DNA of 64,000 bases from Bryobacteraceae bacterium (GTDB lineage Bacteria; Acidobacteriota; Terriglobia; Bryobacterales; Bryobacteraceae): NCBI GenBank assembly GCA_025055455.1, contig JANWXD010000001.1, positions 124,001 to 188,000 on the forward strand, in the 5' to 3' direction. The translations under genes and the position numbers were made by a program. How positions within the stretch are numbered: the stretch's first letter is position 1; each line of letters starts with the position of its first letter. This document shows, in pieces, positions 1 through 64,000 of the stretch. The notes under the pieces were generated by a model. The model was not told the origin of the DNA and did not search any database. It saw only the letters and a program-made list of their open reading frames with translations.

Positions 1-183
1 TTCCACGGCGAGCTCACCCGAGGGACGCCGGACGGCCACGGCGTAACTATGCGGGGCACGCATCATCACGCCTTCGATCACCGCCTGGCCGCCGATGAGG
101 GCCTCGCGTTCCTCGTCGGAGGCCGATAGCCACGGCGCTACGTGCGCCTGAAGCGCCAGGCGAACCCAGTAAGTCGACGACAA
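1..183 (-). CDS. DUF1385 family protein, 5' end only (runs off the window)
   Basis: The first 61 codons of a minus-strand gene that continues beyond base 1; it is not listed in the ORF track. The translation contains [14 protein letters not shown] followed by [13 protein letters not shown], the hallmark N-terminal signature of DUF1385 (YqhQ-like) integral membrane proteins. I chose a TTG start at 183 because GAGGAG lies 7 nt before it and no ATG or GTG is better placed. Family members are membrane proteins of poorly defined function, often near prfA or rpmE. The remainder cannot be seen, so the function is not resolved; the family call rests on the one strong motif. Confidence 0.8.
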
Positions 184-237
184 GGGTGGGCTCCTCGCTC
201 TTCAGTATAGCGCGAAGGCCATAACACTTCATAAAAG

Positions 238-1278
238 TTATGGAATTGGGATTTCCAGCACCTGCCTTGTGGGGTCCCAGCCCGTCAACGTGCCGAACTT
301 CGCGCACAGGGCGCGCATGCGGGAGGCGATGCGCGCCGCATCCGCCCCGGAGGCGCGGCGCGATTGTAAGTAGCGAATCAAGATCGGGTGAAGGCGCAGG
401 CCGTGCACGCGCTCCGCGCCGGCCTCGACCACGAAAAGGAACGTTTCGTCGTTGCGCTGGACCTCGTCCACCATGTAGTCGTCCACGAAATCGCCGGCGC
501 TATACAGAATGGGCCGGCCCCGGTAAATTTCGATGCCGCGGAAGACGTGGGCGGAGTGGCCGAAGACAATGTCCGCCCCGGCCTCCACCAGGGCCCGGCC
601 GAAGGGCACGTGCTCGGGCGGCGGCTCGTAGCCCCAGTTGCCGCCCCAGTGGGCCGAGACGACGAGCACGTCGGTTTCCGCATCCGCTCGCCGGACGGCC
701 TCGAGCAAGCGCCGGGCGCGCGCGTCTTTGAGGTCCACCGGGACGTAGCAGGTGCCGGGGCGGTCGCGCTGAGCCTCCCACACCGGCTCGTTATCGGTGA
801 AAGCCAGCAGCCCGACGCGCAGTCCTTTGCTGCTCAGTACGACAGGGGCGCAGGCGGCCCGGTCGTCGCGGCCGGCTCCTGCATAGCGGACGCCGGCCTT
901 CTCCAGCAGGCCGAACATGTCGAGCAGCGCCTCGTAGCCGTAGTCGAGCACGTGGTTGTTGGCGAGCGAGACGGCGTCCATGCCCGCCGCGCGGAGCACG
1001 GCCACGTTCTTAGCGTCGGAGCGGAAGTGAAACACTTTCGGCGTCGCCGTCCAGCGCCGGCCCCGGTCGGAAATGACGCATTCGAGATTGCAGATGCGCA
1101 CGTCCGCCGCCTGAAACAGCGGCAGCGTGTCGCCCCAGGGGTGAGCCGGCGGGCGATACCGGAGCTGCTCGTTCACCAGGCGGCCGAGCATCACGTCGCC
1201 CGCCAGCGCGATCCGGATCGGTTCGGCGCGGAGGAACGCCGCCGAGACGGCGCAGAGCAGAAGCGTCCGCACGTCCAT
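238..1278 (-). CDS. CapA-family (PGA_cap) metallophosphatase-like secreted protein
   Basis: A 346-residue protein with a signal peptide (about residues 1-18). The start is the ATG at 1278, not the ORF-track start, because it gives a clean signal sequence and lies 25 nt after the upstream receptor stop. The CapA fold motifs appear in order: GDVMLGR (27-33), NLECVISD, a NNH in LANNHVLDYG, AHWGGNWGYEP, GHSAHV and an YSAGDF ending. CapA/PgsA proteins belong to the calcineurin-like superfamily and are tied to poly-gamma-glutamate synthesis or export in some Gram-positives; in other bacteria the role is unknown. It is the last gene of an apparent ggt-receptor-capA operon, which makes a gamma-glutamyl substrate plausible but unproven. 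CapB and CapC are not in the window. Confidence 0.85.
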   Translation of the reverse strand: MDVRTLLLCAVSAAFLRAEPIRIALAGDVMLGRLVNEQLRYRPPAHPWGDTLPLFQAADVRICNLECVISDRGRRWTATPKVFHFRSDAKNVAVLRAAGMDAVSLANNHVLDYGYEALLDMFGLLEKAGVRYAGAGRDDRAACAPVVLSSKGLRVGLLAFTDNEPVWEAQRDRPGTCYVPVDLKDARARRLLEAVRRADAETDVLVVSAHWGGNWGYEPPPEHVPFGRALVEAGADIVFGHSAHVFRGIEIYRGRPILYSAGDFVDDYMVDEVQRNDETFLFVVEAGAERVHGLRLHPILIRYLQSRRASGADAARIASRMRALCAKFGTLTGWDPTRQVLEIPIP

Positions 1279-1303
1279 AGGATAACTGCCGGCGCTGGGC
1301 CCG

Positions 1304-3679
1304 CTACCAAGCAACCGACAGCCCCAGCCGCACGAAGCGGGGCGGCTGGAGCGCCACCGGCAGGCGGTCGTTGAAGCGCGGTCCGCTGAGGTCGTCCTCG
1401 CGGAGGCGGCTGGCGCGGTTGAGCACGTTGAAGACATCGGCGATCAACCGCACGCGCGTCCGGCCCCCCGACAGCACCCGACTTAGGCGCAGATCCCAAT
1501 TCAGCAGGTACTGGGTGCGATGCCCGCCCTCGGGACTGCCGCGCGGCGTCGCCATCACGACCAGCGGGCCTTGAGCCAGATCGGCCACGAGCAGGCGCCG
1601 TCCGAACGCCAGCCCGTCGAGGTAGGTGACCATGCTCGCCAGCTCCAATTCGCCCGGCGCTTGCCACCGCACCATCAGGCGGCCACTATAGGCCCGGTCG
1701 AAGAAATTTCGTCCCGTGGCATGGAGCCACGTGTTCGGGTCGTGGAACAACGCGCCGATCACGCCCGAATCGTTTTCCCAGTAGTCGTTGCCCGGACCGG
1801 CCGGCCCGAACGTCTTGAGGGCCAGAAACGACGCCCGCCAGTCGAGGCGTGCGCTTCTTCCTTTCAGTTGTGCCATCAAACCCTTGTTCATCGTGCGAAG
1901 CCCCGGGTTCCGGAGCTCGAAGCGGTCCTGACCGAAGCTGGCGGGATCCTGGTCCCACAGGAGGAGCGCACCATCGTCGAAGGTACCCCTGATGAAGTCC
2001 GGTCCGGGGTCCATGACGAGGCGGGGGCGATAAGCGGCCAACGGCACGCCGACGTTGACGGCAGCCAGGCGATCTTTTTCATCGCGCCGGAACAGCTCGA
2101 GGCGCACCGAAACTCCGCCCGGAAGCGACGCTTCGGCCGCGACGGTGAATTCGTCCACGAACGGGCGCCGCACGCCGGGTACGATGATGGTAAAAGGCGC
2201 ACCGAAACGCCGGAGCAAGTCGCCGCGCTCGTCCGGTTGAAAACGGCCGTCGCGATTGTGATCCCGCCAACGGTACTCGAGCCCGCCGAGCGCCACTGGG
2301 TTGGCAAGCTCCAGATGACGCCCCCCGAGAGTTTGGAAACGGCGCGCGTAGCCGCCACGGAGCGCGAGCCACGGTTGGCCCGGGGGTGTGAGGGCCACGC
2401 CGACGCGGCGAAACAGATTCGTCCAGGAGATGGCGCGGCGTCCGGCCGTGGCGCCGCGCGAGGCATCCAACGATAGGCCCGCCTCGAGGCTCCATCCGCG
2501 ACCTGAGGCGACGCGGTCGTGAATTCCCGCGCCGAGCGAGCGAACGCGCGAGCGCGCCGGCGCCGAGGGGATCCACTCCACGACGAAAGCGGGCGCACCT
2601 TGCGCCGTCACCAGGTGAAACGGCGGACCGCCGGAACGGTTCTCGATTCCCGCCGTCTCCGCCGTCAATGCCGCACGAATGTGATGGATGCGCGCGCGTT
2701 CGGCCTCGTAGCGGGCCACGAAGCTATGCCGGCGCCGCGCGCCGCGCGTCTCGAGCGGCGGGGGCCCCTCCAGCGCACCGTTCGTGAGCTCCCAGCGCGG
2801 GATGGCGGCCACGTGTCCCGCCGCTACCGTTTCGATTCCCGCCCGCGAGAAGCCGTAGCGCAGGGTCAGGTTGCGGCTGCGCCAGCCTACCTGCATCAGA
2901 TCGAGCCGGCGGTCTTCTTGGAGGTCCCGCCACGGGCGGACGGGAGGCGCGTGGCGGCGCGCCGCCAGGCTCTCGGCCGCGTCGGTCAAGGCCCAGCCGG
3001 ACAGGTGCGGGCGCTCGAAGATCGCGAGGATGTCCGCCCGCTGGTCGCGGCCCGCGTGCAGAACCAGACGGCCGCATGCGCCGACGAAGCGCGCGGAGAC
3101 TTCCTCGCCGGGACGGGCCTCGCCGACGGTTTGAGACGACCCGCGGCCCACAGCGGAGAGTGCCAGCGCTGCCCGTTTGCCGAGCGGCCCGGCGGCGTAC
3201 AGCGCCGTCCAGTTGAACCACCGGAAGCGTTCCGCCTGTTGTACGCCGCCTCGATCGGCTCCGGGCGGCAGGTTGTTCCAGGCCAGCGCCCCCGCGGTGG
3301 CGCTCGTCGAAAGTTCGCCACGCCAGCCGCTCTGGGGCGATCGCGCCTTGGCCAGGATCGCCCATCCGTAGACGTCGAGCTCCGATTTGACCTGGGTCTC
3401 GTTCACGAAAAAGGTGTCGCCTGTTAGAAGAGAGAGCCCCGGCCGATGGGGATCCGAGACGTTGAGCTCCTCCAAACGGTGTACGACGCCGGTCCAGCTC
3501 ATGCCATCCTTGGACAGCGCCGCGCGGCGGAGGCCCGCCAGCCCTCCGAAGTCCAGAGGCTCGGTCACGACGGCGGCGTCCTCGCGGAACAGACGTGCGG
3601 GCCCTGTATCCGGGCCCTGCTGTGCAAGCGTTTCGACAGCCGCCAAAGCGAGGGCCACGATGGTTCGCAGGCAGCGCAC
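1304..3679 (-). CDS. Oar-like TonB-dependent receptor / outer-membrane beta-barrel protein (short form)
   Basis: A 792-residue protein. I chose the GTG at 3679 because it opens a signal peptide (CLRTIVALALAAVETLAQ) and lies 7 nt after the ggt stop; the ORF-track start runs back into ggt. The body is rich in alternating aromatic/polar beta-strand sequence, and the end (VADVFNVLNRAS-like segment, then RFVRLGLSVAW with a terminal aromatic) is typical of Oar-like receptors of Acidobacteria. Unlike the receptors at 33 and 54 kb, I do not see a clear N-terminal carboxypeptidase-regulatory domain or a canonical plug, so it may be a barrel with a reduced plug. Probably outer membrane, importing or binding a substrate processed by the adjacent GGT and CapA-like proteins. 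Ligand unknown. Confidence 0.75.
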   Translation of the reverse strand: MRCLRTIVALALAAVETLAQQGPDTGPARLFREDAAVVTEPLDFGGLAGLRRAALSKDGMSWTGVVHRLEELNVSDPHRPGLSLLTGDTFFVNETQVKSELDVYGWAILAKARSPQSGWRGELSTSATAGALAWNNLPPGADRGGVQQAERFRWFNWTALYAAGPLGKRAALALSAVGRGSSQTVGEARPGEEVSARFVGACGRLVLHAGRDQRADILAIFERPHLSGWALTDAAESLAARRHAPPVRPWRDLQEDRRLDLMQVGWRSRNLTLRYGFSRAGIETVAAGHVAAIPRWELTNGALEGPPPLETRGARRRHSFVARYEAERARIHHIRAALTAETAGIENRSGGPPFHLVTAQGAPAFVVEWIPSAPARSRVRSLGAGIHDRVASGRGWSLEAGLSLDASRGATAGRRAISWTNLFRRVGVALTPPGQPWLALRGGYARRFQTLGGRHLELANPVALGGLEYRWRDHNRDGRFQPDERGDLLRRFGAPFTIIVPGVRRPFVDEFTVAAEASLPGGVSVRLELFRRDEKDRLAAVNVGVPLAAYRPRLVMDPGPDFIRGTFDDGALLLWDQDPASFGQDRFELRNPGLRTMNKGLMAQLKGRSARLDWRASFLALKTFGPAGPGNDYWENDSGVIGALFHDPNTWLHATGRNFFDRAYSGRLMVRWQAPGELELASMVTYLDGLAFGRRLLVADLAQGPLVVMATPRGSPEGGHRTQYLLNWDLRLSRVLSGGRTRVRLIADVFNVLNRASRLREDDLSGPRFNDRLPVALQPPRFVRLGLSVAW

Positions 3680-3686
3680 CCGCTTC

Positions 3687-5375
3687 TTACATGCCCTGCG
3701 CCCGGCCGCCGCGGCGGCCGTCGGACCAGCCCTGCCGCCAGCCGCTGTCTTCGACGAGGATCGCGTGTACATCGCCCTGCGCGCGGAACCGCGGGTTGAT
3801 GGTGTGGCCCCAACTGCGAAGCTTCTCGGCGACTTCGAGCGGCAAGGCGCCGGGTTCGGCATCTACGCGGTCCGGAGTGAACTGGTGGTGGATGCGAGGA
3901 AATTCGATGGCGTCGCGCAGCGACATGCGGTAGTCCACGAGATTGACGATGACCTGAAGCAGGGTGTTCGCGATCGTCATTCCGCCGGGCGAGCCCAAAG
4001 CCACCCAGGGACGGCCGTCGGAGTGCAAGAGGATCACGGGCGCCATGGAGGAGGCCGGCCGTTTGCCCGGGGCGAGGGCGTTGGGCGAGCCGGGCTGCGT
4101 GCTGAAGGAGCTCATGATGTCGTTGAGCAGCACACCGGTGCCGCGCGCGATGACCTGCGAGCCGTAAAAGTCATTCAAGGTATAAGTGTTGGAGACGATG
4201 TTGCCCGCTTTGTCCACCACGCTGAAATGCGTAGTGCTTCCGGATTCCTCGGCCGATGCGGAGGGCGCTTCCCCGAGCTCGGCGAGCGGCGTGGCCCGAT
4301 CCAGGCGAATGCCGGCGGCGAGTTCGGCGGCGTAGTCTTTGCTGGTGAGGCGTTCGACCGGAATCGTGACGAAGGCCGGATCACCAGCATAGCGCGCGCG
4401 GTCCCGATAAGCGCGTTTCATCGCCTCGATCATGAGGTGCCGCGATTCCGCCGAGCCTTCCATGCCGAGACGCATGGGGAAGCGCTCGAGGATGTTGAGC
4501 ATTTCGAGCAACGCCATGCCGCCGGCGCTGGAGGGCGGCATGGTCAGCACCTGGTAGCCGCGGTAGGTGCCCCGCAGCGGAGCGAGCTCGACAGCGCGGT
4601 ATTGCTTGAGATCCTCGAGCGTGATCGTGCCGCCGTTGGCCGCCATGTCCGCCGCGATGCGGCGCGCGGTCTCGCCTTCGTAGAATTCGCGCCAGCCGTT
4701 GCGCTGTAGCCGGCGGATGGTCGCAGCCAGCTCGGGCTGGCGGAGCATCTCGCCTTGCCGCAGGGGGCGGTCGGCGCCGTGCAAAAAGATCCGGGCGGTT
4801 TCGGGGAACCTCTTCATCACCGGAACCTGGAGCGGCAGAATCAACTCCATGCGGTAGGAGACCAGAAAGCCGTGCTCCGCTAGGCGGCGGGCGGGGTCCA
4901 GAACTTCCTGCCAGGAAAGCGATCCGAAGCGGGCGTGCGCCACCGCGAGGCCCGCGACGGTTCCCGGCACGGCCGAGGCCTTGTAGCCCACGCGGGCCTC
5001 CATGCGGTCCTTGAACATTTCCGGGTGCGCGGCCGGTGGCGCCGTTTCGCGGTAATCAATAGCGAGCGTGCGCCCGTCCGCCATGCGGATCAGCATGTAG
5101 CCGCCGCCACCGAGATTGCCGGCCTCCGGATGCACCACCGCGAGGGCGAACGCGATCGCCACGGCGGCGTCCACGGCGTTGCCGCCTTTGCCGAGAATCT
5201 CGATGCCCGCCCGGGTGGCCGGCTCGCTGACGGTGGCGACCATGGCCGTAGGCGCCCGCTCTGGCTGGCTCACCATCGGCCGCGGCGCTTCGATCTGCAG
5301 GCCGCTTTGCGAGACCTCTTGCGCGCGGCTCAGCGCGAACGCAAGGACGAAGACGACGATGACGAGCCGCCTCAT
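3687..5375 (-). CDS. ggt: Gamma-glutamyltransferase / glutathione hydrolase
   Basis: A 562-residue precursor with a signal peptide (MRRLVIVVFVLAFALSRAQ). The family hydrolyses or transfers gamma-glutamyl groups from glutathione and related amides, and self-cleaves into two subunits at a threonine. The cleavage region is visible as GSTTHFSVVDKAGN, followed by SNTYTLNDFYGSQV; the N-terminal half has GGNAVDAAVAIAFAL and GNLGGGGYM, and the C-terminal half has the SSMAPVI and LGSPGG motifs. Length is normal for the family. I prefer the ATG at 5375 over 5423, because TATACT lies 7 nt upstream and the start at 5423 would put unrelated residues before the signal peptide. First gene of a tight operon with the receptor (7-nt gap) and the CapA-like protein. 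A CapD-like role on poly-gamma-glutamate is possible but cannot be told from sequence. Confidence 0.93.
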   Translation of the reverse strand: MRRLVIVVFVLAFALSRAQEVSQSGLQIEAPRPMVSQPERAPTAMVATVSEPATRAGIEILGKGGNAVDAAVAIAFALAVVHPEAGNLGGGGYMLIRMADGRTLAIDYRETAPPAAHPEMFKDRMEARVGYKASAVPGTVAGLAVAHARFGSLSWQEVLDPARRLAEHGFLVSYRMELILPLQVPVMKRFPETARIFLHGADRPLRQGEMLRQPELAATIRRLQRNGWREFYEGETARRIAADMAANGGTITLEDLKQYRAVELAPLRGTYRGYQVLTMPPSSAGGMALLEMLNILERFPMRLGMEGSAESRHLMIEAMKRAYRDRARYAGDPAFVTIPVERLTSKDYAAELAAGIRLDRATPLAELGEAPSASAEESGSTTHFSVVDKAGNIVSNTYTLNDFYGSQVIARGTGVLLNDIMSSFSTQPGSPNALAPGKRPASSMAPVILLHSDGRPWVALGSPGGMTIANTLLQVIVNLVDYRMSLRDAIEFPRIHHQFTPDRVDAEPGALPLEVAEKLRSWGHTINPRFRAQGDVHAILVEDSGWRQGWSDGRRGGRAQGM

Positions 5376-5382
5376 AACGGCC

Positions 5383-5388
5383 AGTATA
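5383..5388 (-). promoter_or_regulatory. -10 box of ggt (leaderless-type)
   Basis: Read on the minus strand, TATACT is followed by 7 nt and then the ATG at 5375, so transcription would begin at or next to the start codon. No Shine-Dalgarno sequence or good -35 is seen. Confidence 0.5.
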
Positions 5389-5421
5389 AGGGCGCTATAG
5401 TTGGAGACGGAGCGTGCAGTC

Positions 5422-6615
5422 ATGGCGAATCCTCTTTCCTATTTGAGCGAGCAACTGGAGGCGTGGCGCCGGGAAGGCACCTACCAGACATTGAAGCAAC
5501 TGGAGACGGCCTGCGCCCCGGTGGCGCGCTTCGACGGCCGCGAGGTGATCAATCTCGCTTCCAACAACTACCTGGGGCTGACCAACCATCCCAAGCTCGT
5601 CGAGGCGGCGCTCAAGGCCACCCGGGAACTCGGCGTGGGCTCCGGCGCCGTACGTACGATCGCCGGCACCATGGCCATTCACATGGAACTGGAGCGGCGC
5701 ATCGCTCGCTTCAAGAAGACCGAAGCCGCGGTGGTGTTCCAGTCAGGATTCGCCGCCAACGCTGGCACCGTTGCGGCGGTCCTCACGCCGGAGGACCATA
5801 TCATCTCCGACGAGCTCAATCACGCTAGCATCATTGACGGCTGCCGGCTTTCCAAGGCCAAGATCCACATCTTTCCGCACAGGAACGTCAAGGCGGCAGC
5901 GCAGATCCTGGAGGAACTGGACAGTGCGCCGGGGCGCAAGCTGCTGATCACGGACGGCGTCTTTTCCATGGACGGCGACATCGCGCCGTTGCCCGAGCTG
6001 GTCGAGCTGGCCGAACGACACGGAGCCATCATGATGGTGGACGACGCGCACGCCTCCGGCGTGTTGGGGGCGAACGGACGCGGCACGGTAGACCATTTCG
6101 GGATGCACGGCCGGGTCCACATCCAGGTGGGCACGCTTTCGAAGGCCATAGGCGTGCTAGGGGGCTACGTCTGCGGCAGCCGCGACCTGATCGAGTTTTT
6201 GTACCACCGGGCGCGGCCGTTTCTGTTTTCCACCTCGCATCCGCCGGCCGTCGCCGCCGCCTGCTTGGCCGCGTTCGACATCCTCGAGCAAGAGCCCGAG
6301 CGCATCGAGCAGCTTTGGGCGAATACTGCCTACTTCAAGAAGGCGCTCCAGGCGGCGGGTTTCGACACGGGAGCGAGCCAGACGCCGATTACGCCCATCA
6401 TGGTGGGCGAGGCGAGCCGGGCGCACGAGTTTTCCCGGGCGCTGTTCGAGGAAGGCGTCTTCGCTGTCGGCATCGGTTACCCGACCGTTCCCAAGGGTAA
6501 GGCCCGGGTACGCACCATCGTCACCGCCACGCACACGCGAGAGCAGCTGGACCGAGCGGTCGAGGTCCTGGCGCGGGTGGCGCGCCGGATGGGCATCCTG
6601 GGAAAGGCGGCTTGA
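5422..6615 (+). CDS. kbl: Glycine C-acetyltransferase (2-amino-3-ketobutyrate CoA ligase)
   Basis: A 397-residue PLP enzyme of the alpha-oxoamine synthase family. It shows INLASNNYLGL, GSGAVRTIAGT, DELNHASIIDGCR, the aspartate motif VDDAHASGVLG, the PLP-lysine segment TLSKAIGVLGGY and RPFLFSTSHPPAV. These, with SQTPITP and GVFAVGIGYPTVPKGKARVR, match the Thermus-type Kbl/BioF proteins closely. Kbl condenses glycine with acetyl-CoA, or in reverse cleaves 2-amino-3-ketobutyrate during threonine breakdown. No threonine dehydrogenase (tdh) or biotin gene is adjacent, so BioF activity cannot be fully excluded. The ATG at 5422 is preferred to the track start (TTG at 5401) because GGAG lies 8 nt upstream. 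Divergent from ggt with a very short shared promoter region. Confidence 0.88.
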   Translation: MANPLSYLSEQLEAWRREGTYQTLKQLETACAPVARFDGREVINLASNNYLGLTNHPKLVEAALKATRELGVGSGAVRTIAGTMAIHMELERRIARFKKTEAAVVFQSGFAANAGTVAAVLTPEDHIISDELNHASIIDGCRLSKAKIHIFPHRNVKAAAQILEELDSAPGRKLLITDGVFSMDGDIAPLPELVELAERHGAIMMVDDAHASGVLGANGRGTVDHFGMHGRVHIQVGTLSKAIGVLGGYVCGSRDLIEFLYHRARPFLFSTSHPPAVAAACLAAFDILEQEPERIEQLWANTAYFKKALQAAGFDTGASQTPITPIMVGEASRAHEFSRALFEEGVFAVGIGYPTVPKGKARVRTIVTATHTREQLDRAVEVLARVARRMGILGKAA

Positions 6616-6632
6616 GCTGCGGTGGGAGGCGA

Positions 6633-7139
6633 CTAGAAGACGCTTTCATCTGCCGAAGGTCCGTAGATGGCCGGCACCGGGATATCATTGAGGCGGAGAT
6701 ACACTCCGAGCTGTGCGCGGTGGTGAATCAAGTGGTTCAGAACGAAGTAGCGCAGCACCCTGTTCCGGGGCAGAGTAAATTGGACGCGGCCGCCGACCAG
6801 CAAGGACCACGGCCGCAACATCTGCTCATCGCTGGCTTCGGCGATTGCCTTTCGCGCGGAGGCGACGCCTTGGTCGAATGCCTCGAGCAGCTCCCGCACG
6901 GAGGTAGCCGGAGGAGGTTGGGGTATAGCTCTGGGCGGCGCCAGATCCAGCGAATCTTGATTGAGGGTCGGTTCCACCCAGCTGGGAATCTCGCTGAGGT
7001 GCTGGGCCAAGCGCCCCAGGGTCATGGATTTTTCGTGGGGCTTCCAGGCGAGTCTGTCGTCGGGCACGCGCTCCAGGGTGCGGCGGGTCGCTTGCATTTC
7101 GTGGTCGAACTCGGGCAATAAAGCTTCGCTGAGGGTCAC
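6633..7139 (-). CDS. DinB-superfamily (DUF664-like) putative metal-dependent protein
   Basis: A small four-helix-bundle protein, 168 residues from the GTG at 7139. Diagnostic features are an N-terminal RTLERVPDDRLAWKPHEKSM segment, LGRLAQHLSEIP and the C-terminal NHLIHHRAQLGVYLRL. These supply the three histidines that bind metal in DinB/YfiT proteins (HL, then HLIHH). Members act as thiol transferases or have no known function. Two starts compete. The ATG at 7160 has no ribosome binding site and overlaps a perfect TATAAT. The GTG at 7139 has GGAGG 5 nt upstream, just after the expected transcription start, so I take the GTG. The gene converges on kbl, leaving 17 nt between the two stops. Confidence 0.8.
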   Translation of the reverse strand: MTLSEALLPEFDHEMQATRRTLERVPDDRLAWKPHEKSMTLGRLAQHLSEIPSWVEPTLNQDSLDLAPPRAIPQPPPATSVRELLEAFDQGVASARKAIAEASDEQMLRPWSLLVGGRVQFTLPRNRVLRYFVLNHLIHHRAQLGVYLRLNDIPVPAIYGPSADESVF

Positions 7140-7158
7140 GGACTCCTCCGATCCCGCC

Positions 7159-7164
7159 ATTATA
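7159..7164 (-). promoter_or_regulatory. Extended -10 of the DinB-like gene
   Basis: On the minus strand the sequence reads TGACTATAATGG, an extended -10 whose last bases coincide with the annotated ATG. Transcription would start about 7 nt later, just before GGAGGAG and the GTG at 7139. This decides the start codon. Confidence 0.5.
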
Positions 7165-7228
7165 GTCACCCCGACCCGGAAAGCGTCCCGTTTGCTCGGC
7201 ACCCGGCTCCCAGGCCTGCCGGAACCGC

Positions 7229-8305
7229 TCACCTGGCTAGGGAGGCGCTTTTGCGCAATTCCGCGAACAGGGCGCGGAAACAGGCGGCGGCCTGGTGGGC
7301 CTGAGCGCTCGCCTGGCCTTCGCCGGTATAAGCGCGGAGGAACTGGCCGAAGCCGACCCAGGAGGTTTGCAGCACGCCCAGCACGCGCTTTGCTACCGGC
7401 TCAGGAGCGTTGCGCCTGAGCCAGCGCGCCAACTGGAGCTGGGCCAACGCCACCTCGGCTTTGCGCCAGGGCGAGGAAACGACCTCGAAGCCCAGCGTGG
7501 CGAAGTAGGCCGCTGTCGGAGCTGCGGTGTCATAGTGCCAGTCGCAGATCACGACGTCCTTGGGGATCAGTTCCACGGCGCGGTGGGTGCCGTTCAGACT
7601 GGCCTCCCAGCGTCCCAGGCCCGTGGTTTGACCGTCCAGCAGCCGGTCGCCCCAGATCCACAGCCGACGGCCGCTCTTGGCCAGGTGATCCCGGATGCGG
7701 CGGACTTCGCCTGCGAACAGTTCCGCCTTGTCGCGGCCGCGGCAGCGCGGACAGTCGTCTTCGCCAATCAGGAACACTTCGTCCATCCCCGCATGGAACT
7801 CTGTCGCTTGACAGAGTTCGATCAGCTCGTCCACTAAGTCGAATACGACCTCATGGACTTTCGGATGGAGTGGACAGTAACTGCGGCAGTAAATTCCCTC
7901 GTTGTTCGGATACTTCCCGGGGGTTTCATCGAAGTCCGGATAGGCGCGCAGCAAGGCGAACGTCCTCTCGCGCCAGGACTGGTGGCCGAGGAGATTGATC
8001 TGAGGGACGAGGCGAATGTTCGCGGCGCGGCAGGCCGCTGCCAAGGCGCGCACTTGGTCGCGCGAAAGCGCCTCCGGCTCCCGAATCTCGGGCCGGCGCT
8101 CGAACTCGACGCGGTAGCCGAATTCGATAACCAGCGTGTTGACGCCCTCCTGGGGCAGCGCGTCGCGGATGAAACGGACTGCGGCTTCGACTTCGTCCGG
8201 CCGGGGCGCGCTCAGGTGCAGGCCCCGCACCGGCAATTCCTGAGCGAGCATGGAGACCCCGAGGGCCGCCGCGGCGAGCACCGTTCCAAGTGCCGTACGC
8301 CTCAT
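7229..8305 (-). CDS. Glycoside hydrolase family 20-like (beta-hexosaminidase-like) secreted protein
   Basis: A 358-residue protein with a signal peptide (LGTVLAAAALGVSMLAQ). The body is a TIM-barrel-like domain with IRLVPQINLLGHQSW and then FHAGMDEVF, which fits the GH20 catalytic signature H-x-G-x-D-E, the acidic pair providing the acid/base. A CPRC-type CxxC (DDCPRCRGRD) follows directly, as in some GH20-like proteins. GH20 enzymes remove terminal N-acetylhexosamines. This one lacks the usual N-terminal GH20b domain and is shorter than classical hexosaminidases, so the precise sugar is uncertain. Its start overlaps the stop of the upstream GNAT gene by ATGA, so the two are translationally coupled. 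Confidence 0.72.
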   Translation of the reverse strand: MRRTALGTVLAAAALGVSMLAQELPVRGLHLSAPRPDEVEAAVRFIRDALPQEGVNTLVIEFGYRVEFERRPEIREPEALSRDQVRALAAACRAANIRLVPQINLLGHQSWRERTFALLRAYPDFDETPGKYPNNEGIYCRSYCPLHPKVHEVVFDLVDELIELCQATEFHAGMDEVFLIGEDDCPRCRGRDKAELFAGEVRRIRDHLAKSGRRLWIWGDRLLDGQTTGLGRWEASLNGTHRAVELIPKDVVICDWHYDTAAPTAAYFATLGFEVVSSPWRKAEVALAQLQLARWLRRNAPEPVAKRVLGVLQTSWVGFGQFLRAYTGEGQASAQAHQAAACFRALFAELRKSASLAR

Positions 8306-9288
8306 AGCTTCAAGATGTCCTCCTGGTGGGGACGTTCCCAGACGCAGGCCGCGAATTCGCGGACGGTTTCAAAGCCGACGCGCTCATACAACGCCACAGC
8401 GGCTCGGTTGGCTGTGGTCACGCTGAGCGTGATCCGCTGGCAGCCGCGCGCCGCCAGAGCTCGGAGGGAACGGCGCAACAGCTCGTAGCCGACTCCGAGA
8501 CCCTGAAATCGGGGGTCCACGCAGATCTGCGTAATGTGTCCGGCCTCGGCGGAGAGCCGGCTGGCCAGGCAAAGGCCCGCCAGCTGGCCGTTGGAGGCGA
8601 CCGCCACGAAGGAGGCGCCGGGAAGGAACACGCCGCATCCCGGGTATTGAACGACGTTGAACAGGAAGCGCCGGGCGCCCGCGAGGGATCGATACTGGTC
8701 ATTGACGCGGCTGTCAATATGGCCCTGGTAAGCGGCTGTAATCAGGCGCGCGGCGGCCTCTGTGTACTGTTCGTCCCAGGGCAGCAGGTCAAAGCCCCGG
8801 AGAATAGCGGGCGGCAGCCTCACGGCGCAAAGTGCGTCCAAAGCCAGGAACCGCCGTGGGTAACGCGTCACCCAATAGGGCAAAGGGAGAGGGCGATCCA
8901 ACGGCCGACTCAGCAGCAGAAGCTGCGATTCGATGCGGCGCACGCACGGATTGGCAAAGAGGCTTTCCACCGCCGCCGTGAGCAGCAGGTTTTCGTTGTC
9001 CACGCTGCGGCGCTCCCGGAGCAGGTAGAGATCGCCGATCACGGCTTTGCGCGCTTCCGAGACCACGTAGGTATAGCCGGACACTGCGCCAGCGAGCCGG
9101 AGAGCGTAGCCGGCGAGCGCCTGAGAGGCGACGAAGCGCAACACCAAGTCGGCCGAGGGCCGAAAGTCCCAATTCAGGCTCTCGCGCCACTCGGCGACTT
9201 CTTGCTCCAGAACCGGCGCCAACTCCGCGGCAGCCACGGAGCGCAATTCCACCACTTCCCAGGCGGAGACGTTGGGCGCTGCCGCCAT
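8302..9288 (-). CDS. GNAT-family N-acetyltransferase, probably tandem GNAT
   Basis: A 328-residue cytoplasmic protein. The C-terminal third holds a clear GNAT core: HITQICVDPRFQGLGVGYELL (acetyl-CoA binding motif A, Q-x-x-G-x-G) and TLSVTTANRAAVALYERVGF. The N-terminal half (AGYALRLAGAVSGYTYVV, then VIGDLYLLRER) looks like a second, divergent GNAT fold, as in mycothiol-synthase-type tandem proteins. Substrate unknown. The ATG at 9288 is supported by TATAAT ending 6 nt upstream and no Shine-Dalgarno, so the mRNA is probably leaderless. The stop overlaps the GH20-like start by 4 nt (ATGA), suggesting one transcript. Confidence 0.8.
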   Translation of the reverse strand: MAAAPNVSAWEVVELRSVAAAELAPVLEQEVAEWRESLNWDFRPSADLVLRFVASQALAGYALRLAGAVSGYTYVVSEARKAVIGDLYLLRERRSVDNENLLLTAAVESLFANPCVRRIESQLLLLSRPLDRPLPLPYWVTRYPRRFLALDALCAVRLPPAILRGFDLLPWDEQYTEAAARLITAAYQGHIDSRVNDQYRSLAGARRFLFNVVQYPGCGVFLPGASFVAVASNGQLAGLCLASRLSAEAGHITQICVDPRFQGLGVGYELLRRSLRALAARGCQRITLSVTTANRAAVALYERVGFETVREFAACVWERPHQEDILKL

Positions 9289-9294
9289 AGGGCA

Positions 9295-9300
9295 ATTATA
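9295..9300 (-). promoter_or_regulatory. -10 box of the GNAT/GH20 operon (leaderless-type)
   Basis: Perfect TATAAT on the minus strand, followed by tgccct and the ATG at 9288. No -35 consensus at the normal spacing. The remaining gap, 9301-9532, shows no gene or RNA that I recognise. Confidence 0.6.
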
Positions 9301-9532
9301 CGGCCCGACGGCGCTCCAGCCTCACGGATTCGGCACACGGGAGGCGGCGCATCGCCAGTAGAGTGGGGGACCGTGGTGTGGAAAGGGGAAGAGTGGGGAT
9401 TTGCGAGGTGTGTTTCCCTGCGGCGGGACCATGCGCCGTCTCCCTGCTTCGTGCCGAGACTTCCTTTAATGACACTGTGGCGAGAAACGTTTCACTGGGC
9501 GGGCGGACTGGGTGACGGCTTGCGCCGAATTT

Positions 9533-10825
9533 CTACGGCCGGCGGTCGTTGCGGTAGATCACGCCCTCCTTCATGACGAAGAAAACTTTTTCCGTCACGC
9601 GGATGTCCTGGGTGGGATCGCCGGGCACGGCCACGATGTCGGCAAGCTTGCCGGCCTCGAGGGTGCCCAGGCGGTCGGCCAGGCCGAAGAGCTCCGCGTT
9701 GACGCTCGTAGCCGCCCTGAGGGCGTCCAGCGGCGCCATGCCGCGAGCGACCAGCTGGGCGAATTCCTCGGCGTTGCGGCCGTGGGGATAGACGCTCGAG
9801 TCGGTCCCGAAAGCGATCCGAACGCCCATGCGGATCGCCTTGCGCACCGTGGCATCGATGGCGTCCAGGGCGCGCCGGGCCTTGCGCTCCTGGCGCGGAT
9901 CGAGGCGCGCGCCGCGCTCGAGTCGCTCGCGCAGCCCCTGAGCCGCCATCAGCGTGGGCACGTAGAAGGTACCCCGTTGCCGCATGAGCCGCAGCGCCTC
10001 GTCATCCAAGAAGGAGCCGTGTTCGATGGAGTCGATCCCTGCGCGCACGGCGCGCTTGGCCCCTTCGGCGCCGTGGGCGTGGGCCGCTGCTTTCCGCCCC
10101 ATGGCGTGGGCTTGATCCACCAGGGCGTCCAGTTCGGCTTGCGTGAGCTGGGGCGAATCGACATCGTCGTTCAAGGAGAGAACGCCGCCCGTGGCGCAGG
10201 TCTTGACGACGTCGGCGCCGTGCTTGACCACCCAGCGCACAGCGGCGCGTACCGCGTCCGGACCGTTGACGACGGTAAACTGTTCCGCGCCGGGCGCCAG
10301 CAGGCCGAAGCGCACCGCGTTGGTGGGGTCGCAATGGCCGCCCGTCGAGCCGATGCCGCGCACCGCAGCTAAGATCCGCGGTCCCGGAATCCAGCCCCGG
10401 CTGACGGCGTTGCGCAACGCGACGTCAATGAAGTCGGTCGAACCCAGATCCCGGACGGTGGTGAAGCCGGCCATCAGCGTCTTGCGCGCATACACGGAGG
10501 CGATCAGGGCTTGCTCGGCGGGCGCACGCTCCATACGCTCCAGGCGGTCGCGGAGCGCGTCATCGGATCCCTCCCCGCTCAAATGCGTGTGCGCGTCCAT
10601 GAAACCCGGAAGCAACGTGGCGTCCCCCAGCTCGTGAACGGTCGCACCAGGCGGGATCGTGACCTTCGGTCCCACAGCTTCGATCCGTGACCCGGTCACG
10701 ATCACGACACCGGGCTGCACCAAAGCGGCGGACTTGCCGTCGTAAAGGCGGGCGGCTTTCAACACCACGGTTTGGGACGCCAGCGGGGCGGCGGACAGTG
10801 CCGCCAGAAGGACCAGAGAACGCAT
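9533..10825 (-). CDS. Secreted amidohydrolase (imidazolonepropionase/prolidase-like, metal-dependent)
   Basis: A 430-residue protein with a signal peptide (LVLLAALSAAPLAS). Amidohydrolase-superfamily metal ligands are present in order: DAHTHL after LLPGFM (H-x-H), a VVKTCATGG lysine region, KAAAHAHG, SIEHGSF and FGTDSSVYPHG (the last aspartate). The end, LADIVAVPGDPTQDIRVTEKVFFVMKEGVIYR, is the usual small beta-sandwich closure. Family members cleave amide or peptide-like bonds (carnosinase, Xaa-Pro or Xaa-Arg hydrolases), so a dipeptide or cyclic amide substrate is likely but unknown. It follows the UroD-like gene by 12 nt and is probably co-transcribed. Confidence 0.85.
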   Translation of the reverse strand: MRSLVLLAALSAAPLASQTVVLKAARLYDGKSAALVQPGVVIVTGSRIEAVGPKVTIPPGATVHELGDATLLPGFMDAHTHLSGEGSDDALRDRLERMERAPAEQALIASVYARKTLMAGFTTVRDLGSTDFIDVALRNAVSRGWIPGPRILAAVRGIGSTGGHCDPTNAVRFGLLAPGAEQFTVVNGPDAVRAAVRWVVKHGADVVKTCATGGVLSLNDDVDSPQLTQAELDALVDQAHAMGRKAAAHAHGAEGAKRAVRAGIDSIEHGSFLDDEALRLMRQRGTFYVPTLMAAQGLRERLERGARLDPRQERKARRALDAIDATVRKAIRMGVRIAFGTDSSVYPHGRNAEEFAQLVARGMAPLDALRAATSVNAELFGLADRLGTLEAGKLADIVAVPGDPTQDIRVTEKVFFVMKEGVIYRNDRRP

Positions 10826-10837
10826 CGGGTATCCAGA

Positions 10838-11779
10838 TTAGCCCAGGACACGGACGAGGCGCATCAGTTCCTCGTCGGTCGTGTCGTTTGGCACGGAGCA
10901 ACCCGGCGCCAGAATGAAGCGGGCGCCAGCGGCTTGTTGCGCGGCGCGCCACTGTCGGCGCAACTCCTCCTCACTCAGTTTGCGAAAGTTGGTTTCGTCC
11001 AGTCCGCCCATGATGACGCCCGCGTAGTGCCGCCGCACCTCGGCGATCGGGACGCCGGTGGCGTGGAGCGAATAATGAAGCACGGCCGCCGGCCAGCCCG
11101 AGTAGAACCGCTTCAAGAACACGCGGCTGCCGTGCAGGTGCAAGATGTTCAAGGGCGCATCTTTGACCGCTTCGAGGACCATCTTGTCGAAAGGTTCGCT
11201 GAAGCGCGCGTAGTCGGCTTCAGTGAGAACGGAGGCGTCGGCGTTGGCGATGGCCAGAAAGATGCCTGCGGCGCCGGCGCTCCGGGCGCGCTGGGCGTGT
11301 CGCGCCTCCGATCGCGCGATGGCTTCCAGGGCATCGAGCAGCGCCTGCGGCTTTTCGTCTTTCAGCCGGAGAACCTCTTCTTTGGAGGAAAGTTTCTCGG
11401 CCACGTTCCAGGGATTGAAGATGGTTTCCACGAAGTAGGCGGAGCCGGAAAGGCCGTCACGGATCAGCTCGAGCGCGCGGATCTGCTCCGGGAACGGGTT
11501 GTCCTCCGGGCGCAAGCGATACCAAGGCTGGGCGCGTTTGGGGAAGGGATAGTCCGACATGACCTTTACCAGGTCGGTGCCGAACTTGCGGTGGAAGTCC
11601 AGCGTGGCCCGCGCGTGGCGCTCGCCAGGAAATTTCTCCAGGCCGAAGTGATACCAGAAGCTGAATGGGGGCCGGTCCACGTCCTGGCCGTTCAGGGCGC
11701 GATCCACACGTTGTTTGTGGGTGAGCTTTGCACCAAAGGCCAGTGCAGGGACACCCAGCAGCAGTTGACGACGCGTCAT
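10838..11779 (-). CDS. Uroporphyrinogen decarboxylase-family protein with an export signal
   Basis: A 313-residue protein whose domain resembles UroD/MtaA-type proteins: THKQRVDRALNGQDVDRPPFSFWYHFG (typical RxxxALxGxxxDRxPv opening), then DLVKVMSDYPFP and a GAAGIFLAIANADASVLT region. UroD proper decarboxylates uroporphyrinogen in the cytosol, but relatives are corrinoid methyltransferases or have unknown roles. This one is unlikely to make heme because it begins MTRRQLLLGVPALAFGA, a twin-arginine-like export signal. The ATG at 11779 (not 11827) is supported by TATCCT 6 nt upstream. First gene of a pair with the secreted amidohydrolase, and divergent from a TonB-dependent receptor. Confidence 0.75.
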   Translation of the reverse strand: MTRRQLLLGVPALAFGAKLTHKQRVDRALNGQDVDRPPFSFWYHFGLEKFPGERHARATLDFHRKFGTDLVKVMSDYPFPKRAQPWYRLRPEDNPFPEQIRALELIRDGLSGSAYFVETIFNPWNVAEKLSSKEEVLRLKDEKPQALLDALEAIARSEARHAQRARSAGAAGIFLAIANADASVLTEADYARFSEPFDKMVLEAVKDAPLNILHLHGSRVFLKRFYSGWPAAVLHYSLHATGVPIAEVRRHYAGVIMGGLDETNFRKLSEEELRRQWRAAQQAAGARFILAPGCSVPNDTTDEELMRLVRVLG

Positions 11780-11785
11780 GACGGT

Positions 11786-11791
11786 AGGATA
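11786..11791 (-). promoter_or_regulatory. -10 box of the UroD-like gene (leaderless-type)
   Basis: TATCCT on the minus strand, then 6 nt (accgtc) and the ATG at 11779. No ribosome binding site. Confidence 0.45.
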
Positions 11792-11943
11792 GCGCGGCGC
11801 GGCGGCCGAGGATTGTTTCGGGCACATCGTTACGCCAAAGCTCGCGGTTGTGCGGAAATCTCACACCCATTTACAGGCAGTCGCGCCAACGTGTTGACCC
11901 AGCGAACCAGGCGGGTGGTCGGGCAGGTGCATGGAGCCAAGCG

Positions 11944-14463
11944 ATGCACCTCGCCACGGCGACCGGGCTGGCTTGGCTGCTGCTGTCGAACGAGCGGATC
12001 GCGGCCGAGCAGGCGATTCAGGGCTGGGTCGAGGATGCTACCGGTGCGTCGGTGCCCGGCGCGATCGTGCGAGTAAGCTGCGAGGGCCGCACCGAGGCGC
12101 AAACCCGGACCGATAGCGAGGGCCGCTTTCAACTGCCGCACCCCGGCCGCCGCGGCTGCGAGCTCGAGATTACACACGAGCACTTCCGGCCCGTTTCGCT
12201 CGCCGTGTCACGGCCTTCGGCCGCGCTGCGGATCCGGCTTGAGATCGCCCCGGTGCGGCTGGAGATGACGGTGAGGGGCCAAGCGGCGGAGCTCGACACC
12301 GACCCGTCAGCCAATCAAAACCGGATCGCGCTCGACCGCGATCTGTTGGCGAGCCTGCCGGCGCTCGACCGGGACCCGGTGGCTGCGGCGGCACGCTACC
12401 TCGACCCCGCGCTGGCCGGCGGAGCCACGCTGGTCGTAGACGGGCTGGAGACGCGGCGACTGGGAGTGACGCCGTCCGCTATCCAGGAGGTCCGCATCAA
12501 CCGCAATCCGTATTCGGCGGAGTTCGGCACCCCCGGTCCCGGACGGATCGAGGTGACGACCAACCAAGGCTCGTCCGACCTGCGCGGCTCGCTCACCTTC
12601 GTGTTTCGGGACCACCGGTTAAACGCCCGCAACGCCTTTGCGGCTGAGCGGCCGCCTGAGCAGCGGCGCATCGTGGAAGGCCATGTAACGGGTCCGCTGA
12701 CCCGGGATGGAAAGACGGCATTCCTCGTGAGCGGGGAGCGCGCCGAGCAGGACGAGTGGTCCACGGTGTTCGCGCGCACCGCCGAAGGGCTGGTGAATCA
12801 ACCGGCAGCCCATCCGGAGCGCGAAAGTGAATTCTCCTTCACGGTGCGCCGCGAGCTGGCGGGCGGCGGGGCCATGGGGATCCACTACGATGTGGATCGC
12901 GAAACGGCGGAGGGCGGCGTAGGCGGTTTCGCGCTCCCGGAGGCCGGCTATCGCGATACCGAGCGGGAGCAGGGTCTGCGCTTCGCGTGGCGGGCCGTGG
13001 CCGGCGCCAATGCGTTGCACGAATTCAACGCGCGCTGGGAGTCGGAGGAGAGGGCACGCCGCAGCCGGCTCGCGGGCGCGCCGAAGCGGGTGGTGCTGGA
13101 CGCGTTCACGGCGGGCGGCGCCCAGGACGATTACTCCGAGGAACAGCAGCGGCTGGAATTGGGCTATGTGTTGTCGGCGCTCGGAGGCAGACATTCGATC
13201 CGCACCGGACTTCAGTTCCCGGACTTGGCGCGCTGGAAGGCAGAGGATCGGCGGCTGCGCGAGGGTGTGTTCGTGTTCTCCTCGCTCGAGGAGTTCCGCC
13301 GGGGCCGTGCTCTGTACTTCCAACGGCGCGAGGGAGACGGACGCGCTCGCTTTTGGACCGCGACCGTGGTGGGCTTCGTGCAGGACGACCTTCGAGTGGG
13401 GCGGGACGTCGCCGTGGCTGCGGGGTTGCGCTGGGAAGCTCACCATCAGCCGGGCCGTTATCTGAACCTAGGGCCGCGGCTGGCCGTCGCCTGGGCACCC
13501 CGCCGACGGCTGGTGCTGCGGGCCGGGTCGGGACTCTACTTTGCGCGCGTGCCCGCAGGCTTGGTGCGGGATTCACGGCTGCTCGACGCTTCGCGAATCC
13601 GAGAGATTCTGATGCTGGAGACCGCTTACCCGGAGCCGGCGGGCATTGCCGAGCGCTTGGCCGGCAATCGGCTGCGGCTCGAGCGAGGCCTCCGGCCGCC
13701 GCGATTGTTGCATTCCAGCGCGGGCCTGGAAGCGGAACTCAAGCCGAAGACGGCGCTGACGCTCCATTATTCGGGCGTTCGCGGTTGGGGCCTGTTGCGC
13801 TCACGCGACTTGAACGCGCCGCTTCCGCCATCCTGGGCACGTCCCGATCCCGAGACGGGCGTCTTGCAGCAGATCGAAGGGTCGGCCGCATTGCAGTCGC
13901 ACACGCTGGAAGCCGGGCTGCGCGGGGAACCGGTACCGTGGTTCACAGGTGCGGTCACCTACCAGTGCGGCGGGGCGGAGGATGATACCGACGGTCCGGA
14001 ATCGTTCCCAGCGGACAGTGGGGATCTGCGGGGCGAATGGGGTCCCGCGAGCTTTGATCGTAGGCACCGTTTCCGGGCCTATGGCCGCTTCCGCGCAGGG
14101 CGATGGTTTCAGCTCGGCCTGATCGCAGAGGCCGAATCCGGACGGCCTTACACGTTGACGACCGGCCGAGACGACAATCGTGACGGCAGGGCGCTGGATC
14201 GGCCCCCGGGCGCAAGACGGAACGGACTCCGCGGCCCGGGCAGAGTCACGCTGGACGTGCGGTGGTCGCGCGAGTTCTCGCTGCGGCGAACGAAAGGAGC
14301 AGAGGAACCGCCCTCCATCGAACTGGTCGTGGATGCCTTCAACGTGATGAACCAAGTGAACCCGACGCGTGTGGTAGGCAACCTGAGTTCACCGTTTTTC
14401 GGCCGGCCCGTGGCGGCCGAGGCGTCGAGGAGGCTTCAGCTTTCGCTCGAAATCAAATTCTGA
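11944..14463 (+). CDS. Oar-like TonB-dependent receptor with carboxypeptidase-regulatory domain
   Basis: An 839-residue protein. I use the ATG at 11944 because GGAG lies 7 nt upstream and it gives a hydrophobic export segment (TGLAWLLL). After it comes a carboxypeptidase-regulatory-like beta-sandwich (AIQGWVEDATGASVPGAIV, then SEGRFQLP), a plug-like region (VDGLETRRLGVTPSAIQEVRI, then YSAEFGTPGPGRIEVTTNQG) and a long beta-barrel ending LQLSLEIKF with C-terminal Phe. This order is that of Oar-like receptors, which are very abundant in Bryobacterales. It would sit in the outer membrane and import an unknown ligand using TonB energy. It is divergent from the UroD-like/amidohydrolase pair, a possible uptake/degradation locus, and 19 nt upstream of the secreted protein gene at 14483. 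Confidence 0.87.
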   Translation: MHLATATGLAWLLLSNERIAAEQAIQGWVEDATGASVPGAIVRVSCEGRTEAQTRTDSEGRFQLPHPGRRGCELEITHEHFRPVSLAVSRPSAALRIRLEIAPVRLEMTVRGQAAELDTDPSANQNRIALDRDLLASLPALDRDPVAAAARYLDPALAGGATLVVDGLETRRLGVTPSAIQEVRINRNPYSAEFGTPGPGRIEVTTNQGSSDLRGSLTFVFRDHRLNARNAFAAERPPEQRRIVEGHVTGPLTRDGKTAFLVSGERAEQDEWSTVFARTAEGLVNQPAAHPERESEFSFTVRRELAGGGAMGIHYDVDRETAEGGVGGFALPEAGYRDTEREQGLRFAWRAVAGANALHEFNARWESEERARRSRLAGAPKRVVLDAFTAGGAQDDYSEEQQRLELGYVLSALGGRHSIRTGLQFPDLARWKAEDRRLREGVFVFSSLEEFRRGRALYFQRREGDGRARFWTATVVGFVQDDLRVGRDVAVAAGLRWEAHHQPGRYLNLGPRLAVAWAPRRRLVLRAGSGLYFARVPAGLVRDSRLLDASRIREILMLETAYPEPAGIAERLAGNRLRLERGLRPPRLLHSSAGLEAELKPKTALTLHYSGVRGWGLLRSRDLNAPLPPSWARPDPETGVLQQIEGSAALQSHTLEAGLRGEPVPWFTGAVTYQCGGAEDDTDGPESFPADSGDLRGEWGPASFDRRHRFRAYGRFRAGRWFQLGLIAEAESGRPYTLTTGRDDNRDGRALDRPPGARRNGLRGPGRVTLDVRWSREFSLRRTKGAEEPPSIELVVDAFNVMNQVNPTRVVGNLSSPFFGRPVAAEASRRLQLSLEIKF

Positions 14464-14482
14464 TATGCCATGAGAGGAGAGG

Positions 14483-15082
14483 GTGAAAAGGGCTTGGGTC
14501 GGCGGCGTTGCAGCCTGTCTGCTGGCGGTGAGCTGCGCCGGGGTGGCGGCGCAGCAGGAACGCAAACGCGAACGCAGGCAGGAGGAACGGCTGGAGGAGC
14601 TTGCACGGAAGCTGGCGCGGCGGCAGGCGCAGGCGGGCGCCACCCCGGAACATAGGTTTCTGCACGCGCGCGCCGCGGCCATTCTCGAGCGCGCGCGCCA
14701 GACCCGAGACGACGCTTACGTTTTCGACCGGCTCGTGCGGGCGGCGGACGATCTGCTCGAGGCGAGCGAGGAGCTTTTCGAGGCCCGCCAGCCGGAACCG
14801 CCGCCCACGGAGGCCGAGCAGCGCGAAACGGCGCTCGATTTGCAGCGCTGCTACTTCCGCGTGCGCCAGGCGGATTACTTTGCGGAGATGAGCCGGGAAC
14901 CGGAGGCGGGACTGTACGTCCAGCACGCCCGCAGCCTTTACCAGCAAGCTCGGAGCGCCTACGACGGGCGGCAGTATCGGAGGGCGGGCAAGCTGGGGGA
15001 AGCGGCTGAAGAGATCGTGAGCGCGCTCGAGAAGCTGGCGCAGGCGGCCGTTCGGATCCCGGAGCCGCCGAAGCTGGAGTAA
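14483..15082 (+). CDS. Secreted helical protein of unknown function, coupled to a two-component system
   Basis: A 199-residue protein starting at GTG 14483 with a strong AGAGGAGA ribosome binding site. Residues 1-23 form a signal peptide with a possible lipobox-like LLAVSC; the cysteine at about 18 could be lipidated. The rest is highly charged and almost certainly alpha-helical: an Arg/Glu-rich coiled-coil-like stretch (ERKRERRQEERLEELARKLA) followed by helices that resemble a TPR-like hairpin (YFAEMSREPEAGLYVQHARSLYQQARSAYDG). I do not recognise the family. Its TAA overlaps the ATG of the histidine kinase gene (TAATG), so the two are translationally coupled. That suggests a periplasmic partner or signal input of the kinase, which is inference only. 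Confidence 0.8.
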   Translation: MKRAWVGGVAACLLAVSCAGVAAQQERKRERRQEERLEELARKLARRQAQAGATPEHRFLHARAAAILERARQTRDDAYVFDRLVRAADDLLEASEELFEARQPEPPPTEAEQRETALDLQRCYFRVRQADYFAEMSREPEAGLYVQHARSLYQQARSAYDGRQYRRAGKLGEAAEEIVSALEKLAQAAVRIPEPPKLE

Positions 15083-16548
15083 TGGCTGTGCCGTGGCCGG
15101 TCCCGGCGAGTTTTCGTGCTCAGATTTCGATCATCACGGCGGCCTCGGGAGCGACGCTAGCTCTGGCGTTCCTGTTGGTGCAGGATGTGATCCGGGGCAC
15201 GCAGGACACGCTCGTCGAGGAAGCGCGCCTACAGACCGGCGCGGCCTGTCGCGAGTTGAGCGAGCAGTTCCGCGACCGTCTCGCCTACGGCGGCGAGGCG
15301 CTGGCTGAACTGCCGTTCGAGGCGCAGGATCTGTCGCTGCGCGGCTTGGCGTCGGCGGTGCTTCGTTCCTACGAAGGGATGCAAGGCGGATTCCATGTAC
15401 CGCCGGGAAAGATTGCGGGCTATGCCTTCCCCACGGCCGCGCGCCCTCGGCAACTGGCGGATCCGGAGAAGGCGCTGGTCGAGGCCGCCGTACGGCGCGC
15501 CCGGGACCGGAAGATTCCGGCGGCCGAGACGGCTTCCTGGAACGGAGACCTGGCCGTAGTCACCGCCGCACCGGTCGAAAACGGCCAGGCGGTAGCGTGG
15601 GCACTCAAACGGTTCTCCTGGGTGCGGGAAGCAACGCCCGGACGGCGCGCCTGGTGGATCGGAGCGCTGGCGCTGTCAGCGACCTTGGGAATCGCCGGCA
15701 CGTTGTCGGTGTGGCTGTTTCTGCGCTCCGGAGTACAAACCATCCGCGCCGGTCTGCGGCGGCTCGAGCTGGACTTTGCACACCGGCTGCCGGCCATCCC
15801 CGGGGAGCTCGGTGAGATTGCGCAGGCGGTCAATCAAATGGCCGAGCGCCGTGCGGCGCTCGAAGCGGAAGTGCGGCGCCAGGACCGGCTGGCGGTTCTG
15901 GGTCGGCTGGTGGCTGCCGTGGCGCATGAGATTCGCAACCCTCTCAACTCCCTTCGGCTCACCCTGGAGCTGTTGCGGCGCCGCATGGACAAAGGCGCAG
16001 CCCGGCCCGAGGAGATGGACGCGGCCGTGGCTCAGGTGGACCGCCTGGACGCGATCCTGACGCGCTTGCTGACCTTCGGGCGGGCAGCACCCGCCGAGCG
16101 GCGCCGCCAACCTGTCAAGCCGGTGGTCGAGGAAGCGGTGCGTCTAGCGGCGGAGCCGGCGCGGACCAGAGGCGTGGAAGTCCGGCTGGAGACGGCGCCG
16201 GCGGATCTTACGGCGGAACTCGACGCGGCGCAGATCCAGCAGGTCCTGCTGAACCTGCTGTTGAACGCGGTGGAAGCGTCGCCGCCGGGGCAGACCGTAG
16301 AGGTGCGGTGCCAGGCGCATGACGGGGCGGTGGTGATCTTGGTGACCGATCATGGCCCCGGGATTCCGGAGTCGGCGCAGCCGTACGTCTTCGACGCTTT
16401 TTTCACGACCAAGCCGGACGGAACGGGGCTGGGCCTTGCGGTATCGCGGGAGATTGTGAGCCATCACGGAGGCTCGCTGGATTTCGTCACGGGCCCGGAG
16501 GGAACGACGTTCCGCCTGCGCCTTCCCCAACAGGAGCACGCCGCATGA
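15082..16548 (+). CDS. Sensor histidine kinase, NtrB/ZraS type
   Basis: A 488-residue membrane kinase. Two transmembrane segments (about residues 13-33, and AWWIGALALSATLGIAGTLSVWLFL near 193-217) flank a roughly 150-residue periplasmic sensor domain. A HAMP-like linker follows, then the HisKA box with AVAHEIRNPLNSLRL (phospho-His near 281). The ATPase domain has N box NLLLNAVEAS, G1 DHGPGIP, F box FDAFFTTK and G2 GTGLGLAVSREIV. It would autophosphorylate and pass phosphate to the downstream NtrC-type regulator, whose start overlaps its stop (ATGA). The sensed signal is unknown; the coupled secreted protein upstream is a candidate input. Confidence 0.92.
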   Translation: MAVPWPVPASFRAQISIITAASGATLALAFLLVQDVIRGTQDTLVEEARLQTGAACRELSEQFRDRLAYGGEALAELPFEAQDLSLRGLASAVLRSYEGMQGGFHVPPGKIAGYAFPTAARPRQLADPEKALVEAAVRRARDRKIPAAETASWNGDLAVVTAAPVENGQAVAWALKRFSWVREATPGRRAWWIGALALSATLGIAGTLSVWLFLRSGVQTIRAGLRRLELDFAHRLPAIPGELGEIAQAVNQMAERRAALEAEVRRQDRLAVLGRLVAAVAHEIRNPLNSLRLTLELLRRRMDKGAARPEEMDAAVAQVDRLDAILTRLLTFGRAAPAERRRQPVKPVVEEAVRLAAEPARTRGVEVRLETAPADLTAELDAAQIQQVLLNLLLNAVEASPPGQTVEVRCQAHDGAVVILVTDHGPGIPESAQPYVFDAFFTTKPDGTGLGLAVSREIVSHHGGSLDFVTGPEGTTFRLRLPQQEHAA

Positions 16549-17906
16549 TACGGAAGGCACGCGTGCTGGTGGCCGAAGACGAGGTGCAGGCCCGGGAGTC
16601 GCTGCGCGCGCTGCTCGAGGAGGAAGGCTATGAAGTGGTCACCGCGGCGGATGGCGCCGAGGCGCTGCGGCTCACCGCGGAACAGGCCGTGGATGCGATT
16701 CTGCTGGACATCCGGCTGCCGGGAAAGGACGGCCTGGCGGTGTTGCGGGAGCTGCGCAACGAGTCGCTGCCGCCTGCGGTGCTGGTCATGACGGCCTATG
16801 GGAGCAGCGCCGTGGCCATCGAGGCCATGGCGCTGGGCGCCTTCGACTACCTCACCAAGCCGGTGCACTTCGACGAACTGCGGATCCAACTGGCGCGGGC
16901 GATCGAGAACCGCCGCCGCGTCGAAGAACTGGAAGCGTACCGAGGCCGTGAGGCGGCAGCCCATCCCGCGGAGATGGTGGGCCGGTCCCCGGCGATGCAG
17001 CGGCTGTACAAGCTCATCGGTCAAGTGGCGCCCACGGATTCGACCGTGCTGATTGTGGGGGAATCCGGGACGGGGAAGGAACTGGTGGCGGAGGCGATTC
17101 ACCGGCACAGCGCTCGGGCAGGGCGCAGGCTGGTCAAGGTCAACTGTGCTGGAATTCCGGAGACGTTGCTGGAGGCGGAGCTGTTCGGTTACGAGCGAGG
17201 CGCCTTCACGGGAGCGATCCAGCGCCGCACGGGGAGGTTCGAGTTTGCTGACGGCGGAACCATCTTTCTGGACGAGATCGGCGAATTGAGCCCGGCGACG
17301 CAGGCCAAGTTGCTGCGGGTGCTGCAAGATCGGACCATTGAACGCCTAGGCTCCAACGTGCCGATTCCGCTGGACGTGCGCGTGCTGGCAGCGACGAATC
17401 AGAACCTGGAGCGGGCCGTCGAGCAGGGCCGCTTTCGCGAGGATCTGTATTACCGACTCAAAGTGATGGTGTTGCGGGTGCCGCCGCTGCGCGAGCGGAT
17501 GGAGGACCTGCCCGAGCTGGCCGAGTTCCTGTTGCGACGCTGCGCCGCGCGGTCGAAATTGCCGGTTCCAACGCTCTCACCAGAAGCGCTGGCGGCGCTC
17601 CGCGCGCGCTCCTGGCCTGGCAACGTGCGGGAACTGGAGCATTGTCTGGAACGGGCGCTGGTGCTCAGCCGTGGCGGGATCATCCTCGCCGAGCATGTGG
17701 AAGAGAAAGTGGGGTTGCAGCCGGCGGATCCGTTTTCGGCGATCCCGCTCGAAGAAGGCATGCACGAGGCGGTGCGCAAGCTGGAACGGTCCATGATCGT
17801 GCGGGCGCTGGCGGCCAGCGGGGGCAACCGGACGCGGGCCGCGGAGCTGCTGAAGATCAACCGGCGGCTCCTGTACGACAAGCTGCGGGAGTTCGGGTTG
17901 GAGTAA
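16545..17906 (+). CDS. Sigma-54-dependent response regulator, NtrC family
   Basis: A 453-residue regulator with the standard three parts. The receiver domain has VAEDE and the phospho-acceptor in LLDIRLPGKDG (about residue 55), then the MTAYG and LTKP residues. The AAA+ domain has Walker A GESGTGKE (about 172), the sigma-54 contact loop ERGAFTGA (about 217) and Walker B GGTIFLDEIGE. The C-terminal Fis-type helix-turn-helix is ALAASGGNRTRAAELLKINRRLLYDKL. The intact GAFTGA means it should activate sigma-54 promoters. It overlaps the kinase gene by 4 nt. Target genes are unknown; the nearest downstream gene is the Cys/His-rich peptide at 17986. Confidence 0.95.
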   Translation: MIRKARVLVAEDEVQARESLRALLEEEGYEVVTAADGAEALRLTAEQAVDAILLDIRLPGKDGLAVLRELRNESLPPAVLVMTAYGSSAVAIEAMALGAFDYLTKPVHFDELRIQLARAIENRRRVEELEAYRGREAAAHPAEMVGRSPAMQRLYKLIGQVAPTDSTVLIVGESGTGKELVAEAIHRHSARAGRRLVKVNCAGIPETLLEAELFGYERGAFTGAIQRRTGRFEFADGGTIFLDEIGELSPATQAKLLRVLQDRTIERLGSNVPIPLDVRVLAATNQNLERAVEQGRFREDLYYRLKVMVLRVPPLRERMEDLPELAEFLLRRCAARSKLPVPTLSPEALAALRARSWPGNVRELEHCLERALVLSRGGIILAEHVEEKVGLQPADPFSAIPLEEGMHEAVRKLERSMIVRALAASGGNRTRAAELLKINRRLLYDKLREFGLE

Positions 17907-17961
17907 AGGGGGCCGATTGGGGCTGGGGCGCGCTCGAGCTGCGCAAAACTAGAAAATCAGG

Positions 17962-17967
17962 TATGAT
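17962..17967 (+). promoter_or_regulatory. -10 box candidate of the Cys/His-rich peptide gene
   Basis: TATGAT lies 18 nt before the start codon, with a GGAG ribosome binding site 7 nt before the ATG. No convincing -35 box at normal spacing. Confidence 0.35.
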
Positions 17968-17985
17968 TATCCCTGGAGTCGCCCC

Positions 17986-18219
17986 ATGAAATGCGTGCTC
18001 TTAGCCTTGCTGCTGGCGGCCGCTCCGCCCTGGAGTGTGGCGCGGGCGCACTGCGCGCACCAACATCGGCACCACTGCCCCCATTGCGACCATCGCCCGC
18101 ACTGCCGCTGCGAGGATTGCAAGCCGACCCGCACGGACAAACGAGAGAAGGGAGACCAAGCTCTCCGAGAGCCGGCGAGTAAAAACGCTCAAGGCGGCTC
18201 ACAGAGCCAGAACCGTTAG
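17986..18219 (+). CDS. Small secreted Cys/His-rich peptide, putative metal binder
   Basis: A 77-residue product: a signal peptide (CVLLALLLAAAPPWSVARA), then a dense run of 8 histidines and 6 cysteines within about 24 residues (HCAHQHRHHCPHCDH, then HCRCEDC), then a hydrophilic, lysine-rich, probably disordered tail. GGAG is 7 nt upstream of the ATG. The CxxC-like and HxxC spacing suggests periplasmic binding of Cu, Zn or Ni, or a redox role, but I know no named family for it. It follows the NtrC-type regulator by 79 nt on the same strand and may be a target or fourth member of that locus. Two other plus-strand frames are also open here; this one is chosen for its signal peptide and ribosome binding site. 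Confidence 0.6.
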   Translation: MKCVLLALLLAAAPPWSVARAHCAHQHRHHCPHCDHRPHCRCEDCKPTRTDKREKGDQALREPASKNAQGGSQSQNR

Positions 18220-18329
18220 CCGAACAAGGGAAAGCAAGATAAGCTGCTCGCCGCGCGGATGGAGCCCGACGTTCCTGCTAGGTCGGAGGGCGTCACTTTC
18301 GGGGTTGCGTAGCCTGTCCTCGAAATTGG

Positions 18330-19406
18330 TCAGCGGCGCGCCTTGGGGGCGGGCTTGAGAGCCCGCTCGATGGCTTCCAGAGCTATGGGGGCCATGACGC
18401 GATAGCCCTTGGCGTTGGGGTGCAAACCGTCGTCGGAGAGGCTGGCCTCGAGCATGCCCGCCGAGTCCACCATCTTGGAGTAATAATCCACATAAACGAA
18501 GTTACGTTGTTTGCAAAATCGTTCCAGCCACTGATTCAGGGCGCGAATCGTGGCGGGTGGGCGACGCCGCGTCTGCTCGTACTGCGGGTCGGCATCCTTG
18601 TGATAGTCGCTGACGGGCAACAGGGATGCGAATAACGGCCGGATACCATGAGCCACCGCTAAGTCAGCGATCATCGTGAGATTGTTCTGGATGACATTCA
18701 CGGGCACGCCGCGCGCAATGTCGTTGGTCCCCGCCAGGATCAGTACGGCCGCAGGTTTGAGGTCCAGCACGTCCGCCTTCATGCGGCCCAGCATCTCCCC
18801 GGTGATTTGACCGCTGATGCCCCGGTTGACGAAATCGCGGTCCGGAAAGTACTCGTGAAGCCGCCAGCCGTCGGTGATGGAGTCGCCCAGGAAGACGACG
18901 CGCGGCTTGCCCGGCGCCGGCGGTCCGAGTTTGGCGTTGGCTTCGGCATAGCGGCGGAGATTGTCTCGATCGGGATTGCGGAGCTGGGCCTCTTTGCGTT
19001 CGAGCAAGGCCTGGAAGTGGGCCTCGAGGCGTTCGGCCGCTTCTCGCAGCTCGAGAAACTGCCGGCGGGCTTCTTCCGGAAGGGGGAACGGCTTGGGGGC
19101 GGCGTCGGCCACGGCGAGGTAGGCGCGGAGATTATGGAGAAAGCGGTAGGTCAGCGCGGCGTTCTGCGCCGCGCCTGGCGTATCGCGCATGGTGGCGAGC
19201 ACTTGCCGGGCGTTTTCGGCCAGGGGCGCCCCGGCGCGCCCCAGCTCCGGCGCCGCCACGCGCGTGGAATCCATGCGCTGGACGGCGCGGTCGAGCAGCG
19301 CGAGAACGTCGCGGTTCGGGAGCCAGGCATTTTGCTGGGCGCGCGCGGCGGACCACGGCCGCACGGCCAGCAGAATGCCGAAAACCAGGCCGATGCGGAG
19401 CGCCAT
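18330..19406 (-). CDS. Secreted SGNH/GDSL-family hydrolase with N-terminal helical domain
   Basis: A 358-residue protein with a signal peptide (LVFGILLAVRPWSAARA). The first ~150 mature residues are helical and charged, with no recognised family. The C-terminal SGNH domain has block I VFLGDSITDGW (nucleophile Ser), block II GISGQ, block III ILAGTNDIA and block V SDDGLHPNAKGY (catalytic Asp/His). Such enzymes are esterases or deacetylases, often of acetylated polysaccharides. Upstream, TACACT is followed by 7 nt (ggggagg) and the ATG, so the transcript may be leaderless, or GGGGAGG may act too close as a ribosome site. Converges with the Cys/His-peptide gene; the gap 18220-18329 shows no clear terminator. 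Confidence 0.88.
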   Translation of the reverse strand: MALRIGLVFGILLAVRPWSAARAQQNAWLPNRDVLALLDRAVQRMDSTRVAAPELGRAGAPLAENARQVLATMRDTPGAAQNAALTYRFLHNLRAYLAVADAAPKPFPLPEEARRQFLELREAAERLEAHFQALLERKEAQLRNPDRDNLRRYAEANAKLGPPAPGKPRVVFLGDSITDGWRLHEYFPDRDFVNRGISGQITGEMLGRMKADVLDLKPAAVLILAGTNDIARGVPVNVIQNNLTMIADLAVAHGIRPLFASLLPVSDYHKDADPQYEQTRRRPPATIRALNQWLERFCKQRNFVYVDYYSKMVDSAGMLEASLSDDGLHPNAKGYRVMAPIALEAIERALKPAPKARR

Positions 19407-19552
19407 CCTCCCCAGTGTATCAGCGGGGCGCGGACCGTTCGGCCGGTTTCTGGCGCGGTCCGGGACGGTGACGGAACCGTTCGCTTGACGGCTACTGGAA
19501 ATAAAAAGATCTTAAGTTATGATATTCCCGAAAAACGCGGCACGGCGGCGCC

Positions 19553-22500
19553 ATGGCCATCCACCTCGGGCTGGACATCGGAGCGGTCAGTCTCAAGCTG
19601 GCTGCCTTGGGCCGCGCCGAGGACCGGGCCGTGCTGGCCGCGGCGGCACGAAAAGGTTCCACGTTCCGGCTGCTGGAATCGAACGGTCGGCCGCTCGTGG
19701 TTTCCGAATACCGGCGGATCGCCGGCAGTCCCATCCAGGCCACATTTGACCTGCTGCAAGAGTTTTACGAGTGCGTTCCGGAGCAGGAAATCGAAGGCAT
19801 CCGGATCACGGGCTCGGGCAGCCGCACCATCGCCCGCATCCTGGGCCTCTGTATCGAGAACGAGTTCAAGGCCATCGCCCGCATGGTTTCGTCCTTCTAT
19901 CCGCAGGTGCGGACGATCTTCGAGATCGGGGGCGAGAGTTCGAAGTACCTGCGTCTGGAGCCGCAGCCGGAAACAGGGGACTGCGGCATCGCGGACTACG
20001 ACCGCAGCGGGGAGTGCGCGGCCGGCACCGGTTCGTTCCTCGACCAACAAGCGCTGCGCATGAACTATTCCGTCGAAGAGGTGGGGGCGGTGGCGGGCGC
20101 CGCCGGCTGCGCGGCGCGGATCGCGGGACGCTGCTCGGTGTTCGCCAAGTCCGACATGATCCACGCGCAACAAAAAGGCTATACGCCGGGGGAAATCCTG
20201 CGAGGCCTTTGCGACGCGGTGGCGCGGAACTACAAGGCCAGCGTCGTGAAAGGCCGGCCGGTCCTTCCTCCGGTCGCCTTCATCGGGGCCGTTTCGCAAA
20301 ACAGCGGCGTGGTGCGGGCGTTGCGCGAAGCCTTCGGACTCCAAGAGCCGGAGTTGTTTGTTCCGGAACTGTACGCCTGGTGCGGCGCGATCGGCGCCGC
20401 CCTCCTCGAAGCGGGTGCACGGCGCAAGCGCTCCTTCGGCGACATCCACCGCCTCCACCAGCAGGAGGCCGAAAGCCGCCCGCGCGATGCCGTGCCGCTT
20501 TCGATGGCGAATGTGGTGCTGCTGCGGGACCGGATAGTGCCCTATGCGCCCCCGCCGGGAAACGGCCCCATACCCGCGTACCTGGGAATTGACATCGGCT
20601 CGGTCTCGACCAACCTGGCAGCGGTGGACGAGTTCGGCCAGGTAATCCATGACGTGTATTTGCGCACCGCCGGCCGGCCCATCGAGGCCGTGCAGCAGGG
20701 TCTGCGCGAAATCCGGGAGCGCTGGGGTCATCGGCTGGAAATCCGCGGCGTGGGAACCACCGGATCGGGGCGCGAACTGATCGCCGAATTGGTCGGTGCC
20801 GATGTGGTCAACGACGAGATCACCGCCCACAAGACCGGCGCCATGCACGTGAGCACGACCCTCGGCCGCGAGACGGTGGACACCATCTTCGAAATCGGCG
20901 GGCAGGACTCGAAATTCATCGCCATCGAAAACGGAGTCGTGGTGGACTTTGCCATGAACGAGGCGTGCGCGGCCGGCACCGGGTCCTTCCTAGAAGAGCA
21001 GGCGGAAAAGCTCGGCGTCAGCATCCAGGGCGAATTTGCCCGGCTGGCGCTGTCGGCGCCGGCCCCGACGCGGCTCGGCGAGCGCTGCACGGTGTTCATG
21101 GAGCGTGACCTAACAGCTTGGCTCCACAAAGGCGAGACCGTACCGAACCTGCTCGCCGGCCTGGCCTATTCCATCGCACTTAATTACCTCAACCGGGTGG
21201 TGCGGGGCCGGCGCATCGGTAACGTGATTTACTTCCAGGGAGGCACGGCCTACAACGATGCCGTGGCGGCGGCCTTCGCTGGGCTGCTCGGAAAGAAGAT
21301 CACCGTGCCACCGTACAACGGCGTTATGGGGGCGATCGGCATGGCGCTCATCGCGCGCCAGTGGCATCTGGCCACCGGCGCCAGGACGAAGTTCCGCGGC
21401 TACGATTTGTCGCGGCTGGAAATGAAGACGCGGGACTTTGTATGCAAAGGCTGCTCGAACCACTGCGACATTAAAGAGTTCACGATCGAGGGGCAAAAAA
21501 GTTACTGGGGTGATAAGTGTTCGGATCGGTTTCGCAAGCCCTCGGCGACGGGAAGGAAGCCCGTGATCGAAGATCTGTTCGAGTTCCGCGAGAAACTGGT
21601 GGCGGAACTGACGGCGGACCGCGCGACGAGGGGGCCGCGCATCGGAATTCCCCGCGCCATGTCCACCTTCGAGCGGCAACCCTTTTGGCACCGCTATTTC
21701 ACGGAACTGGGCTGGGAGGTGGTGCTTTCTCCTCCCACGGATCCGAAGATCGCCGCTCGGGGCGTCGAGCTGGCTCTGGCGCAGCCCTGTTATCCGGTGC
21801 AGGTGGCCCACGGCCATGTGGCGGCGCTGGCGGAGATGGACGTGGACTACATTCTGGCGCCGAACATGCTCGACGCCGAGTCCGAGGACGACCGGGTTGC
21901 CCACTTCTGCCCGTGGAATCAGACGCTGCCGTTCGTGCTCCGCACCGCGCCGGGTTTGGAGGAACACGCCCACAAATTTCTGATTCCGACGATGCACTTC
22001 CAGCTGGGGCGCGAGTACGTCAAGAAGGCCTTGGCCGAGGTCGTGCGGCGGCTGGGCGTTTCGCGGCGCGCCAGCGACCGGGCCGTGGACGCCGCCTACG
22101 CCGTCCAGCGGCAGTTTCAGGACCGCCTGCTGGAGGCCGGGCGGCAGGCCCTGGAAACGCTGGACCGCTGGGGCGAGCCGGGTCTGATCCTCGTAGGCCG
22201 GGGCTATAACATCTACGACCGCAACGTGAACTGCGACATCCCGCGCAAGTTGAGGCACCGCTACGGCGCTAATGTGATCCCGATCGATTTTCTCGTCACA
22301 GGACGGGAACCGGTCAACGACCTACATCCGAACATGTATTGGTCGTCCGGCCGCAAGATTCTGGCGGTCGCGCGCCTGGCCGCCTCGCGTCCCAACTTAC
22401 ACTTGATTTACATTTCGAACTTCAAATGCGGGCCGGATTCCTACATCAAGCATTTCGCCCGCGAGGCGGCGGGGGCACCTTATCTGGTGCTGCAGTTTGA

Positions 22501-22618
22501 CGGGCACGGCAACGACGCCGGCTACATGACCCGCTGCGAAGCGTACCTGGACAGCAAAGGGATCCTGCGCTGTTATCGGAGTGTGGGCGCCGCGCACGCC
22601 GCCGGAGGGCCGCAATGA
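19553..22618 (+). CDS. 2-hydroxyacyl-CoA dehydratase activase-related ATPase (BadF/BadG/BcrA/BcrD type, double domain)
   Basis: A 1021-residue cytoplasmic protein. It has two ASKHA ATPase domains, LGLDIGAVSLKL (near the N-terminus) and LGIDIGSVSTNLAAVD (about 342). Each is followed by its own GGESSKY or GGQDSKF and a CAAGTGSF motif (about 154 and 471), whose cysteine holds the [4Fe-4S] cluster in true activators. A CKGCSNHCDI cluster near 630 and a DUF2229-like C-terminal domain (IGIPRAMSTFERQPFWHRYF, LAQPCYPVQVAHGH) follow. Activators use ATP to inject an electron into 2-hydroxyacyl-CoA dehydratases or benzoyl-CoA reductase. No dehydratase subunits are in the window. The next gene overlaps by ATGA and appears to be the missing C-terminal part found fused in longer homologues. 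Substrate unknown. Confidence 0.87.
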   Translation: MAIHLGLDIGAVSLKLAALGRAEDRAVLAAAARKGSTFRLLESNGRPLVVSEYRRIAGSPIQATFDLLQEFYECVPEQEIEGIRITGSGSRTIARILGLCIENEFKAIARMVSSFYPQVRTIFEIGGESSKYLRLEPQPETGDCGIADYDRSGECAAGTGSFLDQQALRMNYSVEEVGAVAGAAGCAARIAGRCSVFAKSDMIHAQQKGYTPGEILRGLCDAVARNYKASVVKGRPVLPPVAFIGAVSQNSGVVRALREAFGLQEPELFVPELYAWCGAIGAALLEAGARRKRSFGDIHRLHQQEAESRPRDAVPLSMANVVLLRDRIVPYAPPPGNGPIPAYLGIDIGSVSTNLAAVDEFGQVIHDVYLRTAGRPIEAVQQGLREIRERWGHRLEIRGVGTTGSGRELIAELVGADVVNDEITAHKTGAMHVSTTLGRETVDTIFEIGGQDSKFIAIENGVVVDFAMNEACAAGTGSFLEEQAEKLGVSIQGEFARLALSAPAPTRLGERCTVFMERDLTAWLHKGETVPNLLAGLAYSIALNYLNRVVRGRRIGNVIYFQGGTAYNDAVAAAFAGLLGKKITVPPYNGVMGAIGMALIARQWHLATGARTKFRGYDLSRLEMKTRDFVCKGCSNHCDIKEFTIEGQKSYWGDKCSDRFRKPSATGRKPVIEDLFEFREKLVAELTADRATRGPRIGIPRAMSTFERQPFWHRYFTELGWEVVLSPPTDPKIAARGVELALAQPCYPVQVAHGHVAALAEMDVDYILAPNMLDAESEDDRVAHFCPWNQTLPFVLRTAPGLEEHAHKFLIPTMHFQLGREYVKKALAEVVRRLGVSRRASDRAVDAAYAVQRQFQDRLLEAGRQALETLDRWGEPGLILVGRGYNIYDRNVNCDIPRKLRHRYGANVIPIDFLVTGREPVNDLHPNMYWSSGRKILAVARLAASRPNLHLIYISNFKCGPDSYIKHFAREAAGAPYLVLQFDGHGNDAGYMTRCEAYLDSKGILRCYRSVGAAHAAGGPQ

Positions 22619-23904
22619 GCGCGGCAAGGCCAAGGCCGGTGACGCAGAGCGGGGCGGGACCGTACGGCGGCAAGAGGGTGTACATCCCTGCGATGGCTTA
22701 CGGGAGCGCCCGGGCGTTTGCCGCGGCATTCCGGGCCATCGGCATTGACGCCGACATCCTGCCGCCGTCGGATGAGCGCACGCGAGAGCTGGGAGCTCGG
22801 CACACGTCCGGAGACGAGTGCTATCCGGCCAAAGTCACGGTGGGCGACTTCATGAAGTTGCTGGAATCGCCGGGCATTGATCCCGCGCGCATCGTGCTGT
22901 TCCTGCCCACCGCCGACGGGCCGTGCCGCTTCGGACAGTATGCGCCGTACCTCAAGCGGGTGCTGGCGCAGAACGGATACACCGCAACGGAGGTCATCTC
23001 TCCGTCGAGCGACAACGCCTATGAAGAACTGGGAGAGCTGGCGCGACCTTTCGTGCGCACCGGCTGGCGTGCGATCGTGGCGGCGGATATTCTCCAGAAA
23101 CTCCTCCTCAAGTACCGGCCGCACGAACGGAACAAAGGGGAGACCGAGGCAGTCTACGAGGAGTGTCTGAACGATCTGTGCGCGACCATTGAGCGCGCGC
23201 CGGTGGACCCGCCGGTCCAGTTATGTGCGATCCGGGCCGCGTTGGTGCGCTGCCGGGACCGGTTTCGCGCCATCCCCGTGAGCCGCGATCCTGCCTCACC
23301 CCTCATCGGAGTCGTGGGCGAGATCTTCTGCCGGCTGCACACCTTTTCCAACGAGGATCTGGTCCGGCGGCTGGAGGGCTACGGGGCCGAGGCCTGGCTG
23401 TCGGACATCAGCGAATGGATTTGGTACACCAACGCCGAACGGGTTCGCAAACTGAAGCTCATGGGAAGGCGGTGGTCCCGAGCAGCGCTGGGTGCGTGGA
23501 TTCGCTGGAAAGTCCAGCAACGCGACGAGCAAGCGCTGCTCGAGCCGTTTCGGCAGGATTTCGCGGGCTATGAGGAGCCGGACATACGCGAAGTTCTCAC
23601 GAACGCGCGGCCGTATCTGCCGCCAGACGGGGCCATGGGCGAAATGGTCCTCAACGTAGGCAAGGTCGTCTACCTAGCGAAAAAAGGCGTGGATGGAATC
23701 ATCGATATCAGTCCGTTCACGTGCATGAACGGAATCGTTTCGGAAGCAATCTATCCGCGCCTGAGCCGGGATCTGGGCGGAATCCCGATCCGCAATTTCT
23801 ACTTCGATGGAACCCAGTCCGACCTGGACCGCGATCTGGGAGTCTATCTGGAGCTGGTGCGGACTTATCAAAAGCGCAAGCCGTATCTTCGCCGCCGATC
23901 GTAG
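22615..23904 (+). CDS. CoA activase-associated protein (C-terminal half of dehydratase-activase homologues, DUF2229/HgdB-like)
   Basis: A 429-residue protein starting inside the stop of the upstream activase (ATGA). It contains TSGDECYPAKVTVGDFM, GPCRFGQYAPYL and near the end ISPFTCMNGIVSEAIYP, then FYFDGTQSDLD. These conserved cysteine segments resemble the HgdB/BcrC-like iron-sulphur domains found at the C-terminal end of ~1400-residue activase proteins. It presumably forms a complex with the double-ATPase protein, carrying one or more [4Fe-4S] clusters. The reaction is unknown, and the family is often labelled only acyl-CoA dehydratase activase-related. Confidence 0.78.
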   Translation: MSAARPRPVTQSGAGPYGGKRVYIPAMAYGSARAFAAAFRAIGIDADILPPSDERTRELGARHTSGDECYPAKVTVGDFMKLLESPGIDPARIVLFLPTADGPCRFGQYAPYLKRVLAQNGYTATEVISPSSDNAYEELGELARPFVRTGWRAIVAADILQKLLLKYRPHERNKGETEAVYEECLNDLCATIERAPVDPPVQLCAIRAALVRCRDRFRAIPVSRDPASPLIGVVGEIFCRLHTFSNEDLVRRLEGYGAEAWLSDISEWIWYTNAERVRKLKLMGRRWSRAALGAWIRWKVQQRDEQALLEPFRQDFAGYEEPDIREVLTNARPYLPPDGAMGEMVLNVGKVVYLAKKGVDGIIDISPFTCMNGIVSEAIYPRLSRDLGGIPIRNFYFDGTQSDLDRDLGVYLELVRTYQKRKPYLRRRS

Positions 23905-24065
23905 AGGCGGACTGCGGCGTGACCCGCCGGTCCCTCGGGTGTCACAACGCCACCCGGACGGCGCCTCCTCGCAGGCACGACCTGACTCGGCCCACGTATT
24001 CGGAGCGCTGCAGGTTGTGGGCCGGTTCCGCCCTTTGCTAGTAACCGCCTGCCAAGGCGAGAACG

Positions 24066-24578
24066 TCAGCGTTGTAACTCTTTGAGGACAGCCTCGGTAC
24101 CGCCCCGGCCAACAACATTTTGAGGTGGTCTCGTGCAATCCTTACACCGTCACGGTAGCCCTGAAAGTGCAGACTGAATTTTTATTCGTCCGGACCCCAT
24201 TCGGTTTGGTCGGCGAAACGGACGTAGTCGATCCAGGCCCGCACCGGTCGAGCGTCTAGAGGCGCTGGCGCTGGGTTCACCTCCCACTGAGCGCGCGGTT
24301 CAGCCAACATATTGCTGTGCACCATGTCGGCGCCCTCGCTCATGGTAGCGATGCTCAAAGAGCCACCGCGGCCCTCGAAGTAGCCTTACGGCTACCGCTT
24401 CGAGCGCCTTGTCGGAGTGATTCTGAAACGTCATGGTGAAGTGGGGGGGTCCCGTTGAGTGAAACGATCTCAGCCTTCACTATGATCATCGGGCAGTGTC
24501 TGCCCGGTTAGCACCGAGACCCTCTAACGGAAGGAGACCCGCCAAGCCCAGCGCGAAGGGCACAGCACCTTTCCACAT
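24066..24578 (-). pseudogene. Decayed small secreted-protein gene (frameshifted, with stop)
   Basis: No intact ORF, but pieces of one protein can be followed on the minus strand across frames. Starting at an ATG at 24578 there is a signal-peptide-like MWKGAVPFALGLAGLLPLEG. A frameshift near 24488 leads to IIVKAEIVSLNGTP. A 7-C homopolymer (24443-24449) shifts to HFTMTFQNHSDKALEAVAVR (24384-24443). One extra base (24383) leads to YFEGRGGSLSIATMSEG and on to WIDYVRFADQTEWGPDE, then TAA at 24182. After that stop the same frame continues KFSLHFQGYRDGVRIARDHLKMLL, and a last shift gives GGTEAVLKELQR with TGA at 24066. The DYV-FAD-T-WGPD pattern is familiar from small hypothetical secreted proteins of Acidobacteria. 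About 170 residues originally, with at least four frameshifts and one nonsense codon. The flanks 23905-24065 and 24579-24934 hold nothing I can identify. Confidence 0.75.
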
Positions 24579-24934
24579 ACAGTTGTTCCATTCTGGCAGA
24601 GTTGTAACAACGCCGACATCCGTCGATGGAGTTCCGGTATCTGCCTTGGCACGAACCCCAGCGGATGCAAAGCCAACTCCCGGAGCTACAGACGGCCGAG
24701 CACCAAATAAAGCAATCGCAAGTCGCAACAAGGGCACTGTCCGCCGCGCCCGTCGGCGCGGCAATACCGTGTGAGCACTTGGCCCCGGCTTCAGACGCCT
24801 CCGCCGCTCCCGCTCGGTCTCCGTCCCGCACCGAGCCCCCTACCGCCGCACATCTATACCCGCCCCTTGGAGCTCGCTCTGCGGGCGCCTCTTCCACCTG
24901 ATCCGTATCGCCGTAGAATTTCAGACAGGCCCCC

Positions 24935-26668
24935 ATGGAAAACCGCGAGATCGCCCGCCTGATCGCGGAAACCGCCGACCTAATGGAGATCGCCGGCGAG
25001 GATCCCTTCCGCGTGCGCAGCTACCGCAATGGCGCCTCGGCCATCGAAAATCTGGCCGAGCGAGTCGAGGATATCGCCAAAGATCCGAACCGGAAACTCA
25101 CGGACATTCCGGGCATCGGCAAAGGTCTGGCCGCGGTCATCGAGGAGATTCTGGCGCGCGGTTCTTTCGAGCGGCGCGACAAACTGCTGGAGAAATATCC
25201 GCCCACGGCGCTGGAGCTGCTCAAAATTCAGGGCCTCGGTCCCAAGAGCATCGCCCTGATCTGGGAGCACTACCGCGTCAGCACGATCGACGGCCTCGAG
25301 CGCCTGTGCCAGGAGCAGAAACTGCGCGTGCTGCCCCGCATGGGGGCGAAGCTCGAAGAAAAGATCCTCCGCTCGATCGCCCAGTACCGTCAGCGCGCCG
25401 GTCGATTCCTGCTGAATTTTGCCGACGATGTGGCCGGAGAACTGATCGGGTATCTCCGCTCGGGCGTCTCCGGGCTGGACCGGATCACGCCTGCTGGAAG
25501 CTTGCGCCGGGGCAAAGAAACCGTTGGCGATCTCGACCTGCTCGTGACGGGGCCGGAGGCCGAGCAGGCGCTGGAGCGCTTCGTGGCGCACCCGAAAGTG
25601 AGCGAGGTGCTGGCCCGGGGACCGAACAAAGCCAGCGTGCGCTACGGGCCGGAGGGCCTCCAGGTGGATATGCGCGCGCTGGCGCCCGAAAGCTACGGCG
25701 CGGCCCTGCAGTATTTCACCGGCAGCAAGGAACACAACATCGCCCTCCGCACCCGCTGCGTCCGCATGGGTTACAAGTTGAGCGAATACGGTCTGTTTCG
25801 GGCCGAGGACGAACGCAAAGTCGCCGGCGAGACGGAGGAAGAGATTTACGAGAAGCTGGGCTTGGCGTGGATCCCGCCGGAACTCCGAGAAAACCAGGGC
25901 GAAATCGAGGCCGCCGAAGAGGGCCGCCTGCCGCAGCTCATCGACTTTGACGACATCCGCGGCGATTTACACATGCACACCGTCGAAAGCGACGGCCGCG
26001 TGACGCTGGAAGAGATGGCGCAGGCCGCCCGGGCGATGGGTTACGAGTATATCGCCATCACGGACCACTCCAAGGCGCTGGCTATGGCCAACGGTCTCGA
26101 TGAAAAACGCGCGGTGGCCTTCGCCCGCCGCGTGCGGGAGCTCAACCGCGACGGCCTCGGCATCCGGATCTTTTCCGGCATCGAGTGCGATATCCGCCGG
26201 GACGGATCCATGGACCTGGCCGACGACGCCCTGGCGGAGCTGGATCTGGTGATCGGCAGCGTGCACAGTTACATGAACCTGGAAGCTGCCGAGATGACCG
26301 ATCGCCTGCTGAAAGCGCTCGAGTGCCCGTACTTGCGCATCCTGGCGCATCCCACTGGCCGCGTGCTCCTGCACCGCGAGGCCTACCCCTTCGACTTCGA
26401 GCGAGTGGCCGAGGAGGCCGCCCGTCGCGGCGTCTGGTTGGAGATCAACGCCAGTCCCGAGCGCTTGGATTTGCATGCCACGCTGCTCCGCGTGGCGCGG
26501 GCGCGCGGCTGCCGTTTCACCATCTCCACCGACGCGCATCACCCCAAACACCTCGCCAACATGCGCTACGGCGTTCTCATGGCGCGGCGCGGCTGGCTCC
26601 GAGCCGAAGACGTGGTCAATACGCGGTCGCGCGTGGAGTTCGAATCCCTGCTGGCCCGACGGAAGTGA
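24935..26668 (+). CDS. polX: DNA polymerase X family protein with PHP domain
   Basis: A 577-residue bacterial PolX. The N-terminal HhH/8-kDa region begins MENREIARLIAETADLMEI and has IPGIGKGLAAVIEEI and IQGLGPKSIALIWEHY. The polymerase palm has GSLRRGKETVGDLDLLV (catalytic D-x-D), and the C-terminal PHP nuclease has DLHMHTVESDGRVT (about 344), ITDHSKAL, GIECDI, HSYMN, AHPTGR and STDAHHP. These supply the usual metal ligands. Bacterial PolX fills gaps in base-excision repair and has 3'-5' exonuclease activity from the PHP domain. Length matches the family (about 570-580). A TAGAAT box sits 13 nt before the ATG, and no strong ribosome site is seen. Confidence 0.95.
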   Translation: MENREIARLIAETADLMEIAGEDPFRVRSYRNGASAIENLAERVEDIAKDPNRKLTDIPGIGKGLAAVIEEILARGSFERRDKLLEKYPPTALELLKIQGLGPKSIALIWEHYRVSTIDGLERLCQEQKLRVLPRMGAKLEEKILRSIAQYRQRAGRFLLNFADDVAGELIGYLRSGVSGLDRITPAGSLRRGKETVGDLDLLVTGPEAEQALERFVAHPKVSEVLARGPNKASVRYGPEGLQVDMRALAPESYGAALQYFTGSKEHNIALRTRCVRMGYKLSEYGLFRAEDERKVAGETEEEIYEKLGLAWIPPELRENQGEIEAAEEGRLPQLIDFDDIRGDLHMHTVESDGRVTLEEMAQAARAMGYEYIAITDHSKALAMANGLDEKRAVAFARRVRELNRDGLGIRIFSGIECDIRRDGSMDLADDALAELDLVIGSVHSYMNLEAAEMTDRLLKALECPYLRILAHPTGRVLLHREAYPFDFERVAEEAARRGVWLEINASPERLDLHATLLRVARARGCRFTISTDAHHPKHLANMRYGVLMARRGWLRAEDVVNTRSRVEFESLLARRK

Positions 26669-26774
26669 GGTTCCGCCCCTGGTCGGTGAGCGGGGCGCCG
26701 GCCCGAGCCGCCGGTCGCCTTCTCAACCTTCGACGAGCCGACGATAGGCTGAGATGGGCGAGGAGGAGTTTTCC

Positions 26775-27170
26775 ATGGCGACCTACGGACTCGTGGAGTA
26801 CGAACAAGCAGCGCCCGAAGTGCGCGCGGTCTATGAGGACATCATGGCCACGCGCCAGACCGACCGGGTGAACAATTTCTGGAAAGCCTTGGCACACGAT
26901 CCGGCACTGCTGCGCCGCACCTGGGCGCTGGTCAAAGAAACGATGCAGCCCGGCGCGCTGGATGCATTGACAAAAGAGCTGATTTATCTGGCCGTCAGCA
27001 TAACTAATCAATGCGCCTATTGCATCGCCTCGCATACGGCGGCGGCGCGCAAAGCCGGCATGAGCGACCAGATGTTCGCCGAGCTATCGGCCGTGGTGGC
27101 GCTAGCCAATTACACCAACCGTCTCGCCTCCGGCTACCAGGTGGAGATTGACGAGCCGTTCCGCAGCTAG
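26775..27170 (+). CDS. Carboxymuconolactone decarboxylase / AhpD-like protein
   Basis: A 131-residue helical protein from the ATG at 26775, chosen over 26754 because GAGGAGGAG lies 6 nt upstream. The CMD/AhpD redox signature is present as TNQCAYCIASHTAAARKAGM (C-x-x-C-x-x-x-H). Family members are either decarboxylases of aromatic lactones or peroxidase-reducing AhpD-like proteins; the CxxC-x3-H pattern favours the AhpD-like group. Its stop overlaps the end of the convergent dehydrogenase gene by 4 nt. No peroxidase is adjacent, so its partner is unknown. Confidence 0.88.
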   Translation: MATYGLVEYEQAAPEVRAVYEDIMATRQTDRVNNFWKALAHDPALLRRTWALVKETMQPGALDALTKELIYLAVSITNQCAYCIASHTAAARKAGMSDQMFAELSAVVALANYTNRLASGYQVEIDEPFRS

Positions 27171-28141
27171 CGCGCCTCGCCAGCAATCAACAAGACCTTC
27201 AGCACGCCGGGCGCCGCGGCCCGGGCAAAGGCCTGCCGGGCGCGGGTGAGCGGAAAGCGGTCGGCGATCATGCGGTCCACGCGGACCGCTCCGGAGCGCA
27301 ACAGCTCGAGGGCGGGCTGGAAGCGGCCGCAGCGCGAGCCCACCAACGTCACTTCGTTGACCACCACCGGGGCGGTGTCCATTCTGACCGCACGGTGAGT
27401 GGTGGACTTGAGCACCACGGCGCCTCGGGGACGCACCATGGTCACCGCTTGTACGAGGCCTTCCGGCGCTCCGGTCGCCTCCACGACCCAGTCGTAAGCC
27501 GCACGCGGCCGCCGTTCCGTGCGGTGCGTCTCGATTCCCAGGCCTCGAGCGAGGGCAAGCTTCTGAGGGTGGCGGCCGTAAAGATGGACTTCAGCGCCAT
27601 GCACCTGCAACACTTGAGCGGCGAGCAGACCCAGCTTGCCGTCGCCGAGCACCGCCACCCGCGCGCTCCGGGGGATCGCCACCTGCTCCAGGATTTCGCA
27701 AGCGGCCGCTAGAGGCTCGACGAATACCCCGTGCTCGGTGGGAATTTCCGGAGGGAGTATGTGCAGGTTGCGCTCGGGCAGCGTGAAGAATTCGCTGAAG
27801 GCTCCGGGGTGTCGCACGATGCCGAGCACCGTGCGGCTTGGGCAGTGACGGCCTAAATCTCGCCGACACCAATCGCAGCGTCCGCACGCCAGGTTGATCT
27901 CGCCGACCACGCGCTGGCCAATGAGCGCTCGGTTGTCCGCTTCGACGACCTCCGCGGTGAATTCATGTCCCGGCGTGCCACGAAAGCCATAATAACCCCG
28001 GAGCAGTTCCAGATCCGTATTACAGATGCCGCCGGCGAGCAATCGGAGCAGTGCGAAGCCCTCGCGCCGTCGCGGCCGCGGCTTGCGCTTCAGGGTCACC
28101 CTCCGGTTTTCCAAGTGCACCGCCAGCATGGCAGAGCCCAT
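27167..28141 (-). CDS. Zinc-dependent alcohol dehydrogenase (MDR superfamily)
   Basis: A 324-residue medium-chain dehydrogenase. The catalytic-zinc region is GGICNTDLELL then GTPGHEFTAEVV. The structural-zinc lobe is CGRCDWCRRDLGRHC, with four cysteines. The Rossmann segment is VAVLGDGKLGLLAAQVL followed by GAEVHLYGR, and ATGAPEGL. Substrate not predictable; glucose-, sorbitol- or threonine-type dehydrogenases share this pattern, and no threonine dehydrogenase signature is specific here. The ATG at 28141 is 6 nt after the upstream stop; an internal ATG at 28129 (MLAVHLEN) is an alternative. Probably the last gene of the minus-strand run that begins at 31531. Confidence 0.85.
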   Translation of the reverse strand: MGSAMLAVHLENRRVTLKRKPRPRRREGFALLRLLAGGICNTDLELLRGYYGFRGTPGHEFTAEVVEADNRALIGQRVVGEINLACGRCDWCRRDLGRHCPSRTVLGIVRHPGAFSEFFTLPERNLHILPPEIPTEHGVFVEPLAAACEILEQVAIPRSARVAVLGDGKLGLLAAQVLQVHGAEVHLYGRHPQKLALARGLGIETHRTERRPRAAYDWVVEATGAPEGLVQAVTMVRPRGAVVLKSTTHRAVRMDTAPVVVNEVTLVGSRCGRFQPALELLRSGAVRVDRMIADRFPLTRARQAFARAAAPGVLKVLLIAGEAR

Positions 28142-28147
28142 CTCGCG

Positions 28148-29686
28148 TCAGACGCCGGGATCCCTCCGTCGCGCCAGCACCGTGCCCGACACGGGCCCGC
28201 GGTAGAGGACCTCCAGGCCGCGTTCCACGATCAAATCCTGATCGTTGCGGATCAAGACGTAATACTCGAACTCCCCGCCGGGGCCGGAGCGGTCGAACTC
28301 CGGCAGCCAGCTCCGGCCGCCCCGCTCTCGATAGTAGTGATAAACCGGTTCCAGCTGCCAGGAGATACCCACCGACAAGCGCCGCCGGGTCCGTTTGTGA
28401 ACCTCATCCAGTCGTTGCACGATTTGCTTGTCGTCAGCGTTGTAACGCCAGACGTGAAAGTGCGTCCAATTGAGCTGGAGCAGACTGTGAGCCACGAGGA
28501 TGCCAGCGAGGAGGGAATAGGGCGCCGCAGCGCGCCGCCAGGCATCCGCCCGTTGGCGCAGGGCAGCGATTAGCGCAGCCAAGGTCAGGGCGAACAACAC
28601 GATCAAGTACAAACCGGTCCGGTCTGCCGGATAGGGCCAGCCAAAACTGTGGTAGGTGATCCCATGCAACCCCAGGGATCCTCCGGTCGCACCCGCTCCC
28701 CAGAGCAGGGCGCGGCTCATCGGTTCCTGCGCGCGACTCCGTCCAGCAAGCCACAACGCCAGAGCTACAGTGAATGGGGCGACACCCCAAGCCAGCACGC
28801 GAGCCCATGAACGCAGCAGCTTCCCTTCCCCATTGATTCCCCCGATGCCTTCGTTGTGGGCTACGGAGATGCGCGCGAGATTCTCCAAGCTGCTGGCGAG
28901 GCTGGTTTCCACTCGGTACAGTCCCCGGGACGTGGTTTGCGCCACCGGCACAGCGAGCAGGTAGAGTAACCCCATCGCCGCCGCGGGCAAGACAAAATGG
29001 CGGAGCTCGAAGGACCGGCTGTCGCGCCAGGTGCGGAACCATGAGGCCGCAGGGGCCGAACGCTGCCGTTGCTTGCGCCTCTTGCGCGCTCTGTTCTGCG
29101 GCGCAGTCCATTGAGGGCACGCCGCCAGGAACAACACGGCGGTAAGAAAACAGGGGAACAGCAGCGTCAGGTTGGCCGCAACCGCCAGGGACAGTCCGAC
29201 GGCGGCGCGATGCAGCAAAGAGGCTTCCGGGGTTGGCCCCTCAGCGTATTCGATCAGTTTCGCGAAGCCGTAGACGAAGCAGGCGACCGCCAGCCCGTAA
29301 CCTCGCGCCGCCACCAAAAAGTCCAGCAACAGGGGATGGACCGAAAGTAAAAGGATGGCGAGCAGCGCCGAGGGCGTCGGTCCGTACCAGCGCAGGGCCA
29401 GCCGCCGTACCGTGACGAAGTACAAAACGGCCGCGCCCAGCGAAGGCAGCCGCATGGCCAATTCGGAGAACCCGAAGACGGCGGTCGACAGGCGCATGAG
29501 GAGCGTGGCGAGGAAGTGGTTGTTGGGAATGTAGTACTGGAAGATCGTCGACCACGGTGTGGTGAGGTAGACTTGCCAGGTCAGGGCTTCGTCGTGTGTC
29601 AGCGACTGCGTGGCCGCGCGCCACAGCAACAAGCACCACAGCAGCGAGAGCAGCGCTGCCGAGACCAGCGCGACGGCTCTAGGCAA
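28148..29686 (-). CDS. Polytopic membrane protein, ArnT/PMT-like glycosyltransferase (GT-C fold)
   Basis: A 512-residue protein with about 10 predicted transmembrane segments. The first extracytoplasmic loop has the acidic signature THDEALTWQVYL, typical of GT-C enzymes such as ArnT and protein mannosyltransferases, where the acidic residues coordinate the metal. The track start (29806) runs far into the upstream gene. I prefer the TTG at 29686, which overlaps that gene by 8 nt and has GGAAC upstream, followed directly by the first membrane helix (LPRAVALVSAALLSLLWCLLLW). It would transfer a sugar from a polyprenyl-phosphate donor to a lipid, glycan or protein outside the membrane. Acceptor unknown. 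Confidence 0.75.
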   Translation of the reverse strand: MPRAVALVSAALLSLLWCLLLWRAATQSLTHDEALTWQVYLTTPWSTIFQYYIPNNHFLATLLMRLSTAVFGFSELAMRLPSLGAAVLYFVTVRRLALRWYGPTPSALLAILLLSVHPLLLDFLVAARGYGLAVACFVYGFAKLIEYAEGPTPEASLLHRAAVGLSLAVAANLTLLFPCFLTAVLFLAACPQWTAPQNRARKRRKQRQRSAPAASWFRTWRDSRSFELRHFVLPAAAMGLLYLLAVPVAQTTSRGLYRVETSLASSLENLARISVAHNEGIGGINGEGKLLRSWARVLAWGVAPFTVALALWLAGRSRAQEPMSRALLWGAGATGGSLGLHGITYHSFGWPYPADRTGLYLIVLFALTLAALIAALRQRADAWRRAAAPYSLLAGILVAHSLLQLNWTHFHVWRYNADDKQIVQRLDEVHKRTRRRLSVGISWQLEPVYHYYRERGGRSWLPEFDRSGPGGEFEYYVLIRNDQDLIVERGLEVLYRGPVSGTVLARRRDPGV

Positions 29687-31106
29687 GGTCGTTCCTTCCG
29701 CGACCTCGGGCGTGTCGCTCGCCCGCGGTTGTCCTCCGGGCCGCCTGCGCCGGGACCCGCAGCGCCGCCATGAAAAGCAAGACTGCGGCCGGCCAGACTT
29801 GGGCACACAACCGCGGCAGCGAGGTCCGGAGCTGCCAGCTCAAATCCATCGGGGTGAGCAGGTAGACCGCCGCGTAGGCCGCCAGAAGTAGAGCGAACGC
29901 CAAGGTCGCCGCCCGGAACTCTCGCTGGGCGAAGGCGGCGCGGTCCCAGCCGAAGCCGGCCGCCAAGATCACCGCCAGCAGGATGGGGTGCGCCCACCAG
30001 CTCCCCCAGTTCGCCAAATCTTGCAGCCAGGCGGTCGCGATGACGAGATAGCGGTCCCCATCGGTCAACCGAGCCGCAGCCTCCGTTACGGAACGGGGAG
30101 CCAGCGTCGTGACCACGGGGGCCAGCATCAGTTTGAAACCCAGCCAGGCAGCCAATCCCGGCGCAGCCCCGGTGCCGAACCACCGCCACCGCCCAGCAGC
30201 CTCCCGCCAGCCGGCTCGCCGCTCGGTGAGGGCCAAAGCCGTTACCAAACTGGCGAAAAACGCCACCCCCTCGTCCTTGGTCCAGCAGCCCAGGCCCGCA
30301 GGCAGTCCCGACGCCACGAGGAGAGCTCGAGACTCGGTCACGTGAGACCGCAGGAGCGCCGAGGCGAGCGCGCCCAGCACGAAAAGACTCAGCGGCACGT
30401 CCGCGTATTGCGCAGGTCCCTGGAGGAGATAGCTCTGGTTGGCGACCATCACGATTCCCGCCAGCAGGCCTGCTACCGTACCGCGCAGCAGGGCAACGGC
30501 TGAGACAACTAGACCGATAGCCGCAAGCTGGAACAGCAGCGCCGTCGCGATGGGCACGCTGGTGGTGGGAGCGGCCGCATACGTCCATCCCCGTGCGACA
30601 AACAGAGGCAACATCAGCGGATATTCGGGATGGGTGCGATGCAGCAGAGGGCTCCAGGCGTGCGCCCAGTACTCTCCGGAGGCGAGCAGCCGCGCGCGGA
30701 GGTTCCAAATCGCCCAAGCGTCCCAGTCGCCTTCCGGGTTGCGGCGGCTAATTTCGAAAAAACCGGCCACAGACAGCGCGACAGCCGCCGTCAAAGCCGC
30801 GGCGAGCAGCCAAGTCCCGTTCAGACCTCTGTCCCCGCGCTGTCGGGACCGCAGCCGCTGCCCCACATTCCAAGCCCCTAACACCGCCATCAGCGCGCCT
30901 TCCGCCGTGGCCAGCGCCGGGCGCGTGGCTTTCCCAGCAGCCAACAGCGCAAAGTAGAGCAGGCCGAGCAGCCCCGCAGCGATCCCCGCGCCGAGACACA
31001 CTTGGAACCCCACCACCGCCCATCGGGGCCCATCCAGGGACGCCAGCCCGCGACGCGCCAGCAACCAACCCGCCACCCCCACCACGATGAAGGCCACTGC
31101 CGTCAT
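29679..31106 (-). CDS. Polytopic membrane protein, putative GT-C glycosyltransferase
   Basis: A 475-residue, very hydrophobic protein with about 11-12 transmembrane helices and a GDWDAWAIWNLRARLL loop followed by HPEYPLMLPLFV. This is the pattern of bacterial GT-C-like proteins of the dolichyl-phosphate-mannose type, although no single family can be assigned from motifs alone. It is sandwiched by overlaps: 4 nt with the small gene upstream (ATGA at 31103) and 8 nt with the ArnT-like gene downstream. The three genes are therefore one translationally coupled unit, perhaps building one exported glycan or glycolipid. Confidence 0.65.
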   Translation of the reverse strand: MTAVAFIVVGVAGWLLARRGLASLDGPRWAVVGFQVCLGAGIAAGLLGLLYFALLAAGKATRPALATAEGALMAVLGAWNVGQRLRSRQRGDRGLNGTWLLAAALTAAVALSVAGFFEISRRNPEGDWDAWAIWNLRARLLASGEYWAHAWSPLLHRTHPEYPLMLPLFVARGWTYAAAPTTSVPIATALLFQLAAIGLVVSAVALLRGTVAGLLAGIVMVANQSYLLQGPAQYADVPLSLFVLGALASALLRSHVTESRALLVASGLPAGLGCWTKDEGVAFFASLVTALALTERRAGWREAAGRWRWFGTGAAPGLAAWLGFKLMLAPVVTTLAPRSVTEAAARLTDGDRYLVIATAWLQDLANWGSWWAHPILLAVILAAGFGWDRAAFAQREFRAATLAFALLLAAYAAVYLLTPMDLSWQLRTSLPRLCAQVWPAAVLLFMAALRVPAQAARRTTAGERHARGRGRNDLA

Positions 31107-31531
31107 CGTGATGACGTGCCCGCCCGACGAAAGATCATGACGCCCCGGCCAAAGTCCCGCACCAGCACCAAATGGTGCCGCCGGGAGACGTCGTCCAAAT
31201 CTGTCGGACGGGAGAAGTTCCCCAGGACCCAGTCTACCGGGCGCTCGGCGGGAAACGGCACGAGAATTCGAGGTGCCAGGTGGTATTGTGCCGCGAAAAA
31301 TGCCGCGCTGCCCCGTGCATCATCGGGCGACAGATCGGAGATGTATCCCACCACGGCCCCCGGCGGCAGCACAGATGCGACCGGGTGGAACCGCTGCTGT
31401 TGCGCTCCTATGCCGTAACGGTCTGGGACCGACTGCGATGCGATCTCGTAGTAGTTCAGCGCCGCGGCCACGGCGAGGAACGCTACGGATACAGCGGCGG
31501 CCACCATGCGGAAACGAGCCGCTTCACCCAT
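31103..31531 (-). CDS. Small membrane-anchored protein of unknown function, linked to GT-C genes
   Basis: A 142-residue protein with one N-terminal transmembrane anchor (MVAAAVSVAFLAVAAALNYYE) and a soluble domain of about 105 residues. That domain (VVGYISDLSPDDARGSAAFFAAQYHLAPRIL, then LVLVRDFGRGVMIFRR) is reminiscent of the small extracytoplasmic tails of GT-C transferases. I do not recognise a family. Two starts are possible, ATG 31531 or ATG 31507 just before the anchor. The stop overlaps the next gene's start (ATGA). It is divergent from thrC across 65 nt. Confidence 0.65.
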   Translation of the reverse strand: MGEAARFRMVAAAVSVAFLAVAAALNYYEIASQSVPDRYGIGAQQQRFHPVASVLPPGAVVGYISDLSPDDARGSAAFFAAQYHLAPRILVPFPAERPVDWVLGNFSRPTDLDDVSRRHHLVLVRDFGRGVMIFRRAGTSSR

Positions 31532-31581
31532 GGCAGCGTTCTCGGTATACGAGTTTTCAGGATATCAGCAAGTCCGCACCG

Positions 31582-31587
31582 TATAAT
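31582..31587 (+). promoter_or_regulatory. -10 box of thrC
   Basis: Perfect TATAAT ending 9 nt before the thrC ATG, giving a leader of only about 2-3 nt even though GAGG is also present. No good -35. Confidence 0.5.
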
Positions 31588-31596
31588 CGAGGTTCC

Positions 31597-32910
31597 ATGC
31601 CGGCGGAACTGCTATGCTTCGAACACGAGTGCCGCGCCCGGCACTCCGTCACCGAACTGATTTACACCTGCCCGCGATGTGGCGGGCTATTGGAGTGTAT
31701 CTACTCGGGACTTCCGACGGAGCCGGAGCGTCTCAAGCGACTCTGGCGCGAGCGTCGCCTCAGCAATCTCCCGCTGGACCGCAGCGGGGTCTGGCGCTAC
31801 CGCGAGCTGATTCCGTTTCTGGACACGTTCGAGCATGCCATCTCGCTTCAGGAGGGCAACACACCGCTGCTCGATGCGCCCCAAGCGGCGCGCTACGCCG
31901 GCCTCCAGCGTCTGACGTTCAAGCATCAGGGGTTCAATCCGACCGGCTCTTTCAAAGACAACGGCATGACCTGCGGCGTGGCACAGGCGCTGCGCCTCGG
32001 CATGCGCCGCGTGGCTTGTGTTTCGACCGGAAATACGTCGGCCTCCATGGCGGCCTATGCCGCCGTAGCCGGACTCCAAGCGATCATTTTCGTCCCGCAC
32101 GGCAACATCTCCTTCGGCAAGCTCGCCCAGGCTCTGGAATACGGCGCGCTGACGCTTCAGGTCGAAGCGAATTTCGATCGCATCCTGGCGCTGGTCCGGC
32201 AGCTCGCGGAGCGTCTGGGCATTTACCTGCTCAACTCGATCAATCCCTTTCGCATCGAGGGCCAGAAGACGATCGTGGTGGAGCTGATGGATCAGCGGGA
32301 CTGGCAGCCCCCCGACTGGATCGTGGTTCCGGGAGGCAACTTGGGCAACACCGCGGCCTTTGGGAAGGCCCTGCGGGAAATGGTGGCCACGGGACTGATC
32401 CGCCAGAGCCCGCGTCTCGCGGTGATCCAAGCCGAGGGCGCGGCGCCCTTCTACCAGCTATGGCGAAGTGCCGACCGGGACCGGCTCCCGCGCGTCGAAG
32501 AGCCGGAGACGCTTGCAACGGCCATCCGCATTGGCGACCCGGTCTCGTGGCCAAAAGCCCTTTACGAAGTGGAGTGCTCCCGGGGCGTCGTGGAGGCTGT
32601 CAGCGAACAGGAGATCGCCGACGCCAAAGCCCAGATCGGCCGGTGCGGGATCGGCTGTGAGCCAGCTTCGGCGGCGACGCTGGCCGGAGTCCGCAAGCTA
32701 GTGGCCTCGGGCGTAATCGCTCGCGACGCGGATGTCGTCGCCGTGCTGACGGGAAACTTGATGAAAGACCCCGATTACGTCTACAAGTACCATACCGGGC
32801 AACTCGAGGCGCCGGGTGGCGCCAAACTTGTCTCGACTTACGCCAATCGGCCTGTTGTCGTGCCCCCCGATCCGGACCGCATTGCGGAGATGCTGGAAGA
32901 GCGACGTTAG
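31597..32910 (+). CDS. thrC: Threonine synthase
   Basis: A 437-residue PLP enzyme that converts O-phosphohomoserine to threonine. The start is the ATG at 31597; the track start at 31273 runs through the divergent gene. Residues 1-40 include a zinc-ribbon-like CFEHECRARHSV and YTCPRCGGLLEC. The PLP site is FKHQGFNPTGSFKDNGM with the Schiff-base lysine at about 120. VSTGNTSASMAAYAA (phosphate/substrate loop) and VPGGNLGNTAAF (glycine-rich PLP-phosphate loop) follow. Length and motif order fit class-II-like long threonine synthases. No other threonine-pathway genes are adjacent. Confidence 0.94.
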   Translation: MPAELLCFEHECRARHSVTELIYTCPRCGGLLECIYSGLPTEPERLKRLWRERRLSNLPLDRSGVWRYRELIPFLDTFEHAISLQEGNTPLLDAPQAARYAGLQRLTFKHQGFNPTGSFKDNGMTCGVAQALRLGMRRVACVSTGNTSASMAAYAAVAGLQAIIFVPHGNISFGKLAQALEYGALTLQVEANFDRILALVRQLAERLGIYLLNSINPFRIEGQKTIVVELMDQRDWQPPDWIVVPGGNLGNTAAFGKALREMVATGLIRQSPRLAVIQAEGAAPFYQLWRSADRDRLPRVEEPETLATAIRIGDPVSWPKALYEVECSRGVVEAVSEQEIADAKAQIGRCGIGCEPASAATLAGVRKLVASGVIARDADVVAVLTGNLMKDPDYVYKYHTGQLEAPGGAKLVSTYANRPVVVPPDPDRIAEMLEERR

Positions 32911-32976
32911 GAGACCCCGCGGGCGACGGGTCCGAATATCTCGCCGCCCCCGTGTTCGATTGCGGGTTGTTGCCCC

Positions 32977-33046
32977 CGGAAGGCGAGCCACACTGCGGCA
33001 CTCACAAGCCTCACCTTTGAGAGCAATTTCTCATGCTCGCCTTCCG
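32977..33046. repeat. Perfect 12-bp inverted repeat with nested hairpin, between thrC and a receptor gene
   Basis: CGGAAGGCGAGC (32977-32988) and its exact reverse complement GCTCGCCTTCCG (33035-33046) enclose 46 nt. Inside, TGAGA (33018-33022) and TCTCA (33029-33033) can form a small second hairpin. No T-run follows, so it is not a standard terminator. It ends 18 nt before the -35 box of the receptor gene. An operator, an RNA structure at the thrC 3' end, or a small mobile-element remnant are all possible. Confidence 0.6.
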
Positions 33047-33064
33047 ATTCCGGCGTTTTCACTC

Positions 33065-33092
33065 TTGACAGAACTAAGAAGCTGGTTTACAT
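33065..33092 (+). promoter_or_regulatory. Promoter candidate of the receptor at 33138
   Basis: TTGACA (33065-33070), a 15-16 nt spacer, then TTTACAT with an upstream TGG. A second possible -10, TATAAC at 33094, is too far from this -35. The leader would be about 40 nt, with a perfect TAAAGGAGGT ribosome site. Confidence 0.5.
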
Positions 33093-33137
33093 CTATAACA
33101 AGGTTTACCCGGCCGACACCTAAAGGAGGTCGTGATC

Positions 33138-36100
33138 ATGGAGAGAGGGGTGCTGTTGAGAAGCATTTTCGTTTGGATCGCAGCGAGCGGCATCGTCTCC
33201 GCACAGTCCTATACCGCCGCCGTTCGCGGTGTCGTGACGGACCCAACCGGGGCGAGCATCCCGCGGGCCACAATCGTCGTCACAGACGTGGACCGGAACG
33301 TCCAGCATCGTACGGTGAGCGACGAAGCGGGCCGCTACGTGGTGCCAGCCTTGCCTCCGGGCAATTATAGTCTCAGCGTGGAGGCCCCTGGCTTCAAAAA
33401 GTACGTTCGGAGCGCATTTCCTCTGGCAGTACAGCAACAAGCTACGGTGGACGTTCAATTGGAGGTCGGCGAAGTAACGGCCACCGTGGAGGTAGCCGCC
33501 CAAGCACCGCTGCTGAATACGACCATCGCGAACCTGGGCCAGGTCATCGAGAACACGTACATCATTTCCTTGCCCAACATTGCCCGCAACCCCATGGCGC
33601 TCACCTACCTGACGCCCGGTGTGGTGGGCTCGGGCGGGCGCCGCGGGGACAATAACACCAATTTCGTCGCCAACGGGGCCCGCAACTCCACTTCGGACGT
33701 GCTGTTGGACGGCGTGACGGTCGTCACGGTGGAGCAAAACTCGGGGATCACGGATCTCAAGTACGCTCCGTCGGTGGACGCGGTGCAGGAATTCAAGATT
33801 CAGACGAACTTTTTCTCGGCGGAATACGGGCAAACCGGCGGCGCCGTCATCAACATGGTCACCCGCTCCGGCACCAATGAGTTTCACGGCACCGGGTACT
33901 ACTTCCTTCGCCATTCCGATCTGAACGCGAACGCCTGGTTCTCCAACCGCGCCGGCCGGGCCCGACCCTACTACCGCCGCGATCAACTCGGCGGCGTCTT
34001 CGGCGGCCCGGTGGCGAAGAACCGCACCTTCTTCTTGACGACTTATGAATACACCAAGGCCAAGAGTCCCCTGAGCTACACTGCTACGTTTCCCACACTC
34101 TTGCAGCGCGAAGGAGATTTCTCGCAGACGCGCAACACGGCTGGGCAGTTGATGACGATTTACAACCCGTTCGACACCTTCGTCAACGCTTCGGGCAACA
34201 TCGAACGGCGGCCCTTCCCCGGCAACGTGATCCCGAAGGCCATGATGGATCCGGTCGCGCTCAAGGCGCTGGCGTATTTTCCCAAGCCGAACCAGCCGGG
34301 CGCCCCGTTCACGGAAACCAACAACTGGTTCGAACAAGGGATCAACGAGGGTCGAAGCCATCAAACCAATCTCAAAGGCGATCACAACTTCACGGCGAAC
34401 AGCCGCATCACGGGCCGCTATAGCTACACGCGCGGCCGCGGCAATCCGCCGAACTTGTTCAAAGAGCTGGCGCCCGCATACACGTTCAACGACGGCCCCA
34501 GCTTGAGCACCGCCACATCCGTCGTGACGGAATTCACCAAGGTCCGCAGCGCCACGGACCTGTGGAGCATTCGCTACGGGCTGACCTATTCGACCTATTG
34601 GCGCAAGCCGATGGAGCCGTTCGACCTGACGCAGCTCGGCCTGCCGCAGTATATGAAAGACAACGCTGAGTTTCTGGTGTTCCCCACCTTCGCCCCCGAT
34701 GGCTACACCGACATCGGCACCGAGGGTTGGTTGATCATGGACCGCCAAGAGGGAGTGCACCACTTTTCGGGCTCCTATAGCAAGATCGCGCGCGGCCATA
34801 GCATGAAATTTGGCGCCGAAACCCGCCGCAACTTTCTCGACTACGCCCAGCCAGGGTATCCCTCCGGACAATTTAGCTTTGGCCGCGGGATCACCTGCCG
34901 GGACCGCTTCTCCTGCCCGGCTAACGAGGGCAATGGCTTGGCGACCATGCTGGTCGGTTGGGCCACGGGCAGTCAATTCCACATTGACCCCAAAGTTTTC
35001 ACGCGCTCGGCTTACTGGGGATTTTATTTTCAGGATGACTGGAAAATTACGTCGAGGCTTACCCTGAACCTGGGCATTCGCTACGAGTTTGACGTTCCGC
35101 GCTGGGAGAAATTCGACCGGCAGAGTTACTGGGACTTGGATGCGCAAGCCCCAGTGCAAGCCCCTGGCTACGTCACCAAGGGCGTGTTCCGATTCGTAGA
35201 CAAGAACCGCAGATCCCCCTTCGACGGCGACTACAACAACTGGTCGCCGCGGGTCGGCTTCGCCTTGGCCGCGACGCCGAGGCTGGCCATCCGCGGCGGA
35301 TATGGGATGTTCTATCAGTTGAGCCGAGCCACCGTGTTCGGCCATACTGGGGCAGGCTTCCTCGTCAACGCCACCGGGATCTTCACGCTCGACTCCAATG
35401 CCACGCTGTATGCCCGTCTGAATAACCCCTATCCGGACGGCATGTTGCTGCCCCCCGGCCGCTCCCTGGGTGAGTGGACTTTCATCGGTCTAAGCGCTGG
35501 CACGATTCTACCGAGCAACAACCGCAATCCCGAATATCATTCTTGGAATCTGTCGATCCAGCGGGATGTGGGCTTCCAGTCCGTGCTCGAGATCAACTAC
35601 ACCGGCAGCCGCGGCACGCACCTGTTTCTACCGTACACGTCGCTGACACCGCTCGACCCCCGTTACTGGGCTTGGGGGCGGGCCACGCTCACTAGCTCGG
35701 TGCCCAACCCATTCTACGGTCAGATCCGTGACCGGCTCGCGACGAACTTGAACCGGCCCACGGTGCAGCTCTTCCGCCTGCTGCGTCCCATGCCGCACTT
35801 CGACGGGGCGAGCGTCGGAACGGCGGAGCCGCCGGCGGCCGACTCGTACTACCATGCCCTCCAGATCAAGTGGGAGAAGCGTTATTCGCACGGCTTGACA
35901 ATGCTAGCCCATTACACGTGGTCCAAGATGATCGACAACGCCTCCCACGGCTCGGGCAATCTGGCCTGGCTCGGGGGCAGTACGAGTTTGCAGTACCCGC
36001 TCAACCTACGTCTGGAGCGATCCCTTTCCGCCCATGACGTGGCCCACCGTGCGGTGATCACGGCTGCCTGGGAGCTGCCCATCGGCCGCGGGCGCCGGCT

Positions 36101-36581
36101 GGGGAGCGGCTGGAGCCGTTGGGTCGATGCCTTGCTCGGCGGCTGGCAGATCAGTGGCATGGCGCTCCTGCAAAGCGGAATGCCGCTTCAGGTCACCCAA
36201 AGCGGAGGCAATATCTGGAACGGCACGCAGCGTCCGAACCTGATCGGGGATCCCAGCACCAGCGGGCCAGTGGTGAGCCGCCTGAACCGGTGGTTCAAGG
36301 AGACGGCCTTCTCGCAGCCTCCCATTGACGTACCGGGCACGGCGCCGCGGACGCTGAATTACCGCGGCCCGGCCATCCAGACCTTGGACGCGGCGCTCAA
36401 CAAGAGCTTCCGCGTCAAGGAAGGGCAACGGTTCGAGTTCCGCATCGAGGCGCAAAACGCCACCAATACGCCCGTCTTCAGCGATCCCAACACAAGTTTC
36501 GGCTCCACCGCGTTCGGCCAAATTACGGGTACAAAGGTGGGGCCGCGCAACGTGCAACTCGGGATGAAGTACTACTTCTAG
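33138..36581 (+). CDS. Oar-like TonB-dependent receptor (full length)
   Basis: A 1147-residue receptor. The ATG at 33138 is chosen over GTG 33132 because TAAAGGAGGT then sits at normal spacing. After the signal peptide (FVWIAASGIVSA) there is a carboxypeptidase-regulatory-like domain (VRGVVTDPTGASIPRA then GRYVVPALPPGNYSL). A plug region has VLLDGVTVVTV, SVDAVQEFKIQTNFFSAEYGQTGGAVINMVTRSG and FHGTGYYFLR. A large barrel ends VQLGMKYYF with C-terminal Phe. This is the classic Oar-like layout of Acidobacteria. The ligand is unknown, and there is no catabolic neighbour on this strand. It is preceded by the 12-bp inverted repeat. Confidence 0.93.
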   Translation: MERGVLLRSIFVWIAASGIVSAQSYTAAVRGVVTDPTGASIPRATIVVTDVDRNVQHRTVSDEAGRYVVPALPPGNYSLSVEAPGFKKYVRSAFPLAVQQQATVDVQLEVGEVTATVEVAAQAPLLNTTIANLGQVIENTYIISLPNIARNPMALTYLTPGVVGSGGRRGDNNTNFVANGARNSTSDVLLDGVTVVTVEQNSGITDLKYAPSVDAVQEFKIQTNFFSAEYGQTGGAVINMVTRSGTNEFHGTGYYFLRHSDLNANAWFSNRAGRARPYYRRDQLGGVFGGPVAKNRTFFLTTYEYTKAKSPLSYTATFPTLLQREGDFSQTRNTAGQLMTIYNPFDTFVNASGNIERRPFPGNVIPKAMMDPVALKALAYFPKPNQPGAPFTETNNWFEQGINEGRSHQTNLKGDHNFTANSRITGRYSYTRGRGNPPNLFKELAPAYTFNDGPSLSTATSVVTEFTKVRSATDLWSIRYGLTYSTYWRKPMEPFDLTQLGLPQYMKDNAEFLVFPTFAPDGYTDIGTEGWLIMDRQEGVHHFSGSYSKIARGHSMKFGAETRRNFLDYAQPGYPSGQFSFGRGITCRDRFSCPANEGNGLATMLVGWATGSQFHIDPKVFTRSAYWGFYFQDDWKITSRLTLNLGIRYEFDVPRWEKFDRQSYWDLDAQAPVQAPGYVTKGVFRFVDKNRRSPFDGDYNNWSPRVGFALAATPRLAIRGGYGMFYQLSRATVFGHTGAGFLVNATGIFTLDSNATLYARLNNPYPDGMLLPPGRSLGEWTFIGLSAGTILPSNNRNPEYHSWNLSIQRDVGFQSVLEINYTGSRGTHLFLPYTSLTPLDPRYWAWGRATLTSSVPNPFYGQIRDRLATNLNRPTVQLFRLLRPMPHFDGASVGTAEPPAADSYYHALQIKWEKRYSHGLTMLAHYTWSKMIDNASHGSGNLAWLGGSTSLQYPLNLRLERSLSAHDVAHRAVITAAWELPIGRGRRLGSGWSRWVDALLGGWQISGMALLQSGMPLQVTQSGGNIWNGTQRPNLIGDPSTSGPVVSRLNRWFKETAFSQPPIDVPGTAPRTLNYRGPAIQTLDAALNKSFRVKEGQRFEFRIEAQNATNTPVFSDPNTSFGSTAFGQITGTKVGPRNVQLGMKYYF

Positions 36582-36620
36582 GCACATGCCCGCCTGCTGC
36601 TCCCGGGCCTGTTTCCCCAT

Positions 36621-37595
36621 TCAGCGGATCTGCGCCAACAGCCGGTCCTCGAAGGAATAATCGGGGCGCCGGGGGGGTTGCGCCGCGTACCAAGCATAGG
36701 TCCGCCGCAGTCCCTCCGCGAAGTCGATCGGGCGGAAACCGAGCATCCGCTTCACCTTCTCCGTGCACATCGTGATCGGCGGCAGGTCGAAGTACTCACC
36801 GAAGTAGAGATGGGTGCCCAGAGCCTGCCCCCCGCACTCCAGGATCTTCGCACGCGGGGCGAACACGAGCTCGGGCCGATACCCGGCGGCCCGCGCCATG
36901 GCCTCGATGGCTTCCAGCTGCGTCACCGGGCGCGGATTGGCCACATTGAAAGCGTGGCCGACCGCCTGCGGCGCCTCCAGGACTTTCAAGCAGACCGAAA
37001 CGAGATCGTCCACGTGGACAAATTGCATCAGCCGCGCACCGCCGTCGGGCACCACGATCGGCCGGCCATCGCGCATCCGGTCCCAAAAGAACGCCTCGCG
37101 GTAAAACGGATTGCCCGGCCCGTACACGAAGGGAGGCCGCAACGTGACCACGGGTAAACCTTCCTCCCGATGCATGCGGAAGAGCGCGCGCTCGGAAGCC
37201 GCCTTGTTTCGAACATACGGCTCCGGGTGATCCTGCGGCGCCAGCTCGTCCTCCTCCCGGTGATCCAAACCCTCACCATAGGCAGCCACACTCGACATGA
37301 AGATATACCGCTGGATCCGATCGCCGCAGGCGCGCGCCGTAGCTTCCACCTGTTCCGCTGTCGTACCCCGCCCCCAGTCGTAGACGTTGTCGAAGACGGC
37401 GTCGAAGCGGCGGTCTTGCAGCGCGGCACGGACCGCCGAGGGATCGTTGCGGTCGGCCGCGAGGTTGCTCACCCGCGGGTCCAGGTCGTGAGCGGACTTT
37501 CGATGTAAAACGGCGACCTCGTGCCCTTGTTCCAGCAGGCGCGCCACCAGACGCCGTCCGATGAACAGGGTTCCCCCAATGACCAGAATCTTCAC
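36621..37595 (-). CDS. NAD-dependent epimerase/dehydratase (extended SDR)
   Basis: A 324-residue extended short-chain dehydrogenase. The NAD-binding motif is ILVIGGTLFIGRRL, a G-x-x-x-x-I-G variant of GxxGxxG. It also has FDNVYDWG, the serine region YIFMSSVAAYG, YVRNKAASE (Y-x-x-x-K, catalytic) and TLRPPFVYGPGNP. C-terminal sugar-nucleotide-like features such as FVHVDDLV and FNVANPRPVTQLE follow. It could act on a nucleotide sugar or another polyol. It starts 10 nt after inositol-phosphate synthase, so a linked role in an inositol- or sugar-containing lipid or glycan is likely. Confidence 0.83.
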   Translation of the reverse strand: MKILVIGGTLFIGRRLVARLLEQGHEVAVLHRKSAHDLDPRVSNLAADRNDPSAVRAALQDRRFDAVFDNVYDWGRGTTAEQVEATARACGDRIQRYIFMSSVAAYGEGLDHREEDELAPQDHPEPYVRNKAASERALFRMHREEGLPVVTLRPPFVYGPGNPFYREAFFWDRMRDGRPIVVPDGGARLMQFVHVDDLVSVCLKVLEAPQAVGHAFNVANPRPVTQLEAIEAMARAAGYRPELVFAPRAKILECGGQALGTHLYFGEYFDLPPITMCTEKVKRMLGFRPIDFAEGLRRTYAWYAAQPPRRPDYSFEDRLLAQIR

Positions 37596-37605
37596 CGGAC
37601 GGGCC

Positions 37606-38928
37606 TCAGTCGTAGTATTCGAGACCGAGGTGCGTGATCAGATCTTCGCCGCGCATCCAGCGCAGCGTGTTCTTGAGCTTCATTAACTGAATGAAGAGGT
37701 CGTGTTCCGGGTACAGGCCCGGCGCGGTCATGGGAGCCTTGAAGTAGAACGAAAGCCATTCTTGGATGCCGCGCATTCCGGCGCGCTGCGCCAAGTCCAG
37801 AAACAGCACCAGGTCCAGAACCAGCGGCGCCGCCAAAATCGAGTCCCGGCACAGAAAGTCGATCTTGATCTGCATCGGGTAGCCCATCCACCCGAAGATG
37901 TCAATGTTGTCCCAGCCTTCCTTGGAGTCGCCGCGCGGCGGGTAGTAATTGATGCGCACCACGTGATGAAAGTTCTTGTACAGCTGCGGATAGAGCTCCG
38001 GCTGGAGGATGTACTCGAGCGCCGAAAGCTTGGTTTCTTCCTTGGTGCGAAACGATCCGGGATCGTCGAGCACTTCGCCGTCCCGGTTGCCCAAAATGTT
38101 GGTGGAAAACCACCCCGTCAGACCCAACATGCGCGCCTTGAGGGCCGGCGCGATCACGGTCTTCATGAACGTCTGGCCCGTCTTGAAGTCTTTGCCGCAC
38201 ACCGGCACATGGCGCTCGCGCGCCAGATGCAGCAGGGCGGGAATGTCCACCGTCAAGTTCGGCGCGCCGTTGGCGAACGGCACTCCCATTTTCAGGGCCG
38301 CGTACGCGTAGATCTGGCTCGGCGCAATGTCCGGATCATTCCGGTAGAGTCCGCACTCGAATTTTTCCAGCGTTTGATGCACTTCGGCGGGCTGGTGATA
38401 CACCTCCGTCGAACCGCACCAGATCATCACCAACCGGGCGGCGCCCGTGGAGGCGCGGAAGTTCTCGATGTCCTCCATGAGCATTTCCGCCAGCTCCATC
38501 TTGTTGCGGCCCTGTTTGACGTGGGGACCACTCAGACGGCGCACATAGTTCGGGTCGAAGACGGCCTTCATGGGCCGGATGGCCTGGAGCGGCTCCTTGA
38601 CCCGTTCGATGTGCTCCCGTTCGAGGACCCCTGCCTTCAGCGCCGCTTCGTAGACGCTATCCTCGAAGATGTCCCATCCGCCGACGACCAGGTCCTCGAG
38701 CCGCGCCAGAGGCACGAAGTCCTTGATGCGTGGGCTGCGGCCTTCGGTGCGCTTGCCGAGCCGGATCGTGGCCAACTGGGTCAAAGACCCGATGGGCAAC
38801 GCCCAGCCCGCCTTCACCGCCTCGAGGCCCGCTATGAAAGTCGAGGTGACAGCCCCCATCCCCGGGATCAGCACTCCGAGCTTGCCGTCCGGGGGAGCGA
38901 TCTGGACATTATCCTTTGTGGCCGGCAA
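37606..38928 (-). CDS. ino1: Inositol-3-phosphate synthase (myo-inositol-1-phosphate synthase)
   Basis: A 440-residue enzyme that converts glucose 6-phosphate to inositol phosphate with NAD. Visible features are the Rossmann opening GVLIPGMGAVTSTFIAG, MIWCGSTEVYHQP, then VCGKDFKTGQTFMKTVIAPALKARMLGLTGWFSTNILGNRDG, the family's most conserved core with the catalytic lysines. DSILAAPLVLDLVLFLDLA and LSFYFKAP follow. The TTG at 38928 has AAAGGAG 11 nt upstream; no better start is seen. First gene of a two-gene operon with the epimerase. In bacteria the product feeds phosphatidylinositol, mycothiol-like thiols or compatible solutes; no downstream inositol gene is visible to decide. Confidence 0.92.
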   Translation of the reverse strand: MPATKDNVQIAPPDGKLGVLIPGMGAVTSTFIAGLEAVKAGWALPIGSLTQLATIRLGKRTEGRSPRIKDFVPLARLEDLVVGGWDIFEDSVYEAALKAGVLEREHIERVKEPLQAIRPMKAVFDPNYVRRLSGPHVKQGRNKMELAEMLMEDIENFRASTGAARLVMIWCGSTEVYHQPAEVHQTLEKFECGLYRNDPDIAPSQIYAYAALKMGVPFANGAPNLTVDIPALLHLARERHVPVCGKDFKTGQTFMKTVIAPALKARMLGLTGWFSTNILGNRDGEVLDDPGSFRTKEETKLSALEYILQPELYPQLYKNFHHVVRINYYPPRGDSKEGWDNIDIFGWMGYPMQIKIDFLCRDSILAAPLVLDLVLFLDLAQRAGMRGIQEWLSFYFKAPMTAPGLYPEHDLFIQLMKLKNTLRWMRGEDLITHLGLEYYD

Positions 38929-39004
38929 CTTCGTGGATTCTCCTTTGCCAACGAAGGTCAGCGTCGCCGCGTGCCTGCAGGCACGCGAGCCGCAAACTCG
39001 ATGC

Positions 39005-39010
39005 TATACT
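39005..39010 (+). promoter_or_regulatory. Extended -10 box of the LytTR regulator gene
   Basis: TGCTATACT, an extended -10, with 9 nt between TATACT and the ATG at 39020, so almost no leader. Confidence 0.5.
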
Positions 39011-39019
39011 AACACTCTC

Positions 39020-39796
39020 ATGGCCGAGACAGCCACGATGACGATCCGCGCGCTCGTGGTGGACGACGAGCAACTGGCTTGCGACGAGCTCGCCTATCTT
39101 CTGCGGGCGTTTCCCGAGATCGAACTGGTCGGCACGGCGAAAAACGGACTAGAGGCCGTGCGGTTGATCGAAGAACTGGAGCCGGATCTGGTCTTCCTGG
39201 ATGTACAAATGCCGGGCCTGGACGGCATGGGTGTGATTCGCCAGGTCCGGGAGAAAAAGCTTCCGCTGCCGCACTTCGTGCTCGCGACGGCCTACGACCA
39301 GTACGCCGTTGAGGCCTTTCGCCTGGAAGCCACCGATTACCTGCTGAAACCGGTCAGCAAGGAACGTCTGGCCGAGACCATGGACCGCGTCCGGCGGGCC
39401 TTCCAGGAACGCCAACGGGCGCTTCCGGCGACGGCGCCCCCTCCGAGCGTCCGCCCCCACCGCACCAAACTCTTGGTCAAGAGCGGAAGCCGGAACTTTA
39501 TCGTGGACGCCCAGGATGTGATCTACGCCACGATCAACAACGGTTTGATCACCATCGTCACCACGAACCTGGAAGGCTACTCCAACTACCGCACGATCGA
39601 GGATCTCCAGGCGAGCCTCGATCCGGAGACCTTCTGGCGCGTGCACCGCTCCTATCTCGTCAACATCAACCACATCAAGGAAGTCATCCCGTGGTTCAAG
39701 TCCAGCTACCAGCTGCGCATGGATGACAAGAAACAAACGGAGATCCCAGTGAGCCGCGTGCAGACCAAACGCCTTCGGGCGCTGCTCCGGCTTTGA
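39020..39796 (+). CDS. Response regulator, LytTR family
   Basis: A 258-residue regulator. The receiver has LVVDDEQ, phospho-acceptor VFLDVQMPGLDG (about residue 61), ATAYDQYAVEAF and LLKPVSKERL. After a Pro-rich linker the LytTR DNA-binding domain has LLVKSGSRNFIVDAQDVIYATINNG, WRVHRSYLVNINHIKEV and RMDDKKQTEIPVSR. LytTR regulators bind repeated short boxes and often control extracellular polysaccharide, autolysis or natural competence. The partner histidine kinase (usually 5TM-5TMR or His_kinase type) is not adjacent. ATG 39020 is taken; ATG 39038 is an alternative. Confidence 0.93.
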   Translation: MAETATMTIRALVVDDEQLACDELAYLLRAFPEIELVGTAKNGLEAVRLIEELEPDLVFLDVQMPGLDGMGVIRQVREKKLPLPHFVLATAYDQYAVEAFRLEATDYLLKPVSKERLAETMDRVRRAFQERQRALPATAPPPSVRPHRTKLLVKSGSRNFIVDAQDVIYATINNGLITIVTTNLEGYSNYRTIEDLQASLDPETFWRVHRSYLVNINHIKEVIPWFKSSYQLRMDDKKQTEIPVSRVQTKRLRALLRL

Positions 39797-39812
39797 GGGC
39801 GGCCGCGCGCGC

Positions 39813-40397
39813 TCAGATCCGAATCCCGAGAGTCCACAGCAGGTAGGCGGCCGCCTGCCTCAAATACACACGCCACGACTCGCTCTCCCGCCGCCCGGAG
39901 GGCCGTGGAGAGCCGTACACCCTAAATCCCAGCGACTCGAGCACCTTCTTGGCGCGAAAAATGTGGTAGCCGTCGCTGACCACGATGCACGACTCCAGCC
40001 GCATCCGTCGCATGATCTCCGCCACCGCGGCCAAACTCTCCGCCGTCGTGCTGCCTTCCTGCTCGACAGTGATCGCTTCGGAAGGCACGCCGCGCCGGAC
40101 CAGGTAGGCTTGTCCGACGCCCCCTTCAGTGAAGTGCGGGTCGCCGCCTGCGCCGCCCGTCGTAATGATTCGTCGGGCCAGACCCTTGCGGTACAGCTCG
40201 AATCCATGCTCGAGCCGAGCCCGATAGACGGGCGAGGGGCGACCGCGATACTCGGCCGCCCCCAGAATGACGATCGCATCTGCCTGACGCGCCTCGTCTC
40301 TGGTGGACTGGCGCTCGATCTGCCGGGCCACGGCCGCCAGCCAGGCGCCGACGCTGAGGAGGAGCGCGCCCGCTGTCCAGACAATGACGCGTCGCAT
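39813..40397 (-). CDS. YdcF/SanA-like DUF218 protein
   Basis: A 194-residue protein with an N-terminal membrane helix (VIVWTAGALLLSVGAWLAAVA). The DUF218 core has ADAIVILGAAEYRGRPSPVYRARLEHG, IITTGGAGGD, the acidic/serine motif EGSTTAESLAAVAEI and IVVSDGYHIFRAKKVLESLG. Members affect cell-envelope integrity or vancomycin sensitivity in E. coli; no biochemical role is firmly known. Divergent from trmH over 70 nt and convergent with the LytTR gene. Confidence 0.88.
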   Translation of the reverse strand: MRRVIVWTAGALLLSVGAWLAAVARQIERQSTRDEARQADAIVILGAAEYRGRPSPVYRARLEHGFELYRKGLARRIITTGGAGGDPHFTEGGVGQAYLVRRGVPSEAITVEQEGSTTAESLAAVAEIMRRMRLESCIVVSDGYHIFRAKKVLESLGFRVYGSPRPSGRRESESWRVYLRQAAAYLLWTLGIRI

Positions 40398-40432
40398 GAT
40401 GCGCTATGATCGAAGCGTCCCGGAGACTAGTG

Positions 40433-40438
40433 TATACT
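40433..40438 (+). promoter_or_regulatory. -10 box of trmH/rarA
   Basis: TGTATACT: TATACT, 29 nt before the trmH ATG. No clear -35 at 17 nt. Confidence 0.35.
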
Positions 40439-40467
40439 TCCCCCGGTCCGAACGCCTCCCGCCCGCC

Positions 40468-41262
40468 ATGACCCGCTTCGAGCACGTCACCAGCACGGCG
40501 AATCCGCTGGTCCGACAGATCCGGAGAGCCCTCGGCCGGGGAGGGTTGACGGAGGACGGATGCTGTATTGCGGAAACGGTCCATCTGCTGGAGGAGGCGC
40601 TCCGCAGCGAGTGCGAAGTGCGAGCCGTGTTGGTGGCCGAATCGGCGCGCCCGGCACTGGAAAAACTCCTCGAGCGCTTGGTCTCGGTGCGCGTGGCACT
40701 CACACCGGACTCCGTTTTCCGGTCTCTCTCCACGCTGGAGAGCAGCCAAGGGTTGCTGGCGCTGGTCCGGGCGCCGGCTTGGTCGCTGCCCCAGCTGCTG
40801 TCCGGCCAGATCCTGCTGGTGGTTCTCGACGGCATTCAAGATCCCGGCAACGCCGGCACGATCCTGCGAACCGCGGAAGCGTTTGGAGCCTCGGGCCTCG
40901 TTTTTCTCAAGGGGACCGTAAGCCCCTTCAATCCGAAAGCGGTGCGGGCCTCCGCCGGCTCTTTGTTCCGTCTGCCTTTCGTTTGGGGCGCCGACGCGCA
41001 ACGGATGATGGCGGCGTTCCGAGAACACGGCCTCGCGGTCTATGCCGCCACGCCGTCGGGATGCACGACGGCCGCGCAAGCGGACTTCCGGCGCCCTTGC
41101 GCCCTGATCATCGGTAGCGAAGCGCGGGGCGTCAGCGACCTGCTCCGCGCCGACGCGACGCAGGTCCGCATCCCCACCCGGCGCGTGGAGTCCCTCAACG
41201 CCGCGGTCGCCACGGCGATTCTGCTCTACGAGGCTTGGCAGCAAAGGACGCGATCGCCATGA
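40468..41262 (+). CDS. RNA 2'-O-methyltransferase, SpoU/TrmH family
   Basis: A 264-residue protein; the ATG at 40468 begins MTRFEHVTSTANPLVRQIRR, a normal start for this family (the track start lies inside the divergent ydcF). A small N-terminal substrate-binding domain precedes the trefoil-knot SPOUT domain: LLVVLDGIQDPGNAGTILRTAEAFGA, then ALIIGSEARGVS and VRIPTRRVESLNAAVATAILLYE. These are the three conserved SpoU motifs. It would methylate a ribose 2'-OH in rRNA or tRNA using SAM. The target nucleotide cannot be predicted. The stop overlaps the rarA start (ATGA). Confidence 0.9.
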   Translation: MTRFEHVTSTANPLVRQIRRALGRGGLTEDGCCIAETVHLLEEALRSECEVRAVLVAESARPALEKLLERLVSVRVALTPDSVFRSLSTLESSQGLLALVRAPAWSLPQLLSGQILLVVLDGIQDPGNAGTILRTAEAFGASGLVFLKGTVSPFNPKAVRASAGSLFRLPFVWGADAQRMMAAFREHGLAVYAATPSGCTTAAQADFRRPCALIIGSEARGVSDLLRADATQVRIPTRRVESLNAAVATAILLYEAWQQRTRSP

Positions 41263-42596
41263 GCCTGTTCGACGCCACACCGCCGGTCGAGACGCAGCAG
41301 CCGGGGGCGCCGCTCGCCGATCGGATGCGACCCCGCTCCCTCGAGGAGTTCGTCGGCCAGGAGCACCTGCTCGGGCCCAACAAACCGTTGCGTATTCTCG
41401 TCGAACGCGGCGAGCCGCACTCGATGATCCTGTGGGGACCGCCCGGGACCGGCAAGACCACGCTGGCCCGCCTCATCGCCGCTTCCTCGCGCAGCGACTT
41501 CATCCCGTTCAGCGCGGTCTTGAGCGGCATCAAAGAAATCAAGGCCGTGATGGCCCAGGCCGAGCGCAACCGCCGCCTGGGCCGCCGCACCATCCTGTTC
41601 ATCGACGAAATTCACCGCTTCAACAAGGCCCAGCAGGATGCGTTCCTGCCCTATGTCGAGCGTGGCGACGTGGTCCTGATCGGCGCGACGACGGAGAATC
41701 CCTCCTTCGAGGTGATCTCCGCCTTGCTGTCGCGTACCAGGGTGTACCTGCTTCGTCCCCTGACCGTGCCGGAAATCGTGGGCTTGCTCGAACGCGCTCT
41801 CCGAGACCGCGAACGCGGTCTCGGCAAGCTCGAGCTGGACGTCTCGCGGGATTTGCTCGAGCAAATTGCCATCTACGCCGGCGGCGATGCTCGCGCCGCC
41901 TACAACACGCTCGAGCTGGCGGCAGCGGCCTCGCCGGGCGGGCGGCTGTCGCGCCAAGCTGTCGAAGACGCCCTCCAGCGCAAGGTGCTGCGATACGACA
42001 AAGCGGGCGAGGAACATTACAATCTCATCTCGGCGCTCCACAAATCGGTCCGCTCGAGCGACCCCGATGCGGCCCTCTACTGGCTGGCCCGCATGCTCGA
42101 GGCGGGCGAGGACCGGCTTTACATCGCCCGCCGGCTCATCCGGATGGCGATCGAGGATATCGGCTTGGCCGATCCTCAAGCGCTGGAACAAGCCGTGGCG
42201 GCAATGCAGGCGGTGCACTTCCTGGGGAGCCCCGAAGGCGACCAAGCCTTGGCGCAGGCCACGCTCTACCTGGCACTGGCACCGAAGTCCGATGCGGCCT
42301 ATCAAGCCCTCAACCGGGCCAAGGAGGCGTTGGCGAGCTCCGTCGCCGAGCCGGTGCCGCTTCATCTCCGAAACCCGGTGACCCCAGAGATGCGCAGTTG
42401 GGGCTACGGCGAGGGCTACGAGCACGCCCACGACTTCGAAGGGGCGCTGACTTCCATGGAATGCCTGCCCCCATCTCTCTCCGGTGCAAGTTTTTACCGG
42501 CCGTCGGACCGCGGCCACGAACGGAAACTCGCCGAGCGGTTGCGACAAATCTTGGAAGCCAAAGGGCGCTTGGCATCGGGCAAGGACAGGCCCTGA
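41259..42596 (+). CDS. rarA: Replication-associated recombination protein A (MgsA/RarA AAA+ ATPase)
   Basis: A 445-residue AAA+ protein from the ATG at 41259, which overlaps the trmH stop. Early residues PLADRMRPRSLEEFVGQEHLLG are the family opening. Walker A is [15 protein letters not shown], Walker B is RTILFIDEIHRFNKAQQDAFLP, sensor 1 is LIGATTENPSFEV, and the C-terminal region has RRLIRMAIEDIGLADP and GYKYEHAH-like ENDPEN segments (GYGEGYEHAHDFEG). RarA acts at stalled replication forks and loads on SSB-coated DNA. Length matches the family. Confidence 0.94.
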   Translation: MSLFDATPPVETQQPGAPLADRMRPRSLEEFVGQEHLLGPNKPLRILVERGEPHSMILWGPPGTGKTTLARLIAASSRSDFIPFSAVLSGIKEIKAVMAQAERNRRLGRRTILFIDEIHRFNKAQQDAFLPYVERGDVVLIGATTENPSFEVISALLSRTRVYLLRPLTVPEIVGLLERALRDRERGLGKLELDVSRDLLEQIAIYAGGDARAAYNTLELAAAASPGGRLSRQAVEDALQRKVLRYDKAGEEHYNLISALHKSVRSSDPDAALYWLARMLEAGEDRLYIARRLIRMAIEDIGLADPQALEQAVAAMQAVHFLGSPEGDQALAQATLYLALAPKSDAAYQALNRAKEALASSVAEPVPLHLRNPVTPEMRSWGYGEGYEHAHDFEGALTSMECLPPSLSGASFYRPSDRGHERKLAERLRQILEAKGRLASGKDRP

Positions 42597-42599
42597 AGC

Positions 42600-42629
42600 T
42601 CCGACTACCGCAATTCCCGTCGGATTTTT
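42600..42629 (+). terminator. Rho-independent terminator after rarA
   Basis: TCCGAC (42600-42605), a 13-nt loop and GTCGGA (42619-42624), immediately followed by TTTTT. The stem is short (6 bp) but the position, just after the rarA stop, is right. Confidence 0.6.
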
Positions 42630-42773
42630 CGAATATTCACCTGGACGAAGTGCCGAATTCACCGTCGCAGTGAAACCTGCAGCAGGTACTTCCGCACTAT
42701 TGAAATTGAAACCAACGTCCTATTGTCTGCACCACGCCGGGTTCAGATTATGGGAAACGGGAGGAGCACAGTG

Positions 42774-43145
42774 ATGTGGGGACCAACAGCGGGTGCGGAA
42801 CCGCGATCCCGTCCGAGCTGGGATCGCCGCTCCGGCGACCGCTTTCCGATTGAATGCGAACTGCGACACAAGTGGTGGAGCCAAGGGCAGAGCGATTCTG
42901 GAACCGGCCGCACCGTGAACCTGAGCAGCAACGGGGTGCAGTTCGTGAGTGCTTCGCCGCCCCCACCGGGCGCCCGGATCGAAGTCTCCATTCGGTGGCC
43001 CGCACAGCTGGACGGAAAGTGCAATCTGAAACTGGTGGCCACGGGGCGCGTGGTGTGGAGCCGCGGCGAGGCTGTGGGCATCCGCATCGACAAATACGAA
43101 TTCCGCACCGCTGGCACCAAGGGCTTGTGCGCCTTGGCGTCGTAA
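42774..43145 (+). CDS. PilZ domain protein
   Basis: A 123-residue soluble protein. The start is the ATG at 42774, with AGGAG 7 nt upstream; the track start is upstream in weak codons. The PilZ-like core is RRSGDRFPIECELRHKWW (an R-x-x-x-R-like opening), then GTGRTVNLSSNGVQFVS, which matches the D/N-x-S-x-x-G motif, and RVVWSRGEAVGIRIDKYEF. PilZ proteins bind cyclic di-GMP and alter motility or exopolysaccharide. The RxxxR motif here is imperfect, so binding is not certain. Single gene, with no diguanylate cyclase nearby. Confidence 0.75.
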   Translation: MWGPTAGAEPRSRPSWDRRSGDRFPIECELRHKWWSQGQSDSGTGRTVNLSSNGVQFVSASPPPPGARIEVSIRWPAQLDGKCNLKLVATGRVVWSRGEAVGIRIDKYEFRTAGTKGLCALAS

Positions 43146-43750
43146 TGCTGCCAGCGGCGGGATTGGGCGCCGCCTTGAGCGGCAAGCGGCGCCAACAACC
43201 TGCTCCGGATCAGCCCGAGGGTGGCGGTCCACGCTGCTCCCACTCACTTTAAGCCTCCCCGGGTCGCGGCTTCGATTTTAGTCGGCTCGCCCCAACCTCG
43301 AGTCCTTCCAAGGGACTCTTTCGGAGGCGCTGTAACAGACGCCGGATCGAAGGGCCTCTGTGCGGCGGGCGCCATCGTCGTTTCCGGGCTCGAGTTTGAC
43401 CGCCCAGCAGGGAGGATACGATCACTACCCACCGCAATCGAGCCAACCCTTCGCGCTCATGGGCTCGCGCTGCGCCTCAATTTGGCGGATTCGAGCGCTC
43501 GGCACGCGTGCACCTTCGACATCAGCTCCTGAGCCGAGGAACACCTAGGCCGGGCGTACTGCCGGGCCGCTGCTGGACGGGAATACGGCAACGAGTTCCC
43601 GCTCGATGCCACCGGGGCGTGGAAGGTCGGCCCTAGACCTCAACGACGAGGAGTGCAGAAAACACAGGGCGGCCCCGGCGGGGTCCCAGCGTGCACCCCC
43701 GAACGTCCGAATTCACCCCCGGGCCGATCTCCCTCGGTGCGGGAATGCGG
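43146..43750. other. Long non-coding or decayed region upstream of clpB
   Basis: About 600 nt with no ORF that looks real. The track ORFs at 43221-43532 and 43244-43446 have no family-like sequence and no ribosome binding site. One plus-strand stretch near 43578-43640 reads EYGNEFPLDATGAWKVGP before running into low-quality frames, so a decayed gene is possible but not shown. No tRNA, CRISPR or obvious hairpin seen. Confidence 0.4.
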
Positions 43751-43779
43751 TTGACACCCATTAATAACAATGCTATGCT
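43751..43779 (+). promoter_or_regulatory. Near-consensus promoter of clpB
   Basis: TTGACA (43751-43756), exactly 17 nt spacer, TATGCT (43774-43779) preceded by TGC (extended -10). The best promoter in the window. The -10 overlaps an imperfect palindrome CTATGCT-T-AGAATAG (43773-43787), possibly an operator. Confidence 0.8.
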
Positions 43780-43809
43780 TAGAATAGTTGATAGGAGAAC
43801 GCTAAGATT

Positions 43810-46452
<2,643 letters not shown>

Positions 46453-46455
46453 GCC

Positions 46456-46521
46456 ATGCCGCGCCGCGTTCGCCTGTCACGGCCCGCTCCGGCGTTGCGT
46501 CGAACTCAACGGGAGGCTTAA
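46456..46521 (+). CDS. Very short ORF between clpB and lon, possible leader peptide
   Basis: A 21-codon Arg-rich ORF (7 Arg; begins MPRRVRLSRPAPALRR) that starts 4 nt after the clpB stop, with AGAGGTGA just upstream, and ends 1 nt before the lon GTG. It is not in the ORF track. It may couple lon translation to clpB, or be chance. No known homologue; existence as a peptide is unproven. Confidence 0.3.
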   Translation: MPRRVRLSRPAPALRRTQREA

Positions 46522-46522
46522 C

Positions 46523-48871
46523 GTGAGCGAGCAAATCAAAATCCTTCCTGTCCTGCCGCTGAAGAACAGCGTGCTGTTTCCGCACCTGTTGCTGCCGCTG
46601 TCGGTCGGCAGGCCGGCCTCCGTCGCGGCCGTGGACGCCGCCTTGGCCACGGAAGAGAAGGAAATCCTGATCGTCGCCCAACGCGACGCGACCGTGGAGA
46701 CCCCGGGCATCCACGACCTCTATAACATCGGCACCCGGGCGGTCATCAAAAAGATGACGCGCACCAGCGAAAGCACGATGGAGGTGATCGTCATCGGTCT
46801 CGAGCGGGTGATGCTGCTCAAGCTGGAAGAGACCGAGCCGTACCTGAAGGCGCGCGTGCAACCGGCCCCTGTGCCCGAGGAGATGACGCCCGAAATCGAA
46901 GCCCTCCGGCACGAGGTCATGGAACTGGCGGGAAAGGTGATCGCGATGGCCCACCCGCAGGCGCCGCAAGAACTGGGCCGTCTGCTGGCCGCCACGGAAG
47001 ACCCGCTGCGCTTGGTCTACTTGCTGGCCTCCATGCTCAACCTCGAGCTCGACAAGGAGCAGGCGCTGCTCGAAGCCCAGTCGCGGGCCGACGCCCTACG
47101 GCTCATGCACTCCTACCTCGCGCACGAGTATCAGGTCCTCGAGCTCCGCAACAAGATCGCCAGCGCGGCGCAGAGCGAGATGACCAAAGAGCAGCGAGAA
47201 TACCTGCTGCGCCAGCAGTTGCGCGCCATTCAACAGGAGCTGGGCGAGAAGAGTCCGGAACAGGCCGAAATCGAAATGCTCCGGGAGCGGCTGGCCAAGA
47301 CGGACCTCCCGGAGGAGGTGCGCAAGGAGGCCGAACGCGAACTGGCGCGTCTGGAACGGTTGCCGCCAGCCGCGCCCGACCACCACGTCATTCGAACCTA
47401 TCTGGAGTACGTGCTCGAGCTGCCCTGGCGCATCAGCACGGAAGACCAACTGGATATCGCCCGCGCGCGGCAGATTCTCGACGAGGACCATTACGACCTC
47501 AAAGAGGTCAAGGAGCGCATTCTAGAGCACCTGGGCGTGCTCAAACTCAACCCGACGGCCAAAGCGCCCATCCTGTGCTTCGTCGGACCGCCGGGAACCG
47601 GCAAGACCTCCCTCGGCCAGTCCATCGCTCGGGCCCTCGGGCGCAAATTCGAGCGCATGAGCCTGGGCGGCCTGCACGATGAAGCCGAGCTCCGCGGCCA
47701 CCGGCGCACCTACATCGGCGCCATGCCGGGCCGCATCATTCAAGCCTTGCGCCGGGCCGGCGCCAACAACCCGGTGTTGATGCTCGACGAAGTCGACAAG
47801 CTGGGTCGCGACTTCCGGGGCGACCCCGCGGCGGCGCTCTTGGAGATCCTGGATCCGGAGCAAAACAAGACCTTCCGCGACAACTACCTGGATCTGCCGT
47901 TCGACATCTCCAAAGTGCTGTTCATCACCACCGCCAATACGCTCGACACGATTCCGCGCCCGCTGCTCGACCGCATGGAGGTGCTGCGGCTTCCCGGCTA
48001 TAGCGAAGAGGAGAAGCTGGCGATCGCCCGTCAGTACCTGATCCCGCGCCAGATCAAGGAAGCGGGTCTCACGGCCGAGCAGTGCGTGATCGAAGACGAC
48101 ACGGTGCGCGCCATCATTCAGCGCTACACCCGGGAGGCCGGCTTGCGCCAGCTCGAGCGCGCCATTGCCCGAGTGTGCCGCAAGGTGGCGTTGCGCTACG
48201 CCGAAGGGCAAACCGAACCGGTGCGCGTGACGCCCCAGATGTTGCCGGACATGCTCGGACCCGAGCGCTTCTTCCCGGAGCAGCTGCGCAAGGAGCTTCC
48301 GCCCGGCGTGGCCACGGGCCTGGCGTGGACCGAGACGGGCGGCGATGTGCTCTACGTCGAAGCCACACTCTTACCCGAGGGCAAAGGGCTGACGCTCACG
48401 GGCCACCTGGGCGAGGTCATGCAGGAATCGGCCAAGGCGGCCCAAAGCTTCGTCTGGTCCCACGCCGATGAACTGGGTATCGAACGCTCGTTGTTCAAAG
48501 ATTACGGCGTGCACATCCACGTGCCGGCCGGCGCGATTCCCAAGGACGGGCCCTCGGCCGGCATCACCATGGCGGTGGCGCTGGCTTCGCTCTACACCAA
48601 GCAGCCCGCGCGGAGCGATACCGCCATGACCGGGGAGATCACGCTGACCGGATTGGTGCTGCCCGTGGGCGGGTTGAAGGAGAAGATCCTTGCCGCCCGA
48701 CGAGCTGGGATCCGCCGGGTGATCATCCCGCGACCCAACCAGACCGACCTGCGGGAGCTTCCGGAGGAAGTCCGGCAGGAAATGCAGTTCCTCCCCGTCG
48801 AGCGCGTGGAGGAGGTGCTCACCGAGGCGATCCCGGCTCTCGCGGAGCGGCTGGCCGTCAAAGCTGCCTGA
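46523..48871 (+). CDS. lon: Lon protease (ATP-dependent serine protease)
   Basis: A 782-residue LonA-type protease starting at GTG 46523 with GGGAGG 6 nt upstream. The N-terminal substrate domain opens [24 protein letters not shown]. The AAA+ module has Walker [25 protein letters not shown] (about 355), [24 protein letters not shown] and [11 protein letters not shown]. The C-terminal protease has [15 protein letters not shown] (catalytic Ser about 677) and [15 protein letters not shown] (catalytic Lys about 719). Length and motifs are full. It degrades misfolded and regulatory proteins, and follows clpB on the same strand, consistent with joint heat-shock control. Confidence 0.97.
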
Positions 48872-48874
48872 CCG

Positions 48875-49507
48875 CTACAGGACCACCACGTGAATCTCGC
48901 CGGGTCCGTGGACCCCGCGCACCAGAATCTGCTCGATGTCGGCGGTGCGACTGGGCCCGGTCACGAGGACTAGAGAGCTGGTGAGCTCGCTCGGGCGCGG
49001 CAGCAGGGTGAACAGCTCATCCAACCCGCTGAGGATGCGTTCTTTCGGAACCACCGCCAGATGCACCGGCGGCAGCAGCGAGATCATGCGCGGCTCCTGA
49101 TGCGAAGCCAGGAGAACCACCGTGCCGGTATCCGCCAGCGCGTAGTCGGCGCCGGTGATGCCGACAGCGGCCTGCGCACAGGCGGTCTGGAACTCGTCCC
49201 GGGTGGAGAATTGGTAACGTACGCCGGGCAGGCCATGGATGCCGCAAGCGGTTAAGACTGGGGTGCAGGAAGCCACAGCCGGTCGGCCGTCCACCAATCG
49301 CGCGGCGTAGTCGCGCACCTCTTCGCAGGAACGAGCTCGATACGTTTTGCCGTTGAGGCCGGCTACGGCATTCAAAAACCGCTCGATGCGCGCCTCCAAA
49401 TCCGACTGCGGTCCGCACAGCCGGACCGGGGGCGGCTCCGCCGCCGGCTGGCCGGCGCTCCGCCCCAGAGCCGTACGGACCTTGTGCAGAATGTGATCCC
49501 GAGACAC
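48875..49507 (-). CDS. lutC: LutC-like (YkgG family) protein of lactate utilisation
   Basis: A 210-residue LUD-domain protein. The core has [56 protein letters not shown], typical of LutC/YkgG, followed by [30 protein letters not shown]. It starts at GTG 49507, just after the lutB stop (gap of 1 nt), so it is coupled to lutB. With LutA and LutB it forms the iron-sulphur lactate oxidation complex that converts L-lactate to pyruvate; its own role is structural or regulatory. Converges with lon, with 3 nt between the two stops. Confidence 0.9.
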
Positions 49508-49508
49508 C

Positions 49509-50945
49509 TTAAACCCGCTTCACGCGCGAGCGCACGCGCCACAGTTGCCGGAAGCTGCGCCCTGGGGGCAGCGGAAGGTCGCGCTGGCTGAGCCAAGCCG
49601 CCAGGGGACCTCGCCGCAGCACAGGGGGCAGCCCGGTGAGCCAGCCCTCGCTTCCTTCGGGCGCCAACGCCGAGGCGGCCACACCGGCAAACTCGTATAA
49701 CTTCGGACGGGTCATCAGCCAGGCCCAAACCCGGAACGCCCACCGCTCCCACCGTCCCTTTCCTTCGCGGGCGAGGCTTCGGCCGATCTCCCGCCGCAGC
49801 AGGAGCAACATCTTCGGAATGTCAATTTTCACCGGGCAGACTTCGCCGCACGCCCCGCACAAGCTCGAGGCGAACGGAAGCCAGGGTTCGTGCCCAGCGC
49901 CGAAATACTGCGGCGTCAAGATGGCGCCGATGGGGCCAGAGTAGACCCAAGGATAGTTGTGGCCGCCGATCTTGCGGTAGACCGGGCAGTGATTCAGGCA
50001 CGCGCCGCAGCGGATGCAAAACAGCGACTCGCGTTTCTCGCGATCCGCCAGTAGCCGGGTGCGCCCGTTGTCCAGCAGGACGACGTAGAACTCCTCGGGC
50101 CCGTCCAGTTCGCCCTCGCGTCGCGGGCCGGCGAGCACCGAAGTGTACACCGTGAGCGGCTGGCCCGTGGCGCTGCGGCCCAGCAGCTTGAGAAACACCG
50201 CCAGATCCTGCGCCCGTGGGATCAGCTTTTCGATGCCCGCCACGGCCACGTGGATCCGGGGCGCCGTAGTGGTCAGCCGGGCGTTGCCCTCGTTTTCGAC
50301 CAACACCACAGCCCCGGAATCCGCCACCAGGAAGTTGGCGCCCGTCAAACCGATGTCGGCCGCGAGGAACTTCTCGCGCAGGGTGGCCCGGGCGATGCGC
50401 GTCTGCCGTTCGGGAATCTCCTCGCGCTCCACGCCCAGCCTGCGACTGAAGATGTCGGCGACGTCATAGCGAGTCTTGTGGAGGGCCGGCGCGACAATGT
50501 GGTAGGGGCGCTCGCCGGCCAGCTGGAGAATGTACTCGCCCAAGTCGGTTTCGACCGGCTCGAGCTCCCGCTGCTCGAGCTGTTGGTTGAGGTGAATCTC
50601 CTCCGTGGTCATGGACTTGGACTTCACGATGAGCCGCGCATTCTTTTCTCGAGCGAGCTTGGTAAGAAAGTCCACGACCTCGTCGCCGTCGCGGCACCAC
50701 ACGACGCGGCCGCCGCGGGCGTGCACTTCAGCTTCGAATTGCTCCAGGTAGTAATCCAGGTTTTCGAGCGTGTGCTCTTTGATCCGGCGGGCCTGGGAGC
50801 GGAGCTCCTGATAGTCGGGAAGCGCCTCCGGCGCAACCGCCTCCCGGCGCTTTTCCATCAAACGTCCGGTGGCGGCGTATATGGCCTGCTGGAGCGCCGG
50901 ATCGGCGAGCACGCGCTCGAAGCGTTCATGGGGGATGGAGATCAT
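49509..50945 (-). CDS. lutB: LutB iron-sulphur lactate oxidation subunit
   Basis: A 478-residue protein from the ATG at 50945 (MISIPHERFERVLADP). The track start overlaps lutA; a GTG at 50960 is a possible alternative. Residues up to about 330 form a LUD domain (DIGLTGANFLVADSGAVVLVENEGNARL). Two ferredoxin-like clusters follow, SLFCIRCGACLNHCPVYRKIGG and SSLCGACGEVCPVKIDIPKM, giving two [4Fe-4S] sites. The C-terminal tail of about 90 residues matches full-length LutB. It relays electrons from lactate oxidation into the membrane or quinone pool. lutA ends 11 nt upstream, so the order lutA-lutB-lutC is intact. Confidence 0.94.
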   Translation of the reverse strand: MISIPHERFERVLADPALQQAIYAATGRLMEKRREAVAPEALPDYQELRSQARRIKEHTLENLDYYLEQFEAEVHARGGRVVWCRDGDEVVDFLTKLAREKNARLIVKSKSMTTEEIHLNQQLEQRELEPVETDLGEYILQLAGERPYHIVAPALHKTRYDVADIFSRRLGVEREEIPERQTRIARATLREKFLAADIGLTGANFLVADSGAVVLVENEGNARLTTTAPRIHVAVAGIEKLIPRAQDLAVFLKLLGRSATGQPLTVYTSVLAGPRREGELDGPEEFYVVLLDNGRTRLLADREKRESLFCIRCGACLNHCPVYRKIGGHNYPWVYSGPIGAILTPQYFGAGHEPWLPFASSLCGACGEVCPVKIDIPKMLLLLRREIGRSLAREGKGRWERWAFRVWAWLMTRPKLYEFAGVAASALAPEGSEGWLTGLPPVLRRGPLAAWLSQRDLPLPPGRSFRQLWRVRSRVKRV

Positions 50946-50956
50946 GGCCGCGCCGT

Positions 50957-51682
50957 TCACCGGGAGGCCAGCACCTCCGCCAGATGCAGCGTGCGCACCG
51001 GCGCTTTGGCCCGGAGCAGCGCGCCGCGCAACTGCATCAGGCAGCTGGAATCGGTGGAGACGACCGTATCGGCCCCGGTGCGCAGGATGGATTCGATTTT
51101 GGTGCGGGCCATGGCGCCGGAAATCTCCGGGAACTTCACGGAAAACGTGCCGCCGAAACCGCAGCACTCCTCCGCCACATCCATTTCTTTCAGTACGAGC
51201 CCCCGGACGCGCGCCAGCAGGCGCCGGGGACCTTGCTTTATGCCCAGCTCGCGGAGGGCGTGACAGCCGTCGTGATAGGTCACGACGCCGTCATAGCGCG
51301 CTCCCACATCCTCCACTTGGGCGACTTCGAGGAGGAAACGCGAGAATTCCCAGACGCGTGGCGCCAAGGCCTCCGTTTCGGCCAGCGCCTCCGCGTCCTT
51401 ATGAAACAGCTCCCGGTAGTGGTTGATGACCATCGAGCCGCAGGAGCCGGAAGGGACAACCACGTATTCCGCGTCGCGAAACACGCGGAGAAAATGGCGG
51501 GCGACTTGGCGCGCCTCGTCCCAGTAACCGCTGTTGAATGCCGGCTGGCTGCAGCAGGTCTGCGCCTCCGGGAATTCCACCTTCCAGCCGAGCCGTTCGA
51601 GCACATCCGCCATCGCCAGCCCGACCGAGGGAAACAACTGGTCCACGAGGCAAGTCACAAACAGCGACACGCGCCGCGCCAT
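50957..51682 (-). CDS. lutA: LutA-like CCG-domain iron-sulphur protein
   Basis: A 241-residue protein of the GlpC/HdrB-type CCG family. The start is the ATG at 51682 (MARRVSLFVTCLVDQLFPSVG), preferred to the track start at 51856, which lacks any sequence signal. It contains the two cysteine-rich CCG boxes, PEAQTCCSQPAFNSGYWDEA and VAEECCGFGGTFSVKFPEIS, plus CG-containing VVPSGSCGSM and HDGCHALRELG. It provides the cluster-binding catalytic part for lactate oxidation with LutB and LutC. TACAAT ends 9 nt before the ATG, and GGAG is very close to it. Confidence 0.93.
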   Translation of the reverse strand: MARRVSLFVTCLVDQLFPSVGLAMADVLERLGWKVEFPEAQTCCSQPAFNSGYWDEARQVARHFLRVFRDAEYVVVPSGSCGSMVINHYRELFHKDAEALAETEALAPRVWEFSRFLLEVAQVEDVGARYDGVVTYHDGCHALRELGIKQGPRRLLARVRGLVLKEMDVAEECCGFGGTFSVKFPEISGAMARTKIESILRTGADTVVSTDSSCLMQLRGALLRAKAPVRTLHLAEVLASR

Positions 51683-51686
51683 GAAG

Positions 51687-51697
51687 CTCCGATTGTA
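51687..51697 (-). promoter_or_regulatory. -10 box and ribosome site of lutABC
   Basis: On the minus strand TACAAT is followed by CGGAGCTTC and the ATG. Distance from -10 to ATG is 9 nt, so the leader is at most a few nt. Confidence 0.4.
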
Positions 51698-51746
51698 ACA
51701 CCCGCGACCGCGGAAGCCCGCGGCAGACGGCGCGGAGATCCTGCCG

Positions 51747-51752
51747 TATACT
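51747..51752 (+). promoter_or_regulatory. -10 box of the gene at 51771
   Basis: TATACT, 18 nt before the ATG; back-to-back with the lutABC promoter. Confidence 0.4.
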
Positions 51753-51770
51753 CTCGGTGGGAAGCCGGGT

Positions 51771-52139
51771 ATGGCCGATTTTGTGGACGCAATCGCCGCC
51801 AAAGCCTTCCGCATCGTGGCCGGCATGCAGTACAACCGCACGCTCGCGGAACTCACCGAAGAGGGGAAAAATCCGGAAAAGCTGATCTTCTACGAGGTGG
51901 CGTTGGGCGACGGCAAGCCCTGGGAGTGGCTCCGCGACCGAATCTATCCGGCCTTTGTGCGCTACCTGAAGGATAAGGACATTTCGCCGGAGGACCCCGA
52001 GCGCGTGGTCGTGTCGGTATTTCACAAGGAGCGTTGCTTCCTGCTGACGGGCCGCGCCTTCCTCGACGTGTTCAAGGAAATGGAAGGCCTCAACGACAGC
52101 GCGTTTCATTTCCGGGTGTTGCAGTGGCTGGCGGTCTGA
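51771..52139 (+). CDS. Conserved-looking hypothetical protein
   Basis: A 122-residue soluble protein that I do not recognise. The translation is smooth, with balanced composition and no signal peptide, and reads as a compact alpha/beta fold: MADFVDAIAAKAFRIVAGMQY, LIFYEVALGDGKPWEWLRDRIYPAFVRYLKDKDISPED, VVVSVFHKERCFLLTGRAFLDVFKEMEG. The single cysteine and the Tyr/Phe-rich core suggest a real gene. It is divergent from lutA, with a TATACT box 18 nt upstream. Function and relation to lactate use are unknown. Confidence 0.7.
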   Translation: MADFVDAIAAKAFRIVAGMQYNRTLAELTEEGKNPEKLIFYEVALGDGKPWEWLRDRIYPAFVRYLKDKDISPEDPERVVVSVFHKERCFLLTGRAFLDVFKEMEGLNDSAFHFRVLQWLAV

Positions 52140-52163
52140 GCGCGCGCACGGCTGGCCTGCATA

Positions 52164-52661
52164 ATGGGGATGGGAGACCATAGGACCGTGCGTTGGCGGA
52201 ATGGGTCGAAAGCGGGCGGCGTACCCGTAATGGTGCTCGTGGTTCTGGCAGCCGCGGTGGTCGGGCTGGCCGGTTTCTGGTACCTCGAGCGGGCCTCGCG
52301 GCAGCCGGTTCGCGACGTGCCGGTTCTGACTCCGGAGGCCAAGGCCTACGTCCGGCACCTCAAGCTCAGCGAGGTGATCATGACGGCCAAGGAGACCTAC
52401 CTCAAGCAAACTCTCGTCGAGATCACCGGCAAGATCACCAATACGGGTGACCGGCCGCTCCGCCTGGTGGAGATCAACTGCGTCTTTTACGACCCCTACG
52501 GCCAGGTTGTGTTGCGCCAGCGCGTAGCCATCGTGCGTCCGAAGACCGGCGGGTTGAAGCCCGGAGAAACCAAGGACTTTCGCCTGCCCTTCGACGAGAT
52601 TCCGGAAAGTTGGAACCAGCAGATGCCCCAGTTGGTCATCGCGCAGATCCTGTTCGGCTGA
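52164..52661 (+). CDS. Membrane-anchored protein with FxLYD-like beta-sandwich domain
   Basis: A 165-residue protein. One transmembrane helix (VMVLVVLAAAVVGLAGFWYL, about residues 22-41) is followed by a periplasmic domain. That domain (LVEITGKITNTGDRPLRLVEINCVFYDPYGQVV, then LKPGETKDFRLPFDEIPESW) reads like FxLYD/DUF2393-type beta-sandwiches of unknown function. Start is uncertain: ATG 52164, ATG 52170 or GTG 52188. A CATAAT box at 52160-52165 would place transcription start after the first ATGs and favour the GTG. Confidence 0.7.
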   Translation: MGMGDHRTVRWRNGSKAGGVPVMVLVVLAAAVVGLAGFWYLERASRQPVRDVPVLTPEAKAYVRHLKLSEVIMTAKETYLKQTLVEITGKITNTGDRPLRLVEINCVFYDPYGQVVLRQRVAIVRPKTGGLKPGETKDFRLPFDEIPESWNQQMPQLVIAQILFG

Positions 52662-52735
52662 CCCGCTCGAGACCCATCGGCTTCGGAAGAGCTAAGTCCG
52701 CTGCCCGCGAGATCCGCCCCGGGGCGATCAACGCA

Positions 52736-54508
52736 TCAAGGCGCCACAGTAAGCGCCACCGGGGCGGTCGTGACGCCGGCGATCTCGGCGACGACGGCCG
52801 CATCGCCGGGCGACACGCCTTGGGGAACAACCAGATTGAACTGATATAACCCCGGCCCGACGAGCCCGGCGAACTCGACCGTGGCGGCGACCCCTCCCAC
52901 GGTTACCTGGACGGGTTCGGTGAGCGGTGCAGCGCCCGAGAACGCCCGCCCCGCCGGGACCTGTGGAGTCGTGGGCCCGAAGCCAGTGCCGAACAAGAGC
53001 ACGCGTTCACCAGGCTTGGCCGGCCGCGCCGCAACCGCTCCCCCGAACCACTCCGGACGGCCCACGTAGACCACGTGGCCGTGTTCGAGCTGTGCGAAAA
53101 CCGCCGCGACAAACCGTCCTCCCTCTTGTGGGAACCGGAAGAATGCCGGCGCGATTCGGCGAACCTGCGCCGTGAAGGCGCCGCTCCGCTGGCCGCGGTG
53201 GATCACCTCCACCCGTACCGAGCCCTCCGGCAGCCCGTCGGGAGTTTGAACGTTCAGTTGCCCCGGACTGACGTAGTACACCCACGCCGGTTTGCCATCG
53301 AATTCCACACGAACCCCGTCCAGTTCGGCCGGCAGGACTCCGTCTCGGATTTCCTCCTCGCGCCAGATCCGGGTGGTCGTGGCCAAGTCCTGGCCGTAGA
53401 TGCTGACCCACGCGCCGGAGCTGATCCGCGGCTCGAAGCTCGCGCCATTGGTCACGGCCTCGATGTTCGGGTGGTAACCCAAATCCCGGCGGATGCCCTC
53501 ACCGCGCGTACGGAAGAACGCCACGATCGGAAAGTGGTCCGAGGTAAGGGTGATTTCGGGGTCGTCGGGGTGGTCGGTGAGGATTTCGGGCTGCACCCGG
53601 CGCGCCTGAATGAGCTCTTCCAGCGCGTCGGCGGAAAAGACGCAGTGGTCGTAGTTGCTTACGGGCTGTCCTAGACGGTTCCGGGTGGTCGGCTCGTGGA
53701 CCGTGACCACGAACCGCCGCTCCCCGGACTGAAATCGCGGGTCCGTATCGAAGAGCGCATCCAGCGTAATGCCATCGCGTCCGGTCTGGCCGCTGAGCCG
53801 CGACGGAATGTTGAAGTCGCCGCACAGGATCACATCCGGATCGTGCCCCGGAGCGCGAAAGTACTCGTCCAGGAAATCCAGGATCACGCGCAGCTCCCGG
53901 GCCGATTGCCGTGTGTCCCCGTCAGCGAAGGTCAGGTGAAGCGTGAGGAGCGTGAAATCGAAATCCCCCACCGCCACATGGGCCGCTAATGGAGGATGAA
54001 CCGCTCGCGATGGATCCGTGACGATCCGCCCCGTGGCGCTTACTTCGCGGGTCACGAACAGCGGTACAGGGTTGCGGACCAGGAGGCCTCGCTCGTACCA
54101 AAGCCCGTTGTCTTGAGCGTCAGTGGTGTCGAAAAAGGCGTAGCGCCAGCGGCCGGCGCCGCCGGGCAGCAAGCCTTGCAACACAGCCGCGTGAGCGCTG
54201 TTGGCCACCTCCTGCGCCGCCAGTAACCGGTAAGTCCCGGCGAACAATCGCCGCAGGGCCGCCCCCACCATGGCTGGCCGGATTGAACCGGCGCTGTCGG
54301 TGGCGCCTCCCTGCACGTTCCAACTGATCAGTGCGAGCCAGCCTGTGGGAATTGGGGCGCGGTCGTCAGGCACCTCGGGAAGCGGCGAAACGAGCGGGTT
54401 CGTTTTGAGCTCCGCCAGACGCGCCTCGACCAGCGGGCCGGCGCCGTCCTGGGCCGGAAGCGTCCAGCACGCCGCCAGAAACACCCAGGCCGCGCTCGTT
54501 TTTTTCAT
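52736..54508 (-). CDS. Secreted endonuclease/exonuclease/phosphatase-like protein with Solibacter C-terminal domain
   Basis: A 590-residue secreted protein. A signal peptide (SAAWVFLAACWTLPAQ) is followed, from about residue 60 to 335, by an EEP-type domain: ISWNVQGG, LAAQEV, VILCGDFNIPSR, DHCVFSAD and SDHFPIVAFF. These match the DNase I-like catalytic N, E, D-x-N and S-D-H residues. The C-terminal ~240 residues are a repeat-rich beta region with YYVSPGQLNVQTPDGLPEG, then ERVLLFGTGFGPTTPQVPAG, VTVGGVAATVEFAG and PGLYQFNLVVPQGV. This strongly resembles TIGR03437, a C-terminal domain described from Solibacter. Expected role: an exported nuclease or phosphatase; the C-terminal part may retain it at the cell surface or bind substrate, which is inference. 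Confidence 0.88.
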   Translation of the reverse strand: MKKTSAAWVFLAACWTLPAQDGAGPLVEARLAELKTNPLVSPLPEVPDDRAPIPTGWLALISWNVQGGATDSAGSIRPAMVGAALRRLFAGTYRLLAAQEVANSAHAAVLQGLLPGGAGRWRYAFFDTTDAQDNGLWYERGLLVRNPVPLFVTREVSATGRIVTDPSRAVHPPLAAHVAVGDFDFTLLTLHLTFADGDTRQSARELRVILDFLDEYFRAPGHDPDVILCGDFNIPSRLSGQTGRDGITLDALFDTDPRFQSGERRFVVTVHEPTTRNRLGQPVSNYDHCVFSADALEELIQARRVQPEILTDHPDDPEITLTSDHFPIVAFFRTRGEGIRRDLGYHPNIEAVTNGASFEPRISSGAWVSIYGQDLATTTRIWREEEIRDGVLPAELDGVRVEFDGKPAWVYYVSPGQLNVQTPDGLPEGSVRVEVIHRGQRSGAFTAQVRRIAPAFFRFPQEGGRFVAAVFAQLEHGHVVYVGRPEWFGGAVAARPAKPGERVLLFGTGFGPTTPQVPAGRAFSGAAPLTEPVQVTVGGVAATVEFAGLVGPGLYQFNLVVPQGVSPGDAAVVAEIAGVTTAPVALTVAP

Positions 54509-54527
54509 ACCGATCCCAGGGCCGGCT

Positions 54528-54556
54528 TTGACATGCCCCCGAAATCAGGATAGACT
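54528..54556 (+). promoter_or_regulatory. Promoter of the receptor at 54770, far upstream
   Basis: TTGACA (54528-54533), 17 nt, TAGACT (54551-54556). It predicts a 5' leader of about 200 nt, unusual beside the nearly leaderless genes elsewhere in the window. Confidence 0.6.
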
Positions 54557-54587
54557 CGTCCGCACGGAGGGGCTACATGCCCGAACA

Positions 54588-54660
54588 CCAGGAAGCAGCC
54601 GCTGGGCCGACTGCTCCTGATCCAAAAGGAACTTCCACATCCCAGGTGTGGATGGGAACG
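54588..54660 (+). promoter_or_regulatory. Structured 5' leader of the receptor gene, two potential hairpins
   Basis: CAGGAAGCAG and CTGCTCCTG can form a 9-bp stem with one bulged A and a 12-nt loop. Directly after it, TTCCACATCC and GGATGGGAA, with CCACA/TGTGG nested, form a second imperfect stem. Neither is followed by a T-run. Could be a riboswitch-like or protein-binding leader. I do not recognise a known riboswitch consensus. Confidence 0.4.
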
Positions 54661-54769
54661 GTCAACCCCAAAAGGTCCACCCAGCGATGAGCTGCACATC
54701 CTGAAGCCTTGGATATGAGCGTGTTACGGTATTGTAAAGGAATCAATGCTACTCGAGGGAGGGATCCCC

Positions 54770-57700
54770 ATGAAGCGATTCGGTCGGTCGGCAGCAATCG
54801 CCCTGGCAAGTACTCTGCTTGCTGTTTCCGCTTTTGCCCAAGCCACGGCCCAGCTCAGTGGCTCGGTCAACGACGCAACCGGGGCCGTCATTCCGGGTGC
54901 GGACGTCATCGTGACCCACACGGCGACCGGCGTCGAACGCCGCGCCCAGACCAACGAACTCGGTCTGTACGCCATTCCATTCCTGCCGCCGGGTGAATAC
55001 CGTGTGGTGGTGCAAAAAACCGGCTTTCGGCAGGCAACCCGGGAGGCGGTTCGCCTGGAAGTCAACCAAGTGGCTCGGCTCGACTTCACGCTGGAGTTAG
55101 GCTCGGTCACCGAAACCGTCGAAGTCCGCGGCGTGGTCCCGCTCATCGAATCGGAATCCTCGGCTGTGGGTCAGGTGATCGAAACCAAAGCCATCGAAGA
55201 TCTGCCGCTCAACGGCCGCAATTTCGTGCAACTGGCGATCCTGGGACCTGGCGTCGTGGGCGTGGGCTATGGCGCCCGGGGCACGATCATGAGCGGCACG
55301 CGCCCCGACGACCTGCGTCCCGGCTCGGAGCTGTTCTCCAACGGCAACCGGGAGGGCTCCAACAACTTCCTGATGGACGGCATCGACAACAACGAGCGGC
55401 TCACGCTGTCCATCGTGTTGCGACCCTCGGTGGAATCGGTGCGGGAATTCAAGATTCAGACCTCGATGTTCGCCGCCGACCAGGGTCGCAATGCCGGCGC
55501 CACCATCAACGTGATCACCAAATCGGGCTCCAACGAGTGGCACGGATCACTGTACGAATTCTTGCGCAACGACCGCTTCGATGCGCGCAACTACTTTGCC
55601 AGCCCCCAAGCACCTAAGCCTGCCTTTCGGCAGAACCAATTCGGCGGCAGCCTCGGCGGCCGCATCGTGCCTAACAAGCTGTTTTTCTTCGGCAACTACG
55701 AAGGGTTCCGGCGCCGCCAGGAGCGAACCTTCGTCAACACCGTACCGCTGCCCGAGGTGCGGCAGGGAGATTTCTCGCGGCTCCGGGATATTTTCGATCC
55801 CTGGACCACGCGAGCTCAGGCCGGAACGGCGACGGGCTATGTTCGGGATCCTTTCCCGAACCGGCGGATCCCAGCGAACCGGTTCGACGCCGTCACCGGG
55901 CGGCTGATTCAAGCCTATCCGATGCCGCAGGTGGACCGCCTCACCGCCAATCACATCTCCAGCCCGAAAGAAAAACAGCGCTGGAACCAAGGCGACGTGC
56001 GGTTGGATTGGAACTGGAACGAGCGGAACCTCGTCTTCGGCCGTTTCTCCCGGCAGGACACCGTCACCACGCGGCCGTCCACGTTCCCGGATGCGCAGAT
56101 CCCCGGCTTTCAGGGACGCGTGGGCCTGGGCAATGAGGACACCTTCGCTGGCGATTCGACTCTGAAGGCCTATCACACCGTGGCCAGCTGGATCCGTACC
56201 TTCACTCCGAACTTCATCATGGAGGCCAAGCTCGGGTTTAGCCGTTTCGACTTGGACTATCGGCAGGAGGGTGCTGCTGATGGCGCGCGTCTGGGCGAAA
56301 AGCTCGGCGTGCGCGGTTCCAATCAAGGCCCACGCTCCGACGGCATTCCCATCTTTAGCCCGGCCGGCTACACCGGAATCGGACAGACCCGCTCGCTGCC
56401 CATCGTGCGCGTGGAGAACACCTTCCACCCCCGCGCGGACTTTACCCACCTGCGCGGCCCCCATTCGCTCAAGTTCGGTTTGGAGGCCCGGCGCCGACAG
56501 CTCACGCAGTACCAGACCAACCGCGGCAATGGGCGCTTCAACTTCTCCAGCATCTTCGTGAACAACCCGAACCAGACGGCCAACACGGGCGACGCCATGG
56601 CCGCCTTCCTCCTGGGAACGGCGTCGGTGATCGAGCAGGATTTCACCCTGGTGTTCCCGGGTTTCCGCCAAACCGAGTGGGGCCTGTATCTGCATGACGA
56701 TTGGAAGGTCACCCCGTGGCTGACGCTGAATGCGGGCCTGCGGTACGAGTACGACACGCCGCTGGTGGAGGTGGCCAATCGCCAGACGAATTTCGATGTC
56801 GTCACCGGCAAGCTGTTGATCGCCGGATTCAACACCGACCGCGCCACGGGCGTCCAGCCCGACCGCAACAATTTCGCGCCACGGCTCGGCTTTGCCATTC
56901 GCTTACGCCAAAGCACCGTCTTGCGCGGCGGCTACGGCATTTTCTACAACCCCGCCGGTAGCGAGGCGGTCTACATGCGCCGTCACCGCCAGCTTCCCTT
57001 CGGGCCGATCAACGTGGTGGACATCAATCAGTTTTCGGCGAATCCTCGCCGCGTGCAGGATGGGCTCGACCCGATTCCGGTGCTCGATTTCAACGTCGTG
57101 GCCAACAACCCGCAAGGGGGGATGCTGGCCGTTGTGCCGAACCTGCGATCGGGCTACACGCAACAGTACATGTTGCAAATTCAGCAGCAGCTTCCCAAAG
57201 AGATGGTGTTCAAAATCGGTTTCGTCGGCAATCTGGGGCGGCGGCTCGATACGACCTACGATTTCAACCAGCCGGAACCCGGACCTGGCGCCCCCGGTCC
57301 GCGGCGGCCCCTCTATCGGATCGCTCCCAACGTGGTCGGCGTCACGTATAACGTCTCGGACGGCAAGTCCAATTACAACTCGCTCCAGGCAACTCTGGAG
57401 CGGCGATTCGCCGGCGGATTGGGCTTTGTCACGGCCTACACGTGGTCCCATTCCATTGACGACGTGCCGAACGCCTTTGGCGGCGCGGCCAACGGCCCGA
57501 TTCCTCAAGATCGCCGCTGCCGTCAGTGCGACCGCGCCAGCAGCGGTTTCGACATTCGGCACCGCTTGGTCCACAGCATGAATTGGGCCTTACCCTTCGG
57601 CCGGGGACGCAAGTGGCAGTTCGATTCGCGCGCCGCGAACCTGCTCCTCGGCGGCTGGGATACCAACCTCATCTTGACCGCCCAGACGGGCCTCCCCTTC

Positions 57701-58099
57701 ACGCCCACCTTGCTGACCTCGGTCTCGAACGCCGGTGCGAGCCGGCCGGACCGCTTGAAGAGCGGCAAACTGAGCAATCCCGATCCGGCCCGGTGGTTCG
57801 ACACCTCGTTCAACGCGCCCGACGCCGCCTGGGGCGTGCCGCGCCAGTTCACCTTCGGCAATGCAGGGCGCAACATCCTCTACGGGCCCGGACGCGTGAA
57901 CTTCGACTGGTCGTTTTTCAAGGATCTGTCATGGAGCGAGCGGTGGCGCTTGCAATTCCGGGCGGAGATTTTCAACATCTTCAACACGCCGCAATTCGAT
58001 TTGCCCAACGCGAGCATCGGCGACCCGGGCGCCGGCCGCATCACGAGCATCGTGGGCAACCCGCGTCAGGTACAGTTCGCGTTGCGTTTGGCGTTCTGA
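54770..58099 (+). CDS. Oar-like TonB-dependent receptor (full length)
   Basis: A 1109-residue receptor from the ATG at 54770, chosen because GGGAGG sits 7 nt upstream and MKRFGRSAAIALASTLLAVSA is a clean signal peptide. A carboxypeptidase-regulatory-like domain (LSGSVNDATGAVIPGADVIV, then GLYAIPFLPPGEYRVVV) is followed by a plug. The plug has IEDLPLNGRNFVQLAIL, FLMDGIDNNERL and SVREFKIQTSMFAADQGRNAGATINVITKSG, and the large barrel ends VQFALRLAF. The DLPLNGRNF stretch is characteristic of Oar-like receptors. It precedes the DgoD-like enzyme by 46 nt and is preceded by a consensus promoter and a structured leader. Likely imports a sugar acid or related ligand; inference from the neighbour. Confidence 0.93.
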   Translation: MKRFGRSAAIALASTLLAVSAFAQATAQLSGSVNDATGAVIPGADVIVTHTATGVERRAQTNELGLYAIPFLPPGEYRVVVQKTGFRQATREAVRLEVNQVARLDFTLELGSVTETVEVRGVVPLIESESSAVGQVIETKAIEDLPLNGRNFVQLAILGPGVVGVGYGARGTIMSGTRPDDLRPGSELFSNGNREGSNNFLMDGIDNNERLTLSIVLRPSVESVREFKIQTSMFAADQGRNAGATINVITKSGSNEWHGSLYEFLRNDRFDARNYFASPQAPKPAFRQNQFGGSLGGRIVPNKLFFFGNYEGFRRRQERTFVNTVPLPEVRQGDFSRLRDIFDPWTTRAQAGTATGYVRDPFPNRRIPANRFDAVTGRLIQAYPMPQVDRLTANHISSPKEKQRWNQGDVRLDWNWNERNLVFGRFSRQDTVTTRPSTFPDAQIPGFQGRVGLGNEDTFAGDSTLKAYHTVASWIRTFTPNFIMEAKLGFSRFDLDYRQEGAADGARLGEKLGVRGSNQGPRSDGIPIFSPAGYTGIGQTRSLPIVRVENTFHPRADFTHLRGPHSLKFGLEARRRQLTQYQTNRGNGRFNFSSIFVNNPNQTANTGDAMAAFLLGTASVIEQDFTLVFPGFRQTEWGLYLHDDWKVTPWLTLNAGLRYEYDTPLVEVANRQTNFDVVTGKLLIAGFNTDRATGVQPDRNNFAPRLGFAIRLRQSTVLRGGYGIFYNPAGSEAVYMRRHRQLPFGPINVVDINQFSANPRRVQDGLDPIPVLDFNVVANNPQGGMLAVVPNLRSGYTQQYMLQIQQQLPKEMVFKIGFVGNLGRRLDTTYDFNQPEPGPGAPGPRRPLYRIAPNVVGVTYNVSDGKSNYNSLQATLERRFAGGLGFVTAYTWSHSIDDVPNAFGGAANGPIPQDRRCRQCDRASSGFDIRHRLVHSMNWALPFGRGRKWQFDSRAANLLLGGWDTNLILTAQTGLPFTPTLLTSVSNAGASRPDRLKSGKLSNPDPARWFDTSFNAPDAAWGVPRQFTFGNAGRNILYGPGRVNFDWSFFKDLSWSERWRLQFRAEIFNIFNTPQFDLPNASIGDPGAGRITSIVGNPRQVQFALRLAF

Positions 58100-58145
58100 G
58101 CCGATGTCGCGCACCGAAAACCGTTGCTCGCAAGGAGAGACGCAC

Positions 58146-59393
58146 GTGACGAAGATGTCCACTCGGCTGGGTCGCCGTTCGGTTGTCGCCGGCTTGTTCG
58201 CTAGCCTGGGCTGGAAAGCCTTCGGCCGTGCCGAAGCCGCCGTGCAGCAGACCGTCGGCAAGGACGCGCCCATCCAGCCCAAGGACAAACTCCAGATCAC
58301 CAAGCTGGAGATGTTCCTGGTCAAGCCGCGCTGGCTGTTCCTGAAGATTCACACCAATGCGGGAATCGTGGGATTGGGCGAGCCGATTCTGGAAGGCCGG
58401 GCCCGCACTTGCATGGAGGCGGTTCGCGAAATCGAGCCGTACCTGATCGGCAAAGATCCTCGGCAGGTCGTCCACCACTGGCAGGCGATCTACCGCCACG
58501 CCTTCTACCGCGGCGGCGAGATTCTGACCAGCGCGTTGAGCGGCATCGACATCGCGCTGTGGGACATCAAAGGGAAGGCCTTGGGTGTGCCCATTTACGA
58601 GCTGCTCGGCGGACCCACCCGCAACCGCGTGCGCGTCTACGCCCACGCGCGCACGCCCGAGCAGATCAAAGCCGGAATCGCCCGCGGGTTCAAGGCCTTC
58701 AAAACCGGACCGGCCACCAGGCGGCCGGCGCGATACGTGGAGACGCCGGCGCAGGTGCAATACGCCGCCGAGAAGTTTGCGGAACTCCGCAAAGCCGCCG
58801 GCAACGACGTGGATATCGCCATCGACTTCCATGGAGCGATCAGCCCGGCCACGGCCAAACTGCTGATCAAGGCCCTCGAGCCGTATCAGCCCATGTTCGT
58901 CGAGGAGCCTTGTCTGCACCAGAACCACGACGTGATGGCCGAGATCGCCCGCGGAACGCACCTGCCGATCGCCACCGGTGAGCGCGTCTTCACCAAGTGG
59001 GGTTTCCGGGAGGTTCTGGAGAAGCGAGCCGCCACGATCCTTCAACCCGACCTCTGCCACGCCGGCGGCATTACCGAGGTGCGCCTCATTGCCGGCATGG
59101 CCGAGGCGTACTATGCGGCCATCGCTCCGCACAACCCCCTGGGGCCGATCTCGTTGGCCGCCGGCATCCAGATTGCGGCTTCGATCCCCAATTTCCTCGT
59201 CCAGGAACAAGTCACGCTCGGCGAAGGATACCTGAAAAAACCTTTCGTGGTGCGCGACGGTTTCGTGGACATTCCCACGGGACCGGGTCTCGGCATCGAG
59301 CTGGACGAGAACGCCCTGGCGGACAAGATCGGCCACGACTGGCGCAATCCGGAAACGTACGACCCCGACGACGGCAGCGTGGTGGATTGGTAA
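58146..59393 (+). CDS. Enolase-superfamily sugar-acid dehydratase, D-galactonate dehydratase-like, with an export signal
   Basis: A 415-residue protein. The GTG at 58146 has AAGGAGA 8 nt upstream and is preferred to the ATG at 58104. An N-terminal twin-arginine-like signal (TRLGRRSVVAGLFASLG) runs to about residue 30. The enolase core has LTSALSGIDIALWDIKGKALG, VDIAIDFHGAIS (metal-binding Asp plus His, as in DgoD), MFVEEPCL (Glu), LPIATGERVFTKWGF (Glu), LQPDLCHAGGITE (Asp) and APHNPLGPISLA (His). These fit mandelate racemase/muconate lactonizing group members of the DgoD/RspA type. Cytosolic DgoD normally dehydrates galactonate; an exported version is unusual. Immediately downstream of a TonB-dependent receptor. 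Confidence 0.85.
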   Translation: MTKMSTRLGRRSVVAGLFASLGWKAFGRAEAAVQQTVGKDAPIQPKDKLQITKLEMFLVKPRWLFLKIHTNAGIVGLGEPILEGRARTCMEAVREIEPYLIGKDPRQVVHHWQAIYRHAFYRGGEILTSALSGIDIALWDIKGKALGVPIYELLGGPTRNRVRVYAHARTPEQIKAGIARGFKAFKTGPATRRPARYVETPAQVQYAAEKFAELRKAAGNDVDIAIDFHGAISPATAKLLIKALEPYQPMFVEEPCLHQNHDVMAEIARGTHLPIATGERVFTKWGFREVLEKRAATILQPDLCHAGGITEVRLIAGMAEAYYAAIAPHNPLGPISLAAGIQIAASIPNFLVQEQVTLGEGYLKKPFVVRDGFVDIPTGPGLGIELDENALADKIGHDWRNPETYDPDDGSVVDW

Positions 59394-59397
59394 GGAC

Positions 59398-60669
59398 CTA
59401 CGGGCCCGCGCCGGTCGGAGCCGTGGCATCCCCGTGTCGCCTCGCTTCGACCGGTTCCTGCAGGCTGTCGTAATAGTCCTTGAGGATCGCGATCACCTCG
59501 GGCTTGGAGAACTCCTTCGGCACGGGCTTGCCCTCGGTCAGGAGCTTGCGCAGCAGCGTGCCTGAAAGCAGCAACCGCGCCCCTCCGCGATACTGCCCGT
59601 TTTCGTCGATGACTGCCGTGGACTCGTGCGGGCACGTCTTCATCGAAGCCATGCTGCCACACTGGTAACAGTAAAACGTCCAGTCCATGCACAACGGGCG
59701 CAACACCAAAGCGTCCGGAGGGATCTCGTTGAAAATCCTTTGGGCGTCGAAGGGCCCGTAGTAATTCCCCACGCCGGCATGGTCGCGACCCACGATCAGG
59801 TGCGAGCAGCCATAGTTCTGCCGGAACACCGCATGGAGCAGGGCTTCCCGCGGCCCGGCGTAGCGCATCTCCATCGGGTAGCCGCCCTGCACCACGCGGT
59901 CCTTGCGGAAGTATTTGTTCACCAACGCGTCGACGGCCCGCACGCGAACCTCGGCGGGAATATCGCCCGGCTTCAACTTCCCGATGAGCTGATGAATGTA
60001 GACGCCGTCGCACACCTCGATGGCAATCCAAGCCAAATAGGCGTGCGAGTTGTGCATCGGGTTGCGCAACTGGAGCGCCGCCACCGTACTCCAGCCCCGC
60101 TCCTGAAATATGCGGCGCGCCTCGGCCGGCCGCTGATAGATCCCGGCGAACGCCTCGGGATAGTAAGACTCCGAAAGCACCTTCACCGGCCCAGCCAGGT
60201 TCACCGGCCCCTGCGCGAGCACTTTCTGCACTCCCGGATGCGCCGGATCCGTCGTGCGGAACACCTGCTTGCATTCGTGTTCCTTGTCGATCGAGTACTT
60301 CTCGACCACCTTCATGGTGCCCATCAGGGTGTCCGTTTCGGCGTCCCAAAGCGCCACCTCTTCGCCGAGCCGGATCGAGTCTGCTAGCTCCTGCTCGGCC
60401 GAAAGCGTGATGGGGATCGGCCAGAACACGCCGGGCTGCGACTTCAGGCTCATATCGTCACAAACGCTGCGCCAGTCGTCGCCTCCCATGAAACCTTCGA
60501 GCGGGGTGAACGCTCCGATGCCCATCATGATCAGGTCGCTCGTCTCGCGACTGGTCAAGGGCACCTTCTTGAGATGTTGCGCCTTGCTGCGTTCCTCCTC
60601 TCGCTGCTTGCCTTCGAGCAGGAGGGGCTTCAACTCCCGGGCGCCGTGCGGCGGCACAAGTTGGCTCAT
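59398..60669 (-). CDS. sat: Sulfate adenylyltransferase (ATP sulfurylase)
   Basis: A 423-residue enzyme that makes adenosine 5'-phosphosulfate from ATP and sulfate, or runs in reverse. From the ATG at 60669 ([14 protein letters not shown]) it has [17 protein letters not shown], the nucleotide motif [37 protein letters not shown] and a zinc-binding [15 protein letters not shown]. The last, a Cys pair with a CPH, is typical of prokaryotic Sat. An upstream in-frame TTG (60696) is a possible alternative. It is the last gene of the minus-strand run that carries a YeiH-type sulfate exporter, consistent with sulfate or sulfite handling. No adenylylsulfate kinase or reductase is seen. Confidence 0.94.
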
Positions 60670-60766
60670 ATGCGCTTCCGTAGGGTGAACTTCCAATGTA
60701 GCCGAAACGGGTGCAGAGACGCCCGGCGGCCAACGCCGCGCCGCAGGTGGGCCGTAGCGGAGCCCT

Positions 60767-60919
60767 TCAGGAAGCCACGGCGCGACTCAGCCACGCCAGC
60801 AGTGCGGTGAGCGTCAGCCCCAGCCCCAGGCTCCAGCGGATCAGCGCCTTTTCGACCGGAGCGAGGGGCTCCCGGCGGGCGGTTCGCAGCTCCTCGAGAA
60901 GCTTCGGATCGTTGTTCAT
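60767..60919 (-). CDS. 50-residue single-pass membrane protein, coupled to yeiH
   Basis: From the ATG at 60919 the product is about 50 residues: a charged, helical N-terminus ([19 protein letters not shown]) and one transmembrane helix ([19 protein letters not shown]). The track start at 60952 lies inside the preceding tiny ORF. Its ATG overlaps the stop of that ORF (ATGA), implying translational coupling. Followed 97 nt later by sat. Family unknown; the small size and context suggest an accessory of the YeiH-like transporter. Confidence 0.6.
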
Positions 60920-60993
60920 CCGGCCAGTACTTGCATCCCGTTCGATAACCACAGGGGCATCTCAGCTTCGGCAAGCTTCGAATCGGGGCTCAT
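60916..60993 (-). CDS. 25-codon ORF between yeiH and the small membrane gene
   Basis: Not in the ORF track. It begins MSPDSKLAEAEMPLWLSNG, its ATG overlaps the yeiH stop (ATGA), and its TGA overlaps the next ATG (ATGA), so it is threaded between two genes with 4-nt overlaps on both sides. Such precise placement argues against chance. Function and conservation unknown. Confidence 0.4.
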   Translation of the reverse strand: MSPDSKLAEAEMPLWLSNGMQVLAG

Positions 60994-62429
60994 GCCGCCA
61001 TCACAGGCGGGCGCACGCCCGCGAAAAAGATCCAGGCGATCGCCAGCGCCACCCAGACGATAAACCCGAACAAACACACGACGTAGACGAGCGCCAACCG
61101 CCCGATTCCCTCCTCGCGCAGCCGGCCAAAGTGGGACACCAAGCCGATGCAGAAAAACGTTAGCACGAAGAACAGGCTGCGGAACACGCCCGCCTCGGCC
61201 ATGGCCGCCTTGACGGCGGGGACCAGCGCTGGCCATCCCGACGCGAGCGCCAGTACAAAGAGGAACGTCGTGGCGTAGCCGAGAACGAACTTGGGGAACC
61301 GTTCCCAGATGGTGCGAGCCGACGCCGTTTCCCCCGGGCGCGGTTCGATGCGAGTCGTCCAGATCCAGGCCAGCACGAAGGCCCACACGCCGATGAACGC
61401 GTCGATGAAAACCTTGACCATGGCGCAGGCGCCGGTGATCCAGTCGGGCTGGTAGCGCACGCCTAAGAGGGCCTCCGCTTTGGCGCGAATCAACGCATCG
61501 GCGATGGCGCCGCTGGCGATCGCCGCGCCGTCGGTCTTCACCGCCAGACCCATCCAGGCCCCCGCCACCATGGGTTCGGCGTAGAGGAACGTTTGGGCCA
61601 CGAAGGGAAGTACGAGCAACTCGATCACGGCGAAAATCACCACCAGCGACGACACCACTACCGGGACGACGGGCCGGGCGCGAATGGCCGCGCCCGTTGC
61701 GATGGCCGCCGAAACCCCGCACACCGAGATTCCGGACGCCAGCGGCGCGGCCCACTCGCGGCTGAATCCGAACCATTGCCGCGCCACGTAGTAGGCCACG
61801 GACCAGAAAATGAGATACGCCGCCGAAATCGCGCACAGGCCCTGGAACATCAGCGAGGCCGCCAGCCGGGCCTGGTCGGCGGCCGTCGCTCCCAGTGCGC
61901 CGCCGAGCAGGACAATGGCGGTCTTGACGTACAGCTCCGGTCGCACGGCTTCTTGCAGCGCTGCGGCCACGCCTGGCTTCAGGTTCCCCAGCGCCAATCC
62001 GGCGGCGAGCGCCACAATGTAGCCGGCCTCCGGCGTCAGATTCAACGACCAACGGATGCCGAGGGCGGCCTGCCGGTCGGGAGTGGCGGCAAGATACGCC
62101 CAGTGCCCGATGAGCCAGCAGGCGTAGCCGGCCCAAAACACCGCGGTGAAGGCCGCCGCGAAGCGGCGCACCGGAGCGCCCATGAGCGCCGCGCCGCACG
62201 AGAGCAGCACGAGCAGAAAGGCGTAGGTCGCCAGCAGGCTCGCCCAGCCCGGCAGGGCCGCATAGCGGGCGGAGACGGGGGCCAGCGAGGCCGCCAGTTT
62301 CGTCCAAACCTTGGCCGAGACCGCCCATCCGAGCAAGTCCGCCCCGGCGGCCGACGCCAAGGCCAGGCCGAACAGCAGCAAGCCCAGCAGTACCGCCAGC
62401 CAGTCTTCGGTCAACGGCCGCCGCTTCAT
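60990..62429 (-). CDS. YeiH/UPF0324-family putative sulfate (sulfite) exporter
   Basis: A 479-residue polytopic membrane protein with about 11-13 helices. The family core is visible as GIRWSLNLTPEAGYIVALAAGLALGN, KTAIVLLGGALGA, SGISVCGVSAAIATGAA (family SxCGxSA motif), AGAWMGLAVKTDGAAIASGAIADALI and WAFVLAWIW. It is longer than usual (about 340-350), because of about 130 N-terminal residues with extra membrane helices. Homologues are annotated as sulfate exporters, partly from linkage to sulfur-metabolism genes. Start overlaps the DUF72 stop (ATGA). Co-located with sat and two tiny ORFs downstream. Confidence 0.85.
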   Translation of the reverse strand: MKRRPLTEDWLAVLLGLLLFGLALASAAGADLLGWAVSAKVWTKLAASLAPVSARYAALPGWASLLATYAFLLVLLSCGAALMGAPVRRFAAAFTAVFWAGYACWLIGHWAYLAATPDRQAALGIRWSLNLTPEAGYIVALAAGLALGNLKPGVAAALQEAVRPELYVKTAIVLLGGALGATAADQARLAASLMFQGLCAISAAYLIFWSVAYYVARQWFGFSREWAAPLASGISVCGVSAAIATGAAIRARPVVPVVVSSLVVIFAVIELLVLPFVAQTFLYAEPMVAGAWMGLAVKTDGAAIASGAIADALIRAKAEALLGVRYQPDWITGACAMVKVFIDAFIGVWAFVLAWIWTTRIEPRPGETASARTIWERFPKFVLGYATTFLFVLALASGWPALVPAVKAAMAEAGVFRSLFFVLTFFCIGLVSHFGRLREEGIGRLALVYVVCLFGFIVWVALAIAWIFFAGVRPPVMAA

Positions 62430-63151
62430 GTCCGACTGCCTCGCCTCACCCGCTGCAACAAGCTTTCGGCGTAGAGCGCCCCTTGCGGCGTCTCCTCATG
62501 TTTGAAGTACACGAACACGTCCTTGCCCGCTGCCAACAGCTCCTCGCACCGCGCGCCGATCCGACCCAGCTCCGCCTCCGAATAGGAGGGCATCCGTAAG
62601 CGGTAGTACACGAAATCCGCCGTGACCACTTCGGGGATTTGCAACCGCTCCGCCTCCGCCAGGCACAGCGCGACGTTGTGCCCGCCGAGCAAGTCGTAGA
62701 CTGCTTCCGTGAGCCACGAAGCGTGCCGGAATTCGAAAGCATAGCGCACGTCCCCTGGCAGTTGCGCCAGAAACTCAGCAAGCAAAGCGGTGTCCGCTCG
62801 CAGGTTTGGCGGCAGCTGAAACAGCACGGGCCCCAGGCGGCGCGTAGCGCGCAGCGGATCGATCGCACGCAGAAAAATCTCCGTGGCCGTCCCAGCATCT
62901 TTCAGCCGCTGAACGTGCGTGATGCGTTGATGCGCTTTGACGGCAAACAGGAAACCGCGCGGCGTGGCCCGAACCCAATTCTCCAACGTGGAGCCAGGCG
63001 GCATGCGCCGAAACGTGTAGTTGATCTCGACGCTGTTCAGCCGGCCGGCGTAGTGCTCCAGAAAGCGCGTCGCGGGCAGTTTTTCCGGATAAAAGTCCGG
63101 CTTCCACTGCGCGTAGGCGAATCCGGAAGTGCCGGCGTACAGCGTCGCCAT
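62426..63151 (-). CDS. DUF72 (YecE) family protein
   Basis: A 241-residue protein with the DUF72 signature: YAGTSGFAYAQWKPDFYPEKLPATRFLEHYAGRLNSVEINYTF, then FLFAVKAHQRITH, GPVLFQLPPNLR, YAFEFRHASWL and KDVFVYFKHEETPQGALYAESLL. The fold is a TIM-barrel-like protein of unknown function, sometimes linked to nucleic-acid repair. It begins 13 nt after the permease and overlaps yeiH, so the three may share a transcript. Confidence 0.9.
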   Translation of the reverse strand: MATLYAGTSGFAYAQWKPDFYPEKLPATRFLEHYAGRLNSVEINYTFRRMPPGSTLENWVRATPRGFLFAVKAHQRITHVQRLKDAGTATEIFLRAIDPLRATRRLGPVLFQLPPNLRADTALLAEFLAQLPGDVRYAFEFRHASWLTEAVYDLLGGHNVALCLAEAERLQIPEVVTADFVYYRLRMPSYSEAELGRIGARCEELLAAGKDVFVYFKHEETPQGALYAESLLQRVRRGSRT

Positions 63152-63164
63152 GTGCGCTTCGGGC

Positions 63165-63971
63165 TCAGAGCACGTCGGCGAAGCCCCGTTTCAGCCGCCG
63201 GAAAAACAGCCCGCCCAGCAAAAACGCCCCCACGCCGTAAGCCGCCGCCACCGCCAGCCCTTGGGGATCCGGCAGGCGATAAGACAGCAACGCCTCCCGA
63301 TAGCCGCGGACGATATAAGCCATCGGGTTGGCCTGAATGAGAAACCGCAGTTGCGCCGGATACTGCTCCTCGGGAATGAAGATGGGCGTGGTCCAGAACC
63401 ACAGCGTCAGCACGACCACCAACACCTGCGCCGTGTCGCGGAGATACACGTGGAGCGCCGCGACGATCCAGCCGAGGCCCACCGCAAGCAATCCGACCAC
63501 GGCGGTGTAGACGGGCAGCGTGAGCACCATCGGGCCGAAATGGTTCGACCAGACGGCGATGGCCGCCACTGCGAGGGCCACGCCGATCGAATGGTGAATC
63601 AACGAGGACAGAAACACCGACAGCGGCACGATCTCCGAGGGAAACACCGTCTTGGTAATGAGCGTGGCGTTCTCGACGAGCGACGTCGCCGAGCGCTGCA
63701 CCGTGTCCTGCAACAGCAGCCACGGCAGGAAGCCGCAGAACAAGAACAGGGTGTAGTTCTGCGTCACCTCGCCGGGGCCAAGGCGCACCCTCAAGCACCA
63801 GTCGAAGACGAACGTCCAGCTCAGCAGCAGCACCAGCGGATGGATCACGCCCCAGACCCACCCCGCCGCGGACCCAACGAAACGTTTTTCGAAGTCCCGG
63901 CGCACCAGCTCGGCCAGAAGCGTGCGCCGCTCCACCAGGTTTTGGATAAAATACCGCCCGGGAAAGCGCAC
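63165..63971 (-). CDS. ABC-2 type polysaccharide/lipid export permease (Wzm/RfbA-like), start uncertain
   Basis: At least 268 residues with about six transmembrane helices. The N-terminal cytoplasmic segment has LLAELVRRDFEKRFVGSAAGWVWGVIHPLVLLLSW, the signature of ABC-2 permeases for O-antigen or teichoic-acid export, then YTLFLFCGFLPWLLLQDTVQRS and a C-terminal FIPEEQYPAQLRFLIQANPMAYIVRGYREALL. The GTG at 63971 is weak, and the frame stays open to the window edge, so the gene may begin beyond base 64000. The partner ATPase (Wzt-like) should lie just outside or elsewhere. Confidence 0.83.
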   Translation of the reverse strand: MRFPGRYFIQNLVERRTLLAELVRRDFEKRFVGSAAGWVWGVIHPLVLLLSWTFVFDWCLRVRLGPGEVTQNYTLFLFCGFLPWLLLQDTVQRSATSLVENATLITKTVFPSEIVPLSVFLSSLIHHSIGVALAVAAIAVWSNHFGPMVLTLPVYTAVVGLLAVGLGWIVAALHVYLRDTAQVLVVVLTLWFWTTPIFIPEEQYPAQLRFLIQANPMAYIVRGYREALLSYRLPDPQGLAVAAAYGVGAFLLGGLFFRRLKRGFADVL

Positions 63972-64000
63972 CCGTCCTGGGATTGCCGCCAGTGTCCCCA

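Follow-up and report, generated by a model that had tools for sequence, protein, structure and literature searches.

The window analysed here is a 64,000-nt stretch from the 3.9-Mb draft genome (G000) of a Bryobacteraceae bacterium, a soil acidobacterium. We examined the region upstream of a TonB-dependent receptor gene in this window, for which the following features were found or predicted.

52736–54508, minus strand: secreted endonuclease/exonuclease/phosphatase with a Solibacter C-terminal domain, the divergent neighbour
54528–54556, plus strand: sigma-70-type promoter TTGACA-17-TAGACT, recognised by consensus match and by a matrix from sister genes
54563–54769, plus strand: predicted 5' leader of the receptor mRNA, about 207 nt, deduced from the promoter and the start codon
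54566–54690, plus strand: ribosome site (GGAGG at 54566) with a 37-codon open frame at 54577–54690, MPEHQEAAAGPTAPDPKGTSTSQVWMGTVNPKRSTQR
54589–54703, plus strand: predicted folded domain of 115 nt, in which three short hairpins are enclosed by an interrupted helix of about 21 pairs, 54589–54611 against 54675–54703
54757–54763, plus strand: Shine-Dalgarno sequence of the receptor gene, assigned from the sequence
54770–58099, plus strand: TonB-dependent receptor of 1109 aa, with an N-terminal carboxypeptidase-regulatory-like domain (PF13620) and an OMP_b-brl_4 barrel
58104–59393, plus strand: enolase-superfamily enzyme of the galactonate dehydratase (DgoD) type, directly 3' of the receptor gene

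The presence of both the PF13620 domain and the OMP_b-brl_4 barrel identifies the protein as a member of the receptor family. Its start codon is the ATG at 54770; GGAGG precedes this by seven bases, and the first codons encode a signal peptide. A 64% identical receptor occurs in a Bryobacter genome. The enzyme encoded downstream clears the NCBIfam cut-off for galactonate dehydratase, and its gene is possibly cotranscribed with that of the receptor. The same two genes (54770–59393 here) are paired in the closest ortholog locus, L032, in L045, where the enzyme gene lies upstream of the receptor gene, and apparently in L048; the pairing suggests a cassette for the uptake and breakdown of a sugar acid.

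On the other side, the divergent gene starts at 54508, 20 nt from the promoter, and the gap of 261 nt between the divergent genes contains both the promoter and the leader. The product of this gene (52736–54508) combines an endonuclease/exonuclease/phosphatase domain, a TIG region and the Solibacter C-terminal domain. Among 100 relatives searched, the C-terminal part alone was matched and no full-length counterpart was found, and an attempt to trace the history of the promoter through this gene failed since the matches were limited to its shared C-terminal domain.

The promoter consists of two hexamers near TTGACA and TATAAT, whose 17-nt spacer falls within the 16–18 nt expected of the sigma-70 type. 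It agrees with the consensus at 10 of 12 positions and is the sole such match in 1.7 kb, where 0.3 would be expected by chance. We also built a promoter matrix from the upstream sites of orthologs and same-genome paralogs, leaving out the receptor gene of the window. With this matrix the site at 54528–54556 scored 19.7, a value reached by 0 of 500 shuffles and the highest among the four sites scoring at least 13 in the whole 64 kb, whereas the top-scoring site in the 110 nt next to the ATG reached 0.3, which 411 of 500 shuffles equalled or exceeded. The matrix score and the lack of a proximal rival indicate that the distal promoter at 54528–54556 is probably the one in use for the receptor gene; transcription is accordingly predicted, from the sequence, to start near 54563. 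The initial annotation had placed a consensus-spaced promoter about 210 nt upstream of the start codon, and this is confirmed, the distance from the end of the −10 hexamer to the ATG being 213 nt.

Such a distance is unusual for this genome. Its 3.9 Mb hold about 55 genes for TonB-dependent receptors of one superfamily, and about half of these have a recognisable promoter of the form TTGAC(N)-17/18-TANNNT roughly 100 nt or less from the start. Of 55 genes examined, 27 have a site scoring at least 13. In 26 of these 27 the end of the −10 hexamer lies 16–106 nt from the ATG, against 213 nt here, with start codons set by a simple rule (ribosome site and expected position), so that individual distances may be off. 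The matrix was trained on near-start sites and may favour them; a count with a fixed, untrained consensus is free of this weakness and places 20 of 23 receptor-gene sites no more than 100 nt from the ATG, compared with 0.7 expected from shuffles. This clustering near the ATG indicates that the promoter type is really used in the receptor family. The next longest spacings are 196 nt at L048, in another genome, and 195 nt at a marginal site before L139 scoring just under 13. The earlier observation that the leader stands out in length therefore holds within the receptor family. As for the window in general, two further strong sites are located ahead of genes, 30 and 44 nt from the starts. For comparison, the median leaders reported are 24 nt in Flavobacterium psychrophilum and 32 nt in Bacteroides thetaiotaomicron (PMC9723704). 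Taken together, the quality of the promoter, the absence of a proximal one and the outlying spacing give good support at the sequence level to a long leader, which is likely to be real.

The folding of this leader is less distinctive. The whole leader, extended by 30 nt into the gene, is no more stable than its shuffles (z −0.43). Two stems had been drawn at 54588–54660, and two hairpins can indeed be drawn there, but the fold of the corresponding stretch is unremarkable (54580–54670, z −1.1, with 19 of 200 shuffles equally good); the two stems are better described as the single domain at 54589–54703. The stretch 54586–54706 gave z −3.9, which none of 200 shuffles matched, and z for the domain is about −4 to −5, near −5 with its own boundaries. 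These boundaries were picked after the fold had been seen, and matched controls were used for that reason. When each of 260 random stretches of the window was allowed its own best domain, 1.9% matched the domain; in a scan at fixed offsets 8% of stretches did so, and among random stretches of similar G+C content 0.9% had an energy as low. When 87 receptor genes were compared for the folding of their upstream regions, the domain came tenth (a slightly different domain was chosen in this run). About 10% of the receptor-gene upstream regions hold domains at least as stable, and some of these lie upstream of the gene's predicted promoter. Against matched controls the domain thus falls in about the top 1–10%, and the leader fold is at the upper end of the ordinary range for this G+C-rich DNA.

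Moreover, no pairing of note was found between the domain and the receptor ribosome site (0.02 expected pairs). For RNAs taken to start at 54563 and at 54742 alike, the unpaired value of the Shine-Dalgarno stretch is 0.45, and masking of the ribosome site by the leader was rejected on the ground of this equality in long and short transcripts. A search of the plus strand of the leader found no intrinsic terminator of the kind that a transcription attenuator would have. In the absence of both a plus-strand terminator and pairing with the ribosome site, there is no visible route from the fold to the control of transcription or translation. On the minus strand, the leader contains a weak terminator-like hairpin at 54634–54652, with six pairs followed by AGTTCCTTTT; two sites of that weak kind occur in 1.7 kb, where 1.7 are expected. 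A mobile element with inverted ends was also considered for the long helix and rejected, as its arms are gapped, no target duplication is seen by eye, and no other copies were found in the genome.

Relatives of the leader were found in none of the genomes searched. Searched as DNA in 237 genomes of the family (E 1e-4), it matched itself alone, and it gave no match to the upstream regions of receptor orthologs and paralogs. A loose search in 101 genomes (E 1) added to the self-match only chance-level matches of about 16–50 nt, the best of which (in G002) sits inside an apparent unrelated coding gene. A covariance model of the domain, which is weak at a distance since it was made from one sequence, found only itself in 61 genomes; in 18 genomes carrying close receptor relatives it yielded a single hit, at chance level (E 9.5). 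No second sequence could be aligned to its stems. No Rfam 15 family matched, cobalamin included, with curated or loose thresholds and not even at E 5. The closest receptor orthologs have short unrelated leaders. At L032, where the receptor is 82% identical, the same enzyme lies downstream and a different gene upstream, and the promoter TTGACA-16-GATATT is 34 nt from the ATG; its leader of roughly 30 nt is unrelated to the one described here. Neither the sequence nor the structure expected upstream of orthologs for a new cis-regulatory RNA was conserved in this comparison with other genera. By sequence comparison, then, the leader is unconserved at the level of other genera.

The leader also contains a start signal of its own. 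GGAGG-6-ATG, with the ATG at 54577, lies 20 nt past the −10 hexamer, the usual position of a gene start here, and a signal of such strength occurs by chance in about 0.6% of 40-nt stretches. The 37-codon frame that follows has a codon usage like that of non-coding frames. In synonymous codon use it falls below every one of 94 equally long gene pieces and resembles wrong frames, and its GC3 is 0.57 as against 0.78–0.87. No credible homolog was found in 237 genomes (best E 0.0075, for one genome). Neither a coding signature nor a conserved frame marks it as a leader peptide or small protein; it was rejected as a gene on its codon usage and the absent homologs, and it is probably no real one. We read the start signal at 54577 as a remnant of another arrangement, or as chance; a young leader peptide is a less likely possibility. 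A comparable layout was observed at L048, a receptor relative with 49% identity (reverse strand, about 1160–1500 in gene orientation). Promoter-like sites lie there about 196 and 254 nt upstream, within tandem near-repeats (TTGACAGCCAGGG..GATGCTGATACATTCG), and are followed by a 53-codon frame that stops 10 nt before the receptor ATG and that has no homologs either.

The explanation that we favour, and consider probable, is that a lineage-specific spacer lies between an ordinary promoter and the receptor gene, and that control at the RNA level need not be invoked. A vegetative-sigma promoter at 54528–54556 would transcribe the receptor gene; a spacer of roughly 150–190 nt that happens to part the promoter from the gene would give the leader of about 207 nt; and translation of the receptor would begin at its own strong ribosome site, immediately ahead of 54770. 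A further ribosome site with an ATG lies 20 nt past the promoter, at the normal spot for a gene start, which suggests that the promoter and its start signal earlier served another frame and may have been placed before the receptor gene through a rearrangement. With known sigma-70 promoters that have a long 5' UTR the locus shares the consensus −35 and −10 hexamers, the 17-nt spacer and the gene's own Shine-Dalgarno site, and it differs from its sister genes, whose leaders are roughly 10–100 nt. Three observations count against a plain spacer, namely the z near −5 of the domain with its own boundaries, equalled by only 1.9% of random stretches, the improbability (about 0.6%) of the post-promoter start signal by chance, and the failure to find any remnant of a missing gene or an inserted element, such as a target duplication or further copies.

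The main alternative to this spacer is the one proposed in the initial annotation, a candidate for RNA-level control of receptor synthesis. The long leader on which the proposal was based is supported, but the control itself is not, and we regard it as possible and not favoured. In its strict form, the domain at 54589–54703 would be a genuine cis-regulatory RNA that detects a signal or serves as a binding site for a protein or small RNA, altering the stability or translation of the receptor mRNA. This we judge unlikely. The outlying leader length, the margin of the domain over its shuffles and its place in the top 2% of random stretches speak for such an element, as do the precedents before TonB-dependent receptors, the cobalamin riboswitch leader of btuB (PMC11162775) and the cobalamin riboswitch ahead of a receptor gene in Flavobacterium (PMC9723704). 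The btuB leader is likewise a structured leader ahead of an outer-membrane receptor gene; the leader here, however, has no Rfam match, no pairing with the ribosome site and no conservation. Its lack of relatives in the genomes searched, the closest orthologs having no such leader, the equal or greater stability of about one in ten receptor upstream regions and the missing terminator likewise argue against control by the domain. Since the comparison was limited to other genera, a recently evolved functional leader would look alike. A genus-specific structured leader, with or without translation of the 37-codon frame, that controls a receptor linked to sugar-acid breakdown is in our estimate decidedly improbable.

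Two other readings concern the transcript and its translation. The receptor gene may be transcribed from a proximal start (54735–54760) by means of another sigma factor or a poor promoter, with the distal promoter silent or making a separate short RNA. Where a promoter is recognisable in orthologs and paralogs, it mostly lies within about 10–100 nt, and a weak TATTGT at 54730–54735 is 34 nt from the ATG, in the usual place; but the best proximal site scores below most shuffles, and distal transcripts, which meet no terminator on the way, should reach the gene anyway; we consider this reading quite unlikely. That the 37 aa of 54577–54690 form a real small protein or leader peptide, made from the leader as the first product of an operon with the receptor, is in our view similarly unlikely. 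Its ribosome site is well placed, six bases before an ATG that is itself 20 nt past the −10 hexamer, and the distant relative L048 is similar in having a strong promoter 196 nt upstream and a 53-codon frame ending 10 nt before the ATG. The codon choice, the GC3 and the lack of credible homologs, also for the L048 frame, oppose it, and the stop lies 79 nt before the receptor start, which leaves no coupling by overlap. Leader-peptide attenuators resemble this locus in a short frame with a good ribosome site before the main gene, but here there is no run of codons for a regulatory amino acid, no terminator and no conservation, and the codon usage is non-coding.

By itself, a promoter unusually far upstream of one of about 55 receptor genes means little, and its interest is low unless congeners show selection on the domain. 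A regulatory leader, if true, would represent an RNA-controlled receptor in a group whose gene control is little known. As a by-product, the analysis indicates that receptor genes in this genome often use sigma-70 promoters of the consensus type and have short leaders, and exceptions such as this one thereby become easy to spot and to test.
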